Source: Kushneria aurantia DSM 21353 (GTDB lineage: Bacteria > Pseudomonadota > Gammaproteobacteria > Pseudomonadales > Halomonadaceae). Taken from it: DNA of 64,000 nucleotides. Position numbers and translations under genes: made by a program. The notes under the pieces are model-generated. The model was not told the origin of the DNA. It was given only the letters and a program-made list of their open reading frames with translations, and made no database searches. The DNA is taken from positions 1 through 64,000 of the forward strand of contig NZ_KB907878.1 in NCBI RefSeq assembly GCF_000382245.1, in the 5' to 3' direction. Below, piece by piece: positions 1-64,000 of the stretch (within the stretch, counting starts at the first letter, position 1; every line of letters starts with the position of its first letter).

Positions 1-555
1 AATGCCTACTCGCGCCAGGCCGACGGCAGCTGGACAAATGGAACCGCAGACCAAGCCATTGCCAACGATGCCGCCATGGCTGAGGCGCTGAATGCTGCCG
101 GTAGCGACAGCACCGTAACCGTTGGTACCGCCGGCACCGCTTACACTGTGGCGACCGGTAGCGGCGATGTTACAGCAAATATTGATGGCAGTGACCAGGC
201 TGTGTACGTCGATGCCAGCGAGTCCTCCAGTAGCAGCCCGGCTTTCATTGGCGCAGATAACGAGGCTCGCCAGACCGCAACAGCCAACCCGCTGGCCACG
301 CTGGATGCGGCCATCGCCAGAATCGACAACTTCCGCTCCGACCTGGGTGCCTCCCAGAACCGCTTCGAGTCGGCGATCAGCAACATCAACTCGACTTCGA
401 CCAACCTGAGCGCTGCCCGCTCGCGCATCGAGGACACCGACTACGCCACCGCCGTGTCGGATCTCTCCAAGGCGCAGATTCTGCAGCAGGCCGGCACCTC
501 GGTTCTGGCCCAGGCCAACCAGACCAGCCAGAGCGTCCTCTCGCTGCTGGGCTAA
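1..555 (+). CDS. fliC: Flagellin, C-terminal part (5' end outside window)
   Basis: The reading frame is open from base 1, so this is the last 184 residues of a flagellin, the subunit of the flagellar filament. The final ~90 residues are the conserved helical D1/D0 region: an [10 protein letters not shown] start, then the [11 protein letters not shown] and [19 protein letters not shown] stretches, ending in SVLSLLG. The preceding ~90 residues, rich in Ser, Ala and Gly, belong to the variable surface-exposed domain. A strong terminator follows within 40 bases. The export chaperone fliS and the cap gene fliD lie near 50.6-52.5 kb. Identification of the family is secure; the number of flagellin copies in the genome cannot be judged. 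Confidence 0.95.
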
Positions 556-575
556 ACATCACAGTAGTTCACCAT

Positions 576-603
576 AAGGCCGGCGCAAGCCGGCCTTTTT
601 ACG
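576..603 (+). terminator. Rho-independent terminator after flagellin
   Basis: A perfect 9-bp stem (AAGGCCGGC / GCCGGCCTT) with a short loop is followed by a run of five T. It lies 20 bases after the flagellin stop codon. Confidence 0.85.
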
Positions 604-675
604 TTTACCGAACGGCTGATAAAGGCGCCTCCCTGAAATCAGCTGAAAACATCTCCAAAAAGTCGCCTCACAACA

Positions 676-702
676 TAAAGAATCATTAACCGCCGCCGTT
701 AT
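676..702 (+). promoter_or_regulatory. Possible sigma-28 promoter upstream of orphan gene
   Basis: TAAA at 676-679, a 15-base spacer, then GCCGTTAT at 695-702, which matches the FliA -10 consensus GCCGATAA at 6 of 8 positions. It sits in the 325-base gap between the flagellin terminator and the gene at 881, about 180 bases before that gene. If real, it would tie the orphan gene to the late flagellar regulon. The rest of the gap (703-880) is AT-rich near the gene and shows no other element I can name. Confidence 0.35.
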
Positions 703-880
703 AGGAAATAAGGCTTTCGGTGGCAACGGCCGTCACATCGATACTGGCCCGAGCCAATCAGGCCGTACTATCGCTGCCGGGTTGAGCAGCGCTGAAAGCA
801 GCCAATCAAAGCAAGTGCAAGATGCGCTTTTACTCTTTAAATCACAAAATTTCAATTTTTACTAATCGAGGGGCACTATA

Positions 881-1480
881 ATGTTTACCGACGATGGTGG
901 AAAAAAGGCCTCTCAAGCGTACTGGAATGCGCTGGGAAAGCTGAAAGAAATGTGGCTGGAGGTATTCGACGAAGACATTGGTTTTGAAAAGCAGGCCACG
1001 GCCAAAAGATGTTACGAACAGGCTATCGAGACTGTCAGCGAAAAGTTGAGAAAAAATCCATATAATGAAAATAAGTTTAAAACATATACGAACATAACGG
1101 ACCCCGGCGATCCAGAAATTCTCGATAAAGAATTAAGGCTAGCACCTGACATTGACGACCTGAGCCCTAACCTGTTGCTGGGCATAATGCTTGAAAAAAT
1201 GGATGATCTGGAGTGCAGTGGGATGGAAAAGATAGAACTTCGACATTTTTTAAGGGAGGTCCTCGACGAGGCTTTTGAAGATAGAGGGACCCGACGCCCG
1301 AATGTAGGTGCTAATCGTCACTGGCCAAGACTGCGTCAATACCTTAGAGAAATAGAAGAAATGTGTACTGGAAATCCTCAGACCGAACGAAGTCAGATTA
1401 TGCGTAATACTTATGGAGGGCGCATTGCATTACTCCCCAAAGACCCCGGCAGATTGACGCTGAAAGTAAACTCTATTTAA
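881..1480 (+). CDS. Hypothetical protein, AT-rich orphan
   Basis: A 199-residue, charged, probably cytoplasmic protein that I do not recognise. It has no signal peptide or membrane segment; it is rich in Lys, Glu and Asp, and likely mostly helical (long Leu/Glu-rich stretches near residues 95-135). A good ribosome-binding site (GAGGGG) lies 8 bases before the ATG. The base composition is clearly more AT-rich than the flagellar genes on either side, with AAA, ATA and AAT codons that are rare elsewhere in the window, which suggests acquisition by transfer. It is flanked by flagellin and by a toxin-antitoxin remnant region. A sigma-28-like site lies upstream. No function is proposed. Confidence 0.7.
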   Translation: MFTDDGGKKASQAYWNALGKLKEMWLEVFDEDIGFEKQATAKRCYEQAIETVSEKLRKNPYNENKFKTYTNITDPGDPEILDKELRLAPDIDDLSPNLLLGIMLEKMDDLECSGMEKIELRHFLREVLDEAFEDRGTRRPNVGANRHWPRLRQYLREIEEMCTGNPQTERSQIMRNTYGGRIALLPKDPGRLTLKVNSI

Positions 1481-1558
1481 CTCTGGGTCCTGACAATTTT
1501 AGCGGCGGAAGATCCAAGGAGGCAGATTACAAAACACACCGGACTCACCAAATAATGA

Positions 1559-1828
1559 ACCATCGAACGATGGGTTGAGCATAAGCCGCAGGCACTGCGG
1601 CGCACCCTGGTGTGGCTTGCCTACCACACCGGCATGGCGCACACCGAGCTGGTTGCAGGCCAGGTCGCCGCCGAGCTGGAGAAGCAGTTGATTGAGGCCA
1701 ATCTGAAGTGGTGGCGCGAACTGCAACGGCTGGTACAGCCGCTGCCCGCCGACCATGACGCCGTGCGGCTGTGCCAACAGGGGCTTTTCATCGTGGACGG
1801 CTACCGCGAGTGGCACAGTCCGGACTGA
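1559..1828 (+). pseudogene. Truncated gene fragment, unknown family
   Basis: The frame is open from just after a stop at 1556 to a stop at 1828, encoding about 89 residues. There is no convincing start codon or ribosome-binding site: only a GTG at 1610 in mid-frame. The residues read like the C-terminal part of a real soluble protein (Trp-rich, with LKWWREL and VDGYREW). A 32-base piece of it (1690-1721) recurs at 2711-2742 with two differences, so another broken copy exists on the far side of the toxin-antitoxin pair. I do not recognise the parent family. Confidence 0.45.
1690..1721 (+). repeat. 32-base dispersed repeat, copy 1
   Basis: This block matches 2711-2742 at 30 of 32 positions; both differences are C/T changes. 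In both places it encodes the peptide IE-x-NLKWWRE. The two copies flank the toxin-antitoxin pair. Confidence 0.75.
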
Positions 1829-1949
1829 AAAAGGCAGCGTTCCGCAGACCTCACTCAGGGGCCGAATTCCACACCTCGCGACGAAGCCCCCGTTGAAGGC
1901 GTGAGACTGGTTGAATCAGGTGGGGCGTTTTTTTGGTGCGCACGAAAAA

Positions 1950-2240
1950 TTAGAAGCCGGCTTCTTTCTGGTGACGGATGGCCAACACCACAGCGGTGTC
2001 ACCATCAATGCGGTATCGTGCGACATACCCGCGATCACCAAAGTCTATCAACCAGTCCCGGAACTCTTCGAGCATATCCTCAACGGGGCGGCCAATGCGT
2101 GGCAGTTCTCCGAGCGCCTGAACGCCCTGGATGATGGCTTGAGCGGCCCGCTCAGCCGCTGCGGGGTTCCCGGGCCGCAGAAACTCGCGCAGCCGCTCCA
2201 GCTCCCGGATCGCTGCCGGGGCGAAGATCACTTGTGACAT
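1950..2240 (-). CDS. parE: RelE/ParE-family toxin
   Basis: A 96-residue protein of the RelE/ParE type II toxin fold. It shows the usual pattern: N-terminal helices with AIRELERLREFL, a GELPRIGRPV stretch, a W-L-I-x-F-x-x-R-G-Y-V-A-R-Y-R-I core strand pair, and a C-terminal VLAIRHQKE strand. ParE members poison DNA gyrase whereas RelE members cleave mRNA; sequence alone does not settle which this is, though the IRHQKE ending resembles ParE. The gene overlaps the end of its antitoxin by 13 bases, the normal order for such operons. Both genes run against the neighbouring + strand genes. Confidence 0.85.
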   Translation of the reverse strand: MSQVIFAPAAIRELERLREFLRPGNPAAAERAAQAIIQGVQALGELPRIGRPVEDMLEEFRDWLIDFGDRGYVARYRIDGDTAVVLAIRHQKEAGF

Positions 2241-2506
2241 GTCGGGGTCGGCACCTCGTTATCCGTTCCCCAACTGGCCAGCCACTTCTCCACTTCGTCA
2301 GCGGTCGCGTGCAAGCCGGTAGTCTGGTAGTCCTCCCAGGCCTTGAGTGTGTCCCTTCTGAAGCTCTCCCGCCTTTCCTCGCGCTCCACGTACTGTTCGA
2401 TTGCTTCACGCATGAGCCAGTGCGCCGAGCGCCTGCGAGTATCGGCCAGATGCTGGACCCGCCCTTTCAGATCGTCATCGAGCTTGATGGATGTTGGCGT
2501 TGCCAT
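2228..2506 (-). CDS. parD: Ribbon-helix-helix antitoxin
   Basis: A 92-residue protein starting TSIKLDDDLKGRVQHLA, the ribbon-helix-helix (CopG/ParD) DNA-binding motif in residues ~1-45. It is followed by a charged C-terminal tail that would wrap the toxin. The second ATG (2506) was chosen as start because an ACGGAGG ribosome-binding site lies just before it; an upstream ATG at 2524 has none. It should neutralise the toxin encoded just downstream and repress the shared promoter, located in 2507-2640. Confidence 0.85.
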   Translation of the reverse strand: MATPTSIKLDDDLKGRVQHLADTRRRSAHWLMREAIEQYVEREERRESFRRDTLKAWEDYQTTGLHATADEVEKWLASWGTDNEVPTPTCHK

Positions 2507-2638
2507 GATGGCCTCCGTAGTCAAAGGTAATACCTGTAGCTACCATAGGCCGGATCGGCTGGTCTGTCGATGGCCGGTCAGCTGCGCCCCTCCCCCCCTG
2601 AATACCAGCAAGAAACCCGCCTGATAGAGAACAAAATC

Positions 2639-2742
2639 TTGAAAAGCCTCTGCGTTACTGCTCTGCTGGCTGCGGCCAGCGTACTGCCGGGCACATCAGC
2701 AGCTGGCATCGATTGAGGTCAATCTGAAGTGGTGGCGTGAAC
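2639..2742 (+). pseudogene. Signal-peptide remnant joined to a repeat fragment
   Basis: From TTG at 2639 there is a 25-codon frame that reads as a secretion signal (basic Lys, then VTALLAAASVLPG, then SAAG) and stops at 2714-2716. It resembles the signal peptide of the intact OmpW gene 130 bases downstream (SLGMTALLAAAGLLP), so it may be the leader of a lost paralogue. The stop falls inside the second copy of the 32-base repeat (2711-2742), so two unrelated gene pieces are joined here. The remaining gap, 2507-2638 and 2743-2848, shows no other gene. Confidence 0.4.
2711..2742 (+). repeat. 32-base dispersed repeat, copy 2
   Basis: Second copy of the block at 1690-1721, in the same orientation; it begins at GATTGAGG and ends at GAAC. 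After it the similarity is lost. Confidence 0.75.
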
Positions 2743-2848
2743 AAAAAGCTGCTTTCTAAAGCCTTTGCTAACCTGCGCCGATATTAACCTTGATTATAAA
2801 CAATAGGCGCATTACCAATGGATGCGCCCGTGACCGGAGAGGATCGGC

Positions 2849-3526
2849 ATGGCAGGACACACAGCATTGAGAAGTCTCGGCATGACTGCCCTTCTGGCGG
2901 CAGCCGGTCTGCTACCCGTTGCGGCCTTCGCCGCCAATGCCGAGGGGCTGGGCCAGGGCGACCTGGTCGTGCGCGGCATGGTAAAGGGCGCCTTCCCGGT
3001 CAATGTCGAGTCGAGCGTGGAGATTCAGCCTCTGCCGCCGGGGGGAGATGTCGATATTTCAACGTCGGTGCTGCCGGCGCTGGATATCCGCTACTTTCTG
3101 ACCGACCGCTGGTCGTTCGAGCTGAGCAGCGGCGTTACGCCGGTTGACTATCGCATCGAGAACTCCAGCGTGCCCGGCAGCCCCGATTTCGATGCCGCCG
3201 AGATCGATACCGGTGCCGCCATGCTGATCGGTCAGTACCATTTCACCCCGCGCGCGCGTTTCAACCCCTACGTGGGGGTGGGGGCGGTACACATCTGGGC
3301 CGATAAAATCGATCCGGCCGATGGTATTCCCGATTTCAAGGTCGATTCCATCACCGGCGCGGTGCTGGATGCAGGTTTCGACTATCATCTTGCCGGCAAC
3401 TGGTTCGCCAGCGCGTCGATGCAGTATTTCCTGCTGCCCACCTACAACTTTGAAAGCCAGGGGTTCAGCACCAAGGTCGATATGAACCTGCTGAGCGTTG
3501 GCGCCGGGATAGGCTATCGATTCTGA
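2849..3526 (+). CDS. ompW: OmpW-family outer membrane protein
   Basis: A 225-residue outer membrane beta-barrel. It has a signal peptide (residues ~1-29, cleavage near AFA-AN). OmpW hallmarks follow: a G-D-L-V-V-R-G first strand, the LPALDIRYFLTDRWSFEL block, FNPYVGVGAVHIW, the D-x-G-x-D-Y-H-L-x-x-x-W-F strand, a D-M-N-L-L-S-V-G-A-G-I-G-Y-R-F ending, and the terminal Phe recognised by the BAM machinery. OmpW proteins are small 8-stranded channels for hydrophobic compounds. A GGAGAGG ribosome-binding site precedes the ATG. No terminator is evident before the first cyclase gene. Confidence 0.9.
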   Translation: MAGHTALRSLGMTALLAAAGLLPVAAFAANAEGLGQGDLVVRGMVKGAFPVNVESSVEIQPLPPGGDVDISTSVLPALDIRYFLTDRWSFELSSGVTPVDYRIENSSVPGSPDFDAAEIDTGAAMLIGQYHFTPRARFNPYVGVGAVHIWADKIDPADGIPDFKVDSITGAVLDAGFDYHLAGNWFASASMQYFLLPTYNFESQGFSTKVDMNLLSVGAGIGYRF

Positions 3527-3637
3527 GCGGCACTGCTGTATCAGGTGTCACTGATGGTGTCTGAATTCGGTGAGAACGCCTTGCAATGAGCTGAGGCGCA
3601 CCCATGCAAGCCACCTGGCCGGGAGTTCTCCGCTGCC

Positions 3638-4816
3638 ATGCTCGACACCACAACGCTTTTCATTACCGGCATTGTGACCCGCACCGCCTTTATGGCGGTG
3701 CTGCTGGCCACTGCCCTGACACGCCCCGGGGCGCACTATCTGTGGCACTGGATGGGCGCGCTGCTCACCTCGACGCTGGGGCTCTGGCTGATCGTACAGC
3801 GGGACTCCGGCCCCTATAACGGGCTTTACGATACCCTCGATTATGCGCTGATACTGCTCTGTTTTGCCTTTACCTGGAGCGGGCTGCGGATTTTCTACGG
3901 CCGTGCCATAAAAGTTTGGCCGATGGCACTGCTGACCATATTGCCCCCCATGACCTATGCCGTGCTGATACTTGCAGGCATGGCGCCGCGTTACGCGCTG
4001 CCGGTCGTTTTTGCCGCCGGCACGCTGTTCAGCCTGTTGAACCTTGTCGAAGTGGCGACCACCCCCTGGCGCCGGCTGCGGGCTCAGTACGTCATTGGCC
4101 TGGCCTATGTGATCTATGCCGTTGCTTTTTCGATACCCGCCATACTGATTCCTGCCGGGATCATATCCACGGATATCCCGGCCATCAGTCGTCTGCCGCT
4201 GCTTGCTGACCTGGCGGCCTGCATCATGCTCTATTTCGGTTATGTGGCCCTTACCGGCGAGCGTGCCAGTTTTGAACTGCGCCACCTTTCGGAAACCGAT
4301 ACCCTGACCGATCTGGCGAACCGGCGTGGTGCCCAGCCGGCACTTCAACGACTGCTGGACAAGCGTAAACAAGCGGCCGGCGCAAGCGTTGTCATGGCCG
4401 ACCTGGACCATTTCAAACAGATCAATGACGGCTTTGGCCATGCCACCGGCGACAGCGTACTGAAGGTCTTTGCAAAGCGGCTCACAAGCCTGGTGCGCGA
4501 CACCGATATCGCCGCGCGCTGGGGCGGTGAAGAGTTTCTGATAGTGCTGCCCGCTACCGACATTGAAGCGGCTCTGCAGCTGGCGGAAAGGCTGCGACGT
4601 CATATCGACGACACATCTTTTATGTGCGATGGGCAGCGCATCGATATCACCGTCAGCCTGGGCGTCGCACAGTGTGTTCCAGGTGACAGGGACTTCGAGG
4701 CGGCCATTCTGCGCGCCGATAGAGCGCTCTATCGCGCCAAACACGAGGGGCGTAACCGGGTCTGTTGGTATGATGCCGACGAATGGCCTGCCGAAGAGGA
4801 AAAGACGCCGCAATAG
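3638..4816 (+). CDS. Membrane diguanylate cyclase 1 (7-TM + GGDEF)
   Basis: A 392-residue protein. Residues ~7-206 hold seven hydrophobic segments forming a membrane sensor domain. Residues ~215-380 form a GGDEF domain that makes cyclic di-GMP from two GTP. The catalytic motif is GGEEF at 296-300, and an RxxD inhibitory site (RDTD) precedes it at the standard distance, so product inhibition is expected. First of four tandem paralogues sharing the same plan, with an H-W-x-x-A-L motif after TM1 and an F-x-W-S-G-L-R-x-F-Y motif at the end of TM3. I cannot match the sensor domain to a named MASE family. The next gene follows after 29 bases. Confidence 0.9.
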   Translation: MLDTTTLFITGIVTRTAFMAVLLATALTRPGAHYLWHWMGALLTSTLGLWLIVQRDSGPYNGLYDTLDYALILLCFAFTWSGLRIFYGRAIKVWPMALLTILPPMTYAVLILAGMAPRYALPVVFAAGTLFSLLNLVEVATTPWRRLRAQYVIGLAYVIYAVAFSIPAILIPAGIISTDIPAISRLPLLADLAACIMLYFGYVALTGERASFELRHLSETDTLTDLANRRGAQPALQRLLDKRKQAAGASVVMADLDHFKQINDGFGHATGDSVLKVFAKRLTSLVRDTDIAARWGGEEFLIVLPATDIEAALQLAERLRRHIDDTSFMCDGQRIDITVSLGVAQCVPGDRDFEAAILRADRALYRAKHEGRNRVCWYDADEWPAEEEKTPQ

Positions 4817-4845
4817 CCCTCACCGACCGGGAGGCCGGGGCTCAT

Positions 4846-6012
4846 ATGTTCGAAAGCCAGACACTTTTTGTCAGCAGCCTTGTCAGTCGCGGTGCGATTC
4901 TGGTGGTGCTGCTCGCCGCCGTGATAAGCCAGCCGCATTTGCGCCACATGTGGCACTGGATCGCTGCGCTGCTCTTTTCGATCCTGGGGCTGACACTGCT
5001 GCTTGTCGCCAGTGAAAACACGGCCGTGTTTTTTTACCGTTTCGCTTCCCTGATGACGATCATGTCCAGCATGGTCTTCTCATGGGGCGGCCTGCGGCTT
5101 TTTTATCATCGCCCGCTGCATCGCCGCCGTATGCTGTTGCTGACGACAGCACCCCCGATGCTCTACGCTCTGCTGGTAGCGCTGCAGGTGCCCGAACGCT
5201 TCGCGCTGGTGCCTCCACTGCTGGGCGCCGCAATATTCTGCCTGCTGTGTATTCGCGAAATCCTCACCGCGCCGGATAAACGGCTGCTTACCCAGTACGT
5301 CATGGGCGTCGCCTTTGCGCTCTATCTGATGGGCTTTGTGGCGCCTGCCGTGCTGTTGCCGTTCGGGCTGATTTCATCCGATATACTCTCTGTCAGCCAT
5401 ACGTCAATGCTGCTTGACCAGGTCGGCTGCATCATCGTCTATTTCAGCTACATTACGGCCAATAGCGAATACACCAGCCAGCAGTTGAAGCAGCTGGCCG
5501 AAACCGATGCCCTGACAGGGCTTTTGAATCGTCGCGGTATCTGGCAGGCGATGAAGTCTTTAGGGCGCTCGGCAGCACAACAGCCCTACAGCGTGCTGAT
5601 TGCCGATATCGACCATTTCAAGTCGATCAATGACAGGGGTGGCCACAAGGCCGGTGACCGCGTGCTGACTGTTTTTGTCGAACGCATGCGCCATGCCATC
5701 GGCAAAAATGGTATTGCGGCCCGCTGGGGCGGCGAGGAGTTTCTGATACTGCTGCCCGGCACCGCCGCGACCGAAGCAGGAAAGGTGGCCGAGCGTCTAC
5801 GCCATGAGGTGGCGGCCACCCCGTGCAAAACACCCGGTATGGTTTTTGAGGTAACGGTCAGTATCGGCGTTGCCGAAAGCAGGCCGGATGACTCTGATAA
5901 CGAAGCGGCTATCAAGCGCGCCGACAGGGCACTGTACAGTGCCAAAAGCGAGGGGCGTAATCGGGTATGCGAATATAACGCCGGGATGTCCCTGCCTTTT
6001 CCCGCCGCCTGA
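4846..6012 (+). CDS. Membrane diguanylate cyclase 2 (7-TM + GGDEF, no I-site)
   Basis: A 388-residue paralogue of cyclase 1. The ATG at 4846 was chosen because a GGGAGG ribosome-binding site precedes it and the N-terminus then aligns with the other copies (MFESQTLF). It has seven hydrophobic segments, then a GGDEF domain with an intact GGEEF motif. The position of the inhibitory RxxD site reads GKNG, so the allosteric product-inhibition site is lost. By what is known of the family this copy should be active and less feedback-limited. Likely co-transcribed with copy 1. Confidence 0.88.
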   Translation: MFESQTLFVSSLVSRGAILVVLLAAVISQPHLRHMWHWIAALLFSILGLTLLLVASENTAVFFYRFASLMTIMSSMVFSWGGLRLFYHRPLHRRRMLLLTTAPPMLYALLVALQVPERFALVPPLLGAAIFCLLCIREILTAPDKRLLTQYVMGVAFALYLMGFVAPAVLLPFGLISSDILSVSHTSMLLDQVGCIIVYFSYITANSEYTSQQLKQLAETDALTGLLNRRGIWQAMKSLGRSAAQQPYSVLIADIDHFKSINDRGGHKAGDRVLTVFVERMRHAIGKNGIAARWGGEEFLILLPGTAATEAGKVAERLRHEVAATPCKTPGMVFEVTVSIGVAESRPDDSDNEAAIKRADRALYSAKSEGRNRVCEYNAGMSLPFPAA

Positions 6013-6014
6013 GT

Positions 6015-6042
6015 TCAAGCGGACATCATCTTTTGCCGATAT
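6015..6042 (+). promoter_or_regulatory. Possible sigma-28 promoter for cyclase 3
   Basis: TCAA at 6015-6018, a 16-base spacer (one longer than ideal), then GCCGATAT at 6035-6042, matching the FliA -10 consensus at 7 of 8 positions. It lies 53 bases before the TTG start. The -35 element is imperfect, so this is a candidate only. Confidence 0.35.
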
Positions 6043-6094
6043 AACCTGTGTATGCCGCCTTCGCTGGTGACCGACGCCAAGGATGTGAAATCAC

Positions 6095-7237
6095 TTGACA
6101 CTGGATATTCATACACTTTTTTTCATCAGTATTATCAGCCGTCTCTCGTTTCTGACTGTTTTCGCCACCATCGTCGCGAGTCAGCCCAATGAGCGACACC
6201 TCTGGCACTGGCTGGTGGCGCTGGTCTCTATCACTTCTGGCCTGACGCTTTTGTGGAGTCCGGGTAATTTTCTGGAGCTTCTACGCAGCAGCATCGGACA
6301 CGGTCTGGTGCTGCTCAGCATCGTTTTCTCATGGAGCGGGCTGCGTCTTTTCTATGGCCGCAGGGTTCATCTGCCCACTATCATCGGCGTGCCCGTTTTC
6401 CTGACATTTCTATATATCGCGCTAACCACATCAGGTGTTGCCGAAAGATTTGCACTGCCGATACTCTTTGTGGCGGCTACTGTCGTCTGTGCGATTATTG
6501 TCGCCGAGGTTTTGAACACGCCGGAGCCGCGCTACGTGACCCAGTACGTTATCGCGCTGGCCTACCTCGGCTACTGCTTATCGTTTTTATTGCCCGCGGT
6601 GCTGCTACCCACGGGGATACTCTCCGCCCGAGACCTCTTTGGCAGTCAGTTTACGGTTGTTTTCGATCAGATCGGCGGCGTTATGGTCTATTTCGCCTAC
6701 ACCGCCCTGACCGGCGAGCGCGCCAATCTACAATTGAAGGTCCTGTCAGAGACCGACCCGCTGACGGGATTGGGCAATCGCCGCAGCGCCGATCACGCCT
6801 TCACTCGGCTACACCGGGAGTGTCTGGCCGGCAACCTGTCCTGCGTGCTGCTCGGCGATATCGATCACTTCAAAGCGATCAACGATCGGTACGGCCACGA
6901 AGCGGGCGATGCGATATTGCGCCTTTTCAGCAAGCGGCTCAGCCACTTTATACGTCGCGGGGACATTGCCGTGCGCTGGGGCGGCGAAGAGCTCCTGATC
7001 CTGCTGCCGGATACCGACCTTGCCGAAGCGGAGCAAATAGCGCAGCGCCTGCGCAGGCTGATTGCCGATTACCCTTTTATCATCGGCGAGCAGCGTCTTG
7101 ATATCACCCTGAGCATTGGCGTGGCACAGAGCCATTGCCGCGATACCAGCTTCGAGGCGACGATACAGCGCGCCGACAGGGCGCTGTATCGCAGCAAGAG
7201 CGAAGGGCGCAACCGGGTTTGCTGCCAGCCATCCTGA
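6095..7237 (+). CDS. Membrane diguanylate cyclase 3 (GGEEL variant)
   Basis: A 380-residue paralogue with seven hydrophobic segments and a GGDEF domain. The TTG start is supported by alignment of its N-terminus (DIHTLFFISII) with copy 4 and by an AAGGA 11 bases upstream. The signature motif is GGEEL (residues 296-300), with Leu replacing the almost invariant Phe through a codon CTC. The inhibitory site RRGD fits RxxD. The Phe is not a catalytic acid, so activity may remain, but the change marks this copy as the most diverged at the active site. Confidence 0.88.
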   Translation: MTLDIHTLFFISIISRLSFLTVFATIVASQPNERHLWHWLVALVSITSGLTLLWSPGNFLELLRSSIGHGLVLLSIVFSWSGLRLFYGRRVHLPTIIGVPVFLTFLYIALTTSGVAERFALPILFVAATVVCAIIVAEVLNTPEPRYVTQYVIALAYLGYCLSFLLPAVLLPTGILSARDLFGSQFTVVFDQIGGVMVYFAYTALTGERANLQLKVLSETDPLTGLGNRRSADHAFTRLHRECLAGNLSCVLLGDIDHFKAINDRYGHEAGDAILRLFSKRLSHFIRRGDIAVRWGGEELLILLPDTDLAEAEQIAQRLRRLIADYPFIIGEQRLDITLSIGVAQSHCRDTSFEATIQRADRALYRSKSEGRNRVCCQPS

Positions 7238-7497
7238 TGGCCCTGCCAATGGCCTGATCGGATCCGGGGCGCTACAGCGCTGTCGCCGTTTCTCTGCAGC
7301 CCCTTGCGATGCAGGCTACATTTTCATTCGCTTCTGACGATATCCATACGTAATGGCGTCTATCGAGCCCCCGATTTGAAATTTCAGGAACCGAACCATC
7401 TTACAATCATGTAAGCTGCTGGCGCCCTGCTTGTAGCCCCGGAGCGTATCAGGGCCGACATTCTTTTACGGCAGCATAATCAAGGGCAGCAGCACTG

Positions 7498-8673
7498 ATG
7501 ATCGATCTACACACGCTTTTTCTTACCAGCATCATCAGTCGCGGCGCTTTTCTGACCGTATTTACGCTCACCGTGATGAGTCAGCCCCGCGAGTGCTATC
7601 TGCGCCACTGGATGGTGGCACTGGTATGCTCGGGCCTGGGGCTGCTCTTCTTTCTCGAGCCGGTGACAGGACCACTGTCGACCTTTTTCGGGGCGCTACG
7701 ACAGCTGCTGATACTGGCAAGCCTTGCCTTTTCCTGGAGCGGCCTGCGTCTTTTTTATCGGCGGCCGGTACGCTATGGCGACATGGGGATGCTGACGCTA
7801 CTGCCAACGGTGCTGTATTCGCTGCTGATCTTCCTTGGCGTGCCGGATCGATTCGCGCTGCCTACCCTGTTTCTGGCCGCCTCATGGATCTGTGTACTGG
7901 CTATTCGCGAGGTTATCGCCTCCCCCGAAAAACGCCTTATCGTACAGTACGTGATCGCTCTGGCCTTCCTGCTCTATTTCGCAGGCCTTTTTCCTCCGGT
8001 GATGCTGCTGCCGCTGGGCATCATTTCCGGCGATATCCTGACCGGCGGTAGCTTCACCATGCTGCTCGACCAGGTGGGCTGCGTAATGATCTATTTCGGC
8101 TACATCGCCATGAGTGGCGAAAATACCAATCTCAAGCTCAGGCAGTTGGCCGAAACCGACCCGCTTACGGGTCTCACTAACCGTCGCGGCGTGCAGCGGG
8201 CGCTGCAAAAGCGGCAGGCTTTTCACAGTGGCGTCGCGGGTGTGGTTATTGGCGACCTGGACCGCTTCAAACCGATCAACGACAGTCTCGGACATGAGGC
8301 GGGTGATGCGGTATTGCGCTGTTTTGCTCAGCGTCTGTCGGGTATGCTTCGTAGCGAGGATATCGCCGTGCGCTGGGGCGGCGAAGAGTTTTTGATACTA
8401 CTGCCCGACACCGGCATCAATGAAGCCGGGCAGTTTGCCGAGCGGCTGCGCCACAGCGTAGCCGAGACGCCCTTCATGATTGGCAGACACCGTCTGGAGG
8501 TCACCATCAGTCTCGGCGTGGCTGAAAGTCATCCTCACGATCAGAGCCTGGAGACCGCCATTCAGCGCGCCGATACAGCGCTCTATCGGGCCAAGAACGG
8601 GGGGCGCAATCGGGTATGCCATCAGCACTACGAACCGGGCCAGCATAGCACTCCGAACTCCGAAGGCGCCTAA
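7498..8673 (+). CDS. Membrane diguanylate cyclase 4 (7-TM + GGDEF)
   Basis: A 391-residue paralogue, beginning IDLHTLFLTSIISRGAF, with seven hydrophobic segments and a complete GGDEF domain: GGEEF motif and RSED inhibitory site. It is separated from copy 3 by 260 bases, so it probably has its own promoter; I could not pick one with confidence. It is the copy nearest to flaG and the flagellar block. As with its neighbours, the cyclic di-GMP made would be expected to act on motility or attachment, an inference from location. Confidence 0.9.
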   Translation: MIDLHTLFLTSIISRGAFLTVFTLTVMSQPRECYLRHWMVALVCSGLGLLFFLEPVTGPLSTFFGALRQLLILASLAFSWSGLRLFYRRPVRYGDMGMLTLLPTVLYSLLIFLGVPDRFALPTLFLAASWICVLAIREVIASPEKRLIVQYVIALAFLLYFAGLFPPVMLLPLGIISGDILTGGSFTMLLDQVGCVMIYFGYIAMSGENTNLKLRQLAETDPLTGLTNRRGVQRALQKRQAFHSGVAGVVIGDLDRFKPINDSLGHEAGDAVLRCFAQRLSGMLRSEDIAVRWGGEEFLILLPDTGINEAGQFAERLRHSVAETPFMIGRHRLEVTISLGVAESHPHDQSLETAIQRADTALYRAKNGGRNRVCHQHYEPGQHSTPNSEGA

Positions 8674-8758
8674 ACAACTGTTTCATAATTGTTTTTCATA
8701 AGTGCTTTGCATAAGTGCTTTTACGCTCTGCAGCAAGCGAAAATTTTGAAGGGAAGGC

Positions 8759-8785
8759 TAAACAAAGCGACGAAACGGCCGATAG
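8759..8785 (+). promoter_or_regulatory. Sigma-28 (FliA) promoter of flaG
   Basis: TAAA at 8759-8762, a 15-base spacer, then GCCGATAG at 8778-8785 (7 of 8 to the FliA -10). It ends 47 bases before the flaG ATG. Confidence 0.75.
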
Positions 8786-8832
8786 GCGTCTACAGAAGAA
8801 TTATTTTTAACAACGCTCCGGGGAATACCACC

Positions 8833-9198
8833 ATGAATGTCGAAAACAATGTCGAGCTTGCGCCCATCTCCGCGCTGTGGCCGAAGCAGGACACCACCAC
8901 CCGGGCGCAGACGCCGCTGCTGACGTTGCCTCCCGGCGAATCGACGCTGCCTGCCAGGGCGTCAGAGTCGCCGGGCACCATGTCTCCCGATGCCATCCGT
9001 GACACCGTCGAGCGACTCAATCAGGAGATGATTCGCCGCGGCATCGAGTTCGATATTCATGATGACAGCGGCCGCATCGTGACGCGGGTGGTCGATCGCG
9101 ACAGCGGTGAACTGATTCGTCAGATTCCCGCCGAGGAGATGCTCGAAGTCGCTCGACGCCTTGACGATGACCAGGGGCTGCTGGAAATTCAGGCCTGA
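8833..9198 (+). CDS. flaG: FlaG-family flagellar protein
   Basis: A 121-residue protein. The disordered N-terminal half is followed by the conserved FlaG domain (residues ~55-118): a long helix with VERLNQEMIRRGIEF, then F-D-I-H-D-D-S-G-R-I-V-T-R-V-V-D-R-D-S-G-E-L-I-R-Q-I-P and EEMLEVARRL. FlaG proteins influence filament length and are usually encoded near flagellin or fliD. The ATG at 8833 is used because the family domain lies downstream and a sigma-28 promoter lies between it and the earlier in-frame start. A bidirectional terminator follows. Confidence 0.88.
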   Translation: MNVENNVELAPISALWPKQDTTTRAQTPLLTLPPGESTLPARASESPGTMSPDAIRDTVERLNQEMIRRGIEFDIHDDSGRIVTRVVDRDSGELIRQIPAEEMLEVARRLDDDQGLLEIQA

Positions 9199-9203
9199 AC
9201 GAT

Positions 9204-9244
9204 AAACCGCCGCACGATGTCGACCATCGTTGCCGGCGGTTTTA
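9204..9244. terminator. Bidirectional terminator between flaG and fliE
   Basis: AAACCGCCG pairs with CGGCGGTTT across a loop that contains a small inner CGATG/CATCG stem. T-runs on both strands fit use by flaG (+) and fliE (-), which converge here. Confidence 0.65.
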
Positions 9245-9250
9245 TGCCTG

Positions 9251-9580
9251 CTATACCTGCATGCTCATGATTTCACGATAGGCGCTGAGTACGCGGTTGC
9301 GAACCTGCACACCCATTTCGGTCGCCACGCTGGATTTCTGCATGCTGACCATGACGTCGTTGAGCGCCACGCCGCTGTCACCGCGGGCGAACGCTTCGGT
9401 CTTGTCGGCGGCGTCCATCTTCAGCGCGTTGATGTTGTCCAGCGCGCCCTTGAGTTCACCGGCAAAACTCACGCCGCCCTCTTCGCGCGACGCAGCGGCC
9501 TGACCGCCCGCCGCCGCCTGGCGCGCCATGCCCTCCATCTGTTCCAGCAGAAACTGCTGACCCACCGATTCAATTGCCAT
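9251..9580 (-). CDS. fliE: Flagellar hook-basal body protein FliE
   Basis: A 109-residue FliE, the small protein joining the MS ring to the rod. The conserved C-terminal block is present: SFAGELKGALDNIN, then the VALNDVMVSMQKSSVA stretch, and V-R-N-R-V-L-S-A-Y-R-E-I-M-S-M-Q-V at the very end. The N-terminal third is Ala/Gln-rich. A GGGAGG ribosome-binding site precedes the ATG. It is a single-gene unit divergent from fliF, as in enteric bacteria, so promoters for both should lie in 9581-9813. Confidence 0.95.
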   Translation of the reverse strand: MAIESVGQQFLLEQMEGMARQAAAGGQAAASREEGGVSFAGELKGALDNINALKMDAADKTEAFARGDSGVALNDVMVSMQKSSVATEMGVQVRNRVLSAYREIMSMQV

Positions 9581-9813
9581 TGGGGTGCCTCCCGATAATG
9601 GAAACCCGTTACAGAATGCATGCAGCCTAAAGCCCGCGGCGCGAGCCTGATCGGGCTAAATGGTGAAAAAAACACCGGCTATTCGTCCCTTCGATCCTGC
9701 CCATAGCATCAATAATGGCGCCTTCACGATTACCCGGTGTTCAGGCTGTACACAGCTAAAGGAACAGCGTTCAGGCTGGCTCCGCGTAGTCCTCAGGTTT
9801 CAGAGGCCGGTCG

Positions 9814-11562
9814 ATGAGTTCGGATACATCTGCGAGATCGAACAACAATCAGAAGCTTTCGGGCGTGATGCAACGCATCAGGTCAAATCCCCGCGTCCCG
9901 CTGATTATTGGCGCCTCCGCCGCGATCGCGATTGTGGTGGCGCTGCTGCTGTGGGCACGCTCTCCCGACTACCGCGTGCTGTTCTCCAATCTCAGCGACA
10001 GCGACGGCGGCACCATCATTGCGCAGCTGGATCAGATGCAGGTGCCCTACCGGCTTTCGGAGGGCGGCGGCGCTATCATGGTGCCCGCCGATCGGGTCGA
10101 GCAGACCCGCATGCAGCTGGCCCAGCAGGGGCTGCCCGACTCGGGCGGGGTAGGCTTCGAGCTGATGGACAGTCAGTCCTTCGGTATCAGTCAGTTTGCC
10201 GAGCAGATCAACTATCAGCGCGCACTGGAGGGCGAGCTGGTGCGCTCGATCGAATCGCTCGAGGCGGTGCGCAGCGCCCGGGTACACCTGGCACTACCCG
10301 AGGACTCGGTCTTTGTGCGCGAGCGCCGCGAGCCCTCGGCTTCAGTGGTGCTCAACCTTTACCGCAACCGCTCGGTCAGCGATGGCCAGGTGAGCGCGAT
10401 TACCCACCTGGTCGCCGCCAGCGTGACCAACATGCCGGTCGACGGCGTCACGGTGGTGGATCAGAACGGCGATCTGTTGACCAACAATGAAGATAACGGC
10501 CCCGGACAGCTCAGCAGCTCGCAGCTTGAATACACTCACCAGATCGAGGAAGCCTACAGTCGCCGTATCGAGCAGCTTCTGGGCACTATCGTGGGTGCCG
10601 ATAACGTGCGCGCTCAGGTCAATGCGCAACTGGACTTCTCGGTCAGTGAAGTCACCCGCGAGATGTATGAACCCAACAGCGGCGATAACCCGGCGGCGAT
10701 CCGCAGCGTCCAGCAAAGCGACAGCGAGCAGGTTGGCGCCAGCGGTATCGGCGGCGTCCCCGGCGCCCTGAGCAATCAGCCGCCGGGCGACGCTGTGGCG
10801 CCGATCGATAACCCTCAGCAGGCCGAGGTAGACGGTGAAGAGGGCCCGGTCGACGAAGAGGCCGTCGATGCGGCGGAACAGGTGGCCACCGCCAATCAGA
10901 TGGTGGTGCCGCGCTCCTCCAACAGCAGCAGTACGACCAACTACGAGGTCAACCGCGTCATTCGCCACACTCAGGAGGAGAGCGGCGTGCTGCAGCGTCT
11001 GTCGGTGGCGGTGGTGGTCGACTACGCACAGAACACCGACGCCGAGGGCAATATCGAGCAGGTGCCGCTCTCCGACGAGCAGATGGCCCAGCTCCGCAGT
11101 CTGATTCGCGAAAGCGTGGGGCTCTCCGATGCCCGCGGCGATTCGCTGGAAGTCGTCAATGCCGCCTTCAATCAAACCGTCGGCGAAGCAGCGCCGGAGA
11201 TCGCCTGGTATCGCGACCGCGATCTGATCGCACTGGCCACTACCCTGGCGCAGTATCTGCTGATCGCACTCATCGCCCTCTTCCTGTGGCGCAAGGTGGT
11301 CAAACCGCTGATCGAGCGCCAGCAGCCGGCCCCCCAGCAGGCCGCCCGTACTCAGGGCTCGCTGATGGCGAGCGTCGGTGACGACGATGATGATGACGGT
11401 GAAGAGGACGAAGATGATATCGCTCACGAAGTCCGCAAGAAGCAGAAACAGCATCAGCGTCATCAGCAGGAGACAATGCTGAAGTCGATTCGCGACCAGG
11501 CACAGAAGGACCCCCGTATGGTGGCCCTGATTCTCAGAGGCTGGATCAATGGCAAGGACTGA
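9814..11562 (+). CDS. fliF: Flagellar MS-ring protein FliF
   Basis: A 582-residue protein forming the MS ring in the inner membrane. There is a TM segment at ~28-48, ring-building motifs in the periplasmic region (for example Y-R-V-L-F-S-N-L and the [14 protein letters not shown] region), and a second TM at ~470-492. The cytoplasmic tail ends [13 protein letters not shown], the FliG-binding helix. Two acidic insertions stand out: near residues 330-355, and an Asp/Glu run around residues 525-537. First gene of the long export/switch operon; fliG starts inside its last 14 bases. Confidence 0.96.
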
Positions 11563-12562
11563 CACAAATAAAGTGGACGAAGAGGGCATCGAAAAGAGCG
11601 CCATTCTGCTGATGTCGCTCGACGATGACACCGCCGCCGAAGTGTTCAAGCACATGTCGCAGCGCGAGGTGCAGCAGATCGGCCATTTCATGGCCAATAT
11701 GACGCAGCTCACCACGCAGCGGCTGACGGAGGTGCTGCAGGAGTTCAGCGGCCAGCTGGAAGAGATGGGCGTGGTCAACCTGCATTCAGGCGATCACATT
11801 CGTTCGCTGCTGACCAAGGCGCTGGGCGAGGAGCGTGCCTCCAGCCTGCTGGAAGATATCTTCGAATCCAACAACGACTCGGGTATCGACGCGCTGAACC
11901 TGATCGAACCCACCATGGTGGCGGAGATGATCCGCGACGAGCACCCGCAGATCATCGCCACCATCATGGTGCATCTGGAGCGCCATCAGGCCGCCGATGT
12001 ACTGGCACAGTTCGACGACTCTCTGCGCAACGACGTGGTGTTGCGTATTGCCACCTTCAGCGGCGTGCAGCCGGCCGCACTGCAGGAGCTGACCGAGGTG
12101 CTGGGCGGACTGCTGGAAGGCCAGAACCTCAAACGCAGCAAGATGGGTGGGGCCAGAACCGCCGCCGAGATTCTCAACCTGATGAACTCCACTCAGGAAG
12201 AAGGCGTTATCGAAAGCGTACGCCACCACGACGGCAACCTGGCCCAGCAGATCATCGACGAGATGTTCGTGTTCGAAAACCTTGCCGACCTGGACAACCG
12301 CGGCATTCAGCGCATCCTGCAGGATATCGACAGCAACTCGCTGGTCATCGCGCTCAAGGGCGCTCCCGAGGAGGTGCGCGATCGCATTCTCGCCAATATG
12401 TCCAACCGCGCCGCCGATCTGCTGCGCGAAGACATGCAGATGCGCGGCCCGATCCGACTGTCGCAGGTCGAAACCGAGCAGAAAAACATTCTGCAGCTGG
12501 TAAGACGTCTTGCCGACTCCGGCGAGATCACCATCAGCGGAGGCGACGATACCTATGTCTGA
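11549..12562 (+). CDS. fliG: Flagellar motor switch protein FliG
   Basis: A 337-residue rotor protein that meets MotA and generates torque. The N-terminal FliF-binding domain ([20 protein letters not shown]), the middle-domain EHPQ motif at 131-134, and the C-terminal domain with charged residues that face the stator (near [13 protein letters not shown] and [10 protein letters not shown]) are all present. The start overlaps fliF by 14 bases and has an AGAGG ribosome-binding site within fliF. Full length for the family. Confidence 0.96.
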
Positions 12563-13292
12563 GCGGGACAAGGGCACGGGCCAGTGGCAGCGCTGGGAGA
12601 TGAACAATCTCGAGCGCCGCACCGCCCGTACCTCCGCACAGCACAGCAAGGAAGCCTCTGCGGCGCATGACGACACGTCTTCCACGGGGGCGGGGCAGCC
12701 GACAGGACCGCAGCGCCGCCGGGAAGACAAGCAGCGCCGCGACGCTTTCGAGAAGGCACGCCGCGAAGGCTACGAGAAAGGACAGCAGGAAGGTCATGAG
12801 GCGGGCTACGCCGCCGGCCTCGAACAGGGGCGCGCTCAGGCCCACGAGGAGTATCAACACCAGCTCAGCCAGCGCCTCGAGCAGGAACTCGAGCCGATGA
12901 CGCGGCTGGTACAATCATTTGACAGCGCCGCCGACCGGCTCAGCGAGGATATCGCCTATTCACTGGTCGAATTGGCGCTGGAGACCGGCCGTCAGCTGGC
13001 CGGTCGTGCGCTGGAGCTGGCCCCGGAGCATATTCTCGATGACATCGAAAAGCTCATGAACGAGCACCCTACCCTCAACGGTTCACCACGGATCTGCATT
13101 CATCCGGACGATCTGGTGATGGTGCAGGAGCAGCTGGGCGATCTGCTGGGCGACATGGGCTGGCGACTCTCCAGCGACAGCAATATGGCGCGCGGCGACT
13201 GCCGGCTGGAGACCGACCAGCGCGAGATCGACGCTACCCGCGAGGACCGCTGGGAGCGGCTGCGGCACGCTGTCGGTCACGGCAAGCACTGA
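12555..13292 (+). CDS. fliH: Flagellar export regulator FliH
   Basis: A 245-residue FliH, the partner and inhibitor of the FliI ATPase, comparable to the stator stalk of ATP synthase. The middle holds a run with G-x-x-x-G spacing ([21 protein letters not shown], residues ~73-93), typical of FliH. The C-terminal half ([15 protein letters not shown] onward) forms the FliI-binding fold. The ATG at 12555 overlaps fliG by 8 bases and was preferred to an upstream in-frame start inside fliG. Confidence 0.93.
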
Positions 13293-13302
13293 GGAGCCCG
13301 CC

Positions 13303-14679
13303 ATGCCACTGACCACCGATGCCATGCTGAGCCACTGGCAGCGCACGCTGGAAACCGCCAGGCGGCGCGTCGAACATCTACCGCCCAACCGTGAACGCGG
13401 CCGCCTGACGCGCGCCACCGGGCTGGTGCTGGAGGCGGTGGGGCTGCGCCTGCCACTGGGCTGTAGCTGCATGGTGGAGCTGGCCGACGGTCAGGGCGAG
13501 ACCGAGGCCGAGGTAGTGGGCTTCAACGGCGACAATCTGTTTCTTATGCCGCTGGTGGAAACCGCCGGACTGGTGCCGGGAGCGCGAGTCTGGCCGGCCA
13601 ATCCGCGCCCCGGAGCGGTACTGTCGCAGAGCAAACGGCTGCCGGTGGGCGATGCCCTGCTGGGCCGGGTGGTGGACTCCCGCGGCCATCCGCTGGACGG
13701 CCGCGGTCCGCTGGAAGATCCCGACAACGTTTCGCTCACCGCCCCCTCGCTCAATCCACTGCAGCGCGCGCCCATCGAGGAGATCCTGGATGTCGGCGTA
13801 CGCGCTATCAACTCTCTGCTGACCGTGGGTCGCGGCCAGCGGCTGGGTCTGTTCGCCGGTTCAGGGGTGGGCAAGAGCGTACTGCTGGGCATGATGGCGC
13901 GCTTTACGCAGGCGGATGTGATCGTGGTGGGGCTGATCGGCGAGCGCGGCCGCGAGGTCAAGGACTTCATCGAAAACATCCTCGGCGAGGAAGGCAAGCG
14001 CCGCGCCGTGGTGGTGGCCGCTCCCGCCGATATCTCGCCGCTGTTGCGTATGCAGGGGGCCGCCTACGCCACCCGGCTGGCGGAGGACTTCCGCGACAAG
14101 GGCAAGAGCGTATTGTTGATCATGGATTCGCTGACCCGCTATGCCATGGCGCAGCGCGAAATCGCCCTTGCCATCGGCGAGCCGCCGGCCACCAAGGGCT
14201 ATCCGCCCTCGGTATTCGCCAAGCTGCCGGCGCTGGTCGAGCGTGCCGGCAACGACGCCCCCGGCAAGGGATCGATCACCGCCTTCTACACCGTGCTGAC
14301 CGAGGGCGACGATCAGCAGGATCCCATCGCCGACGCCGCGCGCGCCATTCTGGACGGCCATATCGTGCTGTCGCGCCAGCTTGCCGAGGCGGGGCACTAC
14401 CCCGCTATCGACATCGAAGCCTCGATTAGCCGTGCCATGACGTCGCTTATTGACGAAAGCCAGTTCGACAACATCAAGTACTTTAAGCAGATGTTGTCAC
14501 GCTATCAGCGCAATCGCGACCTGATCAGCGTTGGCGCCTATGCCGCCGGCAGCGACCCGGTGCTGGATGAAGCGATCCGCCTCTATCCGACGCTGGAGCG
14601 GTTTTTGCAGCAGGGCATGGACGAGCGCGCCGACGTCGAACATTCGGTCGATCAGATGGGCAGGGTACTGAGGTCGTGA
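13303..14679 (+). CDS. fliI: Flagellum-specific ATPase FliI
   Basis: A 458-residue export ATPase. Walker A is GSGVGKS at 186-192 and Walker B is the [12 protein letters not shown] stretch near 268-279. The GERGREV and KGYPPSVF motifs typical of F1-beta-like flagellar ATPases are also present. It energises and unlocks substrates for the export gate made by FlhA, FlhB and FliPQR, all encoded in this window. The GAGGA ribosome-binding site follows fliH closely. Confidence 0.97.
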
Positions 14680-14715
14680 CGTCGCCGAAATTCCACAGGA
14701 GCCGGTGAGCCTTTC

Positions 14716-15162
14716 ATGTCCGACACATCATCGCTTGAAACCCTGATCGAACTGGCCGAGGGTGATCGCGACAGCGCCGCAAAGCTGCTGGGTGAACTGC
14801 GCAGCGCACGGCAAAAGGAAAACTCGCAGCTGGAGCTTTTGCTGCAGTATCGCGAAGACTATCGCAGCCGCTTCGAGGCGGCCATGCAGCGCGGCATTAC
14901 CATCGCCGCGATGCAGAACTATCAGCGCTTTCTGGCCTCGCTGGATAACGCCATCAAGCATCAGCGCAACCAGCTCAACCACAGCGACGGTCGAGTGCAG
15001 CGCGGTGAGGACAACTGGCGCCAGCAGCAGAAAAAGGTCAACTCCTATGATGCGCTGCGCAGCCGCCGCCATCAGGAAGCCAACAAACGCGCGCGACGTC
15101 TCGAACAGCAGCAGAACGACGAATTTGCCAGCCGTGCCAGCTCGGCACTCGACGGTTTATAA
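14716..15162 (+). CDS. fliJ: Flagellar export protein FliJ
   Basis: A 148-residue, charged, almost wholly helical coiled-coil protein with many Gln, Arg and Glu residues. It sits between fliI and fliK, the invariant FliJ position. FliJ acts as the central stalk of the FliI hexamer and links it to FlhA. The QLELLLQYREDYRSRF block is typical of the family. Sequence alone is weakly conserved, so the call rests also on context. Confidence 0.92.
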   Translation: MSDTSSLETLIELAEGDRDSAAKLLGELRSARQKENSQLELLLQYREDYRSRFEAAMQRGITIAAMQNYQRFLASLDNAIKHQRNQLNHSDGRVQRGEDNWRQQQKKVNSYDALRSRRHQEANKRARRLEQQQNDEFASRASSALDGL

Positions 15163-15189
15163 AAGGGTTCGCGAGGCAGGAAAAATATC

Positions 15190-16836
15190 ATGCTGACACC
15201 GCTCAATATTATGACGCCTGCCCCCGGCGGCATCGAAGCCGGCAAGAGCTCCGGCAGTGACAAGAGTGATGCTGGCTTCGGCGCCCTCTTTCGCGGCATC
15301 AAGTCCGCCAGTGCGCTTGCCAATACCGCTGATAATCTGAAAGAAGCAGCCGGAGAAGCCACCAAAGACGCTGGCAACAAGGAAGGCAACCTGCTGAACC
15401 GTCTTGCCCTCGGTGGCAATACCGGTGGTGGTGATACCGGTACGATTCACGAACAGCTGTTGATGCTGGCCCGGGCAATCGGCCAAAAGGGTGAAGGCGC
15501 GAGCAGTGTTGAGCAGGATATCGAGGCGCTTCTCGGGGCAGCTGACCCAAAGGGTAAAGGCGCGAACAGCGTTGAACAGGATATCGAGGCGTTGCTCAGG
15601 AAAGTCGACCAAAAGGGCAAGGACGCGAGCACTGTTGAACAGGATATCGAGGCGCTGGTTAACGCCCTTGCACGGCCAGGCAAGGGTTCCAACGGCGACT
15701 CGGGAAGTCTCGAAGCGCTGGCGAGGGGCCGCTTCGGCGAGCAGCATACAGCGCGCAGAGGTGAGGATAGCGACGTCATGACGCGCCTTGACGAACGTCA
15801 TCAGCAACGCGATTCAGACTCGCCCAAAACCGCCTCACTTCTCTCCCTGGACGGTATTCGCTCTACTGTCGAGACCGGCGAACGACTATCACGCCAGTCC
15901 GACAATGCGGACGGCGATAGCCCCGAAGTTCAACAGGCCGAGGCCGGCCTGATGGCAGCGCCGATGCTGCTGCGTCAGGGCTCTGAAGGTCTTTCGACGA
16001 GCGATCGCAGCAGCCGCTCGATCAGCGCCACCGATGGCAGCCGCTCGATCAGCGCCACCGATGGCAGCCGTTCGAACAGCCAGCTCCCCGGACGCGAAGC
16101 CCTGCTGGCCGCGCTCAAGGGCGAGAGTAGCGGCGACGAGACGCAGTTCTCACGTTCAAGCGGCAACACCGAACGCAGCGGCAGCGATCGCGACAGCCAA
16201 ATGGTAGCAGCCATGATGGAGCGCACCACCAGCTCGCGCCAGGCGGCACTCGATCTACAGCAGAGCGGTACACGCAGCGCCGCGACCACACCGGATGCCG
16301 CGCTGAGCGCCCTGACGGCGCAGAGCGGCCAGGCCGGTAGTGGCATGATGGCCACTCAGGGGCAGGCGGTGACCACCGCCACTTTGCCGTCGATGGACAG
16401 CAACCAGTGGAGCAGCGCGCTGGAGCGCCAGACCATCAATCTGGGCCTGCGCGGCGGTGGAGAGGCGAAGCTTTCCATGAGCCCCGCCGAGCTGGGGCCG
16501 CTGTCAATCTCGCTGAAGATGGGTGAGCAGGGCGCGCAGCTGCATATCGGTTCACATAGCGCCCAGGTGCGCGCCGCCATTGAAGCCGCCCTGCCCCAGT
16601 TGCGTGATGCCTTCAGCGCCAGCGGCATTCAGCTGGGAGAAACCTCGGTCAGCGATCAGGGTGCCTTTGCGCAGCAGAACTTCCAGCAGCAGGGAGAAGG
16701 TAGCGGTAGCGGCCGTTCCGGATCAGCCGCCGCCGGTATGTCTGGCTCTGTCGTCGCCGGTGGCAACGATGATATTCAGACACTCGAAATTCCCGCCGGC
16801 CGCACCCTGAGCGGCGGTATCGACCTGTTTGCCTGA
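15190..16836 (+). CDS. fliK: Hook-length control protein FliK
   Basis: A 548-residue secreted molecular ruler that sets hook length and, through FlhB, switches export to filament proteins. The long N-terminal part is low-complexity and contains two sets of internal repeats (21 residues x3 and 9 residues x2). The C-terminal domain (~400-500) is the conserved FliK hook domain, with G-E-A-K-L-S-M-S-P-A-E-L-G-P-L-S-I-S-L and V-R-A-A-I-E-A-A-L-P-Q-L-R-D-A-F. AGGAAA precedes the ATG. A second FliK-like gene lies at 48885-50288. Confidence 0.94.
   Translation: MLTPLNIMTPAPGGIEAGKSSGSDKSDAGFGALFRGIKSASALANTADNLKEAAGEATKDAGNKEGNLLNRLALGGNTGGGDTGTIHEQLLMLARAIGQKGEGASSVEQDIEALLGAADPKGKGANSVEQDIEALLRKVDQKGKDASTVEQDIEALVNALARPGKGSNGDSGSLEALARGRFGEQHTARRGEDSDVMTRLDERHQQRDSDSPKTASLLSLDGIRSTVETGERLSRQSDNADGDSPEVQQAEAGLMAAPMLLRQGSEGLSTSDRSSRSISATDGSRSISATDGSRSNSQLPGREALLAALKGESSGDETQFSRSSGNTERSGSDRDSQMVAAMMERTTSSRQAALDLQQSGTRSAATTPDAALSALTAQSGQAGSGMMATQGQAVTTATLPSMDSNQWSSALERQTINLGLRGGGEAKLSMSPAELGPLSISLKMGEQGAQLHIGSHSAQVRAAIEAALPQLRDAFSASGIQLGETSVSDQGAFAQQNFQQQGEGSGSGRSGSAAAGMSGSVVAGGNDDIQTLEIPAGRTLSGGIDLFA
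15481..15669 (+). repeat. 63-bp tandem repeat x3 inside fliK
   Basis: Three units of 63 bases (15481-15543, 15544-15606, 15607-15669), each encoding 21 residues with a conserved SVEQDIEAL core (third copy TVEQDIEAL). The repeats keep the frame and lengthen the ruler region. Confidence 0.9.
16012..16080 (+). repeat. 27-bp direct repeat x2.5 inside fliK
   Basis: Two identical 27-base units (16012-16038 and 16039-16065) encode the nonapeptide SRSISATDG, followed by a partial third unit. Confidence 0.85.
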
Positions 16837-16863
16837 GACGCCTGCCACACCCTCACCAGCGGA

Positions 16864-16897
16864 GGCCGTCCGAACCCTTTCGGACGGCTTCTTCTTT
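16864..16897 (+). terminator. Rho-independent terminator after fliK
   Basis: GCCGTCCGAA pairs with TTCGGACGGC around a 4-base centre and is followed by a T-rich tract. It ends the fliFGHIJK unit; fliL begins 150 bases later and must have its own promoter in 16898-17050. Confidence 0.85.
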
Positions 16898-17050
16898 ATG
16901 CGCTGTGGCAATGACGTCAAAAGATCGAGATACCCGCCCCCGAGGGCGCTATTTGAACCATTATCGTCGGGCGCTGAATTTACAATGCCCCTAAGGCACG
17001 GCGCCGAATCGCGCCGAATCGTCAACAATGGCATGGATTGACGGAATACA

Positions 17051-17542
17051 ATGACTTCACAAGCGGCCGTCGAGGCCAAAAGCGGCAACAAGAAGCTGCT
17101 CTGGATCATCATTGCACTGCTGGTGCTGCTACTGGCGGCGGCAGGTGTCGCTGGCTGGTTTTTTTTCCATGGCGGCAACGCAGCGCATGACGAAGCCGGT
17201 ACCGCAGCGACGCAGGATGCGGCCCCGGCAACGCCGGTATTTGTCGAACTGCAGCCCTTCACGATCAATCTTGCCGGCGCGAGCGATCGGATCCTGTACA
17301 TCGGTATCACGCTCACCGCCGCCAGCGAAGAGGACGCCGCCATACTGCGCGAGCAGACGCCCGAGGTACGCAACCGCATCCTGATGGTATTGACCGGTCA
17401 GAGCGCGGAGGCGCTGACCACTCAGCAGGGCAAGGAAGCGCTGGCGCAGGAGCTGGTCAACGCCTTCGATAGCCCTCTCGGTGGCGATGACCGTGCCCCC
17501 GTGATCAACAATGCCCTTTTCACCGACTTTATCGTGCAGTAG
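17051..17542 (+). CDS. fliL: Flagellar basal body protein FliL
   Basis: A 163-residue inner-membrane protein with one TM helix (residues ~16-38). A periplasmic FliL domain follows: FVELQPFTINLAG, then ILYIGITL, and a C-terminal V-R-N-R-I-L-M-V-L-T-G-Q-S-A-E-A-L stretch. FliL associates with the stator and MS ring and supports torque under load. First gene of fliLMNOPQR. Confidence 0.94.
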   Translation: MTSQAAVEAKSGNKKLLWIIIALLVLLLAAAGVAGWFFFHGGNAAHDEAGTAATQDAAPATPVFVELQPFTINLAGASDRILYIGITLTAASEEDAAILREQTPEVRNRILMVLTGQSAEALTTQQGKEALAQELVNAFDSPLGGDDRAPVINNALFTDFIVQ

Positions 17543-17548
17543 GTCGAT

Positions 17549-18559
17549 ATGTCCGACGATATGCTTTCACAGGACGAGATCGACGCTCTCCTGAAAGGGG
17601 TCAGCGGCGATGAGGAAGAAGCTCGTTCTGCGGACAACAGCGGCGAAAAACGCATTCGCCCCTTCGATCCGGCCAATCAGCAGCGGGTGGTGCGCGGGCG
17701 GTTACCGGCGCTGGATATTATCCACGAGCGTTTCGCGCGGCGCTTCCGGATGTCGCTGTTCAACCTGATCAGGCGCTCGGCGGACATTACCGTCGGACCG
17801 GTCAAAGTCCAGAAATACACTGACTTCACCCGCAACCTGCCGGTGCCGGCCAATATCAACATGGTGGGTATCAGGCCACTCAAGGGTAATGCGCTGATCG
17901 TTTTTCCGCCCAACCTGGTGTTTCTGGTGGTGGATAGTCTTTTCGGAGGCGACGGCCGCTTCCTGACCAAATCCGAGGGGCGCGAATTTACCCATACCGA
18001 GCAGCGCATTATTCAGCGCCTGCTCAACCTGGCGCTGGAAAGCTATCAGGAAGGCTGGCAGACCATCTATCCGGTCGAGGTGGAATATCAGCGCTCGGAA
18101 ATGCAGGTCAAGTTCACCAATATCACCAATACCGCCAACGAACTGGTGGTCAATACGACCTTCCACGTTGAGGTAGGTGCCTTTGGCAGCGATTTCCACA
18201 TCTGCATGCCCTACGCCATGATCGAGCCGATTCGCGAAACCCTGGCCGGCCCCATGCAGCGCAATGACCCGGAAGAGGATCAGCAGCGTATGCGCCAGCT
18301 GGCCGGCGAGGTCAAGGATTCCAGCGTTCAATTGACCGCCGATTTCGCCACCATCGAGACCACGATGGGCACCATCGCCAACCTCCAAAAAGGCGACGTA
18401 CTGCCCATCGAACTACCCAAGGAAATCAGTGTGAGCGTTGACGATGTTCCGGTGATGGCCTGCGACTACGGCAGTATCAACGGCCACAAGGGGCTGCGCG
18501 TCAAGCGGCTGATCGACCACGGTGTTATCGACGCCTACAAGGACAGCAAAGATGACTGA
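17549..18559 (+). CDS. fliM: Flagellar motor switch protein FliM
   Basis: A 336-residue C-ring protein. The N-terminal CheY-P docking motif LSQDEIDALL is at residues 6-15. A GGXG-containing middle domain (VVDSLFGGDGRF) and a C-terminal SpoA-type domain (GDVLPIELPKEISVSVDDVPV) follow. It receives phospho-CheY and reverses rotation; the stop overlaps fliN by 8 bases. Confidence 0.96.
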   Translation: MSDDMLSQDEIDALLKGVSGDEEEARSADNSGEKRIRPFDPANQQRVVRGRLPALDIIHERFARRFRMSLFNLIRRSADITVGPVKVQKYTDFTRNLPVPANINMVGIRPLKGNALIVFPPNLVFLVVDSLFGGDGRFLTKSEGREFTHTEQRIIQRLLNLALESYQEGWQTIYPVEVEYQRSEMQVKFTNITNTANELVVNTTFHVEVGAFGSDFHICMPYAMIEPIRETLAGPMQRNDPEEDQQRMRQLAGEVKDSSVQLTADFATIETTMGTIANLQKGDVLPIELPKEISVSVDDVPVMACDYGSINGHKGLRVKRLIDHGVIDAYKDSKDD

Positions 18560-19091
18560 TCCCCAGAATCCGAATAACGACGGCAAAAAGAACGACGAGC
18601 TGGCCGACGAGTGGGCCGATGCCATGCAGGAACAGGGTGCCGGCGACGAGGACGACATCGACTGGGATGCCGCCTTTGCCGAGTCCGGCGAGACCCCCGA
18701 CGCTGAAAGCGACGCGGCGGAAAATTCTGATGTGCAAGGTGGTGCAGCGACCAGCAGCAGTGGCGCCGAGCCGGCCGGCGACAGGCTCTTTCAGCCTCTG
18801 ACCGGCAGCGACAGCAAGGCGGGTACCTCGCGGGATCTCGATATGATCATGGAGATTCCGGTCACGCTCTCGGTTGAACTGGGCCGCACGCGCGTCACCA
18901 TCCGGGAACTGCTTGATCTGGCCCGCGGCTCGGTGGTCGAACTCGACGGGCTGGCCGGTGAGCCCATGAACATTCTGATAAACGGCTATCTGATCGCTCA
19001 GGGCGAGGTCGTGGTGGTGGATGACAAGTACGGCATCCGCGTTACCGACATCATCACCCCCACCGAGCGCATCCACCGGCTCGGCCGTTGA
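18552..19091 (+). CDS. fliN: Flagellar motor switch protein FliN
   Basis: A 179-residue FliN with an acidic, poorly conserved N-terminal extension (~100 residues). The SpoA domain at the end contains IPVTLSVELGRTRVTIREL and AQGEVVVVDDKYGIRVTDI. It forms the lower C-ring and docks FliH/FliI. The ATG at 18552 lies inside the end of fliM and is preferred over an earlier in-frame TTG-type start. The usual enteric FliN is about 137 residues, so the N-terminus is long. Confidence 0.95.
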   Translation: MTDPQNPNNDGKKNDELADEWADAMQEQGAGDEDDIDWDAAFAESGETPDAESDAAENSDVQGGAATSSSGAEPAGDRLFQPLTGSDSKAGTSRDLDMIMEIPVTLSVELGRTRVTIRELLDLARGSVVELDGLAGEPMNILINGYLIAQGEVVVVDDKYGIRVTDIITPTERIHRLGR

Positions 19092-19131
19092 GTATCATGG
19101 GCGCTGTCCGCCTCGCCTGTCGGAGAAGGAT

Positions 19132-19641
19132 ATGAGTAATGCCGTGAACGACTCGGAGGCAGGCCTCGAGCTTCCTTCGAGCGCTCTGGGTGGAAGGGCG
19201 CTGGAGAGCGCCGAGCGCATTGGTAACGCCCATCAGACGATCGATGCCTCCTCACCGCATGCCGACAGCGCCTCTTCCATACTGAGCGTGGCCAGCCTGG
19301 GCAAGACGGCACTGGCACTGGCGTTCATTCTACTGCTGATCTGGGGTATGGCGGTACTGCTCAAACGTCTCGGCCCGGGACGACGCCTGCGCGGCAGCGC
19401 ACTGAACATCGTCGCCAGCCAGAGTCTGGGGACGCGTGAAAAAGTGGTGGTCGTCGAGGTCGAGGAGACCTGGCTGGTGCTGGGCGTGTCGCCCGGCGGT
19501 ATCAGTCGTTTGCATGAGATGCCTGCGAAGCAGGACGGTGTTGCGCCGAGCCGCGAGGAAACCGGCACATCATCCCGACCGCCGTCGTTCTCCGACAGTT
19601 TCAAACATGCCCTGTCACAGCGCTTTTCGCGACGATCATGA
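19132..19641 (+). CDS. fliO: Flagellar biosynthetic protein FliO
   Basis: A 169-residue protein with one TM segment near residues 60-80 ([19 protein letters not shown]), followed by a short cytoplasmic domain with [20 protein letters not shown], the FliO signature. It helps assemble the FliP ring. GGAGAAGGA precedes the ATG. It overlaps fliP by 4 bases. Confidence 0.93.
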
Positions 19642-20420
19642 AACAACCTGTCCTGCTTCCAGCCCGCCTGTTATTCGGTTCAAGCCTGCTGGTCCTGCTG
19701 GCGGTTGCGCTGCTGCCGCTACCGGTGGAGGCCTCACAGCAGGCCCAGCTGCCGGCACTGACCAGTCAGCCGCTGGAGGGCGGTGGCCAGTCGTGGAGCC
19801 TGTCGCTCGAAACCCTGGTGCTGCTCACGTCGCTGACCTTTCTACCGGCCGCGCTTTTGATGATGACCGGCTTTACCCGCATCATCATCGTGCTGTCGCT
19901 GTTGCGCAATGCGCTGGGTACGCAGTCGTCGCCGCCCAACCAGGTACTGCTGGGGCTGGCGCTGTTTCTGACCTTTTTCGTCATGTCGCCGGTGTTCAGC
20001 CAGATCTACGAAGAGGCCTGGCAGCCGCTTTCAGAGGGCACCATGAGCATGCAGCAAGCGGTTCAGGTGGGCAGTCAGCCACTGCGGGAGTTCATGCTGC
20101 ACCACACCCGTGAAAGCGATATCGCCATGTTCGCCGATATCATCGACTACCCCGAGATGGCCGGGCCGGAGGACGTACCCATGCGCCTGCTGCTGCCCTC
20201 CTTCGTGACCAGCGAATTGAAAACGGCCTTTCAGATCGGCTTTACCATCTTCATTCCCTTTCTGATCATCGACCTGGTGGTAGCCAGTGTGCTGATGTCG
20301 CTGGGTATGATGATGGTGCCACCGGCGATCGTATCCCTGCCCTTCAAGCTGATGCTGTTCGTGCTGGTCGACGGCTGGGGGCTGTTGATGGGATCGCTGG
20401 CGCAGAGTTTTTACGTGTAG
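19638..20420 (+). CDS. fliP: Flagellar export gate protein FliP
   Basis: A 260-residue inner-membrane protein with a cleavable signal peptide (residues ~1-33), as usual for FliP, and four TM segments. Conserved signatures are [31 protein letters not shown] and [19 protein letters not shown]. It forms the core of the export gate with FliQ and FliR. Confidence 0.97.
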
Positions 20421-20466
20421 TAGCCGGCTTTATACGTCGTATCAGACATCAACGAGGAGAGTGCCG

Positions 20467-20739
20467 ATGTCCCCGGAAATGGTCATGAGTATCGCCTACC
20501 GCGCCATGCTGCTGATCCTGATGATCGCTTCGCCGCTGCTGATGGTGGCACTGGGCGTCGGCCTGCTGGTGAGCCTGTTTCAGGCCGCGACGCAGATCAA
20601 CGAGATGACGCTCTCCTTCATTCCCAAGATTCTGGCAGTGTTCGCCTCGCTGATTCTGCTGGGCTCCTGGATGCTGGGTACGCTGGTGGACTTCACCCGC
20701 GACCTGTACCAGAGCATTCCCGGCATGCTGTTCGGTTGA
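20467..20739 (+). CDS. fliQ: Flagellar export gate protein FliQ
   Basis: A 90-residue protein with two TM helices and the family stretches S-P-L-L-M-V-A-L-G-V-G-L-L-V-S-L-F-Q-A-A-T-Q-I-N-E and L-S-F-I-P-K-I. The ATG at 20467 was chosen over a GTG six bases earlier because the GAGGAGA ribosome-binding site then has correct spacing. Confidence 0.96.
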   Translation: MSPEMVMSIAYRAMLLILMIASPLLMVALGVGLLVSLFQAATQINEMTLSFIPKILAVFASLILLGSWMLGTLVDFTRDLYQSIPGMLFG

Positions 20740-20749
20740 TGGCCCTGAC

Positions 20750-21541
20750 GTGCTGGAGATCACCTACGCACAGCTCAATGACTGGCTGACCGCCTTTTTC
20801 TGGCCCTTCGTCAGAATACTGGCGTTTATCGGCGTGGCTCCCGTCTTCAGCGACAACGCCTTTTCACGCCCCGCCAAGATCGGTCTTGCGATGGTGTTGA
20901 CGGTGGTTATCGCGCCCATCATTCCGCCCATGCCCGATGTGCCGCCCACCTCCTGGGCGGGGCTGATGATCGTGGTACAGCAGTTCATCATCGGCGCGGC
21001 GCTGGGAGTGGTGATGAGCGTAGTGTTTGCCGCCATTCGCGCCTCGGGCGAGTTTATCGGTCTGCAGATGGGCCTTGCCTTTGCCACCTTCTTCTCTTCC
21101 TCGGCGGGCGGCTCCACAACCGTGCTGTCAAGGATTCTCTACACTTTCTCGATGCTGCTCTTTCTGGCGCTCGACGGTCATCTGGTGATGATCAGGCTGC
21201 TGGCCGAGACCTTTATTCGCTTGCCGGTCGGTCTGGAAGGGCTGGAAGCGGAAGGCTTCATGGCCATCGCCCGCTGGGGCAGCATTATCTTCTCCGCCGG
21301 CTTTTTGCTCGGTATGCCGGTCATCACCTCGCTTTTGATCATCAATCTGTCGATGGGCATTCTTAACCGCGCCTCGCCGCAGTTCTCCATCTTCTCGGTG
21401 GGCTTTCCCATTACCCTGCTGACCGGCGTCACCCTGATCACCTTCATGACACCGGAGCTGGGGAATATCTTCCGACGCCTGTTCGAGATGACCTTCGAGC
21501 AGATGGTCAGCGTGACCGAGCTGCTGGCACCACCGCCATGA
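20750..21541 (+). CDS. fliR: Flagellar export gate protein FliR
   Basis: A 263-residue protein with about six TM segments and FliR motifs (FVRILAFIGVAPVFS, G-E-F-I-G-L-Q-M-G-L-A-F-A, ASPQFSIFSVGFPI). It starts with GTG 10 bases after fliQ; no in-frame ATG gives a full N-terminus. Last gene of the operon, converging on flgL. Confidence 0.95.
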   Translation: MLEITYAQLNDWLTAFFWPFVRILAFIGVAPVFSDNAFSRPAKIGLAMVLTVVIAPIIPPMPDVPPTSWAGLMIVVQQFIIGAALGVVMSVVFAAIRASGEFIGLQMGLAFATFFSSSAGGSTTVLSRILYTFSMLLFLALDGHLVMIRLLAETFIRLPVGLEGLEAEGFMAIARWGSIIFSAGFLLGMPVITSLLIINLSMGILNRASPQFSIFSVGFPITLLTGVTLITFMTPELGNIFRRLFEMTFEQMVSVTELLAPPP

Positions 21542-21605
21542 AGGACGGCTTTTGAACGAGCACCCTTCGTTGGCATAACAATGTCGGTTGTGAAAAGCCC
21601 GGAAA

Positions 21606-21640
21606 CGCAAGCGCCGCCCCATGATGAGGCGGCGCTTGCG
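21606..21640 (-). terminator. Hairpin between fliR and flgL
   Basis: A perfect 13-bp stem (CGCAAGCGCCGCC with its complement) around a 9-base loop. On the minus strand it is followed by TTTCCGGGCTTTT, a weak T-tract, so it most likely ends the flgKL transcript and may also stop fliR read-through. Confidence 0.6.
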
Positions 21641-21663
21641 ATCCGGATACAGCCTTCGGCACG

Positions 21664-22596
21664 TTACAGCAGGTCGAACAGAGAGTTCTGCTGTGTGCGG
21701 GTAAAGACCTTCTGCGACGCTTCCAGGCCGATCTGGTTGAGCGTGTAGCGCGAGATCGCCTCGGCGTAATCCAGATCTTCCAGATCGGAGATACGCTCGG
21801 AGTTATTGATCGTGCGTGTCGTACCCAGCCCCCCCAACACATCCAGCTCATTGAGTTTGGTGCCAAGGTCGGTGCGCGCATTCAATACGCGCTCACTACC
21901 GCTATCAATCTGACTGTTGGCGGCGCCCAGCGCCTGCTGACGCTCCTCACTGGTGATCTGATCGCTCGGTGTACGAAGCGTTTCGATGGCGTTGGCCAGA
22001 TTATTGAGAATGCTGCTGTCGCCTTCGCCAAACACCTGCGCACCGCTCGAGTTGACGTTCATGCTGCGCGAGGCGTCTACCTGCATGTTGAGCGCCCTGT
22101 TATCGCCCTGATAATTGCCAACGCCCGGCGTCCCCTCCGAATCGGTCTCCACAAAGGGCTGAGTGTCGCCCTGCGAGCCGGAGAAGATGTAGTTACCGTT
22201 GCTGTCGGTACCATTGGCGAGCCCCAGAATGCCGTTATAGATACCCTCCAGGTCGGAAGCCACCGACATACGGTCGTTGTCACTCAAGGTACCGTTACTG
22301 GCCTGCACGATCTTGCCCTTGGCCTGGTTGAGGAGATCGGTGACTCCCTGCAGGGCGTTTTCCTGGGCCTGCAGCGCCGAAGTGGCACTGGTGCGGCTGC
22401 TTTCGAACTGCGACTGGATCGCCTGATCCTGCTTGACGATCAGCGCCTGAGAAGCCGCGCGCGGATCGTCGGAAGGCGAGACAATACGGTTGCCGGAAGC
22501 GATCTGCTCGCCGGTGCGTGCAAGGTCACCCTGACGGCTCTGCATCGAATTCAGGCTACGTTCGAACATCATGGAAGTACTGATACGCATACTCAT
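21664..22596 (-). CDS. flgL: Hook-filament junction protein FlgL
   Basis: A 310-residue hook-associated protein 3. The flagellin-like N-terminus (MRISTSMMFERSLNSMQSRQ) and the C-terminal helix (E-A-I-S-R-Y-T-L-N-Q-I-G-L-E-A-S-Q-K-V-F) are clear; the middle is the variable domain. It lies 18 bases after flgK and would be the second gene of a flgKL operon. Confidence 0.95.
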   Translation of the reverse strand: MSMRISTSMMFERSLNSMQSRQGDLARTGEQIASGNRIVSPSDDPRAASQALIVKQDQAIQSQFESSRTSATSALQAQENALQGVTDLLNQAKGKIVQASNGTLSDNDRMSVASDLEGIYNGILGLANGTDSNGNYIFSGSQGDTQPFVETDSEGTPGVGNYQGDNRALNMQVDASRSMNVNSSGAQVFGEGDSSILNNLANAIETLRTPSDQITSEERQQALGAANSQIDSGSERVLNARTDLGTKLNELDVLGGLGTTRTINNSERISDLEDLDYAEAISRYTLNQIGLEASQKVFTRTQQNSLFDLL

Positions 22597-22614
22597 GATC
22601 TGTTACTCCCCTGC

Positions 22615-24258
22615 TTATCGCATGATGCCCAGAAGCGTGTTGAATGTCTCCGAAGAGGCGCGAATCATCTGTGCATTGGCACTGTAAAACTGCTGATAAC
22701 GCATCATATTGGCGGCTTCTTCGTCGAGATTGACGCCGGACACCGACTGCTGCGCCGACTTGATCTCCTGGCTGATCGCCGACTGCGTTTCGTTGCTGCT
22801 TTCAAGCGTTGCGGTACGATTACCCACTTCGCCTACCAGCGAGGCATAGGCGGTATTAAGGCTGGCGCTGCCACCGATCAGCGTCTCGCTCTGCACGTCG
22901 GCCATTGCGCGTGCGTTGCTGTTGCCGGTACGGCCTTCCACCAGATTGCCATCGGCATCCCGCTCATTGCTGCGGGCTGCTACACCTTCGGGTGTCATGC
23001 TTTCACTAACGCCTAGATCGGCGGCGGCACCTTCCAGCGGCTTGATATTGAAACGATCACCGTCATTCAGGCCTTCAACATCGATCTCCAGCCCGGCCTC
23101 TTCAGCGCTGACGCTCTGACCGTCGCTGAGGCGCTCCAGGCGATACCCTGCATCAACGCTGTTGTCGACGGTCAGGCGATAATTGCTGGTGCCGACGTTT
23201 TCGATATCACCACTAAAGGAGACAGCGGGTTGGCCCTCCCCCTGATTGCGACTATCGGCGGTCACCGCCGGCTCGCTGGTGGTAAAGAGCGCGTTACCGG
23301 CATTGCCATTGAGGTCCACACCACCGGTCTGGAGTTCGTTGATACGTGACCCCAGCGCATGGGCCAGCTGATCGAGGCGATGCTGGGCATCCGGCAGGGT
23401 CTTGTTGCGAAACGCCATCAGGCCGCCCAGCTCACCACCACTCAGTTTCTTCTCGCTGACCTCGGAAAGATTGCCATCGGCGTTACGAAAAGCGACGACC
23501 TGCCGAGTGGGATCGGCCTGTGACGCGGTCATTTCAAGTGACTGTGCACGATTGCCGGCCACCAGGGTTTCGCCGCTCGACATGGAGACATTGTACTTGC
23601 CGTCCTGACTGTAGACCGAAATGCCGGTCAGCTGGCTGAGCTTCGAGACCGCAAGATCACGCTGATCCAGCATATCGTTGGGCTCCGTACCGGTCTTGGC
23701 ACGGGTACTGTTGATCTGACCGTTGAGTTCGGCGATCCGGCCAGCAAGGCTGTTGATTTCGTCGAGTGTGCCCCCCATCTGCGCCGTGGTGTTGCTGTCC
23801 ATGTTTTTCAGATAGTTGTCCGTGGCGCGAAACTGCGAGGTCATGCTCTCGGCGTTGCCCAGCATGGCCTGACGCGCGGAAATATCGCCCGGATTGTCGG
23901 CCAGCGTCTGCATACCGGCAAAAAACGACTGTATCTGGGTATTGAGCCCACCTTCGTCGTCCGCCAGCAGGTTATTGACCTGCTGGAGCTGGTCGAGATG
24001 CGATCTACTGGCACTCTGATCACTTTGTGCCTGATTGAGCTGGGTAGAGAGGTACTGCTGATACTGGCGCTGAACACCGTCGACATTGACACCGCTGCCG
24101 GAAAACAGGCCGCCAGCGTAGCTTCCCCGACCTTCCGAAAGATTGACCAACTGACGGTTATAGCCTTCGGTATTGACGTTGGCGATATTGTTGCTGGTGG
24201 TGTTAAGGCCGATCTGGGCGGCCCGCAAACCACTCAGCGCAGTATTCATCAACGACAT
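22615..24258 (-). CDS. flgK: Hook-filament junction protein FlgK
   Basis: A 547-residue hook-associated protein 1. It starts MSLMNTALSGLRAAQ, followed by the axial signature N-T-T-S-N-N-I-A-N-V-N-T-E-G-Y-N-R-Q. The C-terminus has S-G-V-N-L-D-E-E-A-A-N-M-M-R-Y-Q-Q-F-Y, typical of FlgK. It caps the hook and receives FlgL; FlgN (33809) is its chaperone. A sigma-28-like site lies upstream. Confidence 0.96.
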   Translation of the reverse strand: MSLMNTALSGLRAAQIGLNTTSNNIANVNTEGYNRQLVNLSEGRGSYAGGLFSGSGVNVDGVQRQYQQYLSTQLNQAQSDQSASRSHLDQLQQVNNLLADDEGGLNTQIQSFFAGMQTLADNPGDISARQAMLGNAESMTSQFRATDNYLKNMDSNTTAQMGGTLDEINSLAGRIAELNGQINSTRAKTGTEPNDMLDQRDLAVSKLSQLTGISVYSQDGKYNVSMSSGETLVAGNRAQSLEMTASQADPTRQVVAFRNADGNLSEVSEKKLSGGELGGLMAFRNKTLPDAQHRLDQLAHALGSRINELQTGGVDLNGNAGNALFTTSEPAVTADSRNQGEGQPAVSFSGDIENVGTSNYRLTVDNSVDAGYRLERLSDGQSVSAEEAGLEIDVEGLNDGDRFNIKPLEGAAADLGVSESMTPEGVAARSNERDADGNLVEGRTGNSNARAMADVQSETLIGGSASLNTAYASLVGEVGNRTATLESSNETQSAISQEIKSAQQSVSGVNLDEEAANMMRYQQFYSANAQMIRASSETFNTLLGIMR

Positions 24259-24304
24259 ATCTTTTCTCCCACACTTCAGGGCAGTTAATGAGGATCTGAC
24301 CCTT

Positions 24305-24330
24305 ATATCGGCAGGTCGGAAGGATTTTTA
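24305..24330 (-). promoter_or_regulatory. Probable sigma-28 promoter of flgKL
   Basis: Read on the minus strand: TAAA (24330-24327), a 14-base spacer (or TTAA with 15), then GCCGATAT (24312-24305), 7 of 8 to the FliA -10. It ends 46 bases before the flgK start, in the gap after flgJ. Confidence 0.55.
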
Positions 24331-24350
24331 AGGCATCGGTGGGTAAAAAA

Positions 24351-25478
24351 TCAGAAAATTCGGCTCGCTTCGCTCGCCATGGCTTCGTTCTGCTGAGCGT
24401 AGGCACGGGCAGCGGCCTGCTGACGACCGTTGCTGTCGCTGCCGGTAAACAACGACTCGCCCATGGGCGAGCGCATATCAGGTAGCTGCGTCATGATCGC
24501 CACCAGCTTGTCGGCATAGCGGGGATCGGTGGCGTAGCCGGCATTCTGCAGGGCATGCGCCGCCGCTTCCGGCGTTTCGGCTTCCAGTACCTGGCGATAG
24601 CGCGGGTTATCGGTCAAAAGACGTGCGTAGTCGGAAAACGCCGCTTCGTAGGAGTCGTAGGCGCGGAAATCGTCGCGAACTTTCATCGCCCGACCGTTTT
24701 CATACTCGGTGGTAGTAATGTGACTACGTTCGCCCTGCCAGCCGCCGGTCGCCTTGATACCGAACAGGTTGTGGCTCGAGCTACCGTTTTCGTTGCGAAT
24801 CTCGCTGCCGCCCCAGCCACTTTCCAGTGCCGCCTGGGCCAGAATCAGCCGGTCGGAGATGCCGGTGCGTTCGCTGACGGCGCGCGCCGCATCGCCCATG
24901 TGGGACACAAAGTTGGCCACGTGCGGCGCTACATCGGCTATCAGCCGCTGATGCCCTGGCAGGAGACTGCCCGAGCCACTTTCATCGGCTTGCGAATCGC
25001 TGTCCAGTGGACGGTAGCCTTCGATCAGCGCTCCGCCTGCCGACGGCCGCTGCGCAGCGCGCTGTAGCTCGCGATTGTACGCCTGGTGCTGTTCGCTCAG
25101 CGGCACTGCACTGGTAGCGTCGAGAGGACGCGACTCGGCGCGAAGCTGTTGCAGGGGATCACTCTGCTCGCCCGACCCTTCCCCCTTTGACAGCTGCTGC
25201 ACCAGCATTTTCGAAAGTCCGAACCCCTGGCCCGAAAGATGCTGTGCCCACTGGCGATCCATCATATCGGTATACTGATCGAGGCTGTCGCTTTCGAGCA
25301 GATCGCTTTTGGGAATGGCGTCGCGCATGCTCTTGAGCATTTTTTGCAAAAACAGCGACTCGAACTGCTGGGCCGTCTCCTTGAGATTGCCCTGAGGGTC
25401 GCGGCCGGCACTGTGGCGCAGCTTCGTCATGCCCCGAACATCAAGCGCGAACTGACCGCGAGCATTGTCGATCGACAT
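24351..25478 (-). CDS. flgJ: Bifunctional rod assembly protein and peptidoglycan hydrolase FlgJ
   Basis: A 375-residue protein. The N-terminal rod-capping domain (residues ~20-100, with QFESLFLQKMLKSMRDAIP) is joined by a variable linker to a C-terminal glucosaminidase domain (~190-345). That domain contains LILAQAALESGWG with the catalytic Glu, and N-L-F-G-I-K-A. It cuts peptidoglycan to let the rod through. Start shares one base with the flgI stop. It is longer than the enteric protein (~313) because of the linker and tail. Confidence 0.95.
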   Translation of the reverse strand: MSIDNARGQFALDVRGMTKLRHSAGRDPQGNLKETAQQFESLFLQKMLKSMRDAIPKSDLLESDSLDQYTDMMDRQWAQHLSGQGFGLSKMLVQQLSKGEGSGEQSDPLQQLRAESRPLDATSAVPLSEQHQAYNRELQRAAQRPSAGGALIEGYRPLDSDSQADESGSGSLLPGHQRLIADVAPHVANFVSHMGDAARAVSERTGISDRLILAQAALESGWGGSEIRNENGSSSHNLFGIKATGGWQGERSHITTTEYENGRAMKVRDDFRAYDSYEAAFSDYARLLTDNPRYRQVLEAETPEAAAHALQNAGYATDPRYADKLVAIMTQLPDMRSPMGESLFTGSDSNGRQQAAARAYAQQNEAMASEASRIF

Positions 25479-26608
25479 CAGATGATCTCCAGGTCGGCAT
25501 TGAGCGAGCCGGCGCGCTTGAGCGCCTGCAGAATCGCCATCAGATCAGTGGGCGTGGCACCGAGACGGTTGAGAGCATCCACCACCTGGGCAAGATCCGC
25601 CGGGCCGCTGACGATATTGAGCGCACCGGACTCCTCCTGGATGCCGATATTGGTGTCACCGGCCACTACGGTATCGCCACCCGCCAGCGGGTTGGGCTGA
25701 CTGATGATGGGGTTGGTCTCGATATTCACCGTCAGATTGCCGTGAGCGATAGCGGCGCGATCCAGGGTGACGGTGGTATTCATCGCCACCGACCCGGTGC
25801 GCGAGTTGATGATCACCTTCGGCGACACCATACCCGGCTGCACCTGGATATTCTGCACCTGGGCAAGAAAAGCTACCTGCGATGCCTCGCCGGTCGGCGC
25901 CGCCAGCGAGATCACCCGCGAATTACGCGCCACCGCGGTGCCCTCGCCCAGCGCACTGTTGATGGCGTTCATGGCACGCAGCGCGGTGTTGTAGTCGGCA
26001 TCCTTGAGTTCGAGGCTGATACGCCCCTGCTCGGTCAGCCGGGTGGGCACGCTGCGCTCAATGATGGCGCCATCCGGAATGCGCCCTGCTGCTGTCTGGT
26101 TGACCTGGATGGCGTTGCCTCCCGCCTGAGCGCTGACGCCGGGCACCAGCATGTTGCCCTGTGCCACCGCATAAACCTGACCATCCGCGCCCTTGAGTGG
26201 CGTCATCAACAGCGTACCGCCACGCAGACTGTCGGCATTACCGATCGACGATACTGTGACGTCCAGGCGCTGTCCCTGACCGGCAAAGGGAGGCAGGTCG
26301 GCGGTCACCATCACTGCCGCCACATTGTCGAGCATCATGGTATTGCCGCCATCGACGGCCACACCCAGCTCGGAGAGCATGTTGGTAATCGACTGTCCGG
26401 TGAAGGGGGTCTGCATGGTCTGGTCGCCGCTACCGTCGAGACCCACCACCAGGCCATAGCCGATCAGCGGGTTGGAGCGCACCCCTTCGATAGTGGCGAT
26501 ATCGCCCAGACGCTGCGCCTGCACCTGAGCAGCCAGCAGCAGCGCCAGGCCAGCCAGCAACGCTTGAATGGAAAAACGACGTCGCAGCAGTGTCAGCATG
26601 ACCATCAT
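25478..26608 (-). CDS. flgI: Flagellar P-ring protein FlgI
   Basis: A 376-residue periplasmic protein with a signal peptide (LLAGLALLLAAQVQAQ). The P-ring signatures are present: RLGDIATIEGVRSN, L-I-G-Y-G-L-V-V-G-L-D-G-S-G-D-Q, and the C-terminal ALNRLGATPTDLMAILQALK. It forms the peptidoglycan-level bushing around the rod, with FlgA as chaperone. AGGAT six bases before the first ATG supports the start. Confidence 0.97.
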   Translation of the reverse strand: MMVMLTLLRRRFSIQALLAGLALLLAAQVQAQRLGDIATIEGVRSNPLIGYGLVVGLDGSGDQTMQTPFTGQSITNMLSELGVAVDGGNTMMLDNVAAVMVTADLPPFAGQGQRLDVTVSSIGNADSLRGGTLLMTPLKGADGQVYAVAQGNMLVPGVSAQAGGNAIQVNQTAAGRIPDGAIIERSVPTRLTEQGRISLELKDADYNTALRAMNAINSALGEGTAVARNSRVISLAAPTGEASQVAFLAQVQNIQVQPGMVSPKVIINSRTGSVAMNTTVTLDRAAIAHGNLTVNIETNPIISQPNPLAGGDTVVAGDTNIGIQEESGALNIVSGPADLAQVVDALNRLGATPTDLMAILQALKRAGSLNADLEII

Positions 26609-26623
26609 GAGGTAATCCTGCGC

Positions 26624-27352
26624 CTAGAAGGGCGAAACGTTGAGGAAAAAGCGCTGCAGCCAGCCCATGGTCTGCGCTTCGTTGATGTAGCCGTCGCCGT
26701 AATACTCAAGGCGAGCGTTGGCGACCTGGGTCGAGGGTACCGAGCTGGCCGCGGTGATGGTGCGCGGATTGACCGTACCCGAAAAGCGGATGTATTCGGT
26801 CCCCTGGTTGATACCGATACGCTTCTCGCCGGCCACCTGCAGATTGCCGTTCGGCAGCACATCCATCACGGTGGTGGTAATGGTGCCGGTAAAGGTATTG
26901 GAGGCGTTGGCGCCGCCCTGCCCCTGAAAGTCGGACGACCCCGACAGGTCAATGCCCTGCCCTTCCAGTAGGCTACTCAGTGCATCCGGCGTACCTTCCA
27001 CATTCAGGCCCGTCGAGCCATTACGGCTGGCATTGGCCGCCGAGGTCTTGGTGGCGCTGACATCCTCGTTGATGACGATGGTCAGAATGTCGCCCACGCT
27101 GCGCGGCCTGCGATCCTCGAACAGCGGCTTGGTGTAATTGCTCTGATAGATCGAGCCATTGGCGATAGGCTGCGGCGGTGGCTGCGGGGGGGCTGTCGTC
27201 GGCCCCTGCACTACGTTCTGGCGCGGCACCTGGGCACAGGCCGTCAGCACCAAAGCCAGTATCGCCACCAGCATCAGCCGCAGGTGTCCCTTCACGCTGC
27301 CACGGCTTCGTGTGCCGGGAATGCCATGGTGATCAGGCAATACAAGCGACAT
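26624..27352 (-). CDS. flgH: Flagellar L-ring lipoprotein FlgH
   Basis: A 242-residue outer-membrane lipoprotein. The lipobox LTAC puts the acylated Cys at residue 39, after an unusually long, basic N-terminal region; an internal Met at 27 could be the true start, but the strong AGGAGG lies before the first ATG. Family motifs are [19 protein letters not shown] and [19 protein letters not shown]. It pairs with the FlgI ring. Confidence 0.95.
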
Positions 27353-27363
27353 GATGCCCTCCT

Positions 27364-28146
27364 TTATATCTGGGTCAGCCGGCCAAGCATCTGATCCACG
27401 GTGGAGACCGCCTTGGAGTTGATTTCGTAGGAGCGCTGGGTCTCGATCATGCTGACCATCTCCTCCACCACGTTGACATTGGAGGTCTCGACGAAATTCT
27501 GGCGCAACGTGCCGGCGCCGTTGAGGCCGGGCACCGTATCGTTGCGCGGGCCGGAAGCATCGGTTTCGCGATAGAGATTGTCGCCAATGCTTTCCAGACC
27601 GGCCGGATTGATGAACTGGGTCAGCTGCAGCTGGCCGATCTGCTGGCTGTTGGGGTTACCGGGCGTTTGCACGGAGACGGTGCCGTCCTGGGCGATGCTC
27701 ATGGAGAGCGCATTCTGCGGCACCACGATGGCAGGCTGGATCGGATAGCCGTTGGTGTTGACCAACTGACCGTTCTGATCCACCTGAAAGGAGCCGTCGC
27801 GAGTAAAGCTGCTGGTACCGTCAGGCATCTGTACGGCGAAGAAACCATCGCCCTGAATCGCCACATCCTTGCTGTTGCCGGTCTGCTCGAGGTTGCCCTG
27901 AGTGTGCAGCCGTTCGGTGGCCGCCGGCCGCACGCCGGTACCGATCTGCAGCCCGGTGGGCAGATTGGTCTGCGCCGACGACATCGAGCCGGGCTGGCGC
28001 AGGTTCTGATAGACCAGATCCTGAAAGACCGCGCGCGAGCGCTTGAAACCGTTGGTCGAGACGTTGGCCAGGTTATTGGAGATCACGTCCATTTGGGTCT
28101 GCTGACCCTCAAGGCCGGTCTTGGCCGTCCAGAGTGCACTGATCAT
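27364..28146 (-). CDS. flgG: Distal rod protein FlgG
   Basis: A 260-residue rod protein of standard length. It begins [16 protein letters not shown], followed by the axial [14 protein letters not shown] motif, and ends [21 protein letters not shown], the C-terminal coiled-coil segment shared by rod and hook proteins. Confidence 0.97.
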
Positions 28147-28220
28147 TGACTAAGACTCCGTTGTCGGGCGTCTGCCCGGATCATATCGCTTGCCGGAAGA
28201 GGAGACTCTTTTCCGAGTGA

Positions 28221-28967
28221 TTAGCTGGTAGACAGAATCGAATTGGCCCGCTGGGCGGTCTGGTCGGCGCTGCTGAGCACCTTCATGTTCATCTCATAGC
28301 TGCGCGCAACATCAATCATCGCCACCATCGCCTCGGTAGCGCTGACGTTGCTGCCTTCCAGCGCACCGCTGGCGACTCGCACGTTTTCATTTCGCAATAC
28401 GACCTCAACCGGCTCACCCTCTTCATCAAGGGCGTTGAACAAACCATCTTCACGGCGCTGCATGTTGCCGGCGGGATAGTCGGTCAGCATTAGCTGCCCC
28501 ACCTCGGCCTGCACCTGGGTGCCCGGCTCACGGGCTGACACGGTGCCGTCGGGGGCGATGGCCACCTCGGCATTGAGGGGCACAACGACAGGGCCGCCGT
28601 CGCCCAACACCGGACGCCCCTCGGAGCGCAGCATGCCGGTCGCGTCGACCTGAAGGTTACCGTTGCGGGTAAAGGCGGTATCGCCGTTTTCGGTCTCCAC
28701 CGCCAGCCAGCCACGCCCTTCGATGGCGACGTCCAGCGCCCGACCGGTGCTCTGCAACGGCCCGGAGGAGAAATCGGATCCCGGCGTTGTCTCGACACTG
28801 AAGGCGCGTGTCAAATGGCCGGGCCCCTCCATGGGAGCCGTACGGGTGGCATGCAGCTGAGCGCGAAAACCGGTAGTCGAGACATTGGCGATGTTGTTCG
28901 ACACTACCGACTGCTGCTGCATGCTTTGTTTGGCACCCGACAGGGCGGTGTAGATCATTCTATCCAT
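28221..28967 (-). CDS. flgF: Proximal rod protein FlgF
   Basis: A 248-residue rod protein. The ATG at 28967 gives the typical MDRMIYTALSGAKQ start, with GGAGC upstream; a longer in-frame extension to 29057 is not family-like. The axial motif N-N-I-A-N-V-S-T-T-G-F-R-A-Q and the C-terminal AMVAMIDVARSYEMNMKVL segment are present. It is the first gene of flgFGHIJ, after a terminator. Confidence 0.95.
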   Translation of the reverse strand: MDRMIYTALSGAKQSMQQQSVVSNNIANVSTTGFRAQLHATRTAPMEGPGHLTRAFSVETTPGSDFSSGPLQSTGRALDVAIEGRGWLAVETENGDTAFTRNGNLQVDATGMLRSEGRPVLGDGGPVVVPLNAEVAIAPDGTVSAREPGTQVQAEVGQLMLTDYPAGNMQRREDGLFNALDEEGEPVEVVLRNENVRVASGALEGSNVSATEAMVAMIDVARSYEMNMKVLSSADQTAQRANSILSTS

Positions 28968-29117
28968 CGACGGCTCCGAGGTGGTGTAGAGAACCGGAAA
29001 GGCAATTTCCTGAATTGCGCCCAGTAAACACGCTCGAAGCCTTCGGCAAAGGGACAAGAAAGGCCCTTCAGAGGGCGTATTTCAGGACGCGGCAACAAGC
29101 CGCTGATACATAAAGGA

Positions 29118-29147
29118 AAAGACCGGCCCAACGGGCCGGTCTTTTTG
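29118..29147 (-). terminator. Rho-independent terminator after flgE
   Basis: AAGACCGGCCC pairs with GGGCCGGTCTT with A/T runs on both sides. It ends the flgBCDE transcript, so flgF needs a promoter of its own in 28968-29117. Confidence 0.85.
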
Positions 29148-29181
29148 CGGGCAGACGACTTGTGAGTCGAGATAGTGCCGC

Positions 29182-30390
29182 TTAACGCAGGGTAACCACG
29201 GTCTGCAGGATCTGGTCCTGAGTCTTGATGGTCTGGGCGTTGGCCTGGTAGTTACGCTGGGCCACGATCATGCTGACCAGCTCGCCGGCCAGATCGACGT
29301 TGGATGCCTCGACCGTACCCGAGCGTAGCGACCCCAGCTGACCGCTACCCGCAGTCCCCAAAAGCTCCTGACCGGAAGACTGAGTCGCCGTCCAGGCATT
29401 GTTACCCATCGGCTGCAGGCCCTGCTCATTGGCGAATTCTGCCAATGCCACACGACCCAGCACACGACTCTGCTCATTGGAGTAATTACCAATCAGGTTG
29501 CCGTTCTCGGCGATAGAAAGACTGGTGAAACTACCAGCCTGATAACCGTCCTGAGAGGCACTACGAACAGCAGACTCTCCGCTGAACTGAGTGGCCGCCA
29601 GGTCCAGATTAAAGTTAAGCGGCGACTCGGCACCGTTATTCAGTCCAATCGATATAGCCTGCTCCCCACCATCGGTAAGCTGGCCATTGGAGTCAAACAC
29701 AAGATTTGACTCACCTACCTGATTACCGTTACTAAAGGCCGCAAAACTCCAGTTACTCGGACCATCTTCAACAGAACTGACTTTTCTGAAATAGAGATTG
29801 ACCTGCTGTGGATTACCCAGGGAGTCATAGGTTGTGATTGGCCGGGTGAAGTTGTAGCTCTCTGAATCCGCGGGATCGATGTCACCCGCACCCAGAGTTT
29901 CAGCCGAAGAGTTGAGGTTGAGCTCCATGGACGCCTGGCTGGTAGCGTTGGCCTGCAGATCAGCCTGCGGAATTTGCAGCGCTACCGGATCAGCACCGTC
30001 CAGTACCTGCGGGTTGGCGCCGTTGGGATCATTGACCGGATAGCCCGTCAGGCGCGCTCCGTTGCCGTTGACCATAAAGCCCTGTTCGTCTACCTGGAAC
30101 TGGCCGTTACGCGAGTAGGTAATCTGCTGCCCGTCGTTGAGACGGAAGAAACCACCGCCGTCGATGGCCAGATCAAGGTCGCGGCCGGTATTTTCCAGCG
30201 CGCCGGTGCTGAAACCCTGGGTGATACCGGAAACCTGCACACCCAGCCCCTTGGAGCCGGCATAGATATCGGCGAACTCGGTACGTGCTGACTTGAAACC
30301 GACCGTTTGCGAGTTGGCGATGTTGTTGCCGATAGTGTCGAGCTGACGTGAAGCGGCGTTAAGGCCGCTGATACCCTGCGTGAAAGCCAT
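29182..30390 (-). CDS. flgE: Flagellar hook protein FlgE
   Basis: A 402-residue hook subunit. It begins M-A-F-T-Q-G-I-S-G-L-N-A-A-S-R-Q-L, followed by the N-N-I-A-N-S-Q-T-V-G-F-K motif, and ends V-D-L-A-G-E-L-V-S-M-I-V-A-Q-R-N-Y-Q-A-N-A-Q. Length equals the enteric protein. Its polymerisation needs FlgD, two genes' space upstream in the same operon. Confidence 0.97.
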   Translation of the reverse strand: MAFTQGISGLNAASRQLDTIGNNIANSQTVGFKSARTEFADIYAGSKGLGVQVSGITQGFSTGALENTGRDLDLAIDGGGFFRLNDGQQITYSRNGQFQVDEQGFMVNGNGARLTGYPVNDPNGANPQVLDGADPVALQIPQADLQANATSQASMELNLNSSAETLGAGDIDPADSESYNFTRPITTYDSLGNPQQVNLYFRKVSSVEDGPSNWSFAAFSNGNQVGESNLVFDSNGQLTDGGEQAISIGLNNGAESPLNFNLDLAATQFSGESAVRSASQDGYQAGSFTSLSIAENGNLIGNYSNEQSRVLGRVALAEFANEQGLQPMGNNAWTATQSSGQELLGTAGSGQLGSLRSGTVEASNVDLAGELVSMIVAQRNYQANAQTIKTQDQILQTVVTLR

Positions 30391-30491
30391 GTTGTCATCC
30401 TGTAAGAGGCATGAATTTGTCGCCGGCGCTGCCGGTCATGCAAGTGCCATCTGCCTCGGCGCACTTCCAAAAGCCCGCCGCAAGGCTCGAA

Positions 30492-31226
30492 TTAGAGAAT
30501 TTGCTTCACCTGATTGAGCGCAACGCTATCGATGTTGGGCCCCAGATCCAGCATTGGTTCTTCGCCACTGGTCATCACACCGCTGACATAGCCGTACTGC
30601 AGCGTACTGCTCTTCACCGCATTGCCAGCGCTATCGGTCGCGGAAATGGACACCTGATATTTGCCGTTCGCCACCTTTTCCCCGGAGGCGTTGGTGCCAT
30701 CCCAGGTAAAGTACTGCACTCCGCTCTTGAGCGGACCGTTTTTGGTCAGATCATATTCGTTGACGATCTCGCCGGTCGCGGGATCCTTGATGACGGCCCG
30801 GGCGCTGGCCGCGGCACCGCCCAGCTCGACGCCAAACGGCAGCACGGTATTGCTGTCATTGCCGCCCTCTTCACCCTCGGCTCGGTTGTTGACCCACACC
30901 TCATTACCCTCGACCAGCACGCCACGACCCACCATGGCGCCCGCCTGCAGCTTCTGCGAAGCGTTCATCTGCTCGGTGATGCTGGAGAGCGTCTGGTTGA
31001 GCGAGTTGATGCCGCTGACGGTGTTGATCTGCGCCAGCTGCGAGGTGAACTCGGAATTCTCCATCGGGTTGAGCGGATCCTGATTCTGCAGCTGCGTGAC
31101 CAGCAGCCGCATAAAGCGATCGTTGAGCTCACCCGCGCTCTCCACTCCCATCTTTGTGCCTGCGGCCATGGGATTGGTGGTTCGCGAACCGTTCACTGCA
31201 GCAAGCATGGAACTGTCAAAAGCCAT
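30492..31226 (-). CDS. flgD: Hook capping protein FlgD
   Basis: A 244-residue scaffold that caps the growing hook. The N-terminal motif F-M-R-L-L-V-T-Q-L-Q-N-Q-D-P-L-N-P-M-E-N-S-E-F-T is diagnostic. A C-terminal beta domain (YFTWDGTNASGEKVANGKY) follows. A 101-base gap separates it from flgE. Confidence 0.96.
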   Translation of the reverse strand: MAFDSSMLAAVNGSRTTNPMAAGTKMGVESAGELNDRFMRLLVTQLQNQDPLNPMENSEFTSQLAQINTVSGINSLNQTLSSITEQMNASQKLQAGAMVGRGVLVEGNEVWVNNRAEGEEGGNDSNTVLPFGVELGGAAASARAVIKDPATGEIVNEYDLTKNGPLKSGVQYFTWDGTNASGEKVANGKYQVSISATDSAGNAVKSSTLQYGYVSGVMTSGEEPMLDLGPNIDSVALNQVKQIL

Positions 31227-31235
31227 AATGCCTCC

Positions 31236-31649
31236 TTACTGGCCGCCCTGACCGAGCGACAGCGTTCTCATCATCAGTGACTTGTTGGTATTGAGCACCT
31301 CGACGTTGGCCTCATAGGAGCGCGCCGCCGAGATCATGTTGACCATCTCTTCGGTGGGGTCGACGTTGGGCATGCTGACATAGCCCTGATCGTCCGCCGC
31401 CGGATTCTGCGGATCGTAAACGCGGCGCGGTGCGCTCTGATCCTCGAGCACCTCACTGACCCTTACGCCACCGATCGACTCGCCGGGATTGGACGCCAGC
31501 TCGAAGCGCACCTGCCGTGCGCGATAGGGCTCGCCGTCAGGGCCCGCCACGCTGTCGGCGTTGGCCAGGTTACTGGCCGTCACGTTCATGCGCTGTGACT
31601 GAGCGGTCAGCGCCGAACCGGAAATTTCAAATACACTGAAAAGACTCAT
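31236..31649 (-). CDS. flgC: Proximal rod protein FlgC
   Basis: A 137-residue rod protein starting [20 protein letters not shown], with the N-L-A-N-A-D-S motif. The tail has [23 protein letters not shown], the FlgC ending. Standard length and position between flgB and flgD. Confidence 0.96.
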
Positions 31650-31674
31650 TGACTACTCTCCCTGATGGCGATCA

Positions 31675-32094
31675 TCAGTTGCCGGATTGCATGGCACTGC
31701 GCAGACCCTGAATACGGCTGGTCATGAACTGCAGGTCGGCCTGATAGCGCATGGCGTTATCAGCGAAATTGACCCGCTCCATATCCATGTCAACGGTATT
31801 GCCATCGAGGCTCGGCTGGGAGGGAATGCGATAGAGCATATCGACACCACCGGCTGCCGACGCCGGCGCCTGGCCGTGAATGTGACGGCTGGACGTCGTG
31901 CTCAGGTTGAGCGGACCCTGTTGACCGCCCTGCTCGGTCATACGCTCGAGCTCCTGGCGAAAGTCGATATCCCTTGCCTTGTAGCCCGGCGTATCGGCGT
32001 TGGCGATGTTGGATGACAACATCTCCTGGCGCCTGGCACGCAGGCTCAGGGTGTTCTGAAAGTAATCCAGCGAGGCGCTGAGCCTGTCGATCAT
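31675..32094 (-). CDS. flgB: Proximal rod protein FlgB
   Basis: A 139-residue rod protein. The start at 32094 (MIDRLSASLDYFQNTL) is preferred over a longer frame because it has a GGAG site and matches the family N-terminus. The SSNIANADTPGYKARDIDF block is the FlgB signature. First gene of flgBCDE, divergent from flgA; promoters for both lie in 32095-32356. Confidence 0.96.
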   Translation of the reverse strand: MIDRLSASLDYFQNTLSLRARRQEMLSSNIANADTPGYKARDIDFRQELERMTEQGGQQGPLNLSTTSSRHIHGQAPASAAGGVDMLYRIPSQPSLDGNTVDMDMERVNFADNAMRYQADLQFMTSRIQGLRSAMQSGN

Positions 32095-32356
32095 GAGACT
32101 GCTCCGATTGGAGAGGACAAGGCCGGGCCCGTCTGGCCGCCAACGCACTGCGCTCCTTGTCCCCTGTCCCTGACATAACACTCGGGTGCCAAACGCCTGT
32201 CATGGCATTTGGCAGGTTGAGCACAGAATAAGGAGCAGCCACGCATTGCCATCGAAAGAAAAGGCCATTTTTGCGCGCCCATTTCACCGCCTGATCCTTG
32301 CCGCCCTGGCCTAGAATGCGCTTTATCGCATTACCCTCAGGCGGAGCTGTTGCGTC

Positions 32357-33082
32357 ATGGCGGCATCACTACTCCAAAAGCTCTCGGGCTCTCGTTACCA
32401 CGACCGATGCCGTGGCGCCGCATTCGTTGTGCTGCTGTCGGCCGCGCTGTTGCCCACCGCGGCGGCAGCCGACGAAGAGGCAATCCGCACTACTATCGAG
32501 GGTTTTCTGCTCGAACAGACCGCCAGCAGCGATGCCAGAGTCGAAATCGAAGTGACCTTGACCAGTGCGGCTCAGCGCCCCTGCCAAAGCCCGCAGGCTT
32601 TTCTGCCGGGCAGCGGCGGCTCAATCAGTGGCCGCACGACGGTCGGCATTCGCTGTCCGGGTGATGCGCCGGAAACGCGCTATTTTCAGGCCAATGTCCA
32701 CCTCTATGGGGAATATCCGGTTCCTGTACGCGATATCGCCCCCGGCGAAACCATTCAGGCCTCCGACCTGCGCTGGCAGGAAGGCGACTTCTCGCGCTTC
32801 AATGGTCGCCTGATCACCGACCCTGAGCTTCTGGTGGGCCAGGTGAGCCAGCGTCGTATCGGCACCGGCCAACCCCTTCAGCAGGGCATGGTCAAATCGC
32901 CACGGCTGGTCGACGGTGGGCAGGAGGTAGCGCTTCGCGTAACCGGCCAGGGCTTTCAGGTACGCAGCAGCGGCCGGGCGCTCAACAGCGCCGCGCGTGG
33001 CGAGAATGTCAGGGTCAGGACGCCCTCGGGCCGGATCGTCAACGGTACGGCCATCGACAGCGGCGTCGTCGAAGTGCGCTGA
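32357..33082 (+). CDS. flgA: P-ring assembly chaperone FlgA
   Basis: A 241-residue periplasmic protein with a signal peptide (cleavage near residue 37, AAA-AD). A C-terminal SAF-type domain includes D-I-A-P-G-E-T-I-Q-A-S-D-L-R-W and the ending N-V-R-V-R-T-P-S-G-R-I-V-N-G-T-A. FlgA helps FlgI form the P ring. GGAGC precedes the ATG. The repeat array begins 31 bases after the stop. Confidence 0.95.
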   Translation: MAASLLQKLSGSRYHDRCRGAAFVVLLSAALLPTAAAADEEAIRTTIEGFLLEQTASSDARVEIEVTLTSAAQRPCQSPQAFLPGSGGSISGRTTVGIRCPGDAPETRYFQANVHLYGEYPVPVRDIAPGETIQASDLRWQEGDFSRFNGRLITDPELLVGQVSQRRIGTGQPLQQGMVKSPRLVDGGQEVALRVTGQGFQVRSSGRALNSAARGENVRVRTPSGRIVNGTAIDSGVVEVR

Positions 33083-33113
33083 AAAGATTGCCGACACGCG
33101 ATGCGTGGCCCGC

Positions 33114-33378
33114 CATGGATAACGGGCTGGCGGGCATAAAAAATTGTCGGGAACGATTTTTAACGCCGAAGGCGGCCCGGAGGGTGCACGGCATGGATAG
33201 CGGGCTGGCGGGCATAAAAAATCGTCGGGAACGATTTTTAACGCCGAAGGCGGCCCGGAGGGTGCACGCCATGGATGGCGGGCTGGCGGGCATAAAAAAT
33301 CGTCGGGAACGATTTTTAACGCCGAAGGCGGCCCGGAGGGTGCACGCCATGGATGGCGGGCATAAAAAATCGTAGCAC
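33114..33378. repeat. 78-bp tandem repeat array (3 units plus partial fourth)
   Basis: Units start at 33114, 33192 and 33270 with an exact 78-base period; a truncated unit starts at 33348 and breaks off in the hairpin near 33371. Each full unit carries AAAAATCGT, the loop CGGGA, and ACGATTTTT: a 9-bp hairpin with A/T ends like a bidirectional terminator (one C-to-T change in unit 1 still pairs as G-U). A smaller CGCC-GAA-GGCG hairpin follows. Since 78 is a multiple of 3, one frame on each strand stays open and would give a 26-residue periodic peptide, but neither has the look of a real gene. It separates flgA from the flgM promoter. Confidence 0.92.
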
Positions 33379-33395
33379 TCTGTTATGATCGGGAC

Positions 33396-33422
33396 TAAAG
33401 AGTGCGCTCTATCTGTCGATAA
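33396..33422 (+). promoter_or_regulatory. Sigma-28 (FliA) promoter of flgMN
   Basis: TAAA at 33396-33399, a 15-base spacer, then GTCGATAA at 33415-33422 (7 of 8 to the FliA -10). The decamer TAAAGAGTGC at 33396-33405 recurs at 33420-33429, overlapping the -10. The flgM ATG is 71 bases downstream. Confidence 0.8.
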
Positions 33423-33493
33423 AGAGTGCACACAGGCAGCAAGCGTCACAGACTGCCTACCTGTTTCGGGAGAGCGTTGCGGAGATTACAGCC

Positions 33494-33778
33494 ATGAAGA
33501 TCGATTCGAATACGTCGCTGAGCCAGCTGCTGGGTCAGCAGGGAACACGTCCCGGTAGTGTTGCCAAAAACGACGCTGCTGCCGGTGCGCAGAGCGGAGG
33601 GGACGTATCCTCCCGCTGGATGCCCTCCAGTGCGCACAACACGGACGGTGATATCGATACCGCCCGGGTTGACGAGCTGCGTGAGGCGATTCGTGACGGA
33701 CAGTTTGAAATTCGTACCGACAAGATTGCCGATGGCCTGATCGAAAGCGCGCGAGAGCTGCTTGCCGATGGCCGATAA
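33494..33778 (+). CDS. flgM: Anti-sigma-28 factor FlgM
   Basis: A 94-residue, mostly disordered protein that holds sigma-28 inactive until exported through the finished hook-basal body. The C-terminal half has the FlgM domain: V-D-E-L-R-E-A-I-R-D-G-Q-F-E-I-R-T-D-K-I-A-D-G-L-I. GGAGAT precedes the ATG. Cotranscription with flgN from a sigma-28 promoter gives the classic feedback loop. Confidence 0.95.
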   Translation: MKIDSNTSLSQLLGQQGTRPGSVAKNDAAAGAQSGGDVSSRWMPSSAHNTDGDIDTARVDELREAIRDGQFEIRTDKIADGLIESARELLADGR

Positions 33779-33808
33779 GCGGCTTTTGTGACCAGGAGAG
33801 TGCCTGCC

Positions 33809-34264
33809 ATGAGTGACTACGCTGACATACTGGCTCAGATCAACGAAGCGCTGGAAAGCTTTGTTGCACTGCTTGGCCGCGAATCAGAGCTGCTTGACGA
33901 CCACCCGGTCGATATCGAGACGCTTTTGAATGTCTGCGAGCGAAAGGGCACTGCAACGATGCGCCTCGATCAGCTTGATCGCGCACGCCGCGCTGTGCTG
34001 GAGCAGCAGGGCTTTACCCCCGACCGCACCGGCAGCGATCTTTACGCCAGAGAGCACGATCTTGACGACTCATGGCAGCGCCTGATCGAACTTACCGAAA
34101 CGGCTTCGCAGCGCAACCGCCTCAACGGCTTTACCATCGAGCGTCGCCTCGATTTTCATAACCGCGCGCTCGAGTTCCTGCAAAACGCTGCCGGCATGAC
34201 CATGTATGGTCCCAACGGCCGCCAGCGCAACCTGCGAGGCAGCAGTACCTATCTCTGCGGCTGA
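33809..34264 (+). CDS. flgN: FlgK/FlgL chaperone FlgN
   Basis: A 151-residue helical protein, the export chaperone of the junction proteins FlgK and FlgL. The ATG at 33809 has a CAGGAGA site; an earlier in-frame GTG at 33788 does not. The C-terminal N-R-L-N-G-F-T-I-E-R-R-L-D-F-H-N-R-A-L-E-F-L and YGPNGRQ are typical of FlgN. It lies directly after flgM and before a terminator. Confidence 0.93.
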   Translation: MSDYADILAQINEALESFVALLGRESELLDDHPVDIETLLNVCERKGTATMRLDQLDRARRAVLEQQGFTPDRTGSDLYAREHDLDDSWQRLIELTETASQRNRLNGFTIERRLDFHNRALEFLQNAAGMTMYGPNGRQRNLRGSSTYLCG

Positions 34265-34272
34265 GACGCTCT

Positions 34273-34304
34273 GCGGCCGGGCTCTCCCCCGGCCGCTGCT
34301 TTTT
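34273..34304 (+). terminator. Rho-independent terminator after flgN
   Basis: A GCGGCCGGG stem with a CCCGGCCGC partner is followed by TGCTTTTT, 8 bases after the flgN stop. Confidence 0.85.
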
Positions 34305-34338
34305 GCAACGGCGGCTCGCCCTTCTTTACTACCCTTGC

Positions 34339-34785
34339 CTACTGCCCCGCTGTTTGCTGCCGATAGTTAACGATCAGCTGCAGACTGCCGCCGCGAATCG
34401 GCCTTTGCAGCATGCCGCGGCCGGGCACCATGAAACGAAATTCGATATTACTGTCGGCCGGCAGGCCTTCGAATTCATTGCTGGCACCACGCCGCATTTC
34501 GAGTTGATCGCAATAACCGGCCACGCAGAGCTCGATAATGGGCAGCTCACGGGACGGGGCCAGTTCGATGCGCCAGTAAAGCGTCGTGATCTCACCGTCG
34601 AGCTGCTCAAGCGTAGGGTGTTGCAGTCTGACCTGATAGACACGCTCGCGCTGAGCGAGATCGGGCGTGCTGTCGTCAATAACCACGGCGCCACCACCGG
34701 CGCCCTGAGCCGGGGCGCCAGCCGCCAGCGCTATCAGACCGACAGCAATCCATAACGGGAAATCGACGCCCGCTCGACGCCTCAC
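34339..34785 (-). CDS. flhE: Flagellar protein FlhE
   Basis: A 148-residue periplasmic protein with an N-terminal signal segment (WIAVGLIALAAGAPAQGA). Its C-terminal part follows the pattern of enteric FlhE: W-R-I-E-L, E-L-C-V-A-G-Y-C-D-Q-L-E with two Cys, F-R-F-M-V-P-G-R-G and a final L-I-V-N-Y-R. FlhE is thought to guard the export apparatus against proton leak. It overlaps the end of flhA by 4 bases, the same position as in enterics. Best supported by both pattern and context. Confidence 0.85.
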   Translation of the reverse strand: MRRRAGVDFPLWIAVGLIALAAGAPAQGAGGGAVVIDDSTPDLAQRERVYQVRLQHPTLEQLDGEITTLYWRIELAPSRELPIIELCVAGYCDQLEMRRGASNEFEGLPADSNIEFRFMVPGRGMLQRPIRGGSLQLIVNYRQQTAGQ

Positions 34786-36875
34786 TGCTGGCCTCCGATC
34801 ATCTGCGCTACGCGAATCTGGCGATCTTCGGGCAGCTCGGCCTGGGAGAGCACCACAAGGCTGGGCAGACGCCGGTGCAGGAAGTGCGCCAGCAGCGCTC
34901 GCAGCGAGTGCTGAACCACCAGTACCGGCGTGACGCCACGGCTCTCCTGACGCTGAACGGCCTGTTCGGCCTGCTGCAATAGCGTATCCGCCAGCCCGGG
35001 CTCGAGACCGCCACCGCTGTTGAGCGCCTGGTGCAACATCTGTTCGAGGTTGCCATCCAGCCCGATCACCTCGGCGGGTTCGCTGCCGGGGAAATAGTGC
35101 TGGGTAATGGAGCGCCCCAGCGCCACGCGCACCGCCGCCGTCAACTCCATGGGGTCGGTGGTATGGTTGGCGTGGTCGGCCAGCGTATCGAGGATGGTGC
35201 GCATATCGCGGATCGAGACATCCTCCTCCAGCAGATTCTGCAAAATGCGCGTCAGGGTCGTCAGCGGAACCTGCTTGGGAATCACCTCCTCGACCAGCGA
35301 GGGCGACTCGGCCGATAGCCGATCCAGCAGTTTCTGCGCCTCGCCACGGCCCAGCATTTCGTGGGCGTGCTTGTGCAGCAGATGATTGAGATGGGTGGCC
35401 ACCACGGTACTGGCATCGACGACCGTGAAACCCTGGATCTGTGCCTGATCGCGCTGTCCGGCATCAATCCAGGTGGCCGGCAGGCCGAAGGCCGGGTCGG
35501 TGGTAGCACGCCCTTCCAGTTTACCCGCCGCCTGCCCCGGGTCGATGGCCAGATACTGACCCGGCCAGGCCTCGCCCTGACCGATCGTGACGCCGTTGAG
35601 CGCGATGTGATACTGCTGCGGCTGGAAGGAAAGATTGTCGCGAATGTGCACCACCGGCGGCAGAAAGCCCACTTCCTGAGCGAACTTCTTGCGCAGACTC
35701 TTGATGCGCTTGAGAAGCTCGCCGTCCTGGTTCTGGTCGACCAACGGAATCAGCCGATGCCCGACCTCGAGCCCCAGTGGATCGACCAGTTGAACGTCTT
35801 CCCAGCTCGCCTCACGGTTTTCAGGGGCGGGCGCAGCGGCCTGTTGCTGTTGCCGGCTCTCTTCCTGAACGCGCTGCTGTCGCCCCTGACGCATGACATA
35901 CCAGGCCAGCGCGCCCAGCAGAAAGGTAAACAGCAGGAAGACGAAGTTGGGCATGCCGGGCACCAGCCCCAGCAGCCCGACAACACCGGCAGCCAGGATC
36001 AGCACCCGCGGATTGTTGAAAAGCTGTCCCAGTAGCTGATGGCCGACGTCCTGATCGGTATTGACGCGGGAGACCGTCACGCCGGCGGCAGTCGAGATGA
36101 TCAGCGCCGGGATCTGGCTGACGAGGCCGTCACCGATGGTCAACAGCGTGTAGGAGCGCGCCGCCTCGCCGGCGGAAAGATCGTGCTGCGCCATGCCGAT
36201 GATCAGACCGCCGATAATGTTGATGATCATAATCAAAATGCCGGCGATGGCATCGCCGCGCACGAACTTGCTGGCGCCGTCCATGGAGCCGAAGAAGTCC
36301 GCCTCCTGAGAGATCACCTCGCGCCGCTCGCGCGCCTGGTTTTCGTCGATCAGACCGGCATTGAGGTCGGCGTCGATCGCCATCTGCTTGCCGGGCATGG
36401 CATCCAGGATAAAGCGCGCGCCCACTTCGGCGATACGGCCGGCGCCCTTGGTGATGACCATGAAGTTGATCACCACCAGAATGATGAAGATCACCAGGCC
36501 GACGGCGAAATTGCCACCAACCAGAAAGGCCGAGAAGGCCTCGATCACGTTACCCGCGGCGCCATCGCCGGTATGGCCCTGCAGCAGGATGACGCGCGTC
36601 GAGGCGATGTTGAGCGACAGCCGCAGCAGCGTCGAGAACAAGAGCACCGCCGGAAAGGCGGCAAAATCCAGCGGTTTGCTGGTAAACATGCTCACCAGCA
36701 GCACCATGATCGACAGCGCAATATTGAAGGTGAACAGCAGATCGAGCAGAAATGGCGGCAGCGGCAGCACCATCATCGACAGGATCATCAGAATCAGTAT
36801 CGGCCCTGCCAGGTATTTGAGCTGACTCGGCTGATTCAGTCCGCTGCCGCGGAAAAGCCCGTTCAGTGCGTTCAT
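34782..36875 (-). CDS. flhA: Flagellar export gate protein FlhA
   Basis: A 697-residue inner-membrane protein. About eight TM helices are in the N-terminal ~330 residues, including the conserved FHIPEP-type region (V-I-T-K-G-A-G-R-I-A-E-V-G-A-R-F and L-D-A-M-P-G-K-Q-M-A-I-D). A large cytoplasmic domain follows that docks FliI, FliJ and chaperone-substrate complexes. Full length for the family; ATG start. Confidence 0.97.
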   Translation of the reverse strand: MNALNGLFRGSGLNQPSQLKYLAGPILILMILSMMVLPLPPFLLDLLFTFNIALSIMVLLVSMFTSKPLDFAAFPAVLLFSTLLRLSLNIASTRVILLQGHTGDGAAGNVIEAFSAFLVGGNFAVGLVIFIILVVINFMVITKGAGRIAEVGARFILDAMPGKQMAIDADLNAGLIDENQARERREVISQEADFFGSMDGASKFVRGDAIAGILIMIINIIGGLIIGMAQHDLSAGEAARSYTLLTIGDGLVSQIPALIISTAAGVTVSRVNTDQDVGHQLLGQLFNNPRVLILAAGVVGLLGLVPGMPNFVFLLFTFLLGALAWYVMRQGRQQRVQEESRQQQQAAAPAPENREASWEDVQLVDPLGLEVGHRLIPLVDQNQDGELLKRIKSLRKKFAQEVGFLPPVVHIRDNLSFQPQQYHIALNGVTIGQGEAWPGQYLAIDPGQAAGKLEGRATTDPAFGLPATWIDAGQRDQAQIQGFTVVDASTVVATHLNHLLHKHAHEMLGRGEAQKLLDRLSAESPSLVEEVIPKQVPLTTLTRILQNLLEEDVSIRDMRTILDTLADHANHTTDPMELTAAVRVALGRSITQHYFPGSEPAEVIGLDGNLEQMLHQALNSGGGLEPGLADTLLQQAEQAVQRQESRGVTPVLVVQHSLRALLAHFLHRRLPSLVVLSQAELPEDRQIRVAQMIGGQQ

Positions 36876-36953
36876 ATCAGTATCCGAAAGTACACAGCAC
36901 TGCCAGGTGGCAGCGATGTAGAAACGTCATGAAAAACCTGCAGTGCGCTGTGG

Positions 36954-38120
36954 TCACGGCGGCGGGCCATCCCGTGAAGCCGTCTGCTGCGGTGCATAGG
37001 CCATCTCCGGCGGCACCTCGATATCGCTCGGCGCAGTGGGTACCCACCCGCCTTCGCTGCGAAAGCGCTTGAGCTGAAATACCCAGGCAAGCACTTCCGC
37101 CACGGCGGTATAGAGTTGCGCCGGAATCTCCTGGTCCAGATCGCCGAAGCGATAGAGCGAGCGTGCCAGCGCCGGCGCTTCCAGAAAAGGCACGCGATGC
37201 TCGCGACCCAGCTCGCGAATGCGTCCGGCCACCTTGTCGGCGCCCTTGGCGACAACCCGGGGAGCCCCCATCTGATCCTCCCTGTAGACCAGCGCCACGG
37301 CGAAATGGGTCGGGTTGGTAATGATCACATCGGCATCGGGCACCTGACTCATCATGCGTTGTCGGGCAGCGGCCTGCTGCTGCTGGCGAATACGCCCCTT
37401 GACCTGGGGGTCGCCCTCCGACTCCTTGTGCTCCTGCTTGATATCGTGGCGACTCATGCGCAGCTTCTTGGTATGACTCCAGAGCTGGTAGGGCACGTCG
37501 ATCAGAATCACCACGATAAAAGAGAGCATGATCAGTGCACAGCAGGTCAGCACCATCATCAGAGCATGTTGGATCGCGGTCTGAATATTTTCGTTGGCCA
37601 GTCCCAGCAATGCTCCCTGCTGATAGTAGAGATAGATGGCAGCGATCAACCCGATCAAAATCGACTTGGCAATCGTCTTGGCAAGTTCGGCAAGAATCTG
37701 GCTGGAGAACAGGCGCTTGAATCCGGAGAGCGGGTTCAGGCGTTTGGCATCGAACTTGAGTGACTTGGTGGAGAACAGCCAGCCGCCCAGCGCCATCGGC
37801 GCGAACAGCGCGATCAGTGTCATGATGCCCAGTATGGGGGCGATCGCCAGCAGCGCCTGGCGTGCCACCTCGAACACATGGATCATCATTACCTGCGGGT
37901 CGCGAGCTACCGCCGTTTCAAACGACATCGAAGAACTCATGATGCGACCCAGATGATCGCCCATCCAGCTCATGGTCAGCCAAAGGCCGCCGATGCCGAC
38001 CATCAGCATCATGAAGGTGGTCAGCTCTCGCGAACGCGCAATCTGGCCCTCCTCACGCGCCTTTTCAAGGCGTCGTGCTGTGGGCTCTTCGGTTTTCTCT
38101 TCATCACTGTCGTCTGCCAT
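36954..38120 (-). CDS. flhB: Flagellar export switch protein FlhB
   Basis: A 388-residue protein with four TM helices and a cytoplasmic autocleaving domain. The NPTH cleavage site is at 269-272, followed by FAVALVY. Together with FliK it switches export from hook to filament proteins. Last ~35 residues form a Pro-rich tail. A separate gene at 48611-48892 encodes only the post-NPTH part of this fold. Confidence 0.97.
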   Translation of the reverse strand: MADDSDEEKTEEPTARRLEKAREEGQIARSRELTTFMMLMVGIGGLWLTMSWMGDHLGRIMSSSMSFETAVARDPQVMMIHVFEVARQALLAIAPILGIMTLIALFAPMALGGWLFSTKSLKFDAKRLNPLSGFKRLFSSQILAELAKTIAKSILIGLIAAIYLYYQQGALLGLANENIQTAIQHALMMVLTCCALIMLSFIVVILIDVPYQLWSHTKKLRMSRHDIKQEHKESEGDPQVKGRIRQQQQAAARQRMMSQVPDADVIITNPTHFAVALVYREDQMGAPRVVAKGADKVAGRIRELGREHRVPFLEAPALARSLYRFGDLDQEIPAQLYTAVAEVLAWVFQLKRFRSEGGWVPTAPSDIEVPPEMAYAPQQTASRDGPPP

Positions 38121-38190
38121 ATCCTGCCCGTCTATCGGGTTCGGTCTACTCAGGCGACATTTTGTGCGGGGTGGTCGACGGGGTATTGCC

Positions 38191-38220
38191 CGAATAGCCC
38201 CGTCGCAGCGGAGCTATTCG
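38191..38220. repeat. Inverted repeat between cheZ and flhB
   Basis: CGAATAGC at 38191-38198 is the exact complement of GCTATTCG at 38213-38220 with a GC-rich 14-base loop. There is no adjacent T-run, so it is not a standard terminator; it may attenuate read-through from che into flhB. Confidence 0.5.
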
Positions 38221-38251
38221 AGCAATGGGAGGAATCGGCTGCGGCCGGGAC

Positions 38252-38908
38252 TCAGAAACCGAGGCTGTCGAGCAGATCGTCGACCTGCCCCTGGTCGGTC
38301 ACCACATCGGGCGCATCCTTTTTGACCTGGGGCCCGTTGAGCAGCTCATCCGATTTGTTTTTCACTCTGACTCGCTCGCGCATGTTCTCGGTCGGAGTGC
38401 TCTCGATCAGCACCTGTATCAATTCACTTTCGATCTCGTGGATCATGTCCATCATCTTCTTGATGACCTGACCGGTGAGGTCCTGGAAGTCCTGCGCCAT
38501 CATGACTTCCATCAGCTGACTCTGGGTAGCCCGAGTCTGCTCCGGTATCCACTCGAGATAGGCGCGTGTATCCGCCACCAGGTCGCGGGCCTGCTGATCC
38601 TCGAGCGGCTGATCGAACCACTGATCCCAGCGCCCGGCCAGTTCGCCAGCCTGCTTTTCGATGTTTTCCTGAATCGGCTGGGCGGCTTCACTGGCGTTAA
38701 GCGAACGCTCTGCCGCCTGTTCGGTCATGCTGGCGATATAACCCAGTCGGTCACGGGAGTCGGGAATCGCCTGGGCGGCTTTTTCGACTTCCTTGTCGAG
38801 ACCGAGTTCGCGCATATTGTCACGCAGAGAACGTGTCAGCTGACCGATGCGAGCAATCAGGTCGGTGTTGAGCGTTTCGTCGCTCTCTGAACGAGAATCG
38901 GATGTCAT
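38252..38908 (-). CDS. cheZ: CheY-P phosphatase CheZ
   Basis: A 218-residue helical protein that removes phosphate from CheY. The start at 38908 has a GGGAGA site. The catalytic-helix region M-A-Q-D-F-Q-D-L-T-G-Q-V-I-K-K-M-M-D carries the Asp and Gln of the family. The C-terminus ends Q-V-D-D-L-L-D-S-L-G-F, the CheY-binding peptide. Confidence 0.96.
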   Translation of the reverse strand: MTSDSRSESDETLNTDLIARIGQLTRSLRDNMRELGLDKEVEKAAQAIPDSRDRLGYIASMTEQAAERSLNASEAAQPIQENIEKQAGELAGRWDQWFDQPLEDQQARDLVADTRAYLEWIPEQTRATQSQLMEVMMAQDFQDLTGQVIKKMMDMIHEIESELIQVLIESTPTENMRERVRVKNKSDELLNGPQVKKDAPDVVTDQGQVDDLLDSLGF

Positions 38909-38939
38909 GTCGTTATCTCCCGATAGCTGCTGGAGGCCT

Positions 38940-39329
38940 TCACTTGTCGAGCTTTTCAAAAATCTTGTTGAGCTTCTCTTCAAGCGTTGCGGCAGTGAAG
39001 GGCTTGACCACATAGCCATTGGCGCCGGCCTGGGCCGCGGCAATGATGTTCTCCTTCTTGGCCTCGGCGGTTACCATCAGCACCGGCAGATGCTTGAGGC
39101 TGTCATCGGCACGAATCTGCTTGAGCATCTCCAGACCGTCCAGATTGGGCATGTTCCAGTCGGTCACCACAAACTCGAAGCTATCGGCGCGCAGCCTCGA
39201 CAGCGCCTCGGCGCCGTCCTCGGCCTCTTCGACGTTGGTGAACCCCAGCTCCTTGAGCAGGTTACGCACGATACGTCGCATGGTGGGAAAGTCGTCCACC
39301 ACCAACATATGCATATTCTTGTCGACCAT
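38940..39329 (-). CDS. cheY: Chemotaxis response regulator CheY
   Basis: A 129-residue single-domain receiver. The acidic pocket is D12/D13, the phosphorylation site is D57 ([15 protein letters not shown]), and Thr (MVTAEA) and Lys (YVVKPF) complete it. Numbering equals that of E. coli CheY. CheA phosphorylates it; it then binds FliM. GGGAGGA precedes the ATG. Confidence 0.97.
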
Positions 39330-39378
39330 TGCTGCTATTCCTCCCCCTTGATGCCCTGAAGGCCTGTTGAAAATCTGC

Positions 39379-40446
39379 TCATACCCGCATCGACTGCCGG
39401 TTGTCCCCGCCCAGATGAGCCAGAGCACGCTCGCACATACTGGAAATGGAAACCACCTCGCATGCGGCATCCAGCGCGATCGCCTCGCGTGGCATGCCGA
39501 ATACGACGCAGCTGGCTTCGTCCTGCGCCAGCGTCCAGGCGCCCGCCTGACGCATCTTCAAAAGCCCCTGAGCACCATCCTTGCCCATACCGGTGAGCAG
39601 AATACCGATGGCATTCTTGCCTGCACCAGCAGCAGCGGATTCAAACAGCGCATCGACCGAAGGGCGATGGCGGTTGATGGGCGGGTCTTCACCCAGGGAC
39701 ACCACATAGTTGGCGCCGCTGCGTGCCAATCGTAGATGTGACGTGCCCCCCGGTGCCAGATAGGCGTGTCCGGGCAGCACCCTTTCACCGTCGACCGCCT
39801 CCTTGACGCTGATGCGACACAGACTGTCCAGTCGCGCGGCAAAAGAGCGGGTAAAGCCGGCCGGCATATGCTGGGTGATCAGCACCGCCGGGCTGTCCGG
39901 CGGCAGCGGCATCAGAAACTCGCGAATCGCTTCGGTACCACCGGTGGAAGCGCCCACGATCAGCAGCTTCTCACTGGAGTAGAGCGGTGCCCTGAGCGTT
40001 TTGGTCGGCGGCGCCGGCTGCGACGGTGAAGCGGGTTTTTTAAGCCTTGCCCGCGACGCCACGCGAATCTTGTCGGTAATTTCGCGGGCGTACTCCACCA
40101 TGCCATCGCGGATGCCCAGCTGCGGTTTGGTAACGAAGTCGACTGCGCCAAGCTCCAGTGCTCGCATGGTCACTTCGGAGCCTCGTGCGGTCAGTGAAGA
40201 GACCATGACCACCGGCATGGGGCGAAGACGCATCAGACGTTCAAGGAAATCAAGGCCATCCATGCGCGGCATCTCGACATCCAGCGTCAAAACGTCCGGG
40301 TTATGCTGTTTGATCAGCTCACGCGCGACCAGCGGATCAGGCGCGGTGGCGACCACTTCCATGTCGGACTCCTGGTTGATGATTTCGCTGATCAGGCTGC
40401 GAATCAGCGCCGAATCATCAACACATAACACCTTGATTCTATTCAC
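39379..40446 (-). CDS. cheB: Chemotaxis methylesterase/deamidase CheB
   Basis: A 355-residue protein. It has an N-terminal receiver domain (phospho-acceptor D56, [12 protein letters not shown]), a linker, and a C-terminal methylesterase domain. The catalytic triad is S167 (GASTGG), H193 (TQHMPAGF) and D290 (GMGKDGAQG). It demethylates receptors in adaptation, opposing CheR. Overlaps cheD by 4 bases. Confidence 0.97.
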
Positions 40447-41057
40447 CTCAGTGCTCCCTTGATATCTGCCGCCAGAGCCGGCGGCGGTGCCTCATCAAGC
40501 AGTGATGCCAGCAGCTTCTTCTCGCGTTGCTGTAAATTGTCGCTACCCTGAAGGCGTTTCAGTCGCGCCTGCCCGGTAGCAGGCAGGTAATGCACTCGGC
40601 GGGCATAGCTATTGTTTAAATCCTGTGCCAGCAGTGGGATACCGGCCCGCTCGAGCCAGTCAACGGCAAATTCGCTGTTGGCCTGCCCCACTCGAGACGC
40701 CATGCCGGATATCACCATCCCACCGCCAAACAGTTTGGCCTCCAGGTGCTGCCGTTTACCGCCCCGCCGGCAGATCTCTTCAACCAGAGTGGTCATGGCC
40801 GCCTCGCCGTAGCGCAGCCGCGAACCGCTATGATCGCGGCTGCCATCGCCGGGCAGCATGAAGTGATTCATACCACCGATCCCCGCACGTGGATCGCGAA
40901 TACAGGCCGACACACAGGAACCCAGTACGGTAGCAAGCACCATCGGCTTGTGAGTGACGAAATATTCGCCGGGCAGCACCTTGATCGCCTCAAGGTTGTC
41001 ATCGCGGTCAAAATAAAAGTGGCTTGCCAATCCATGGCCAATTTCGTCGCTGATCAA
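40443..41057 (-). CDS. cheD: Receptor glutamine deamidase CheD
   Basis: A 204-residue CheD. The catalytic Cys is in [10 protein letters not shown] and the His in G-G-M-N-H-F-M-L-P. CheD deamidates receptor Gln residues. The start appears to be TTG, 2 bases after the cheR stop. Enteric bacteria lack cheD, so this chemotaxis set is a hybrid with both CheD and CheZ. Confidence 0.94.
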
Positions 41058-41059
41058 TT

Positions 41060-41896
41060 TTATCGCCCCGTCTTCCCTAGCCCGTAGACCGTATGACCGC
41101 GCAATTTGAAAGCATCGGTCAGATAGGTAAAGTTTTCGGAGTGGCCCGCGAAAAGCAGACCATCCGATTTGAGCAGAGGCGCAAACCTTTCAAGAATTTT
41201 TTTCTGTGTTTCCTTCTCGAAATAGATCATGACATTACGGCAGAATATGGCATCGAAGGGCCCCTCCAGATCCCACCTTGGTCCCAGAAGGTTCAACGAC
41301 TTGAAGCGCACCATCGGGAAAATTTTCGGATTGACGCGTGCTACACCGGTTCGCGCGCCGGTACCACGCATGAAAAACTTTTTCAGCGTTTCAGAGGGCA
41401 GCTTTTCGACCTGATTGAGCGGATAAATACCTTCACTGGCAACGGCAAGTGCTCGGGTATCAATATCGGTGGCCGTAATAATGGCATTCTGCGCTGCACT
41501 GCCGAGCGCATCCGACACCGTCATGGCCAGCGACCAGGGCTCTTCACCGGTCGAAGCGGCGCAACACCATATTTTTACCGGCTCTTTTCTGTCTCTGATG
41601 TGATCGGCAAGAATAGGAAAGTGATGGGCCTCGCGAAAAAATGAAGTCAGATTGGTGGTCAATGCGTTGACAAAATGCTCCCACTCTTTCGCCTCGGCAT
41701 GACCATCCAGCATGTCCAGATACTTCTTGAACTGCATCATGCCCAGCGTCCGCACCCTTCTTGCCAAACGGCTATACACCATCTCCTTTTTATGCATGGC
41801 AAGTGCAATGCCGGCACGTTCGTGTATCAGACGCCGAACACGCTCGAAATCTTCATCTGTCAGCCTCAGATCGCGACTTTCCGCCACTTCTTCCAT
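41060..41896 (-). CDS. cheR: Chemotaxis receptor methyltransferase CheR
   Basis: A 278-residue SAM-dependent methyltransferase. The N-terminal helical domain (E-R-V-R-R-L-I-H-E-R-A-G-I-A-L), the SAM pocket (W-C-C-A-A-S-T-G-E-E-P-W-S), and F-D-A-I-F-C-R-N-V-M-I-Y-F are all diagnostic. It follows a perfect sigma-28 promoter and heads cheRDBYZ. Confidence 0.97.
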   Translation of the reverse strand: MEEVAESRDLRLTDEDFERVRRLIHERAGIALAMHKKEMVYSRLARRVRTLGMMQFKKYLDMLDGHAEAKEWEHFVNALTTNLTSFFREAHHFPILADHIRDRKEPVKIWCCAASTGEEPWSLAMTVSDALGSAAQNAIITATDIDTRALAVASEGIYPLNQVEKLPSETLKKFFMRGTGARTGVARVNPKIFPMVRFKSLNLLGPRWDLEGPFDAIFCRNVMIYFEKETQKKILERFAPLLKSDGLLFAGHSENFTYLTDAFKLRGHTVYGLGKTGR

Positions 41897-42057
41897 TTTG
41901 ACTACTCCATCCGGCCTGCTGACGAATACCGGCGACCTGAACCACTACAAAGTTGCCACGACCGATGGATCGTCAGTGACTTCGCCCCGCACTGGGGTAA
42001 GCGGCTAACAGGAACTCCTGTTCCAGGATTCAACGACATTACATTGTTTCAGGGATA

Positions 42058-42084
42058 TTATCGGCATCCCGATAGTTTACTTTA
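42058..42084 (-). promoter_or_regulatory. Perfect sigma-28 promoter of cheR
   Basis: Read on the minus strand: TAAA (42084-42081), a 15-base spacer, then GCCGATAA (42065-42058), an exact match to the FliA consensus. It lies in the 278-base gap between cheW and cheR, with a leader of about 150 bases. No gene is seen in the rest of the gap. Confidence 0.85.
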
Positions 42085-42174
42085 ACCTGATAAACCGACA
42101 ATAAATGCTATGGCAATCTCTTGGCTGCGAGCCTTTCATTGCCGGCTATTTTCTTTAGCATGCCGGTCGATTCG

Positions 42175-42663
42175 TCATGTCGCTTCGTCGATAAGGGCCA
42201 TCTCTTCGCTGGTCATAAGCCCCTCAATGTCGACCAGAATCAGCATCCTGTCCTCAAGGCTGCCCAGACCACGAAGATACTGCGTTGAAAGTGTCGCGCC
42301 AAATTCGGGTGCCGGCTTGATCTGATCGGTCGTCAGTGAGAGGACATCCGATACGCCATCGACCACGACCCCGACTACGCGCTTGCCAATATTGAGTACG
42401 ATCACGACAGTTTGTGCCGTAAAGTCGGCGTTACCGATGTTGAACTTGAGGCGAAGGTCGACAATCGGCACGATGACGCCACGCAGATTGGTGACTCCCT
42501 TTATAAAAGAGGGCGCATTGGCAATGCGCGTTACGCCCTCATAGCCGCGAATTTCCTGAACACTCAGAATATCGATGCCGTACTCCTCCTCGCCGAGACG
42601 GAATACCAGAAATTCGTGCCCTTCTCCTTCGATCTTGTGATGATCCGCAGCGGCTGCTTCCAT
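42175..42663 (-). CDS. cheW: Chemotaxis coupling protein CheW
   Basis: A 162-residue adaptor joining CheA to receptors. Typical blocks are [20 protein letters not shown]-like start, [19 protein letters not shown] and [19 protein letters not shown] precedes the ATG. It lies 67 bases after cheA. Confidence 0.97.
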
Positions 42664-42730
42664 TGTTCTCTCCTGATTGGCCCTTGATACTGAAGTTAAC
42701 GTCTATGCATTTTTTGAAGGCTGCAAGCCA

Positions 42731-45085
42731 TCAATGCAGGCCGGCCGCCTCATGACGCCGGCTGTCCTGTGGGGCTTCGCGCTTGACAGTGGCACGCGAA
42801 AGTGCCGGCACATCCAGAATCAGCGCCACGCTCCCGTCGCCCATAATGGTCGCCGCCGAGATACCGGGGACACGCTTATAGTTGGTCTCGAGGCTCTTGA
42901 CCACCACCTGATGCTGGCCGATAAGCTGATCGACCAGTAGCGCAAACTGGCGTCCCTCGCTCTGCACCACCATGACGATGCCCTGTTTAACCTCCTGCTT
43001 GGCATTCGGAATGTCGAATACTCTCCAGAGCTCAACCAGCGGAAGATAGTCGCCGCGGAAATAGAGTACCCGCTCGCTACCGGTAACCGAGCTGAGGTTA
43101 TCGTCGGTAACCTGCATCGACTCCTGAATAGCGCCCAGCGGCAGAATGTAGACTTCTTCACCAACGCGCACCGACATGCCGTCGAGAATCGCCAGCGTCA
43201 GTGGTAAAACAATGCGTATGGTCGTCCCCTGCCCCTGCGCAGACTGGATATCGACATGCCCACCCATCTGGGAAATGTTGCGCTTGACTACGTCCATACC
43301 GACACCGCGACCGGAAAGATCGGTCACCTCCTCGGAGGTCGAAAAGCCCGGCGCAAAGATCAGCTGCCAGACTTCATCGTCGCTCATTGCATCCGATACC
43401 GCCAGCCCGCTGGAATAGGCCTTCTTGAGAATCCTGTCGCGACTCAGGCCGCCCCCGTCGTCGCTTATCTCGATCAGAATATTGCCACCCTGGTGACTTG
43501 CAGAAAGCTTGAGCGTGCCGGTTTCGGACTTTCCCGCGGCACGTCTTTTTTCGGGTGTTTCAATACCGTGATCGAGGCTGTTGCGCACCAGATGGGTCAT
43601 GGGGTCGACGATGCGCTCGATCAGCCCCTTGTCAAGCTCGGTCGCCTTGCCCTCGGTCACCAGCTCGACTTTTTTACCCAATTTACCGGCAAGGTCACGC
43701 ACAAGCCGCGGGAAGCGGTTGAACACCACATCCATCGGCACCATGCGAATCGACATGACGGATTCCTGCAGATCACGGGCATTGCGCTGCAATTGCGCCA
43801 TGCCACTGAGCAGGCTGCCATGCGTCACGGGGTCGAATTCGGCACTGCTTTGCTCCAGCATCGACTGAGTAATGACCAGCTCACCAACGAGATTGATGAT
43901 CTGGTCGATCTTTTCGATCGAAACGCGTAGCGAGGCCGCTTCACCAGAGGCATTCGACTTGTCCGCTCTGGACGCCGAGGCGTCGCCGGTCGTTCGTGTG
44001 GCGCTGGAATGCTCGGCAGGCGTCGCGGCCCCCTGAGCCGCATCTCTGTTTGAAGCCAAGGTACTGTTGGCGTCGTGCTTTTGCGCTGTTTGCCCGTCAA
44101 CAGCCGAAGTTTCGCTTCCTTCAGCCACAGGTTCCGGCGCAGTCGACGGCGTTACGGGAGGAGATACGCCGTGCTCGATGCGAATCTGGTCGTCATCCAC
44201 AATAAAACAGAGCACCGCACGCAGATCATCATCGCCGGTTTCGGTTTCAATACTGACTTGAAGCTCGTCTTTGGCGTGCTGCTGATGACTCAGAGATCCG
44301 AACAGAGCCAGCTCTTCGCCCAGTTTTGCAGCAGTATCGGCATCCACTCCGGAAACGACAATAGTACGCGGTACCGAACCTACCGCCTCCCTGTTTGCGC
44401 TGCCGAAGTGGATCTGGTCGCTGTCGACCACGAAACAGAGCACCGCATGAATGTCTTCTTCACCGGTTTCCGTGACCAGATGAACACTCAGCGTGCTATC
44501 TTCATGCTGCTGATCGGAAAGGGTCCCGAACAGGGACAGCTCTTCGAGCAGACTGGCTGCAGTGTCACTGTCGACACCGGTCACCGTGATCGCCAACCCC
44601 TCCGGTGCGCTTCCAGCGGCTGCCCCGGCGCTGCCGGCGTTATCCTGGCTGCCGGGCACCTGTCCCTCGGCTGTCGCACGAGCAGCCTCGCCGGAGTGCT
44701 CTTCGGCAAGTGCTCGCAAAACGGCACAGATACGCTCGTAAGCCTGTTGGTCGGGCTCCGTTTTCTGTCGGTAGGCGTTGAGCTGATCGCTGAGCATATC
44801 CTTGGTTTCCAAAAAGATATCGATGGTCGCGGCATCGAGGTTACGCTCGTGGTGGCGCGCCTGATCGAGGAGGTTTTCGAACAGGTGGGTGGTCTCCTGC
44901 AGTATGGTCAGACCAAAAGTGCCAGCGCCGCCCTTGATGGAGTGTGCCGCACGGAAAATGGCGTGAAGCTGCTCTTCATCGGGATGATCGGGATCGATCT
45001 GCAGTAGATGCTGCTCCATGTCGTTGAGCAGTTCATCCGCCTCGTCAAAAAAGGTTTGATAAAATTCATCCAGATTGATACTCAC
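42731..45085 (-). CDS. cheA: Chemotaxis histidine kinase CheA with duplicated P2 domain
   Basis: A 784-residue kinase (E. coli CheA has 654), started by GTG with AGGGGAAAAGG upstream. P1 has the phosphorylated H48 in AHSIKGGAGTFG. Two similar blocks follow, residues ~164-228 and ~240-304, each ending in an A-V-L-C-F-x-V-D-x-D-Q-I motif that matches the CheY-binding P2 domain of enteric CheA. After an Ala/Ser-rich linker come P3 (dimerisation, ~395), the P4 ATPase (H-x-x-R-N-S-L-D-H-G-I-E-T-P, D-D-G-G-G-L, G-R-G-V-G-M-D-V-V) and the CheW-like P5. The extra length is due to the duplicated P2 and long linker. Confidence 0.95.
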   Translation of the reverse strand: MSINLDEFYQTFFDEADELLNDMEQHLLQIDPDHPDEEQLHAIFRAAHSIKGGAGTFGLTILQETTHLFENLLDQARHHERNLDAATIDIFLETKDMLSDQLNAYRQKTEPDQQAYERICAVLRALAEEHSGEAARATAEGQVPGSQDNAGSAGAAAGSAPEGLAITVTGVDSDTAASLLEELSLFGTLSDQQHEDSTLSVHLVTETGEEDIHAVLCFVVDSDQIHFGSANREAVGSVPRTIVVSGVDADTAAKLGEELALFGSLSHQQHAKDELQVSIETETGDDDLRAVLCFIVDDDQIRIEHGVSPPVTPSTAPEPVAEGSETSAVDGQTAQKHDANSTLASNRDAAQGAATPAEHSSATRTTGDASASRADKSNASGEAASLRVSIEKIDQIINLVGELVITQSMLEQSSAEFDPVTHGSLLSGMAQLQRNARDLQESVMSIRMVPMDVVFNRFPRLVRDLAGKLGKKVELVTEGKATELDKGLIERIVDPMTHLVRNSLDHGIETPEKRRAAGKSETGTLKLSASHQGGNILIEISDDGGGLSRDRILKKAYSSGLAVSDAMSDDEVWQLIFAPGFSTSEEVTDLSGRGVGMDVVKRNISQMGGHVDIQSAQGQGTTIRIVLPLTLAILDGMSVRVGEEVYILPLGAIQESMQVTDDNLSSVTGSERVLYFRGDYLPLVELWRVFDIPNAKQEVKQGIVMVVQSEGRQFALLVDQLIGQHQVVVKSLETNYKRVPGISAATIMGDGSVALILDVPALSRATVKREAPQDSRRHEAAGLH

Positions 45086-45181
45086 GCCTTTTCCCCTACC
45101 CTGATGAAGATAATGTTTTGCCCATCACGATGTCACCGGGCAACCGGTCGGCGTTCAAGGGCACTTTTCTTCAAGCTTGCC

Positions 45182-46126
45182 TCAAGATTGCGTGCTACCT
45201 TCTTCACCGCTTGACTGAGCCGTATTGGTGCCTCTGATCATGGTTTCGAGAGGCTGACTCGGCTGCTGACTGTCGATAAAGATTGGCTCGCCCGAACGAC
45301 TGTTTTCCTCTTCAAGCCTCTGTTGAGCCTGCTGATTGAGGACCAGGATGCTGATGCGACGATTCAACGGCGAGCCGGGCTCATCGGCCAGTGGCATGGC
45401 ATCCGCCATACCGATGACCCGCATCAATCTGGACGGATCGAGCCCACCACGTACCAGATCACGTCGAGCGGCGTTGGCACGGTCGGTCGACAGCTCCCAG
45501 TTGCTGTAATTCGAAGCTCCGGTGGCATACTGCAGATCGTCGGTATGACCGGATAGCGTGATGCCGTTGGGCAATTCGTTGAGCAGCGGTGCGAAAGCAG
45601 TCAGTATGCGATGCATATGCGGCTCCAGCCGGGCACTACCCAGTTCGAACATCGGCCGACGCTGACTGTCCACCAGCTGAATGCGTAGCCCCTCCGGCGT
45701 CAGTTCCAGCCGAATCTGCGAACGCAATACCCGCAGTGCCGGGTCTTCCTGAATCAGTACTTCAAGACGCTGCTTGAGTCGACTCAGCGCTTCGCCATTG
45801 GCTGGCATCACGCGAGCGGGGTTCAGATCGGTGCGCCGCAGTGAGCCGTCGCTCTGCATGGGATCATCACCGCCCCCGGGAATCACGTTCGGGCTGTTGG
45901 CCACCTTTTCACCGCTACTGAAGGCAGCGCTCAAAGGCATGTTGAAGTATTCGCTGACGGTCTTGAGCTCATCCTCGGAAGCGCTGGAGATCAGCCACAT
46001 CACCAGAAAAAAGGCCATCATGGCGGTCATGAAATCAGCGTAGGCAATCTTCCAGGTGCCATGGGATCCCGTATGACCCACAACCTTTTTACGGCGGACG
46101 ACGACAGGGCGACGATTCTGACTCAT
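45182..46126 (-). CDS. motB: Flagellar stator protein MotB
   Basis: A 314-residue protein with one TM helix holding the proton-binding D31 (Y-A-D-F-M-T-A-M-M-A-F-F-L-V-M-W-L). The periplasmic OmpA-like domain anchors it to peptidoglycan (I-T-L-S-G-H-T-D-D and N-R-R-I-S-I-L-V). Asp in this position plus the general sequence suggest a proton-driven stator, though a Na+ type cannot be excluded without alignment. Starts 2 bases after motA. Confidence 0.95.
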   Translation of the reverse strand: MSQNRRPVVVRRKKVVGHTGSHGTWKIAYADFMTAMMAFFLVMWLISSASEDELKTVSEYFNMPLSAAFSSGEKVANSPNVIPGGGDDPMQSDGSLRRTDLNPARVMPANGEALSRLKQRLEVLIQEDPALRVLRSQIRLELTPEGLRIQLVDSQRRPMFELGSARLEPHMHRILTAFAPLLNELPNGITLSGHTDDLQYATGASNYSNWELSTDRANAARRDLVRGGLDPSRLMRVIGMADAMPLADEPGSPLNRRISILVLNQQAQQRLEEENSRSGEPIFIDSQQPSQPLETMIRGTNTAQSSGEEGSTQS

Positions 46127-46128
46127 TT

Positions 46129-47004
46129 TCAGCCTCCGCTGGCGGGCTGGGAGCGCACGCTACGCATGTGCTCTTCCAGCTCGCTGAAAGTGGGACGCTC
46201 GGTGGAATAGAGTGTCTTGCGGCCGAATTCGACCGCGATCGGTGGCGCATAACCATTAAGATTGGCAAGCAGTGTGACCTTGATGCACTGCAGCATCTTG
46301 TCGGTTTCGCTGATCTGGTGGCGCATGAAAGTCGCCAGTGGAGAAACGAAGCCGTAGGCCAACAGGATACCCAGAAAGGTGCCCACCAGCGCGTGAGCGA
46401 TCAAGGGGCCAAGCAGGGAGGCCTCCAGCCCAGGTGCACCCAGTGCGTTAATGACGCCCATGACGGCTGCCACGATACCGAAAGCCGGAAGGCCATCGGC
46501 GACGTTACTCAATGCATGAGCGGGTATATCGGCTTCATGCTGAAAGGTCTCGATTTCGTGGTCCATCAGCGACTCGACCTCGAAGGCATCCATGTTGCCG
46601 CTGATCATCAGGCGCAGATAGTCGGTCAGGAATTCCATCAGCACCGGGTCCGCCAAAAGCTTCGGATAGCGTGCGAAGAGCGCACTCTGTTGCGGGTCCT
46701 CGACATCCTTTTCAAGCGACATCATGCCCTCCTGACGCCCCTTGGAGAGCAACAGATAAAGAAGCCCCATCAACTCCATGAAGAGCTCCTTGTTGTATTT
46801 ACCGCTCTTTCTCAGTCTGGGCAGCGCCTTGAGGGTTGCCTTGACCGCCTTGCCGTTGTTGCTGGCCAGAAAGGCACCGGCCGCCGCACCGCAGATGATG
46901 ATCACCTCGGCCGGCTGCATCAGCACGCCCAGACTGCCACCAGCCAACATAAAGCCGCCCAGCACAGAAGCAATTACGGCGATGAAACCAAAAAATATAA
47001 GCAC
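46129..47004 (-). CDS. motA: Flagellar stator protein MotA
   Basis: A 291-residue four-TM protein. The GTG at 47004 was chosen: GAGGAA lies 5 bases upstream and VLIFFGFIAVIASVLGG matches the E. coli N-terminus (295 residues); a longer in-frame extension to 47118 has no support. Motifs are A-S-N-N-G-K-A-V-K-A-T-L-K-A-L-P, D-G-L-P-A-F-G-I-V-A-A-V-M-G-V and L-N-G-Y-A-P-P-I-A-V-E-F-G-R-K. First gene of motAB-cheAW. Confidence 0.94.
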   Translation of the reverse strand: MLIFFGFIAVIASVLGGFMLAGGSLGVLMQPAEVIIICGAAAGAFLASNNGKAVKATLKALPRLRKSGKYNKELFMELMGLLYLLLSKGRQEGMMSLEKDVEDPQQSALFARYPKLLADPVLMEFLTDYLRLMISGNMDAFEVESLMDHEIETFQHEADIPAHALSNVADGLPAFGIVAAVMGVINALGAPGLEASLLGPLIAHALVGTFLGILLAYGFVSPLATFMRHQISETDKMLQCIKVTLLANLNGYAPPIAVEFGRKTLYSTERPTFSELEEHMRSVRSQPASGG

Positions 47005-47036
47005 TGCATTTCCTCGGCGTTCGTGACCTGCCTGTA

Positions 47037-47063
47037 ACATCGGCAGAAAACGCCTGGACTTGA
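47037..47063 (-). promoter_or_regulatory. Probable sigma-28 promoter of motA
   Basis: Read on the minus strand: TCAAGTCC with TCAA at 47063-47060, 15 bases, then GCCGATGT (47044-47037), 6 of 8 to the consensus. It ends 32 bases before the motA GTG, an apt leader length. Confidence 0.55.
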
Positions 47064-47250
47064 GTATGAAGCCTGTTTCACATGGCGATTTCATATGGCA
47101 GCGCGAAATACCTGCCAACCAAGCGGATCGGTAACGATTATGGAACAGGACAGGAGCGCTTCAGCGCTGGACGTACCGGCAAAAAAGCTCTCAATTCACG
47201 CTTTTAATATTCTGAAAGCAAGCGCACCGGCGGCCTTTGGGGGAGGAGAT

Positions 47251-47284
47251 AGAAAGCCCCTTGACACTGAGTGCCAGGGGCTTG
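47251..47284 (-). terminator. Probable terminator after flhC
   Basis: AAGCCCCT pairs with AGGGGCTT across a 14-base loop that can itself fold (GACACT/GTGCC region). On the minus strand it is followed by TTTCT. It lies 47 bases after the flhC stop; the rest of the motA-flhC gap shows only the motA promoter. Confidence 0.6.
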
Positions 47285-47330
47285 AAAAAGTTACGATTCG
47301 TGTCACCGCATTAGAAGCGGGAGTGATAGC

Positions 47331-47897
47331 TCAGCCGGTGACCTGTTCGCGCTCGCTTTTAAGGCGCGCCCGCTCGGCTGCGCGTCTTGTTTTGCCGGCT
47401 CGCGAGGGAGGTTGGCAGATACCGCAGACAAAGTCGTGATCGAGACTTTGCGCATGGTTGACAAAACGACCGCTGCAGCTGTTGCAGGTCGAAAGCTGCA
47501 TCATGTCGCTTTCGAAAAAGCGCACCAGCGTCCAGGCCCGCGTCAGGCCGAGCACCGCCTCGCCATCTTCCAGCATCGAGATCTGCTCGAAGTAGAGGCG
47601 GTACGCCTTGATGATCGCCTCCATGCGGTCACACTTTTCGCGCTGGCGCAAGGAGAGATAAACATTATAAAAAAGTGATGAGTGTATGTTGGGCAACCAG
47701 GTAATAAACCAGTCGGTCGAGAAAGGCAGCATGCCCTTCGGGGGCGAAACGCCACGCACTTCCTTGTAGAGACGGATCAGACGTCCGCGAGACAGATCGG
47801 TTTCAGTTTCCAGCACCTGAAGCCGCGCACCCAGCTCAATCAGCTCGATGGCCAGTTGAATGTCACGCACTTCGTTGATGACGCTCTTATCGGCCAT
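47331..47897 (-). CDS. flhC: Flagellar master regulator subunit FlhC
   Basis: A 188-residue FlhC. Four Cys that bind zinc are at 138, 141, 158 and 161 (CNSCSGRF and CGIC), one position off the E. coli numbering. Other family blocks are E-L-G-A-R-L-Q-V-L-E-x-E-T-x-L-S and S-P-P-K-G-M-L-P-F-S-T-D-W-F. With FlhD it forms the FlhD4C2 activator of early flagellar operons. GGGGAG precedes the ATG; overlaps flhD by 11 bases. Confidence 0.97.
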   Translation of the reverse strand: MADKSVINEVRDIQLAIELIELGARLQVLETETDLSRGRLIRLYKEVRGVSPPKGMLPFSTDWFITWLPNIHSSLFYNVYLSLRQREKCDRMEAIIKAYRLYFEQISMLEDGEAVLGLTRAWTLVRFFESDMMQLSTCNSCSGRFVNHAQSLDHDFVCGICQPPSRAGKTRRAAERARLKSEREQVTG

Positions 47898-48240
47898 ACT
47901 GCTGCTCCCCGCCTACCGTCTCTTCTTCGTGCTCAAAACTGCCACCTGCCAGTAGAATGGCGGCATGGGTACGCTTGAGGTCATCCTCGCGCTGATCGCT
48001 GGTCAGCGAGGCAAGCTGGGTAGCGTCTGTCAACGAAAAATGACACAGCAGCTGATTGGAGTTGGCGAGTTTGGCCAGCTGTGAGATCGGTAGCGATACC
48101 AGCGTATCGGCCATCTGCTCGCTGATCTTGAGCCTGAACATGGCGGAAGTACGATCCTCGTTGAGGAGCCGCTGCACCAGCAACAGATAGGAAAGATTGA
48201 CGTTACGTATATCGTCCAGAAGATGACTTGTTGTGCTCAT
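47887..48240 (-). CDS. flhD: Flagellar master regulator subunit FlhD
   Basis: A 117-residue FlhD. The ATG at 48240 begins S-T-T-S-H-L-L-D-D-I-R-N-V-N-L-S-Y-L-L-L-V-Q-R-L-L; the F-R-L-K-I-S and LANSNQLLCHF stretches are typical of the family. An upstream in-frame ATG would add 16 residues without family match. The ribosome-binding site is weak. Confidence 0.96.
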   Translation of the reverse strand: MSTTSHLLDDIRNVNLSYLLLVQRLLNEDRTSAMFRLKISEQMADTLVSLPISQLAKLANSNQLLCHFSLTDATQLASLTSDQREDDLKRTHAAILLAGGSFEHEEETVGGEQQYGR

Positions 48241-48610
48241 ATGACCCGATACCCTCGTCTTCGAAAAAAATTCGCCCGGAGCCAGCAACTGCGTTGTTGG
48301 TGCCTTTTTCCTGCGTTTTTAATGGCCCTGGACGGCTGATGACACCTTCTGCCGCCTGACGGCCTTTTTTGAATCTTATGTAACCTGACGTTACTTTTTG
48401 CAATCCTGGCACACCCTCTTTTACCAATACAACCATCCATTCAGCATCAGAAACCCCATACTCATTGTTTATAGCGCACTAGTCGCTTAACCCATTGATA
48501 CAGAAGGCTAATAAAAAAGTATGAAAAAAGTATGAATTTTACAGGATGCCCGCGGATTTCTGGATGCTGGCTTGCAAAAGGCATCAGAAAGTCAAGGACA
48601 GGAAGGAGGC
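48241..48610. other. Intergenic region upstream of flhDC
   Basis: About 370 bases with no gene. It must hold the flhDC promoter (minus strand). It is AT-rich between 48360 and 48540 and contains a near-perfect direct repeat, AAAAAGTATG twice in succession around 48514-48534. No sigma-28-type site or clear operator was seen. Confidence 0.5.
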
Positions 48611-48892
48611 TCAGCTCTGCGGTTGACGTTCCAGCTCGTAGACCCAGCAGAGAAGCTCGGCGATGGCCACGTAGAGCTCTTCGGGGATACAGTCGTCGAG
48701 GTTGACATTCATCAGCAGATTGACCAGCTCGGCGGACTGATGGACATAAACGCCACTGCTGTTGGCCCGCTCGATGATGGCATCGGCGATATTGCCGTAA
48801 CCCTTGGCGACGACCGTGGGCGCACGGGTTTCATCGTAGGAAAGCGCAACGGCGCGCTGGCGGGGCTTTCTGTCGGCAGGCGTATCAGGCAT
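48611..48892 (-). CDS. FlhB C-terminal-domain-like protein
   Basis: A 93-residue soluble protein matching only the part of FlhB that follows the NPTH autocleavage site: A-V-A-L-S-Y, A-P-T-V-V-A-K-G-Y-G-N-I-A-D-A-I, and E-L-Y-V-A-I-A-E-L-L-C-W-V-Y. The NPTH motif and all TM helices are absent. Such proteins (YlqH/FhlB type) can partly replace FlhB-CC in export in other bacteria. Overlaps the FliK-like gene by 8 bases; that pairing mirrors the FliK-FlhB interaction. The ATG at 48892 is taken; a GTG at 48904 is possible. Confidence 0.85.
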   Translation of the reverse strand: MPDTPADRKPRQRAVALSYDETRAPTVVAKGYGNIADAIIERANSSGVYVHQSAELVNLLMNVNLDDCIPEELYVAIAELLCWVYELERQPQS

Positions 48893-50288
48893 CTGACGTC
48901 TCACTGCCGGAGCGTGGCGAGAAGTTCATCGAGGCTATGGGCAGGCCGGCAGCTTCCAGACGTGTCGCCAGACCGCCGCCCTGACGCCTGACCAGCGCCA
49001 GCGACGACTCATCGACCTCGCCGCTGACGTGAAGTGTCCCGCCCTGCAGGCTGATCTCGATATCCATGGCACCCAATTGCGGCATATCGAGATGTAGACG
49101 AGAACGCCAGATGCGCAGAGCGTCATCATCGACCTCACCGCCGGCACTCTCCTCCTCCAGCTCCCAGCGCATGGGCATATCAGGCATGAAAAAGCCCTCC
49201 CAGCGAAAAAGCGGCTGCGTCAGCATCTCCAGCTGATGGCGCAACAGTCCCTGCAGGGAGTCGTGCACTGGTTCGGCAGCGCTACGCTGCTGTGTGGCAG
49301 CGTTATGGGTATCGGCGCTCTCGCGTAACTGCATCAGAGCCTCGCCGCGAGCAGCAACCTGTGCCAGTTGAGCGGCACGCTCGGCAGTTGAACCATGGTT
49401 GGCGATAAGCGGCGAAAGCTGCGCCGTCACCGGCGACTGAGGAATAGCTGCCGTTTGGCCGCCGGGAAGCTGCGTCGATGGCAGAACAGTGCCCGATTGT
49501 GCCATCTGCCCCATAAGAAGATGAGATGAGGACATCGGAATACCGGGCTGCGCCATCTGGCCGAAAGCGGTGGCAGCCGATGGCAGGGGTGATGCAAACC
49601 CCGTCGCGGGCAGCGCAGCGGTTGCCGCCGGCCGACCTGCCGCCGACTGAGCTGTCCCGGACTGACCTGCCGCCGACTGAGCTGCCCCGGACTGACCTGC
49701 TGTCGACTGGCCTGACGCCGGCATGGCGACCAGCCGCGCCAGCTTGCCCTGGGGTTCGCGCAGCAGCTCTCCGACATCGTAATTGCCCTTGAGCCACTGG
49801 GAGAGGTGAGACTCATAGAAAAGACCGCTGTGGCGCACCTGTCCGGAAAGCGCCGTGGAGAGTCGCGAGGCCGTAGGCTCGGAACGCGTTAGCGCCTGGC
49901 TGGACTTGACCGCCTGGGTGTCGACGGGGAATTTTTCCAGGATACGGGCAATGGTGCGCGCCTCGGCGCTAAGGTGGGTTCTGGATGAGCTGTTCTGCGT
50001 CTGTCCGGCGTTTTCCGCAGCGCCGCTCGATACGTGCCCCTGGGTACCGCGCAGCTGTGGGTTGCGCGCCACCTCTCCCTGGTTGGTACGAGGGCTGTTG
50101 CTGGAGATGCCGGCACGCTGATCAATACGATCATCCGGCGTATCCGAGGTCGGATCGCGCAGAGAGGTAATACGCGAAACGCCGCCAAGCGGCTGTTCGG
50201 CCTGCCTGGCGGCAACGCGCTCGACGTCACCCCGGCGCCCCAGCACATTGCTTATCAGGGTATCGACAAGCGGCGTGATAATACTCAA
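48885..50288 (-). CDS. FliK-like flagellar hook-length control domain protein
   Basis: A 467-residue protein. The first ~350 residues are low-complexity (Ser, Ala, Gln, Gly) with a 10-residue tandem repeat. The last ~110 residues form a FliK-type C-terminal domain: W-R-S-R-L-H-L-D-M-P-Q-L-G-A-M-D-I-E-I-S-L-Q-G-G-T-L-H-V-S. It overlaps fliT by 4 bases and the FlhB-like gene by 8, so these are translationally coupled. It differs from the main FliK (15190-16836). A role in export control is inferred. Confidence 0.8.
   Translation of the reverse strand: MSIITPLVDTLISNVLGRRGDVERVAARQAEQPLGGVSRITSLRDPTSDTPDDRIDQRAGISSNSPRTNQGEVARNPQLRGTQGHVSSGAAENAGQTQNSSSRTHLSAEARTIARILEKFPVDTQAVKSSQALTRSEPTASRLSTALSGQVRHSGLFYESHLSQWLKGNYDVGELLREPQGKLARLVAMPASGQSTAGQSGAAQSAAGQSGTAQSAAGRPAATAALPATGFASPLPSAATAFGQMAQPGIPMSSSHLLMGQMAQSGTVLPSTQLPGGQTAAIPQSPVTAQLSPLIANHGSTAERAAQLAQVAARGEALMQLRESADTHNAATQQRSAAEPVHDSLQGLLRHQLEMLTQPLFRWEGFFMPDMPMRWELEEESAGGEVDDDALRIWRSRLHLDMPQLGAMDIEISLQGGTLHVSGEVDESSLALVRRQGGGLATRLEAAGLPIASMNFSPRSGSETSDA
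49634..49710 (-). repeat. 30-bp tandem repeat in the FliK-like gene
   Basis: Two 30-base units (49634-49663, 49664-49693), one base different, plus a partial third. They encode a 10-residue period rich in Gln, Ser, Ala and Gly within the linker. Confidence 0.85.
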
Positions 50289-50644
50289 GACTGCCGATTC
50301 CCCGGCGACTCTGAGCCAACACCGTAAGCGCCAACAATGCGCTGACGGTTGCGCCCCTCTTCGATCAGTTCACTGAGCTCACCAAGACGCCCCTGTAGCA
50401 GCTCACCAAGTCGCCTGTCGTTGTCCACGAGCTTCTCGAGCAGCTCCTTTTTGTAATCCTGACGATCACTGTCGAGCGCCGCCCGGCTGTCGAGCGTACG
50501 CAGGTTTTCAATCTCGCGAAGGTATCGATTTTCGTGAGCGATCAGCGTCTCCCACTGCTGGGCAGCCGCCTGCTCGAGCATCTGCTCGCTGAGCGCCAGG
50601 GTACGTTCGTACCGCTGGATGATGCCGCTGTGCGTCTCTTCCAT
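50285..50644 (-). CDS. fliT: Flagellar chaperone FliT
   Basis: A 119-residue helical protein directly after fliS, in the usual fliDST order. FliT is the chaperone of FliD and, in enterics, also binds FlhC to tune FlhDC; both partners are encoded here. The start at 50644 (MEETHSGIIQRYERTLALSEQML) gives the normal length; a longer frame would invade fliS. Sequence conservation is low, so the call leans on context. Confidence 0.85.
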   Translation of the reverse strand: MEETHSGIIQRYERTLALSEQMLEQAAAQQWETLIAHENRYLREIENLRTLDSRAALDSDRQDYKKELLEKLVDNDRRLGELLQGRLGELSELIEEGRNRQRIVGAYGVGSESPGNRQS

Positions 50645-50645
50645 A

Positions 50646-51071
50646 TCAGGCCTGCGCTGCCGAAAAGGGAGACTGCTGCGCCGCTGCCTGCGGGCCGATC
50701 TCCTTCCAGGCACCGGCGATATCGGCCATGATGTGCTCTATCCGGTCAAGCAGTTCGACATCCCTGGTACGATTGACCTTCACCAGCGAGCGGCTGACGA
50801 AGTCGTAGAGCGAATAGAGGTTCTCGGCGATCTCACCGCCCTTTTCAAGATCAAGAGCGTTCTTGAGACCGTTGTCGACGATATTGATGGCCTTGGAGAG
50901 AGCGTTGCCACGAGTCGCAATGTCACCATTATCCAGCGCCCAGCGCGCCTTCTTGATGGCCGCCAGCGCACCGTCGAACAGCATGACGATCAACTGGTGG
51001 GGCGAAGCACTCATGACACCGGTTTCAACGCCGACCGACGCATAGGTGCTGGCTCCCTTGGGTGAATACAT
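50646..51071 (-). CDS. fliS: Flagellin chaperone FliS
   Basis: A 141-residue helical protein. The family pattern is clear: Y-A-S-V-G-V-E-T-G-V-M-S-A-S-P-H-Q-L-I-V-M-L-F-D-G-A-L, and L-Y-S-L-Y-D-F-V-S-R-S-L-V-K-V-N. It binds the flagellin C-terminus to stop early polymerisation. GGAGG precedes the ATG. Confidence 0.96.
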   Translation of the reverse strand: MYSPKGASTYASVGVETGVMSASPHQLIVMLFDGALAAIKKARWALDNGDIATRGNALSKAINIVDNGLKNALDLEKGGEIAENLYSLYDFVSRSLVKVNRTRDVELLDRIEHIMADIAGAWKEIGPQAAAQQSPFSAAQA

Positions 51072-51089
51072 GGCGAGTACCTCCGGTGA

Positions 51090-52499
51090 TTAACTATTGC
51101 CTGAAGACGGATTGTTGAGCATGCCCAGCTGCTGCGTCAGATAGGACTGAGTGCTGTTCATGCGCGACATGATGCTGTCGAGCTGCTGAAACTGGGTACG
51201 ATAGCGCTCGATAGTCGCCTCGATTGATTCCTTCATACGCTGACCGCGCGCCTCAAGCCGATCCTGAGCGCTCTCCAGTCCGGAAGTGGCTCTGCTAATG
51301 GCACCATCATCGGAGAGCATCTGCTCGATACGGCTATCCAGTTGCGTGGCGATACCCGGTGCCTCTTCGGTACCGGAAAAAAGTGCCCGCAGCCCATCGG
51401 GATCGTTGGCGATCGCCTCGTCGAGCTTATCCTCGTCGATTTCGAGCTGACCGCGCTTGTCGGCACTAAAGCTGGAAGAGAAGCTGATGCCGGCCTCGAA
51501 CAGGTAGTTCATGCCCTCCCCGCCTATCCGGCTATTCAGCTCGTCACGAAGACTGGACTGCAGATTGCGCACGGTGCTGTTACCGGTCAGCACTCCCCCC
51601 TTGAAATCCTCACCCTCACCGGTACTTTTGGTGGTCTTGTCGATGCTCTTGTCCATCGCGTTCCAGGCTGTGACGAAATCCTTGATAGCGGTCTTCAGAC
51701 TCTCGTCATCACGGCCCACTTCGACCCGGTTGGGAGAGTCGGCCTGCGTCGTTTCGTTCAGGGTGAGCGTGACGCCCTGGATGGCATTTTCCACGGTATT
51801 GGACTGGCTGGTAATTGCGATACCGTTGACGTTCAGTTGGGCATTCTGAGCCTGAACAGAAGTGTCCAGATTGCCGCCATTGGCGCCGAACAGGTCTGCC
51901 ATGCCACCACTGGCGGCAGAAAGCGTCGATGCGGCCTGCGTGCCCGTCTCGTTGGAGGTCAACACCAGCCGCCAGGGGGTGGCGGTATCACCCGAAGCGG
52001 CACCGCCATCGTTGACGAGTGAGGCCGTCACCCCGGCACCGGAGGCGTTGATCGCATCGCGCACTTTCGACAGGGAACTCCCCTCTTCAATGGTCACTTC
52101 ACTACCGCCGGAGAACGTCAGGGTTCCGCCCGAAAAGGTCGCATCCCTGGCGTAGCCATTATTGGTGACCTGCGACTGCGCCCTTGCCAACTGGCTCACC
52201 GTGACGTCGAAGCGACCGGCAGAGGCCGTTTCAGTCGTTTCGGCGGTCACCGCTGACCCGGTCACCTTGGCGTTGAAGGTATTGAAGACCCCGTCATCAC
52301 CGTTACTCAGCTTCTGAGCGGCGCCCTGAAATTTCTCCAGCGCCGAGGTAATCTGACCGAAAGCTGAAATCTGGGTTTTATTGGTATTGATCTGCTCTGC
52401 AATTGGCAGCAGGCGCTTCTGTTCTGAGCTTTTCAGCGAATCCAGAAGTGACTCCAGGTTAAGACCGGCACCGATACCCAGCGTTGGAATACCCGACAT
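51090..52499 (-). CDS. fliD: Filament cap protein FliD
   Basis: A 469-residue hook-associated protein 2. The start at 52499 (PTLGIGAGLNLESLLDSL) has GGGAGGA upstream. The C-terminal D0/D1 parts (E-N-A-I-Q-G-V-T-L-T-L-N, then L-T-Q-Q-L-G-M-L-N) are typical. It forms the pentameric cap that inserts flagellin. First gene of fliDST and the FliK-like and FlhB-like pair, from a sigma-28 promoter. Confidence 0.96.
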   Translation of the reverse strand: MSGIPTLGIGAGLNLESLLDSLKSSEQKRLLPIAEQINTNKTQISAFGQITSALEKFQGAAQKLSNGDDGVFNTFNAKVTGSAVTAETTETASAGRFDVTVSQLARAQSQVTNNGYARDATFSGGTLTFSGGSEVTIEEGSSLSKVRDAINASGAGVTASLVNDGGAASGDTATPWRLVLTSNETGTQAASTLSAASGGMADLFGANGGNLDTSVQAQNAQLNVNGIAITSQSNTVENAIQGVTLTLNETTQADSPNRVEVGRDDESLKTAIKDFVTAWNAMDKSIDKTTKSTGEGEDFKGGVLTGNSTVRNLQSSLRDELNSRIGGEGMNYLFEAGISFSSSFSADKRGQLEIDEDKLDEAIANDPDGLRALFSGTEEAPGIATQLDSRIEQMLSDDGAISRATSGLESAQDRLEARGQRMKESIEATIERYRTQFQQLDSIMSRMNSTQSYLTQQLGMLNNPSSGNS

Positions 52500-52564
52500 T
52501 TTAAAATCCTCCCAAAGCGGCACTAAACGTGAAAGTGGCGTCAATGAACCATCTGTTGCCTACC

Positions 52565-52591
52565 CTATCGGCAGAAGGCGGCGAAGGTTTA
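52565..52591 (-). promoter_or_regulatory. Sigma-28 (FliA) promoter of fliD
   Basis: Read on the minus strand: TAAA (52591-52588), 15 bases, then GCCGATAG (52572-52565), 7 of 8 to the consensus. It ends 65 bases before the fliD ATG. Confidence 0.75.
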
Positions 52592-52632
52592 CAGCCAGCG
52601 CGATTTTTTTCACGCTTCGTCCCTCTTCTGCG

Positions 52633-52970
52633 CACCGGCGTCGACTCGACCAGCCGAGCGTATAACGCTTCGCTGCCCAGCGCCACGAGGGCGGGGTTAA
52701 TCAGCGTATCGCGGCGGTTGTAATCGATCGCCGGGCCGGGTGTAGCGCTTTCCACGTCCAGCCGACACAGCATACCGCCCGCCCTCTCAACGATGATCTG
52801 CCCCGCAGCAGTGTCCCGCTCGCAGGTAGGACCAAAGCGCGGATAGCCGTCAGCATTACCTTAGGCAATACGACAGAATTCAAGCAAGCTGCCCAGACCC
52901 TGCCACTGCCAGGGCAACAGCCTCCGTCGGTAATACGGACGCGATGTGAACGGTCGCCAACAAACGCGAA
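52633..52970 (-). pseudogene. cysQ: cysQ remnant (3'(2'),5'-bisphosphate nucleotidase), truncated and disrupted
   Basis: On the minus strand the residues GLGSLLEFCRIA, a TAA stop, then GNADGYPRFGPTCERDTAAG, A-G-G and YNRRDTLINPALVALG follow the last third of CysQ, an inositol-monophosphatase-type enzyme. The stop (near 52860) replaces the conserved Glu of the family's A-E-G. Upstream, an R-S-H segment (V-G-D-R-S-H) typical of CysQ is in another frame, so a frameshift has also occurred. The first ~150 residues, including the metal-binding D-P-L-D-G-T motif, are missing. Nothing else with a clear identity is in 52592-53145. Confidence 0.7.
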
Positions 52971-53145
52971 CGAGTTGCTCGCTATGCCATAGGGGCAGAG
53001 TGAGTTGGGCAACCGCGCTCGCTGCGATAAACCTCCATGACGACATCTGAAAGTTTTACAAGCTCTGCATTGACATCCCGGGAGCGCTTGAAGCTCGCTG
53101 TTCGGCACCACCGCTGGTTACATTATATTTCTCGGTATCTGTCAA

Positions 53146-53181
53146 CAAAAACCCCGAACACTTCGAAAGTGTCCGGGGTGT
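53146..53181 (-). terminator. Rho-independent terminator after mvaT
   Basis: On the minus strand, a CCCCGGACACTT stem with its partner AAGTGTTCGGGG (one mismatch) is followed by TTTTTG, about 100 bases after the mvaT stop. Confidence 0.8.
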
Positions 53182-53285
53182 ACAGGATGGCTCAACTGCT
53201 GCCAAAGGCCGTGGAAAACCAATTATTTTTTGGCAGCGCAGCACGAGCAAACTCTCATTCGGCCTGTATCAGGCACAAACAGCGA

Positions 53286-53669
53286 TTATTCGGTTCGCTC
53301 AAGCCACTGTTCGACCGTATCGTTACCGTACTGCTCTTTCCACGCCTTGAGCGTTTTCTGATTGCCGCCGCGGGTTTCTACAACCTCACCGTTGTGAGGA
53401 TTGCGATAGATCTTGAGCTTGCGCTTGCGCCGACCACCGGACTGAGCCGAAGCCGATGTTCCACCGCGGCTACCGGTCTGCTCGGCGCCGGGATCGAGGA
53501 TGGAGATAACTTCAGCAGAAGACTTGTTGTGCTCCTGCATCAGGTTTTCAAGCTTCTGCTTGAACTCCAGCTCCCCCTGCAGGCGTTGATCCTGTTCCAG
53601 CTGCTGCAACTCATCCCGAAGTTGCTTGAGCAGCTGCTCTTTTTTCATGTATTCGTTCAGCAGGGACAT
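53286..53669 (-). CDS. mvaT: MvaT-family H-NS-like nucleoid protein
   Basis: A 127-residue protein. The N-terminal coiled coil (residues 1-55, SLLNEYMKKEQLLKQLRDEL) is for oligomerisation. After a flexible linker the C-terminal DNA-binding domain has K-I-Y-R-N-P-H-N-G-E-V-V-E-T-R-G-G-N-Q-K-T-L-K-A-W-K, with the G-N pair (102-103) that inserts in the AT-rich minor groove. MvaT proteins silence foreign AT-rich genes. Known mainly from Pseudomonas and relatives. Confidence 0.92.
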   Translation of the reverse strand: MSLLNEYMKKEQLLKQLRDELQQLEQDQRLQGELEFKQKLENLMQEHNKSSAEVISILDPGAEQTGSRGGTSASAQSGGRRKRKLKIYRNPHNGEVVETRGGNQKTLKAWKEQYGNDTVEQWLERTE

Positions 53670-54006
53670 TCCGACTACCTCTTCCGTAGAACTCTGGATG
53701 ACGTTTCAAAAACGGCTCGAATCACACGTTTTTCGAAGTCTGTTGAGACACCGATCAAGATTATATGACAAGACCCGTTTTTTTTAAAGCAGAAACCTTC
53801 AGCATTAAAGCAAAGTACCGCGTGGCTCGTGGCAGGCCACTCTGTTGATGCGGGCCAGAAGAAATAACGTAGATTGTACACCCGGCGCTGGCGCAGCGTG
53901 GTGACCCGAAATCGATAAAATTATAGACTGAGGCTATAGCACTTCTCCTATATTGGTTATTGCAGATCCCATGCTCGCAATGCTGATTTCAATATTTTGA
54001 AAAATG
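53670..54006. other. AT-rich region between mvaT and dinB
   Basis: About 340 bases with no gene, divergent promoters expected for mvaT (-) and dinB (+). It is notably AT-rich from 53700 to 54000, and so a possible site of MvaT autoregulation. No LexA-box (CTG-N10-CAG) was found. Confidence 0.45.
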
Positions 54007-54050
54007 CCGCCCCGTGTCGCTATTGCTATAGCGAAGCGCTGCCGGGGCGG
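54007..54050 (+). promoter_or_regulatory. Two-tier hairpin in the dinB leader
   Basis: CCGCCCCG (54007-54014) pairs exactly with CGGGGCGG (54043-54050). Inside it TCGCTAT (54017-54023) pairs with ATAGCGA (54028-54034) around a TGCT loop. It lies 50 bases before the chosen dinB ATG and 5 bases before an alternative in-frame ATG (54056), so it could control initiation; no T-run follows, so it is not a simple terminator. Confidence 0.55.
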
Positions 54051-54100
54051 ATACCATGAGATCATGGACATTTATACAGCCTTTGGCCGACCGCAACGCT

Positions 54101-55168
54101 ATGCGCAAGATCCTTCACGCCGACTGTGACTGCTTCTATGCCGCTGTCGAAATGCGCGACGACCCGAAGCTTGCCGACATACCGCTGGCGGTTGGCGCAA
54201 GCGTTGACAAGCGGGGCGTGGTCGCCACCTGCAACTATCCGGCACGCGCTTTCGGCATCCGCTCGGCCATGCCCATGGCCCGAGCCATGCGCCTGTGCCC
54301 TCACCTGCACCGCATCAGCCCCGACTTCGACAAGTACCGCCGGGTTTCCGCTGACATCCAGTCGATCTTTCGCGTTCTTACACCGATTATCGAGCCTCTG
54401 TCGCTGGACGAGGCCTTTCTGGATGTCACCGACGTCAACCATTTCAGAGGCAGCGCCACCTGGATGGCCAGGTGGCTGAAAGACGAGGTACGCCGCCAGG
54501 TAGGTATCACACTATCGGTAGGGGTGGCGCCCAACAAGTTCCTTGCCAAGATCGCCAGCGACTGGAACAAGCCGGACGGTCTTTGCGTTATCACCCCGAA
54601 TCAGGTCGATAGCTTTATCGAAACGCTACCCGTCGACCGACTGCACGGCGTCGGCCCGGCGACTGCAGGCAAGCTGAAGGCGCGTGGCATCGAGACCTGC
54701 CGCGATCTCGCGACGCTCAGTCTGTCTGCCCTGATGGATGACTTCGGCAAATTCGGCGTGCGCCTGCATGAACTGGCACGCGGTATCGACGAACGGCCGG
54801 TAAAAATCGAGCGTGAGCGTAAATCCATCAGCGTTGAAAATACCTTCGATCATGATCTGCCGGATATGGCCGAGTGCCGCGAGCATATCGTGGCGCTGGT
54901 CGAGCGGCTGGAAGATCGCATCGCACGCTATCAGCACCCGGCACTCAACAAACTGTTCGTCAAGGTACGCTTTGACGACTTCTCCATTACGACTCTTGAA
55001 ACGGCGGGGCAAACGCCGGCACTGGACCAGTTCCTGCCGCTTTTCGATGAAGCATGGCAGCGCGCCGCGCGTCCGGTGCGCCTGCTGGGCGTGGGCGTGC
55101 GACTGGTTTCCGAGGATGCGCGCCGCCAGCTGGGACTTTTCGAGCCTGCCAACCCCGACGACAACTGA
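54101..55168 (+). CDS. dinB: DNA polymerase IV (DinB)
   Basis: A 355-residue Y-family translesion polymerase. Catalytic residues D8, D103 and E104 (EPLSLDEAFLDVT) sit at the same numbers as in E. coli. The helix-hairpin-helix region (V-D-R-L-H-G-V-G-P-A-T-A-G-K-L) and little-finger domain are complete. The ATG at 54101 matches the MRKI-x-H-x-D family start; an in-frame ATG at 54056 would add 15 residues. Convergent with purU, 12 bases apart. Confidence 0.95.
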   Translation: MRKILHADCDCFYAAVEMRDDPKLADIPLAVGASVDKRGVVATCNYPARAFGIRSAMPMARAMRLCPHLHRISPDFDKYRRVSADIQSIFRVLTPIIEPLSLDEAFLDVTDVNHFRGSATWMARWLKDEVRRQVGITLSVGVAPNKFLAKIASDWNKPDGLCVITPNQVDSFIETLPVDRLHGVGPATAGKLKARGIETCRDLATLSLSALMDDFGKFGVRLHELARGIDERPVKIERERKSISVENTFDHDLPDMAECREHIVALVERLEDRIARYQHPALNKLFVKVRFDDFSITTLETAGQTPALDQFLPLFDEAWQRAARPVRLLGVGVRLVSEDARRQLGLFEPANPDDN

Positions 55169-55180
55169 CCCGGGGCAGAT

Positions 55181-56035
55181 TCAGGCGAAGACCACCGTTC
55201 GGTTGCCGTCGATCAACACCCGGTCCTGTAGATGCCAGCGCACACCGCGGGCCAGCACGGCCTTTTCGATATCCCGCCCCAGTCGCACCAGATCGCCGGC
55301 CGTATGGCAGTGCGTTACACGCTGAATGTCCTGCTCGATAATGGGGCCGGCATCAAGATCCTCGGTCACGTAGTGACAGGTGGCACCGATCAGCTTGACG
55401 CCACGTTCGTGCGCCTGGTGATAGGGTCTGGCACCGGCAAAGGACGGCAGAAAGCTGTGGTGGATATTGATGATACGCCCGCTGTAGCGACGGCACAGCG
55501 CGGGAGGAATGATCTGCATATAGCGCGCCAGTACCAGCGTATCCGCCCCGCTCTCCTCCACCAGTCGCTCGATCGCAGCAAACGCCTCGTCGCGGTTTTC
55601 GCCGCCAACCGGCACATGGTGCCAATCGAGGCCATGCCACTCGACCAGCGACCTCATCTCTTCGTGATTGGAGATTACGCCGACGATATCGCACTCCAGC
55701 TCACCGGCCGTCCAGCGATAGAGAAGGTCCACCAGACAGTGTGACTCCTTCGATACCAGGATCATCAGCCGACGCCGGCGCTCTTCTCCATCGCGCCAGC
55801 GCCACTGCATCTCGAATGCATCGGCAATGGGCTCGAAATCACGACGGAAGGTGGCACTGTCGACCGTCATCGCCCGGGCATCCACCTCGTAGCGCATGAA
55901 AAAGCGCCCCGACTCCAGGTCGGAGTGCTGATTGGCCTCGGTGATCGAGCCGCCCTTGTCGGCGATGAAGGAGGAGACACGGGCAACGATACCCAGACGA
56001 TCGGGACAGGTAACCACCAGACGACAGAAAGACAT
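55181..56035 (-). CDS. purU: Formyltetrahydrofolate deformylase PurU
   Basis: A 284-residue enzyme that splits 10-formyl-THF into THF and formate. An N-terminal ACT domain (residues ~3-85) precedes the formyltransferase-type catalytic domain with N-I-H-H-S-F-L-P-S-F and the G-A-T-C-H-Y-V-T-E-D-L-D-A-G-P-I-I block, holding the Asn-His-Asp triad. The ATG at 56035 is used; a GTG three codons upstream is possible. Divergent from the RNase J-like gene. Confidence 0.95.
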   Translation of the reverse strand: MSFCRLVVTCPDRLGIVARVSSFIADKGGSITEANQHSDLESGRFFMRYEVDARAMTVDSATFRRDFEPIADAFEMQWRWRDGEERRRRLMILVSKESHCLVDLLYRWTAGELECDIVGVISNHEEMRSLVEWHGLDWHHVPVGGENRDEAFAAIERLVEESGADTLVLARYMQIIPPALCRRYSGRIINIHHSFLPSFAGARPYHQAHERGVKLIGATCHYVTEDLDAGPIIEQDIQRVTHCHTAGDLVRLGRDIEKAVLARGVRWHLQDRVLIDGNRTVVFA

Positions 56036-56169
56036 GGCCTTCACAGTGTTTGTTGAACGGGAACTTTGATAAGCAGGAATTGTAGCGAATTCAGTTGCTT
56101 TTGGGCACGCTTCGTTGTGGCTGCAACATGCGTTGCGTATAGTTGAAACAAACCCTGATCGGATCCGTC

Positions 56170-57810
56170 ATGGCACAGACACGCGTACATATTCGTCCAC
56201 GCCGCCGCTCCGAACTGGAAATCATCCCTCTCGGCGGCTGCGGCGAGATCGGCATGAACCTGACGCTCTACGGATTCGAGTCGCGCTGGATCATCGTCGA
56301 CTGTGGCATGACGATCCGCCAGGATCTACCCGACACGCCGCTGCAGCTGCCCGATATCGAAGCGCTCGCTGAACGCGATATTCATCCCGAGGCACTGATA
56401 CTGACGCACGGCCATGAAGATCATCTCGGCGCGCTGGGGTGGCTCTGGCCGCGTCTGGGCTGCCCGATCCATGCCACGCCACTGGCAGCAGGGCTGGCGC
56501 GGCAGAAACTGGTTGAAAAGGGCCTGGCGACCGGTGCCCTTCGGGTATTTCAGCCCGGCGATGCTTTCGAGGCCGGCCCCTTCTCGATCACCACCATGGC
56601 GGTTACCCACTCCATTCCGGAGAGCGTTTCGCTGCTGCTGGAGGTCGACCGTCACCGCGTGCTGCATACCGGTGACTGGAAACTCGACCCCGAGCCACTG
56701 ATCGGCCCGGCCACTCGGCAGGATGATTTCACCGCCATCGCGCCGGTCGATCTTCTGGTGGGCGACTCCACCAACGCGCATACAGAAGGCTGGTCGCGCA
56801 GCGAAAGTGAAGTGGCGGGCACTCTTGCGCAGGCGCTCGAAGGTCTCGAGGGGCGCGTGGTGATCAGCTGCTTTGCCAGCAACCTGGCCCGTATTCGCGC
56901 TATCGGCCGGGCGGCCACTCGCCAGCATCGCCGCATCGCGCTGCTGGGGCGGGCGATGGAGAAAATGGTGCGGCTGGGGCGTGAACTGGGCTATCTCGAC
57001 GATTTCCCCGAGCCGGTGCCACTTTCGGATATCGGCTACCTGCCTCGCAAGGAAATTCTATTGCTCGCCACCGGCAGTCAGGGCGAGCCGCGCGCCGCCC
57101 TGTCGCGGCTGGCGATCAACCAGCATCCGGTCGTCGAGATCGAGCACGGAGATTGCGTCCTTTTCTCCTCCCGCACCATCCCCGGCAACGAAGAGGCGGT
57201 CGAGCGACTCAAACACGCTTTTCGTCGTCAGGGCGCCAGCGTACTGAGCGAGGACAATCTTGCCGGTCTGCACGCTTCGGGCCATCCCGCACGCGAAGAG
57301 CTGCGCCGCTTGTATGGCTGGCTACGTCCTCGACATCTACTGCCGGTGCATGGAGAGCAAGCCCATCAGCAGGCCCATGCTTCGCTAGCAAAAGAGCTGG
57401 GTATCGGCATCGATCTACTACCGCAAAACGGGCAACACATACAGTGGAACGGCAAGCGTCTACAGCTTGCCGAACAGTGGACGCTCTCCCCGCAGCTGGT
57501 TTCCCAGCGTCGCCGTCAACATCGTGATGACAGGCGTCACGATGCCACTGTGCTGGTGGTGCCGGTCTCCCGCGAGCCCGATAGCGAGCGCTGGACACGC
57601 ATCGGCCGGCTGATGATCGACAGCAGCATTGATGCCTTTATCGATGAACGAACCCTGGGCGATTGGGTCGATCGTACCCTCGAAGCTCTGGAAGCGCCCT
57701 CGACCAACGAACTCTCCCACCGTCTCGAAGAGCACGCAACGCACTGGCTACAGGAGCATTTGCGCCACTCATCGAAAGTGGTGGTGGATGTGGTCGACGC
57801 CACACCCTGA
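56170..57810 (+). CDS. rnj: RNase J-family metallo-beta-lactamase ribonuclease
   Basis: A 546-residue protein with the RNase J pattern. It has P-L-G-G-C-G-E-I-G-M-N at the start, zinc motif H80-G-H-E-D-H85, the central beta-CASP region (VGDSTNAHTEGWSRSES, S-C-F-A-S-N-L-A-R-I), and H-A-S-G-H-P then L-L-P-V-H-G-E. RNase J degrades RNA 5'-to-3' and is best known from Firmicutes and other phyla; RNase E dominates in most Gammaproteobacteria. Length is like B. subtilis RNase J1. The ATG at 56170 was preferred to a TTG at 56143; neither has a strong ribosome-binding site. Confidence 0.85.
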   Translation: MAQTRVHIRPRRRSELEIIPLGGCGEIGMNLTLYGFESRWIIVDCGMTIRQDLPDTPLQLPDIEALAERDIHPEALILTHGHEDHLGALGWLWPRLGCPIHATPLAAGLARQKLVEKGLATGALRVFQPGDAFEAGPFSITTMAVTHSIPESVSLLLEVDRHRVLHTGDWKLDPEPLIGPATRQDDFTAIAPVDLLVGDSTNAHTEGWSRSESEVAGTLAQALEGLEGRVVISCFASNLARIRAIGRAATRQHRRIALLGRAMEKMVRLGRELGYLDDFPEPVPLSDIGYLPRKEILLLATGSQGEPRAALSRLAINQHPVVEIEHGDCVLFSSRTIPGNEEAVERLKHAFRRQGASVLSEDNLAGLHASGHPAREELRRLYGWLRPRHLLPVHGEQAHQQAHASLAKELGIGIDLLPQNGQHIQWNGKRLQLAEQWTLSPQLVSQRRRQHRDDRRHDATVLVVPVSREPDSERWTRIGRLMIDSSIDAFIDERTLGDWVDRTLEALEAPSTNELSHRLEEHATHWLQEHLRHSSKVVVDVVDATP

Positions 57811-57869
57811 TACGATGCGAAGCTGGCCAGGCTTTCCTTGCCGCAGCCGGTCTGCGACGACGTTGCGAT

Positions 57870-57904
57870 TAAAAAAACAGGCGGTGCCTACTGGCACCGC
57901 CTGC
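57870..57904 (-). terminator. Strong terminator after the H-NS-like gene
   Basis: A perfect 11-bp stem (CAGGCGGTGCC with its complement) and a 4-base loop, followed on the minus strand by seven T. It lies about 50 bases after the H-NS-like gene stop and 60 bases after the converging RNase J-like gene. Confidence 0.92.
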
Positions 57905-57954
57905 TTCATTGCGGCGTAGTGTATAGCGCCGCCCAACGCCCTCGCCGAACCGGC

Positions 57955-58263
57955 TTACCCCTGTTCGCTACCACTGCCCTTGGGCGGACGGCCGCGCCGC
58001 TTGCGGGGTTGATCGCCACCCACCAGGTCATTGACCGACAGGCCGGCATCGCTCATCGCCGCGCGGATTTCGGCAAGCTTTTTCTCCTTTTGCGCCTCTT
58101 CCTGCTGACGCTGACGCTCTTCATCGTGCTTTTGCGCCATGACCTCGTTGATGATTTCGGAGAGCTTGCCAAGCTGCTCCATGCTCAATTGGCGTGCTGC
58201 CGCTCTGGCAACGTTCTTGTTACGGGCAATTTTTTCGAGAGTTTCGCTCGACTCGTTTGACAT
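57955..58263 (-). CDS. H-NS-like oligomerisation domain with AT-hook tail
   Basis: A 102-residue protein. Residues ~8-80 are a charged coiled coil that resembles the H-NS N-terminal oligomerisation domain (ARQLSMEQLGKLSEIINEV, then EKKLAEIRAAMSDAGLSVNDL). The usual H-NS DNA-binding domain is replaced by a short basic tail K-R-R-G-R-P-P-K-G (residues 88-96), an AT-hook type motif for AT-rich minor grooves. It may be a nucleoid-associated silencer or a modulator of other H-NS proteins. The gene has its own strong terminator, so it looks intact, not truncated. Confidence 0.75.
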   Translation of the reverse strand: MSNESSETLEKIARNKNVARAAARQLSMEQLGKLSEIINEVMAQKHDEERQRQQEEAQKEKKLAEIRAAMSDAGLSVNDLVGGDQPRKRRGRPPKGSGSEQG

Positions 58264-58454
58264 GAAACGCTTCCTTTTGCGGTCGACTTAACATGACTCA
58301 CATTATATACAACCGACGGCAGTTATCAATTTCGCCGAATCCCTTCTACAAAAATGGCCGGTTAATAGCGGCCAGAGAGTGCCGTTTTCAATGCCGATTG
58401 CGGGCAGCCAATGTATAAAGCAGGGAATTTTCAACGACAGATTGCCATAACGGC

Positions 58455-59444
58455 TCAGCCGCCTGTCATGTTCATGAAACGTACGATCTGCACATCACCG
58501 TCGGTTGTGAAGTGGTGGCGATGCGGCTTGAGCGACATGGCATCGCGGATGTGCTGCTTGAGCGGCTCGATGTCGCTTGGGTGTTCGCGAATCACAGCGC
58601 GCAGATCGGTGGAGTGCTCATTGCCCAGACACAGCAGTAGACGCCCTTCACAGGTCACTCGAACCCGGTTGCAGCTGTCGCAGAAGTTATGACTGTGCGG
58701 CGATATGAAGCCGATTCGCGAATCGCTGTCGGCCATTCGATAATAGCGTGACGGTCCACCCGATTTTTCCGCAGAATGCAGCAGCGGATAGCGACTTTCG
58801 ATAATCTCGCGAACGTCGTCGCTGGAGCAGAAAGTCTCCGCACGGCCGTGGTCGGAGACATCACCCAGCGGCATCTCTTCGATGAAACTGATATCGAGCC
58901 CCTCGTGCCGCGCAAATTCGACCAGATCGAGCACTTCGTCGTCATTGCGGCCCTTGAGAATCACCGCATTGAGCTTTATGCGCTCAAAGCCCGCTTCTTT
59001 CGCGGCGCGGATGCCGTCAAGCACACGCTCGAGACTTCCCGTTCGCGTCAGTGCCCTGAAGCGCTCCGGGTCAAGAGAGTCGAGACTGATATTGAGTCGC
59101 TGCATGCCGGCACGACGTAGAGTAGCCGCATGACGACGCAGTTGGGCACCGTTGGTGGTCATGGTGAAATCGTGCAGACCGTCGAGCTGGCCGATATTTT
59201 CCACCAGCTCGCCAATGTTGCGCCTGACCAGCGGCTCCCCGCCGGTCAGACGAATCCTGTCCACACCAAGCTCGGTAAAGGCTCGCGCCACCATGGTCAG
59301 CTCCTCGATAGAGAGGACCTGGTCACGCGGCAAAAAGGTCATCTCTTCGCTCATGCAGTACACGCAGCGAAAATCGCAGCGATCGGTCACGGAGATACGC
59401 ACATAGCGAATGCTGCGATTAAAGTCATCAATCAGTTCGGTCAT
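58455..59444 (-). CDS. moaA: GTP 3',8-cyclase MoaA
   Basis: A 329-residue radical-SAM enzyme, first step of molybdenum cofactor synthesis. The N-terminal cluster Cys are 23, 27 and 30 (CDFRCVYC). The C-terminal cluster is in [20 protein letters not shown], and the protein ends in Gly-Gly. The ATG at 59444 overlaps moaE by 4 bases; a longer frame running back inside moaE is a shadow. Last gene of the Moco operon. Confidence 0.97.
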
Positions 59445-59893
59445 GTCTGCTCCCAGCGTGACAGCGACGCCAGATCGCTGCCACGCTCGCGGACCCAGTA
59501 CGCCCCGCTGGCGGTATGTTCTTTTTTCCAGAAGGGTGCCCGGATTTTCAGATAATCCATAATAAAGGCGCAGGCATCGAAAGCGTCCTGACGATGCGAA
59601 CTGGCCGTCAGAACCGCTACGATATTGTCGCCCGGCACCATGTAGCCAATACGGTGCACCACCAGCGCTCTTTCGATACGCCAACGCGACTGTGCCTGCT
59701 CGACAATCGAACCCAGCGCTTTTTCAGTCATACCGGGATAGTGTTCAAGCGTCAGCGCCTGAACATCGGGCGATTCGTTGAAGTCGCGTACGCGACCGAT
59801 AAAGCTGACCACGGCACCCAGCGATGTGCTCTCACCTGCCACTCGCTCGTGCAGTTCACCGATATCGAAAGGCTGCTGCTGTATAATGATCAT
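59441..59893 (-). CDS. moaE: Molybdopterin synthase large subunit MoaE
   Basis: A 150-residue protein that, with MoaD, inserts sulfur into precursor Z. Motifs include [31 protein letters not shown] and the active-site Lys in [16 protein letters not shown] precedes the ATG. Twenty-four bases after moaCD. Confidence 0.97.
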
Positions 59894-59917
59894 GCTCGAG
59901 CTCCTCCGACGGCGCTA

Positions 59918-60739
59918 TCAGCCTCCGGTAACCGGCGGGAACAAAGCCACTTCGTCACCGGCATTCAGTGCACTGTCGCCCTGCACCATGTCGTGGTTAA
60001 TAGCGCACAGCAGACGGGGCTGATCGAGCGCCTCGGGATGGCTGACCCGCTCGCTCACCCACATCTTTAATGCCGATAGTGTAGGTGACGATAGTTGCCC
60101 TGGTAAAACGCTCAATTTTGCCACTCCCAGGCGCTCTCTCAATTCAGCAAAGAAGCGAATTTCGATGGCCTCTTGATGACTTCCCGGCGCAGCCTCGTGA
60201 CGCTTCGATGGGGTCGCCAGTATTTCGTCGTCGTCGGCTGTCGTATCGGCATGGATCTCGCCCTCGTGGCGACGCTGCCACTCACCCGAGCGTCCGCCAC
60301 TTTTGCGTTCAAGACGCACCTCGCCGATCTCCATACCGCGATCAACCGCCTTGCACATGTCATAAAGCGTCAGACAGGCGACCGAAGCGGCGGTCAGCGC
60401 CTCCATCTCGACACCGGTCTGCGCGGCAAGACGGCACATTACGCGCACGCCGACACTCGAGGTATCGCGGTCGATATCAAAATCGACGCTCACCTTCGAG
60501 AGCATCAGGGCGTGGCAAAGTGGTATCAGTTCATGGGTGCGCTTGGCCGCCTGAATACCGGCGATACGCGCTGTTGCCAGGACGTCGCCCTTGGGCAGCT
60601 CGCCGTCGACCAACTGCTCGAGCGTGGCCGGCTGCATGAAGATACGACCGGTTGCCACGGCTTCACGCTGGGTCGTCGACTTGTCGGTAACGTCCACCAT
60701 GCTCGCTTCGCCGCGCGCATTAAGATGGGTCAGCGTCAT
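59918..60739 (-). CDS. moaCD: Fused MoaC-MoaD
   Basis: A 273-residue fusion. Residues 1-154 are MoaC (cyclic pyranopterin monophosphate synthase: [19 protein letters not shown] and [18 protein letters not shown]). A ~36-residue hydrophilic linker follows. Residues 191-273 are MoaD, the sulfur carrier ([13 protein letters not shown], ending F-P-P-V-T-G-G). The MoaD C-terminal Gly-Gly must be free for thiocarboxylation, and it is. No stop or restart is seen between the parts. In E. coli these are two genes. Confidence 0.93.
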
Positions 60740-60784
60740 AGGAAGTCTCCACACAGTAAATAATCGGGCACGACTGAGTAACCG

Positions 60785-62014
60785 CTAGAGAAGTGCGTCG
60801 AGAGGCAGTAGCGCGACCAGCGTGCCGGCATCAGCACTCTCTACGTCTTCGGGCAGCTCGATCAAACAGTTGGCAAGATAGAGCGAACTGAGGCGGTGTG
60901 ATCCCTGTTCGGCCAGAACACCAACCCTCACGTTACCCGAGTCATCGATATGGTAGCGACCGCGCAGCAGGTCAAGGCGTCCCTTTCGGCCGTGAAGCGG
61001 CGCTTCGGTGACCGCCCACCAACGTTGCGGATGCCAGTCGGTGCGGCCGGCGAGACAGCGCACCAGCGGCTGAACAAAGCGCTCCAGAGTAACCAGCGCC
61101 GCCACCGGATTACCCGGCAGCCCAAAAAAGGGTCGCCCCATCAGGCTGCCCAGCGCCATCGGTTTGCCCGGCCGAACCGCCACTCGCCATGCGCTGACCT
61201 CACCCAACCGGCCGACGGCGCGGCGCACCAGATCGGATTCGCCTTTGGAGATGCCACCTGAAGTGATCACCAGATCGGCATCGACAACAGCGCGAGAAAA
61301 TGCCGCAACGCACTGCTCGACACTGTCGGCAAGCGTGCCGCCGTGGACGACATCGGCACCCCAGCGCTCGAGACAGGCGGTCAGACTGAAACCGTTGGCA
61401 TCGAAAAGAGTGCCGTCATCGCTCTCCTCGGCATTTGGCCTACGCAGCTCGTCACCGGTGGAGAAAAGCGCCACCCGCGGGCGGCGATGGACCACCACCT
61501 CGGCCAGCCCCAGCGACGCCAGCATACCCAGTCGCGCCGGGCCGAGCGGCGTGCCGGCTTCGAAAACCCGCTCACCGACGGCGATCTCCTCGCCGGCATA
61601 GCGTACGTGCTGGCCGACACTCGGCGACTCGACCATCTCGACATCATCGCCATCAAACGAGAGCCGCTCAACCATCTCGACGCTGTCACACCCCTCAGGC
61701 AACGGCGCACCCGTGGTGATACGTACAGCTTCACCGCGCAACACGCGACCACACCAGGGGTGACCGGCGAGCGCCTCTCCCACGATGCGCAGGCGACGGG
61801 GCGACGCCGCCGCGAAGGCGATACCATCCATGGCCGCGGCGGTATAGCGTGGCAGCGCAAAGGCAGCCAATACCTCGCGCGCGAGAATCCGGTCACGGGC
61901 AAGGCGTAACCCGAGTGTTTCGCTACCCACCGGCGCTGGCGTCAGTGCAGCGACACGTGCCTGCATGGCGGCCACGCTGATCAGCGTATCCGACTCGAAA
62001 CAGTCACTCATCAT
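60785..62014 (-). CDS. moeA: Molybdopterin molybdenumtransferase MoeA
   Basis: A 409-residue enzyme that inserts molybdate into adenylated molybdopterin. The N-terminal R-Y-T-A-A-A-M-D-G-I-A-F is the standard motif with the conserved acid. Other blocks are I-T-T-G-A-P-L-P-E-G-C-D-S-V, S-T-G-D-E-L, T-S-G-G-I-S-K-G-E-S-D and F-G-L-P-G-N-P-V-A-A. Overlaps mobB by 11 bases. Confidence 0.96.
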   Translation of the reverse strand: MMSDCFESDTLISVAAMQARVAALTPAPVGSETLGLRLARDRILAREVLAAFALPRYTAAAMDGIAFAAASPRRLRIVGEALAGHPWCGRVLRGEAVRITTGAPLPEGCDSVEMVERLSFDGDDVEMVESPSVGQHVRYAGEEIAVGERVFEAGTPLGPARLGMLASLGLAEVVVHRRPRVALFSTGDELRRPNAEESDDGTLFDANGFSLTACLERWGADVVHGGTLADSVEQCVAAFSRAVVDADLVITSGGISKGESDLVRRAVGRLGEVSAWRVAVRPGKPMALGSLMGRPFFGLPGNPVAALVTLERFVQPLVRCLAGRTDWHPQRWWAVTEAPLHGRKGRLDLLRGRYHIDDSGNVRVGVLAEQGSHRLSSLYLANCLIELPEDVESADAGTLVALLPLDALL

Positions 62015-62591
62015 GCGCCCCGCAATGACCGTTCAGGGAGTCGCGCGGACCCTGGCGCATGACATCCCAGCGTGCCGGCCAGGCCATCAGCCAGTTCAAA
62101 AGCTGCTGATGGTCGTCAAGATCCAGCCGCTCGACATCCTCAGGCAGAGCCACATCGCCGGTCGTTGCCACCGCGCGAACCCAGCCGTCATCGAAGGCGC
62201 GCAGCGATTTACCGACCGCCTCGCGATAGAGCTCGAGCTTGGGAATCGGTGACTGCTTGAAACCTTCGATCAATATCAGATCGGGACACAGCGGTCTGAC
62301 CTGTTCGAGCAGCATGGCGAGATCGGGCTCATCCCGCCCCGGCGTTTCCATCATCAGTGCAAAACGCCGCCCGGAGGCGACCAGCATGGGGGTTGCGCCC
62401 GCCTGGCGCAGGCGATGACTGTCCTTGCCGGGCACGTCGACGTCGAAATCGTGATGCGCATGCTTGATGACCGCTACCGACAGGCCGCGGGCGCGAAGCG
62501 CCGGCAGCAGCGCTTCCAGTAGCGTGGTTTTGCCGGTACCACTCCAGGCGGCAATGCCCAGTAGCGGCGTCGATATCTGCTTGAGTTCCAT
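62004..62591 (-). CDS. mobB: Molybdopterin-guanine dinucleotide biosynthesis protein MobB
   Basis: A 195-residue P-loop GTPase (Walker A W-S-G-T-G-K-T-T at 16-23) that assists MobA. Also present are V-I-K-H-A-H-H-D-F-D-V-D-x-P-G-K-D-S-H-R and L-I-L-I-E-G-F-K. Slightly longer than E. coli MobB (~175). Confidence 0.94.
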   Translation of the reverse strand: MELKQISTPLLGIAAWSGTGKTTLLEALLPALRARGLSVAVIKHAHHDFDVDVPGKDSHRLRQAGATPMLVASGRRFALMMETPGRDEPDLAMLLEQVRPLCPDLILIEGFKQSPIPKLELYREAVGKSLRAFDDGWVRAVATTGDVALPEDVERLDLDDHQQLLNWLMAWPARWDVMRQGPRDSLNGHCGAHDE

Positions 62592-62648
62592 AGGTCGGGC
62601 TGTCCATCGGCAGATCGGCGGGCTATCGATACGACACCGGATATCGGT

Positions 62649-63260
62649 TCAGGCGCGTGACGCCTCCCGTTCGATAAAAGCGTCGCGGTCTTCGGGTGTA
62701 TTGATATTGACAAAGGCCTCGGCGTCGTCAAACAGGCAGGCGTGTCCATGATGCCTTGCGTACCAGCGATCGATGCGCCGCTCGCCCCCCGCCAGACAGT
62801 GCGATAAATCATCCGCCAGCTCACGCCGCATCAATGCAATGACCGGATGATGGCGCAGGTGGTCACGGGCATGGACGATATCGGCACCTTCGGCCTGCAT
62901 TCTAGACCACAGCGTGGAGGCCAGCCTGAAGGGCAGCCGTGGCGTATCGCAGGGCACCATCATCACCAGTGGTGTTTCAGCGTTTACGAGACCGGCGTGA
63001 AAGCCCGCCAGCGGCCCGGCGCTGCCGGGAAAGATATCCGTCACCAGCGGATAGCCCAGCGCTGCCCAGCGCTCCGGGTTGCGATTGGCGTTGATCACCA
63101 GCGCCTCGACATCCGGCGCCACCCGCTCGATTACCCGCTCGGCCAGGGTACGGCCGGCCAGCGATACCAGCCCCTTGTCGACGCCACCCAGCCGCCGCCC
63201 CTGACCACCGGCCAGCAGCACGGCGGTAATCGGCGGACGTGCTTCGCTCAAAGCACCCAT
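62649..63260 (-). CDS. mobA: Molybdenum cofactor guanylyltransferase MobA
   Basis: A 203-residue nucleotidyltransferase making bis-MGD. The N-terminal A-V-L-L-A-G-G-Q-G-R-R-L-G-G-V-D-K-G motif binds GTP. P-C-D-T-P-R-L-P and I-N-T-P-E-D near the end are typical of the family. It starts 3 bases after the upp stop, so it is coupled to upp. Confidence 0.95.
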   Translation of the reverse strand: MGALSEARPPITAVLLAGGQGRRLGGVDKGLVSLAGRTLAERVIERVAPDVEALVINANRNPERWAALGYPLVTDIFPGSAGPLAGFHAGLVNAETPLVMMVPCDTPRLPFRLASTLWSRMQAEGADIVHARDHLRHHPVIALMRRELADDLSHCLAGGERRIDRWYARHHGHACLFDDAEAFVNINTPEDRDAFIEREASRA

Positions 63261-63263
63261 CGC

Positions 63264-63893
63264 TCAGCGCGTACCGAACAGCTTATCGCCGGCATCGCCC
63301 AGTCCGGGCACGATATAGCCGTTGCTGTCGAGGCCTTCGTCGACGGCGGCGGTGTAGAGCTCGATCTCGGGGTGTGAACGCGACACCCGCGCAATACCTT
63401 CCGGCGTCGCGACCAGCACGATCACCTTGATTCTCTGACAACCTTTCGCCTTGAGCATATCCAGAGTCGCCACCATCGAGCCGCCGGTAGCCAACATGGG
63501 ATCGATAACGATTGCCAGACGCTCGTCGAGGTCCTGCACGAACTTCTCGAAATAGGGCACCGGCTCCAGCGTTTCCTCGTTGCGGTAGAGCCCCACCACG
63601 CTGATTCGCGCACTGGGCAGCAGCGTGGTTACGCCATCGAGCATACCCAGCCCGGCGCGCAGAATCGGCACAATGGTAACCTTCTTGCCCTTGATCTGTT
63701 CGATGCGAATCGGCGTGCCGTTCCAGCCCTCGGCCGGCTCTTCCACCAGCTCCAGCCCCTGGGTCGCCTCGTAGGTCAACAGCGTGGCCAGCTCATTGGC
63801 GAGCTCACGAAAGTGCTTGGTGCTGATCCCGCCGCTGCGCAGCAGGCCCAGCTTGTGTTTAACGAGGGGGTGATCGATCGTGTGCACGTTCAT
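63264..63893 (-). CDS. upp: Uracil phosphoribosyltransferase Upp
   Basis: A 209-residue salvage enzyme converting uracil and PRPP to UMP. The family start is [12 protein letters not shown]; the PRPP loop is [12 protein letters not shown], and the uracil-binding end is [15 protein letters not shown]. The Met at 63893 is used; a Met two codons earlier (63899) is nearly as good. It heads the run upp-mobA-mobB-moeA-moaCD-moaE-moaA. Confidence 0.96.
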
Positions 63894-64000
63894 CGGCATC
63901 CAACCTGTGGCGAGGGGCCGTCGCGGATCGCGCGGCGACTCGGGAAAAAGGAACGCGCTCATTCTACTGCGCTGCAGGGGCGGGGTTAAGAACAGCGTGT

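What the first reader, a model, noticed from the sequence alone, without database searches (positions are those of the whole stretch)
33114..33378. 78-bp tandem repeat array, open on both strands, with terminator-like hairpins, just before the flgM promoter
Exact 78-base period over three units and a partial fourth. Each unit carries a 9-bp A/T-ended hairpin that could act as terminator on both strands. The period being a multiple of 3 leaves a long frame open on each strand, encoding periodic 26-residue peptides. The array ends 17 bases before the -35 of the sigma-28 promoter of flgM, so it may insulate flgM from flgA, or be a dispersed repeat family.
Basis: seen in the sequence. Interest (0 to 1): 0.72.

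Follow-up and report, generated by a model that had tools for sequence, protein, structure and literature searches.

The report
Tandem copies of a mobile four-hairpin repeat
The repeat beside flgM is a local cluster of a small DNA element that folds into four hairpins and has copied itself into many bacterial genomes, often right behind transcription stop signals; it looks like a mobile element of unknown machinery rather than a switch for flgM.

Summary
The array is real: three units at a 78-bp period plus two partial ones, between flgA and a sigma-28-like promoter of flgM. It is not specific to flgM. Each unit is a copy of a 70-80-nt element of four hairpins, with 65 model matches in this genome and none in nine congeners. 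Stems covary strongly (22 of 24 pairs change on both sides in 24 distinct units of relatives). A model found it in 131 of 369 genomes of the class; Rfam 15 has no match for the window stretch. In this genome 12 of 30 sites lie directly 3' of an intrinsic terminator (controls 0 of 30; random 26 of 2988), and some of these terminators exist without the unit in congeners. Elsewhere the unit sits in group II introns, two hsdS genes and other repeats; empty copies of three host repeats show insertion at one point, with no target duplication seen. Best reading: a non-autonomous mobile element whose enzyme is unidentified, possibly handled as folded single-stranded DNA, inserted beside flgM and then duplicated in place. 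Peptide and terminator/insulator readings are weak: only 4 of 13 arrays have spacings all divisible by 3, and no terminator is found in the array.

The parts
33105..33138 (+). partial unit: hairpin C only (5' part of the unit missing)
   Evidence: read; resembles the C hairpin of the following units
33139..33216 (+). unit 1 (four hairpins; hairpin C with an 8-base internal duplication)
   Evidence: model R1, 70.4 bits
33217..33294 (+). unit 2 (same duplication in hairpin C)
   Evidence: model R1, 85.3 bits on 33217-33286
33295..33364 (+). unit 3, the cleanest copy: hairpin A 33295-33317, B 33320-33330, small hairpin 33332-33340, C 33341-33362
   Evidence: model R1, 93.2 bits; predicted fold
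33365..33373 (+). partial unit: first 9 bases of hairpin A
   Evidence: read
33396..33422 (+). sigma-28-like promoter of flgM, kept in congeners without the array
   Evidence: consensus recalled
32357..33082 (+). flgA, upstream neighbour
   Evidence: Pfam ChapFlgA E 7.6e-31
33494..33778 (+). flgM, downstream neighbour
   Evidence: Pfam FlgM E 1.8e-9

Best explanation
The array is a local tandem cluster of a dispersed, non-autonomous mobile element of 70-80 nt with a fixed four-hairpin fold. Shown: the same fold across many genera; presence/absence differences between relatives; units next to terminators that exist without them in congeners; insertion at single points into larger repeats, with no target-site duplication seen where the empty copy was read. 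Inferred: (1) it is moved in trans by an enzyme not identified here; (2) the folded single DNA strand is what is recognised, since the stems are kept as palindromes without a clear RNA-type wobble bias and the small hairpin, and about half of the B hairpins, have C-GNA-G triloops (recalled as very stable in DNA); (3) after one insertion, copies multiply in place by slippage or unequal recombination, because units inside an array are more alike than units of different arrays. Beside flgM it is an insertion of about 250 bp upstream of the sigma-28 promoter, with at most a minor effect on flgM.
For: Own genome: 65 matches at E<=0.001, 0 in 9 of 9 congeners (stricter filters). Covariation: 17 own units, 11 of 26 pairs changed on both sides; 24 distinct units of relatives, 22 of 24 pairs, 131 cells, score 0.632 against 0.180 shuffled. 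Spread: 131 of 369 genomes of the class, 108 of 271 genera; 51 of 299 of the phylum sample. Terminator side: 12 of 30 own sites against 0 of 30 at each of three control places and 26 of 2988 random positions; in named genomes 13 of 36 poly-T-type units against 1 of 36 of the other type. Orthologous terminators without the unit in congeners: L019 3 of 3 read, L020 3 of 3, L084 2 of 3, L091 2 of 2, by eye. Host repeats: 34 (G179) and 40 (G303) listed uninterrupted matches, 10 empty copies read. Inside or overlapping Rfam group II intron matches; two HsdS frames. Identity within arrays median 0.95, between arrays 0.75. DNA fold z -4.4 to -5.5 in 3 of 3 units, both strands.
Against: No enzyme found: PF01797 absent from this genome and from 29 of 131 element-bearing genomes; reverse transcriptase present here (3) but absent from G012, G041, G044 and G046, which carry units. 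The flgM site has no terminator at its C side, and 18 of 30 own sites fail the terminator rule; at L094, L096 and L014 the congeners show no clear orthologous terminator. The test that the two flanks pair (insertion in a hairpin loop) was weak: 5 of 33 against 5.8% in swapped controls. Wobble counts are mixed: in helices A, B and small, GT:AC 2:6 (A3), 24:12 (A5), 21:11 (A4), so RNA-level folding is not excluded. Some units of different arrays are identical (maximum 1.00). The filled copy differs from the empty one by one base in G303 and from three of four empty copies in G179. Nearly absent from plasmids and phages as far as tried.
Confidence: 0.6

Rival explanations
1. A functional RNA: loops A and C carry GGA, the motif bound by CsrA/RsmA, so tandem arrays would act as a CsrA sponge or as CsrA-controlled leaders.
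For: In the 24 distinct units of relatives GGA is in loop A of 23 and in loop C of 20 (they were found with a model built from own units, so not wholly independent). One csrA gene in this genome. Stems covary. The CsrA consensus is recalled.
Against: At the terminator-adjacent sites the read-through RNA would be the complementary strand, whose loops read TCC. No consistent G-U bias. Units also sit in hsdS frames and group II introns.
Confidence: 0.12
2. A terminator/insulator array: hairpin A ends transcription on both strands and separates flgA from flgM.
For: In the window hairpin A ends in T5-6 on both strands; other sites are often next to terminators.
Against: Hairpin A has at most two G-C pairs in the window units; the scan finds 0 terminators in 32800-33800. 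Array absent in congeners that keep the promoter. In the CAAAA type of other lineages the tract is cut to four T followed by G.
Confidence: 0.1
3. A REP-like element moved by a RAYT/Y1 enzyme.
For: Small, palindromic, dispersed; genomes with the element carry Y1 genes more often (102 of 131 against 138 of 238, no correction for kinship). No target duplication fits HUH/Y1 enzymes (recalled). 18 of 48 CAAAA-type units end in GTA, which resembles part of a GTAG tag.
Against: GTAG near the unit end in only 4 of 90 contexts and CGTC in 0; four hairpins rather than one; head-to-tail tandems, which PMC3733652 calls absent or under-represented for GTAG repeats (section read); no Y1 gene in this genome.
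Confidence: 0.15
4. A plain tandem repeat from replication slippage without mobility, or an assembly artefact.
For: Units within arrays are nearly identical; some arrays end at contig ends or in N.
Against: About 30 sites in this genome and matches in 131 of 369 genomes of the class; sites without the unit in relatives and empty host repeats.
Confidence: 0.03

Closest known systems
GTAG- and CGTC-tagged REP repeats (PMC3733652: passages, and the section on GTAG families)
   Same: short, palindromic, dispersed, clustered at times, stems with complementary changes; the CGTC type has no known dedicated transposase
   Different: 70-80 nt with four hairpins instead of 20-40 bp with one; tag not conserved; head-to-tail tandems
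MITEs, RUP and BOX repeats (recalled; PMC3049150 seen in a search listing only)
   Same: small non-autonomous insertions, multi-copy
   Different: the two ends belong to separate hairpins, not to a pair of terminal inverted repeats; no target duplication seen at the three host repeats read
Group II class C introns, which insert after terminators (recalled)
   Same: insertion directly 3' of terminator hairpins, no target duplication
   Different: Rfam finds no intron in the window stretch; it finds introns around the unit in Ectothiorhodospira and Thiorhodospira
CsrB/RsmY-type sRNAs (recalled)
   Same: several hairpins with GGA loops
   Different: dispersed, GGA strand opposite to the read-through strand at terminator sites, no Rfam match in the window stretch

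Membership tests
REP (GTAG/CGTC) | unpaired GTAG or CGTC tag at one end, conserved in most members | tested here: not met
   90 distinct flank contexts: GTAG near the 3' end in 4, CGTC in 0, neither near the 5' end; GTA ends 18 of 48 CAAAA-type units
REP (GTAG/CGTC) | single hairpin of 20-40 bp | tested here: not met
   four hairpins in 70-80 nt
REP (GTAG/CGTC) | RAYT/Y1 transposase in the genome (GTAG type) | tested here: not met
   PF01797 0 matches in this genome; the control rings in 5 of 14
MITE | target-site duplication | tested here: not met
   none seen at three host repeats (10 empty copies read); T-tract sites are ambiguous
MITE | terminal inverted repeats | tested here: not met
   the ends pair within hairpins A and C, not with each other, in the predicted folds
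Intrinsic terminator | G-C-rich stem followed by a T tract | tested here: not met
   0 in 32800-33800 by the scan rule
Known structured RNA | match to an Rfam 15 family | tested here: not met
   0 matches up to E 1 in 32000-34500; in 18 of the 52 named loci only group II intron pieces and tRNAs
CsrB-like sponge | transcription of the GGA strand and CsrA binding | not testable with these tools
   no expression or binding data
Coding repeat (peptide) | unit length a multiple of 3 across arrays | tested here: not met
   4 of 13 arrays

The most novel reading that the evidence does not exclude
A phylum-wide family of mobile elements made only of a four-hairpin DNA structure (CNGGA loop, GNA triloops, ANGGA loop), not related to REP/RAYT, inserted at A|A steps without target duplication by an unknown, widespread single-strand-handling enzyme, and preferring structured landing sites such as terminators, group II introns and other repeats.
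Probability: 0.35. Interest if true: 0.82.

Novelty: new variant of a known kind. Interest (0 to 1): 0.62.

Why it matters
If right, a common small mobile element of gammaproteobacteria and some other proteobacteria has no entry in the RNA family library searched, and its landing sites (behind terminators, inside group II introns, in frame in hsdS) make the question of what moves such elements directly testable. The covariance model can also mask or annotate these repeats, which otherwise look like ORFs, terminators or assembly breaks.

Tried and rejected
Peptide reading: rejected on spacings and lack of domains. Terminator array: no terminator by rule. RAYT: no Y1 gene here; the class-wide association is weak and uncorrected for kinship. 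Reverse transcriptase (target-primed insertion at T tracts): three RVT_1 genes here, one with a group II maturase domain, but four unit-bearing genomes of the ten searched have none; kept only as a possibility. General insertion in hairpin loops: flank-pairing test weak. RNA against DNA by wobble bias: the first tally (GT 55, AC 40) looked DNA-like, but split by helix it is mixed, and the tRNA comparison (GT 38, AC 0 in 28 tRNAs) is unfair because ARAGORN itself demands pairing. Loops in A5 are partly fixed by the pattern; in A3 they were only favoured by model R1. Plasmids, phages, E. coli by BLAST with one CAAAA-type unit: 1 of 72,556 records, 0 of 50,697, 0 of 20,395; with one poly-T-type unit 0 plasmids; diverged copies would be missed. 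Literature: in 10 searches no listing I saw names this repeat; of two papers I read passages, of one of them a section. The library holds open-licence papers only, and a survey of candidate structured RNAs that I asked for is not held.

Full report
Observation. The array is as described: TRF gives 33111-33361, period 78, 3.2 copies, 97% matches. It lies between flgA and flgM, both confirmed by Pfam, with a sigma-28-like promoter at 33396-33422 (consensus recalled). Frames are open on both strands.

A dispersed family. The unit has 34 BLAST matches at E<=1 in its own genome, the weakest few not units. Of 32 units found in the first loci, 21 were aligned and 17 kept; the four dropped were two window units with the duplicated C hairpin and two with an atypical B or small hairpin. 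The 17 show four hairpins: A (mostly AAAAATCGT-CRGGA-ACGATTTTT), B (variable), a small CCC-GNA-GGG hairpin, and C (GCC-ANGGAT-GGC core in most). Pairs are kept by changes on both sides (11 of 26; 0 of 500 shuffles reach it). A covariance model (R1) finds 65 matches at E<=0.001 in the genome, which I merged into about 30 sites.

Relatives. With R1, 13 of 58 genomes (own included) have matches, but none of the nine other genomes of the genus (stricter filters, so weak copies may be missed). The 24 distinct units fetched from relatives have changes on both sides in 22 of 24 pairs, 131 such cells, 92.6% of cells paired. GGA is kept in 23 A loops and 20 C loops, and the small loop is GNA in 21 of 24; R1 favours such loops, so this is not fully independent. 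A pattern scan gave 52 stretches in named genomes, among them Pseudomonas, Stutzerimonas, Salinicola, Ectothiorhodospira, Thiorhodospira, Brenneria, Rheinheimera and Alloalcanivorax. A second model (R2; 114 rows, 101 distinct) matches 131 of 369 genomes drawn from the class at E<=1e-8; at most 13 candidates per genome were scored, so copy numbers are cut there. In a phylum sample it matches 51 of 299; 32 of the 51 are outside the class, 25 of these in one family, with lower scores. One of them (G480) was read and is a true copy. Rfam 15 has no match for the window stretch.

Where it sits. Read on the strand where C comes first, own arrays often begin directly after an intrinsic terminator. By a fixed rule this holds for 12 of 30 sites, against 0 of 30 at each of three control places and 26 of 2988 random positions in the same loci; two sites (L011, L017) had little or no sequence on the A side and count as 'no' in the control there. 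Two further sites (L013, L020) show by eye a terminator with a partial or decayed unit between and were not counted. In named genomes the poly-T type shows it in 13 of 36 units (tandem neighbours included), the CAAAA type in 1 of 36. Congeners have orthologous terminators without the unit at L019 (3 of 3 read), L020 (3 of 3), L084 (2 of 3) and L091 (2 of 2), judged by eye; at L096, L094 and L014 nothing clear.

Other hosts. In Ectothiorhodospira and Thiorhodospira (L109, L118, L123, L135, L148) the unit lies within, or in L118 over the edge of, Rfam group II intron matches. Of nine spanning frames tested, chosen from 60 listed, two are HsdS proteins with the unit near the N-terminus, one a helicase, one a Mutator transposase, five without a match. 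In three genomes with near-identical copies the unit is nested in larger repeats, roughly 325, 200 and 200 bp of shared sequence, different in each. Ten were read: insertion is at one point, TCCTGA|AATCG in G179 (one of the four read; the other three have G for one A), GCCTCCA|AACC in G480 (two read), and CTGGGA|GAGGG in G303 (four read) with one base changed. No target duplication is seen. Across 90 distinct flank contexts the base before the unit is A in 83% (CAAAA type) and 88% (poly-T type), the base after it A in 65% and 95%; some of the 90 are tandem neighbours, and in the poly-T type the A tract is part of the unit's own pattern.

The flgM site. Nine of nine congeners keep the promoter. 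In eight the interval from the flgA stop to it is 58-63 bp, here 313 bp; in the ninth (G007) the interval was not measured, but no repeat core lies in the fetched stretch. So the array is an insertion upstream of a conserved promoter. Unlike many other sites it has no terminator at its C side. Units within arrays are more alike (median 0.95 of 58 pairs) than between arrays (0.75 of 1538 pairs, maximum 1.00), so the three units most likely arose in place. Neighbour spacings range from 71 to 78; only 4 of 13 arrays have spacings all divisible by 3, so the open frames are incidental.

DNA or RNA. Three of three units fold better than shuffles as DNA on both strands (z -4.4 to -5.5), and less strikingly as RNA (z -1.7 to -4.1). 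Wobble counts do not decide. C-GNA-G triloops, recalled as very stable in DNA, are found in 92 of 101 small hairpins (partly fixed by the pattern) and 46 of 101 B hairpins. I lean to DNA, not firmly.

Mechanism. No enzyme was found. Y1 transposases are absent here and in 29 of 131 element-bearing genomes of the class sample; reverse transcriptases are absent in four unit-bearing genomes of ten searched. Absence in a draft, or today, does not exclude a past or foreign enzyme. The element is nearly absent from plasmid records by the two units tried, and absent from phage and E. coli records by one.

Novelty. Ten paper searches gave no listing that names it; they cover open-licence papers only. 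It works like REP elements and other small non-autonomous insertions. Membership in REP, MITE, terminator or Rfam families was tested and defining features were not met. I therefore call it a new variant of a known kind.

Noticed in passing
L109, L118, L123, L135, L148: Group II introns of Ectothiorhodospira and Thiorhodospira carry the unit inside, or in L118 overlapping, their D1-D4 Rfam match.
   Followed up: partly
L065, L066 (and perhaps L059): The unit sits in frame near the N-terminus of HsdS specificity proteins; L059 has four units within 700 bp in a stretch that reads by eye like an hsdS tail, but the frame tested gave no Pfam match.
   Followed up: partly
L125, L130, L139, L145, L149: Units lie beside what look by eye like tRNA 3' fragments and terminators (tRNAs found in L125, L139 and L147; L130 and L145 were not, or not all, scanned).
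   Followed up: no
L219-L226 (G303), L212-L218 (G179), L227-L231 (G480): Large families of other dispersed repeats serve as hosts of the unit; the host repeats themselves were not identified.
   Followed up: partly
L021 about 2079-2279, L093 about 2049-2232, ends of contigs C23, C31, C40: Arrays coincide with runs of N or lie near contig ends, and C23 and C31 share the same flank, so array copy numbers in this draft genome are uncertain.
   Followed up: no
window 8681-8722, 11376-11417, 15483-15657, 16010-16080, 49623-49722: Other tandem repeats reported by TRF, not examined.
   Followed up: no
L097, L101 (own genome): Reverse transcriptases, L097 with a group II maturase domain and followed by a frame that looks by eye like an integrase.
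   Followed up: partly
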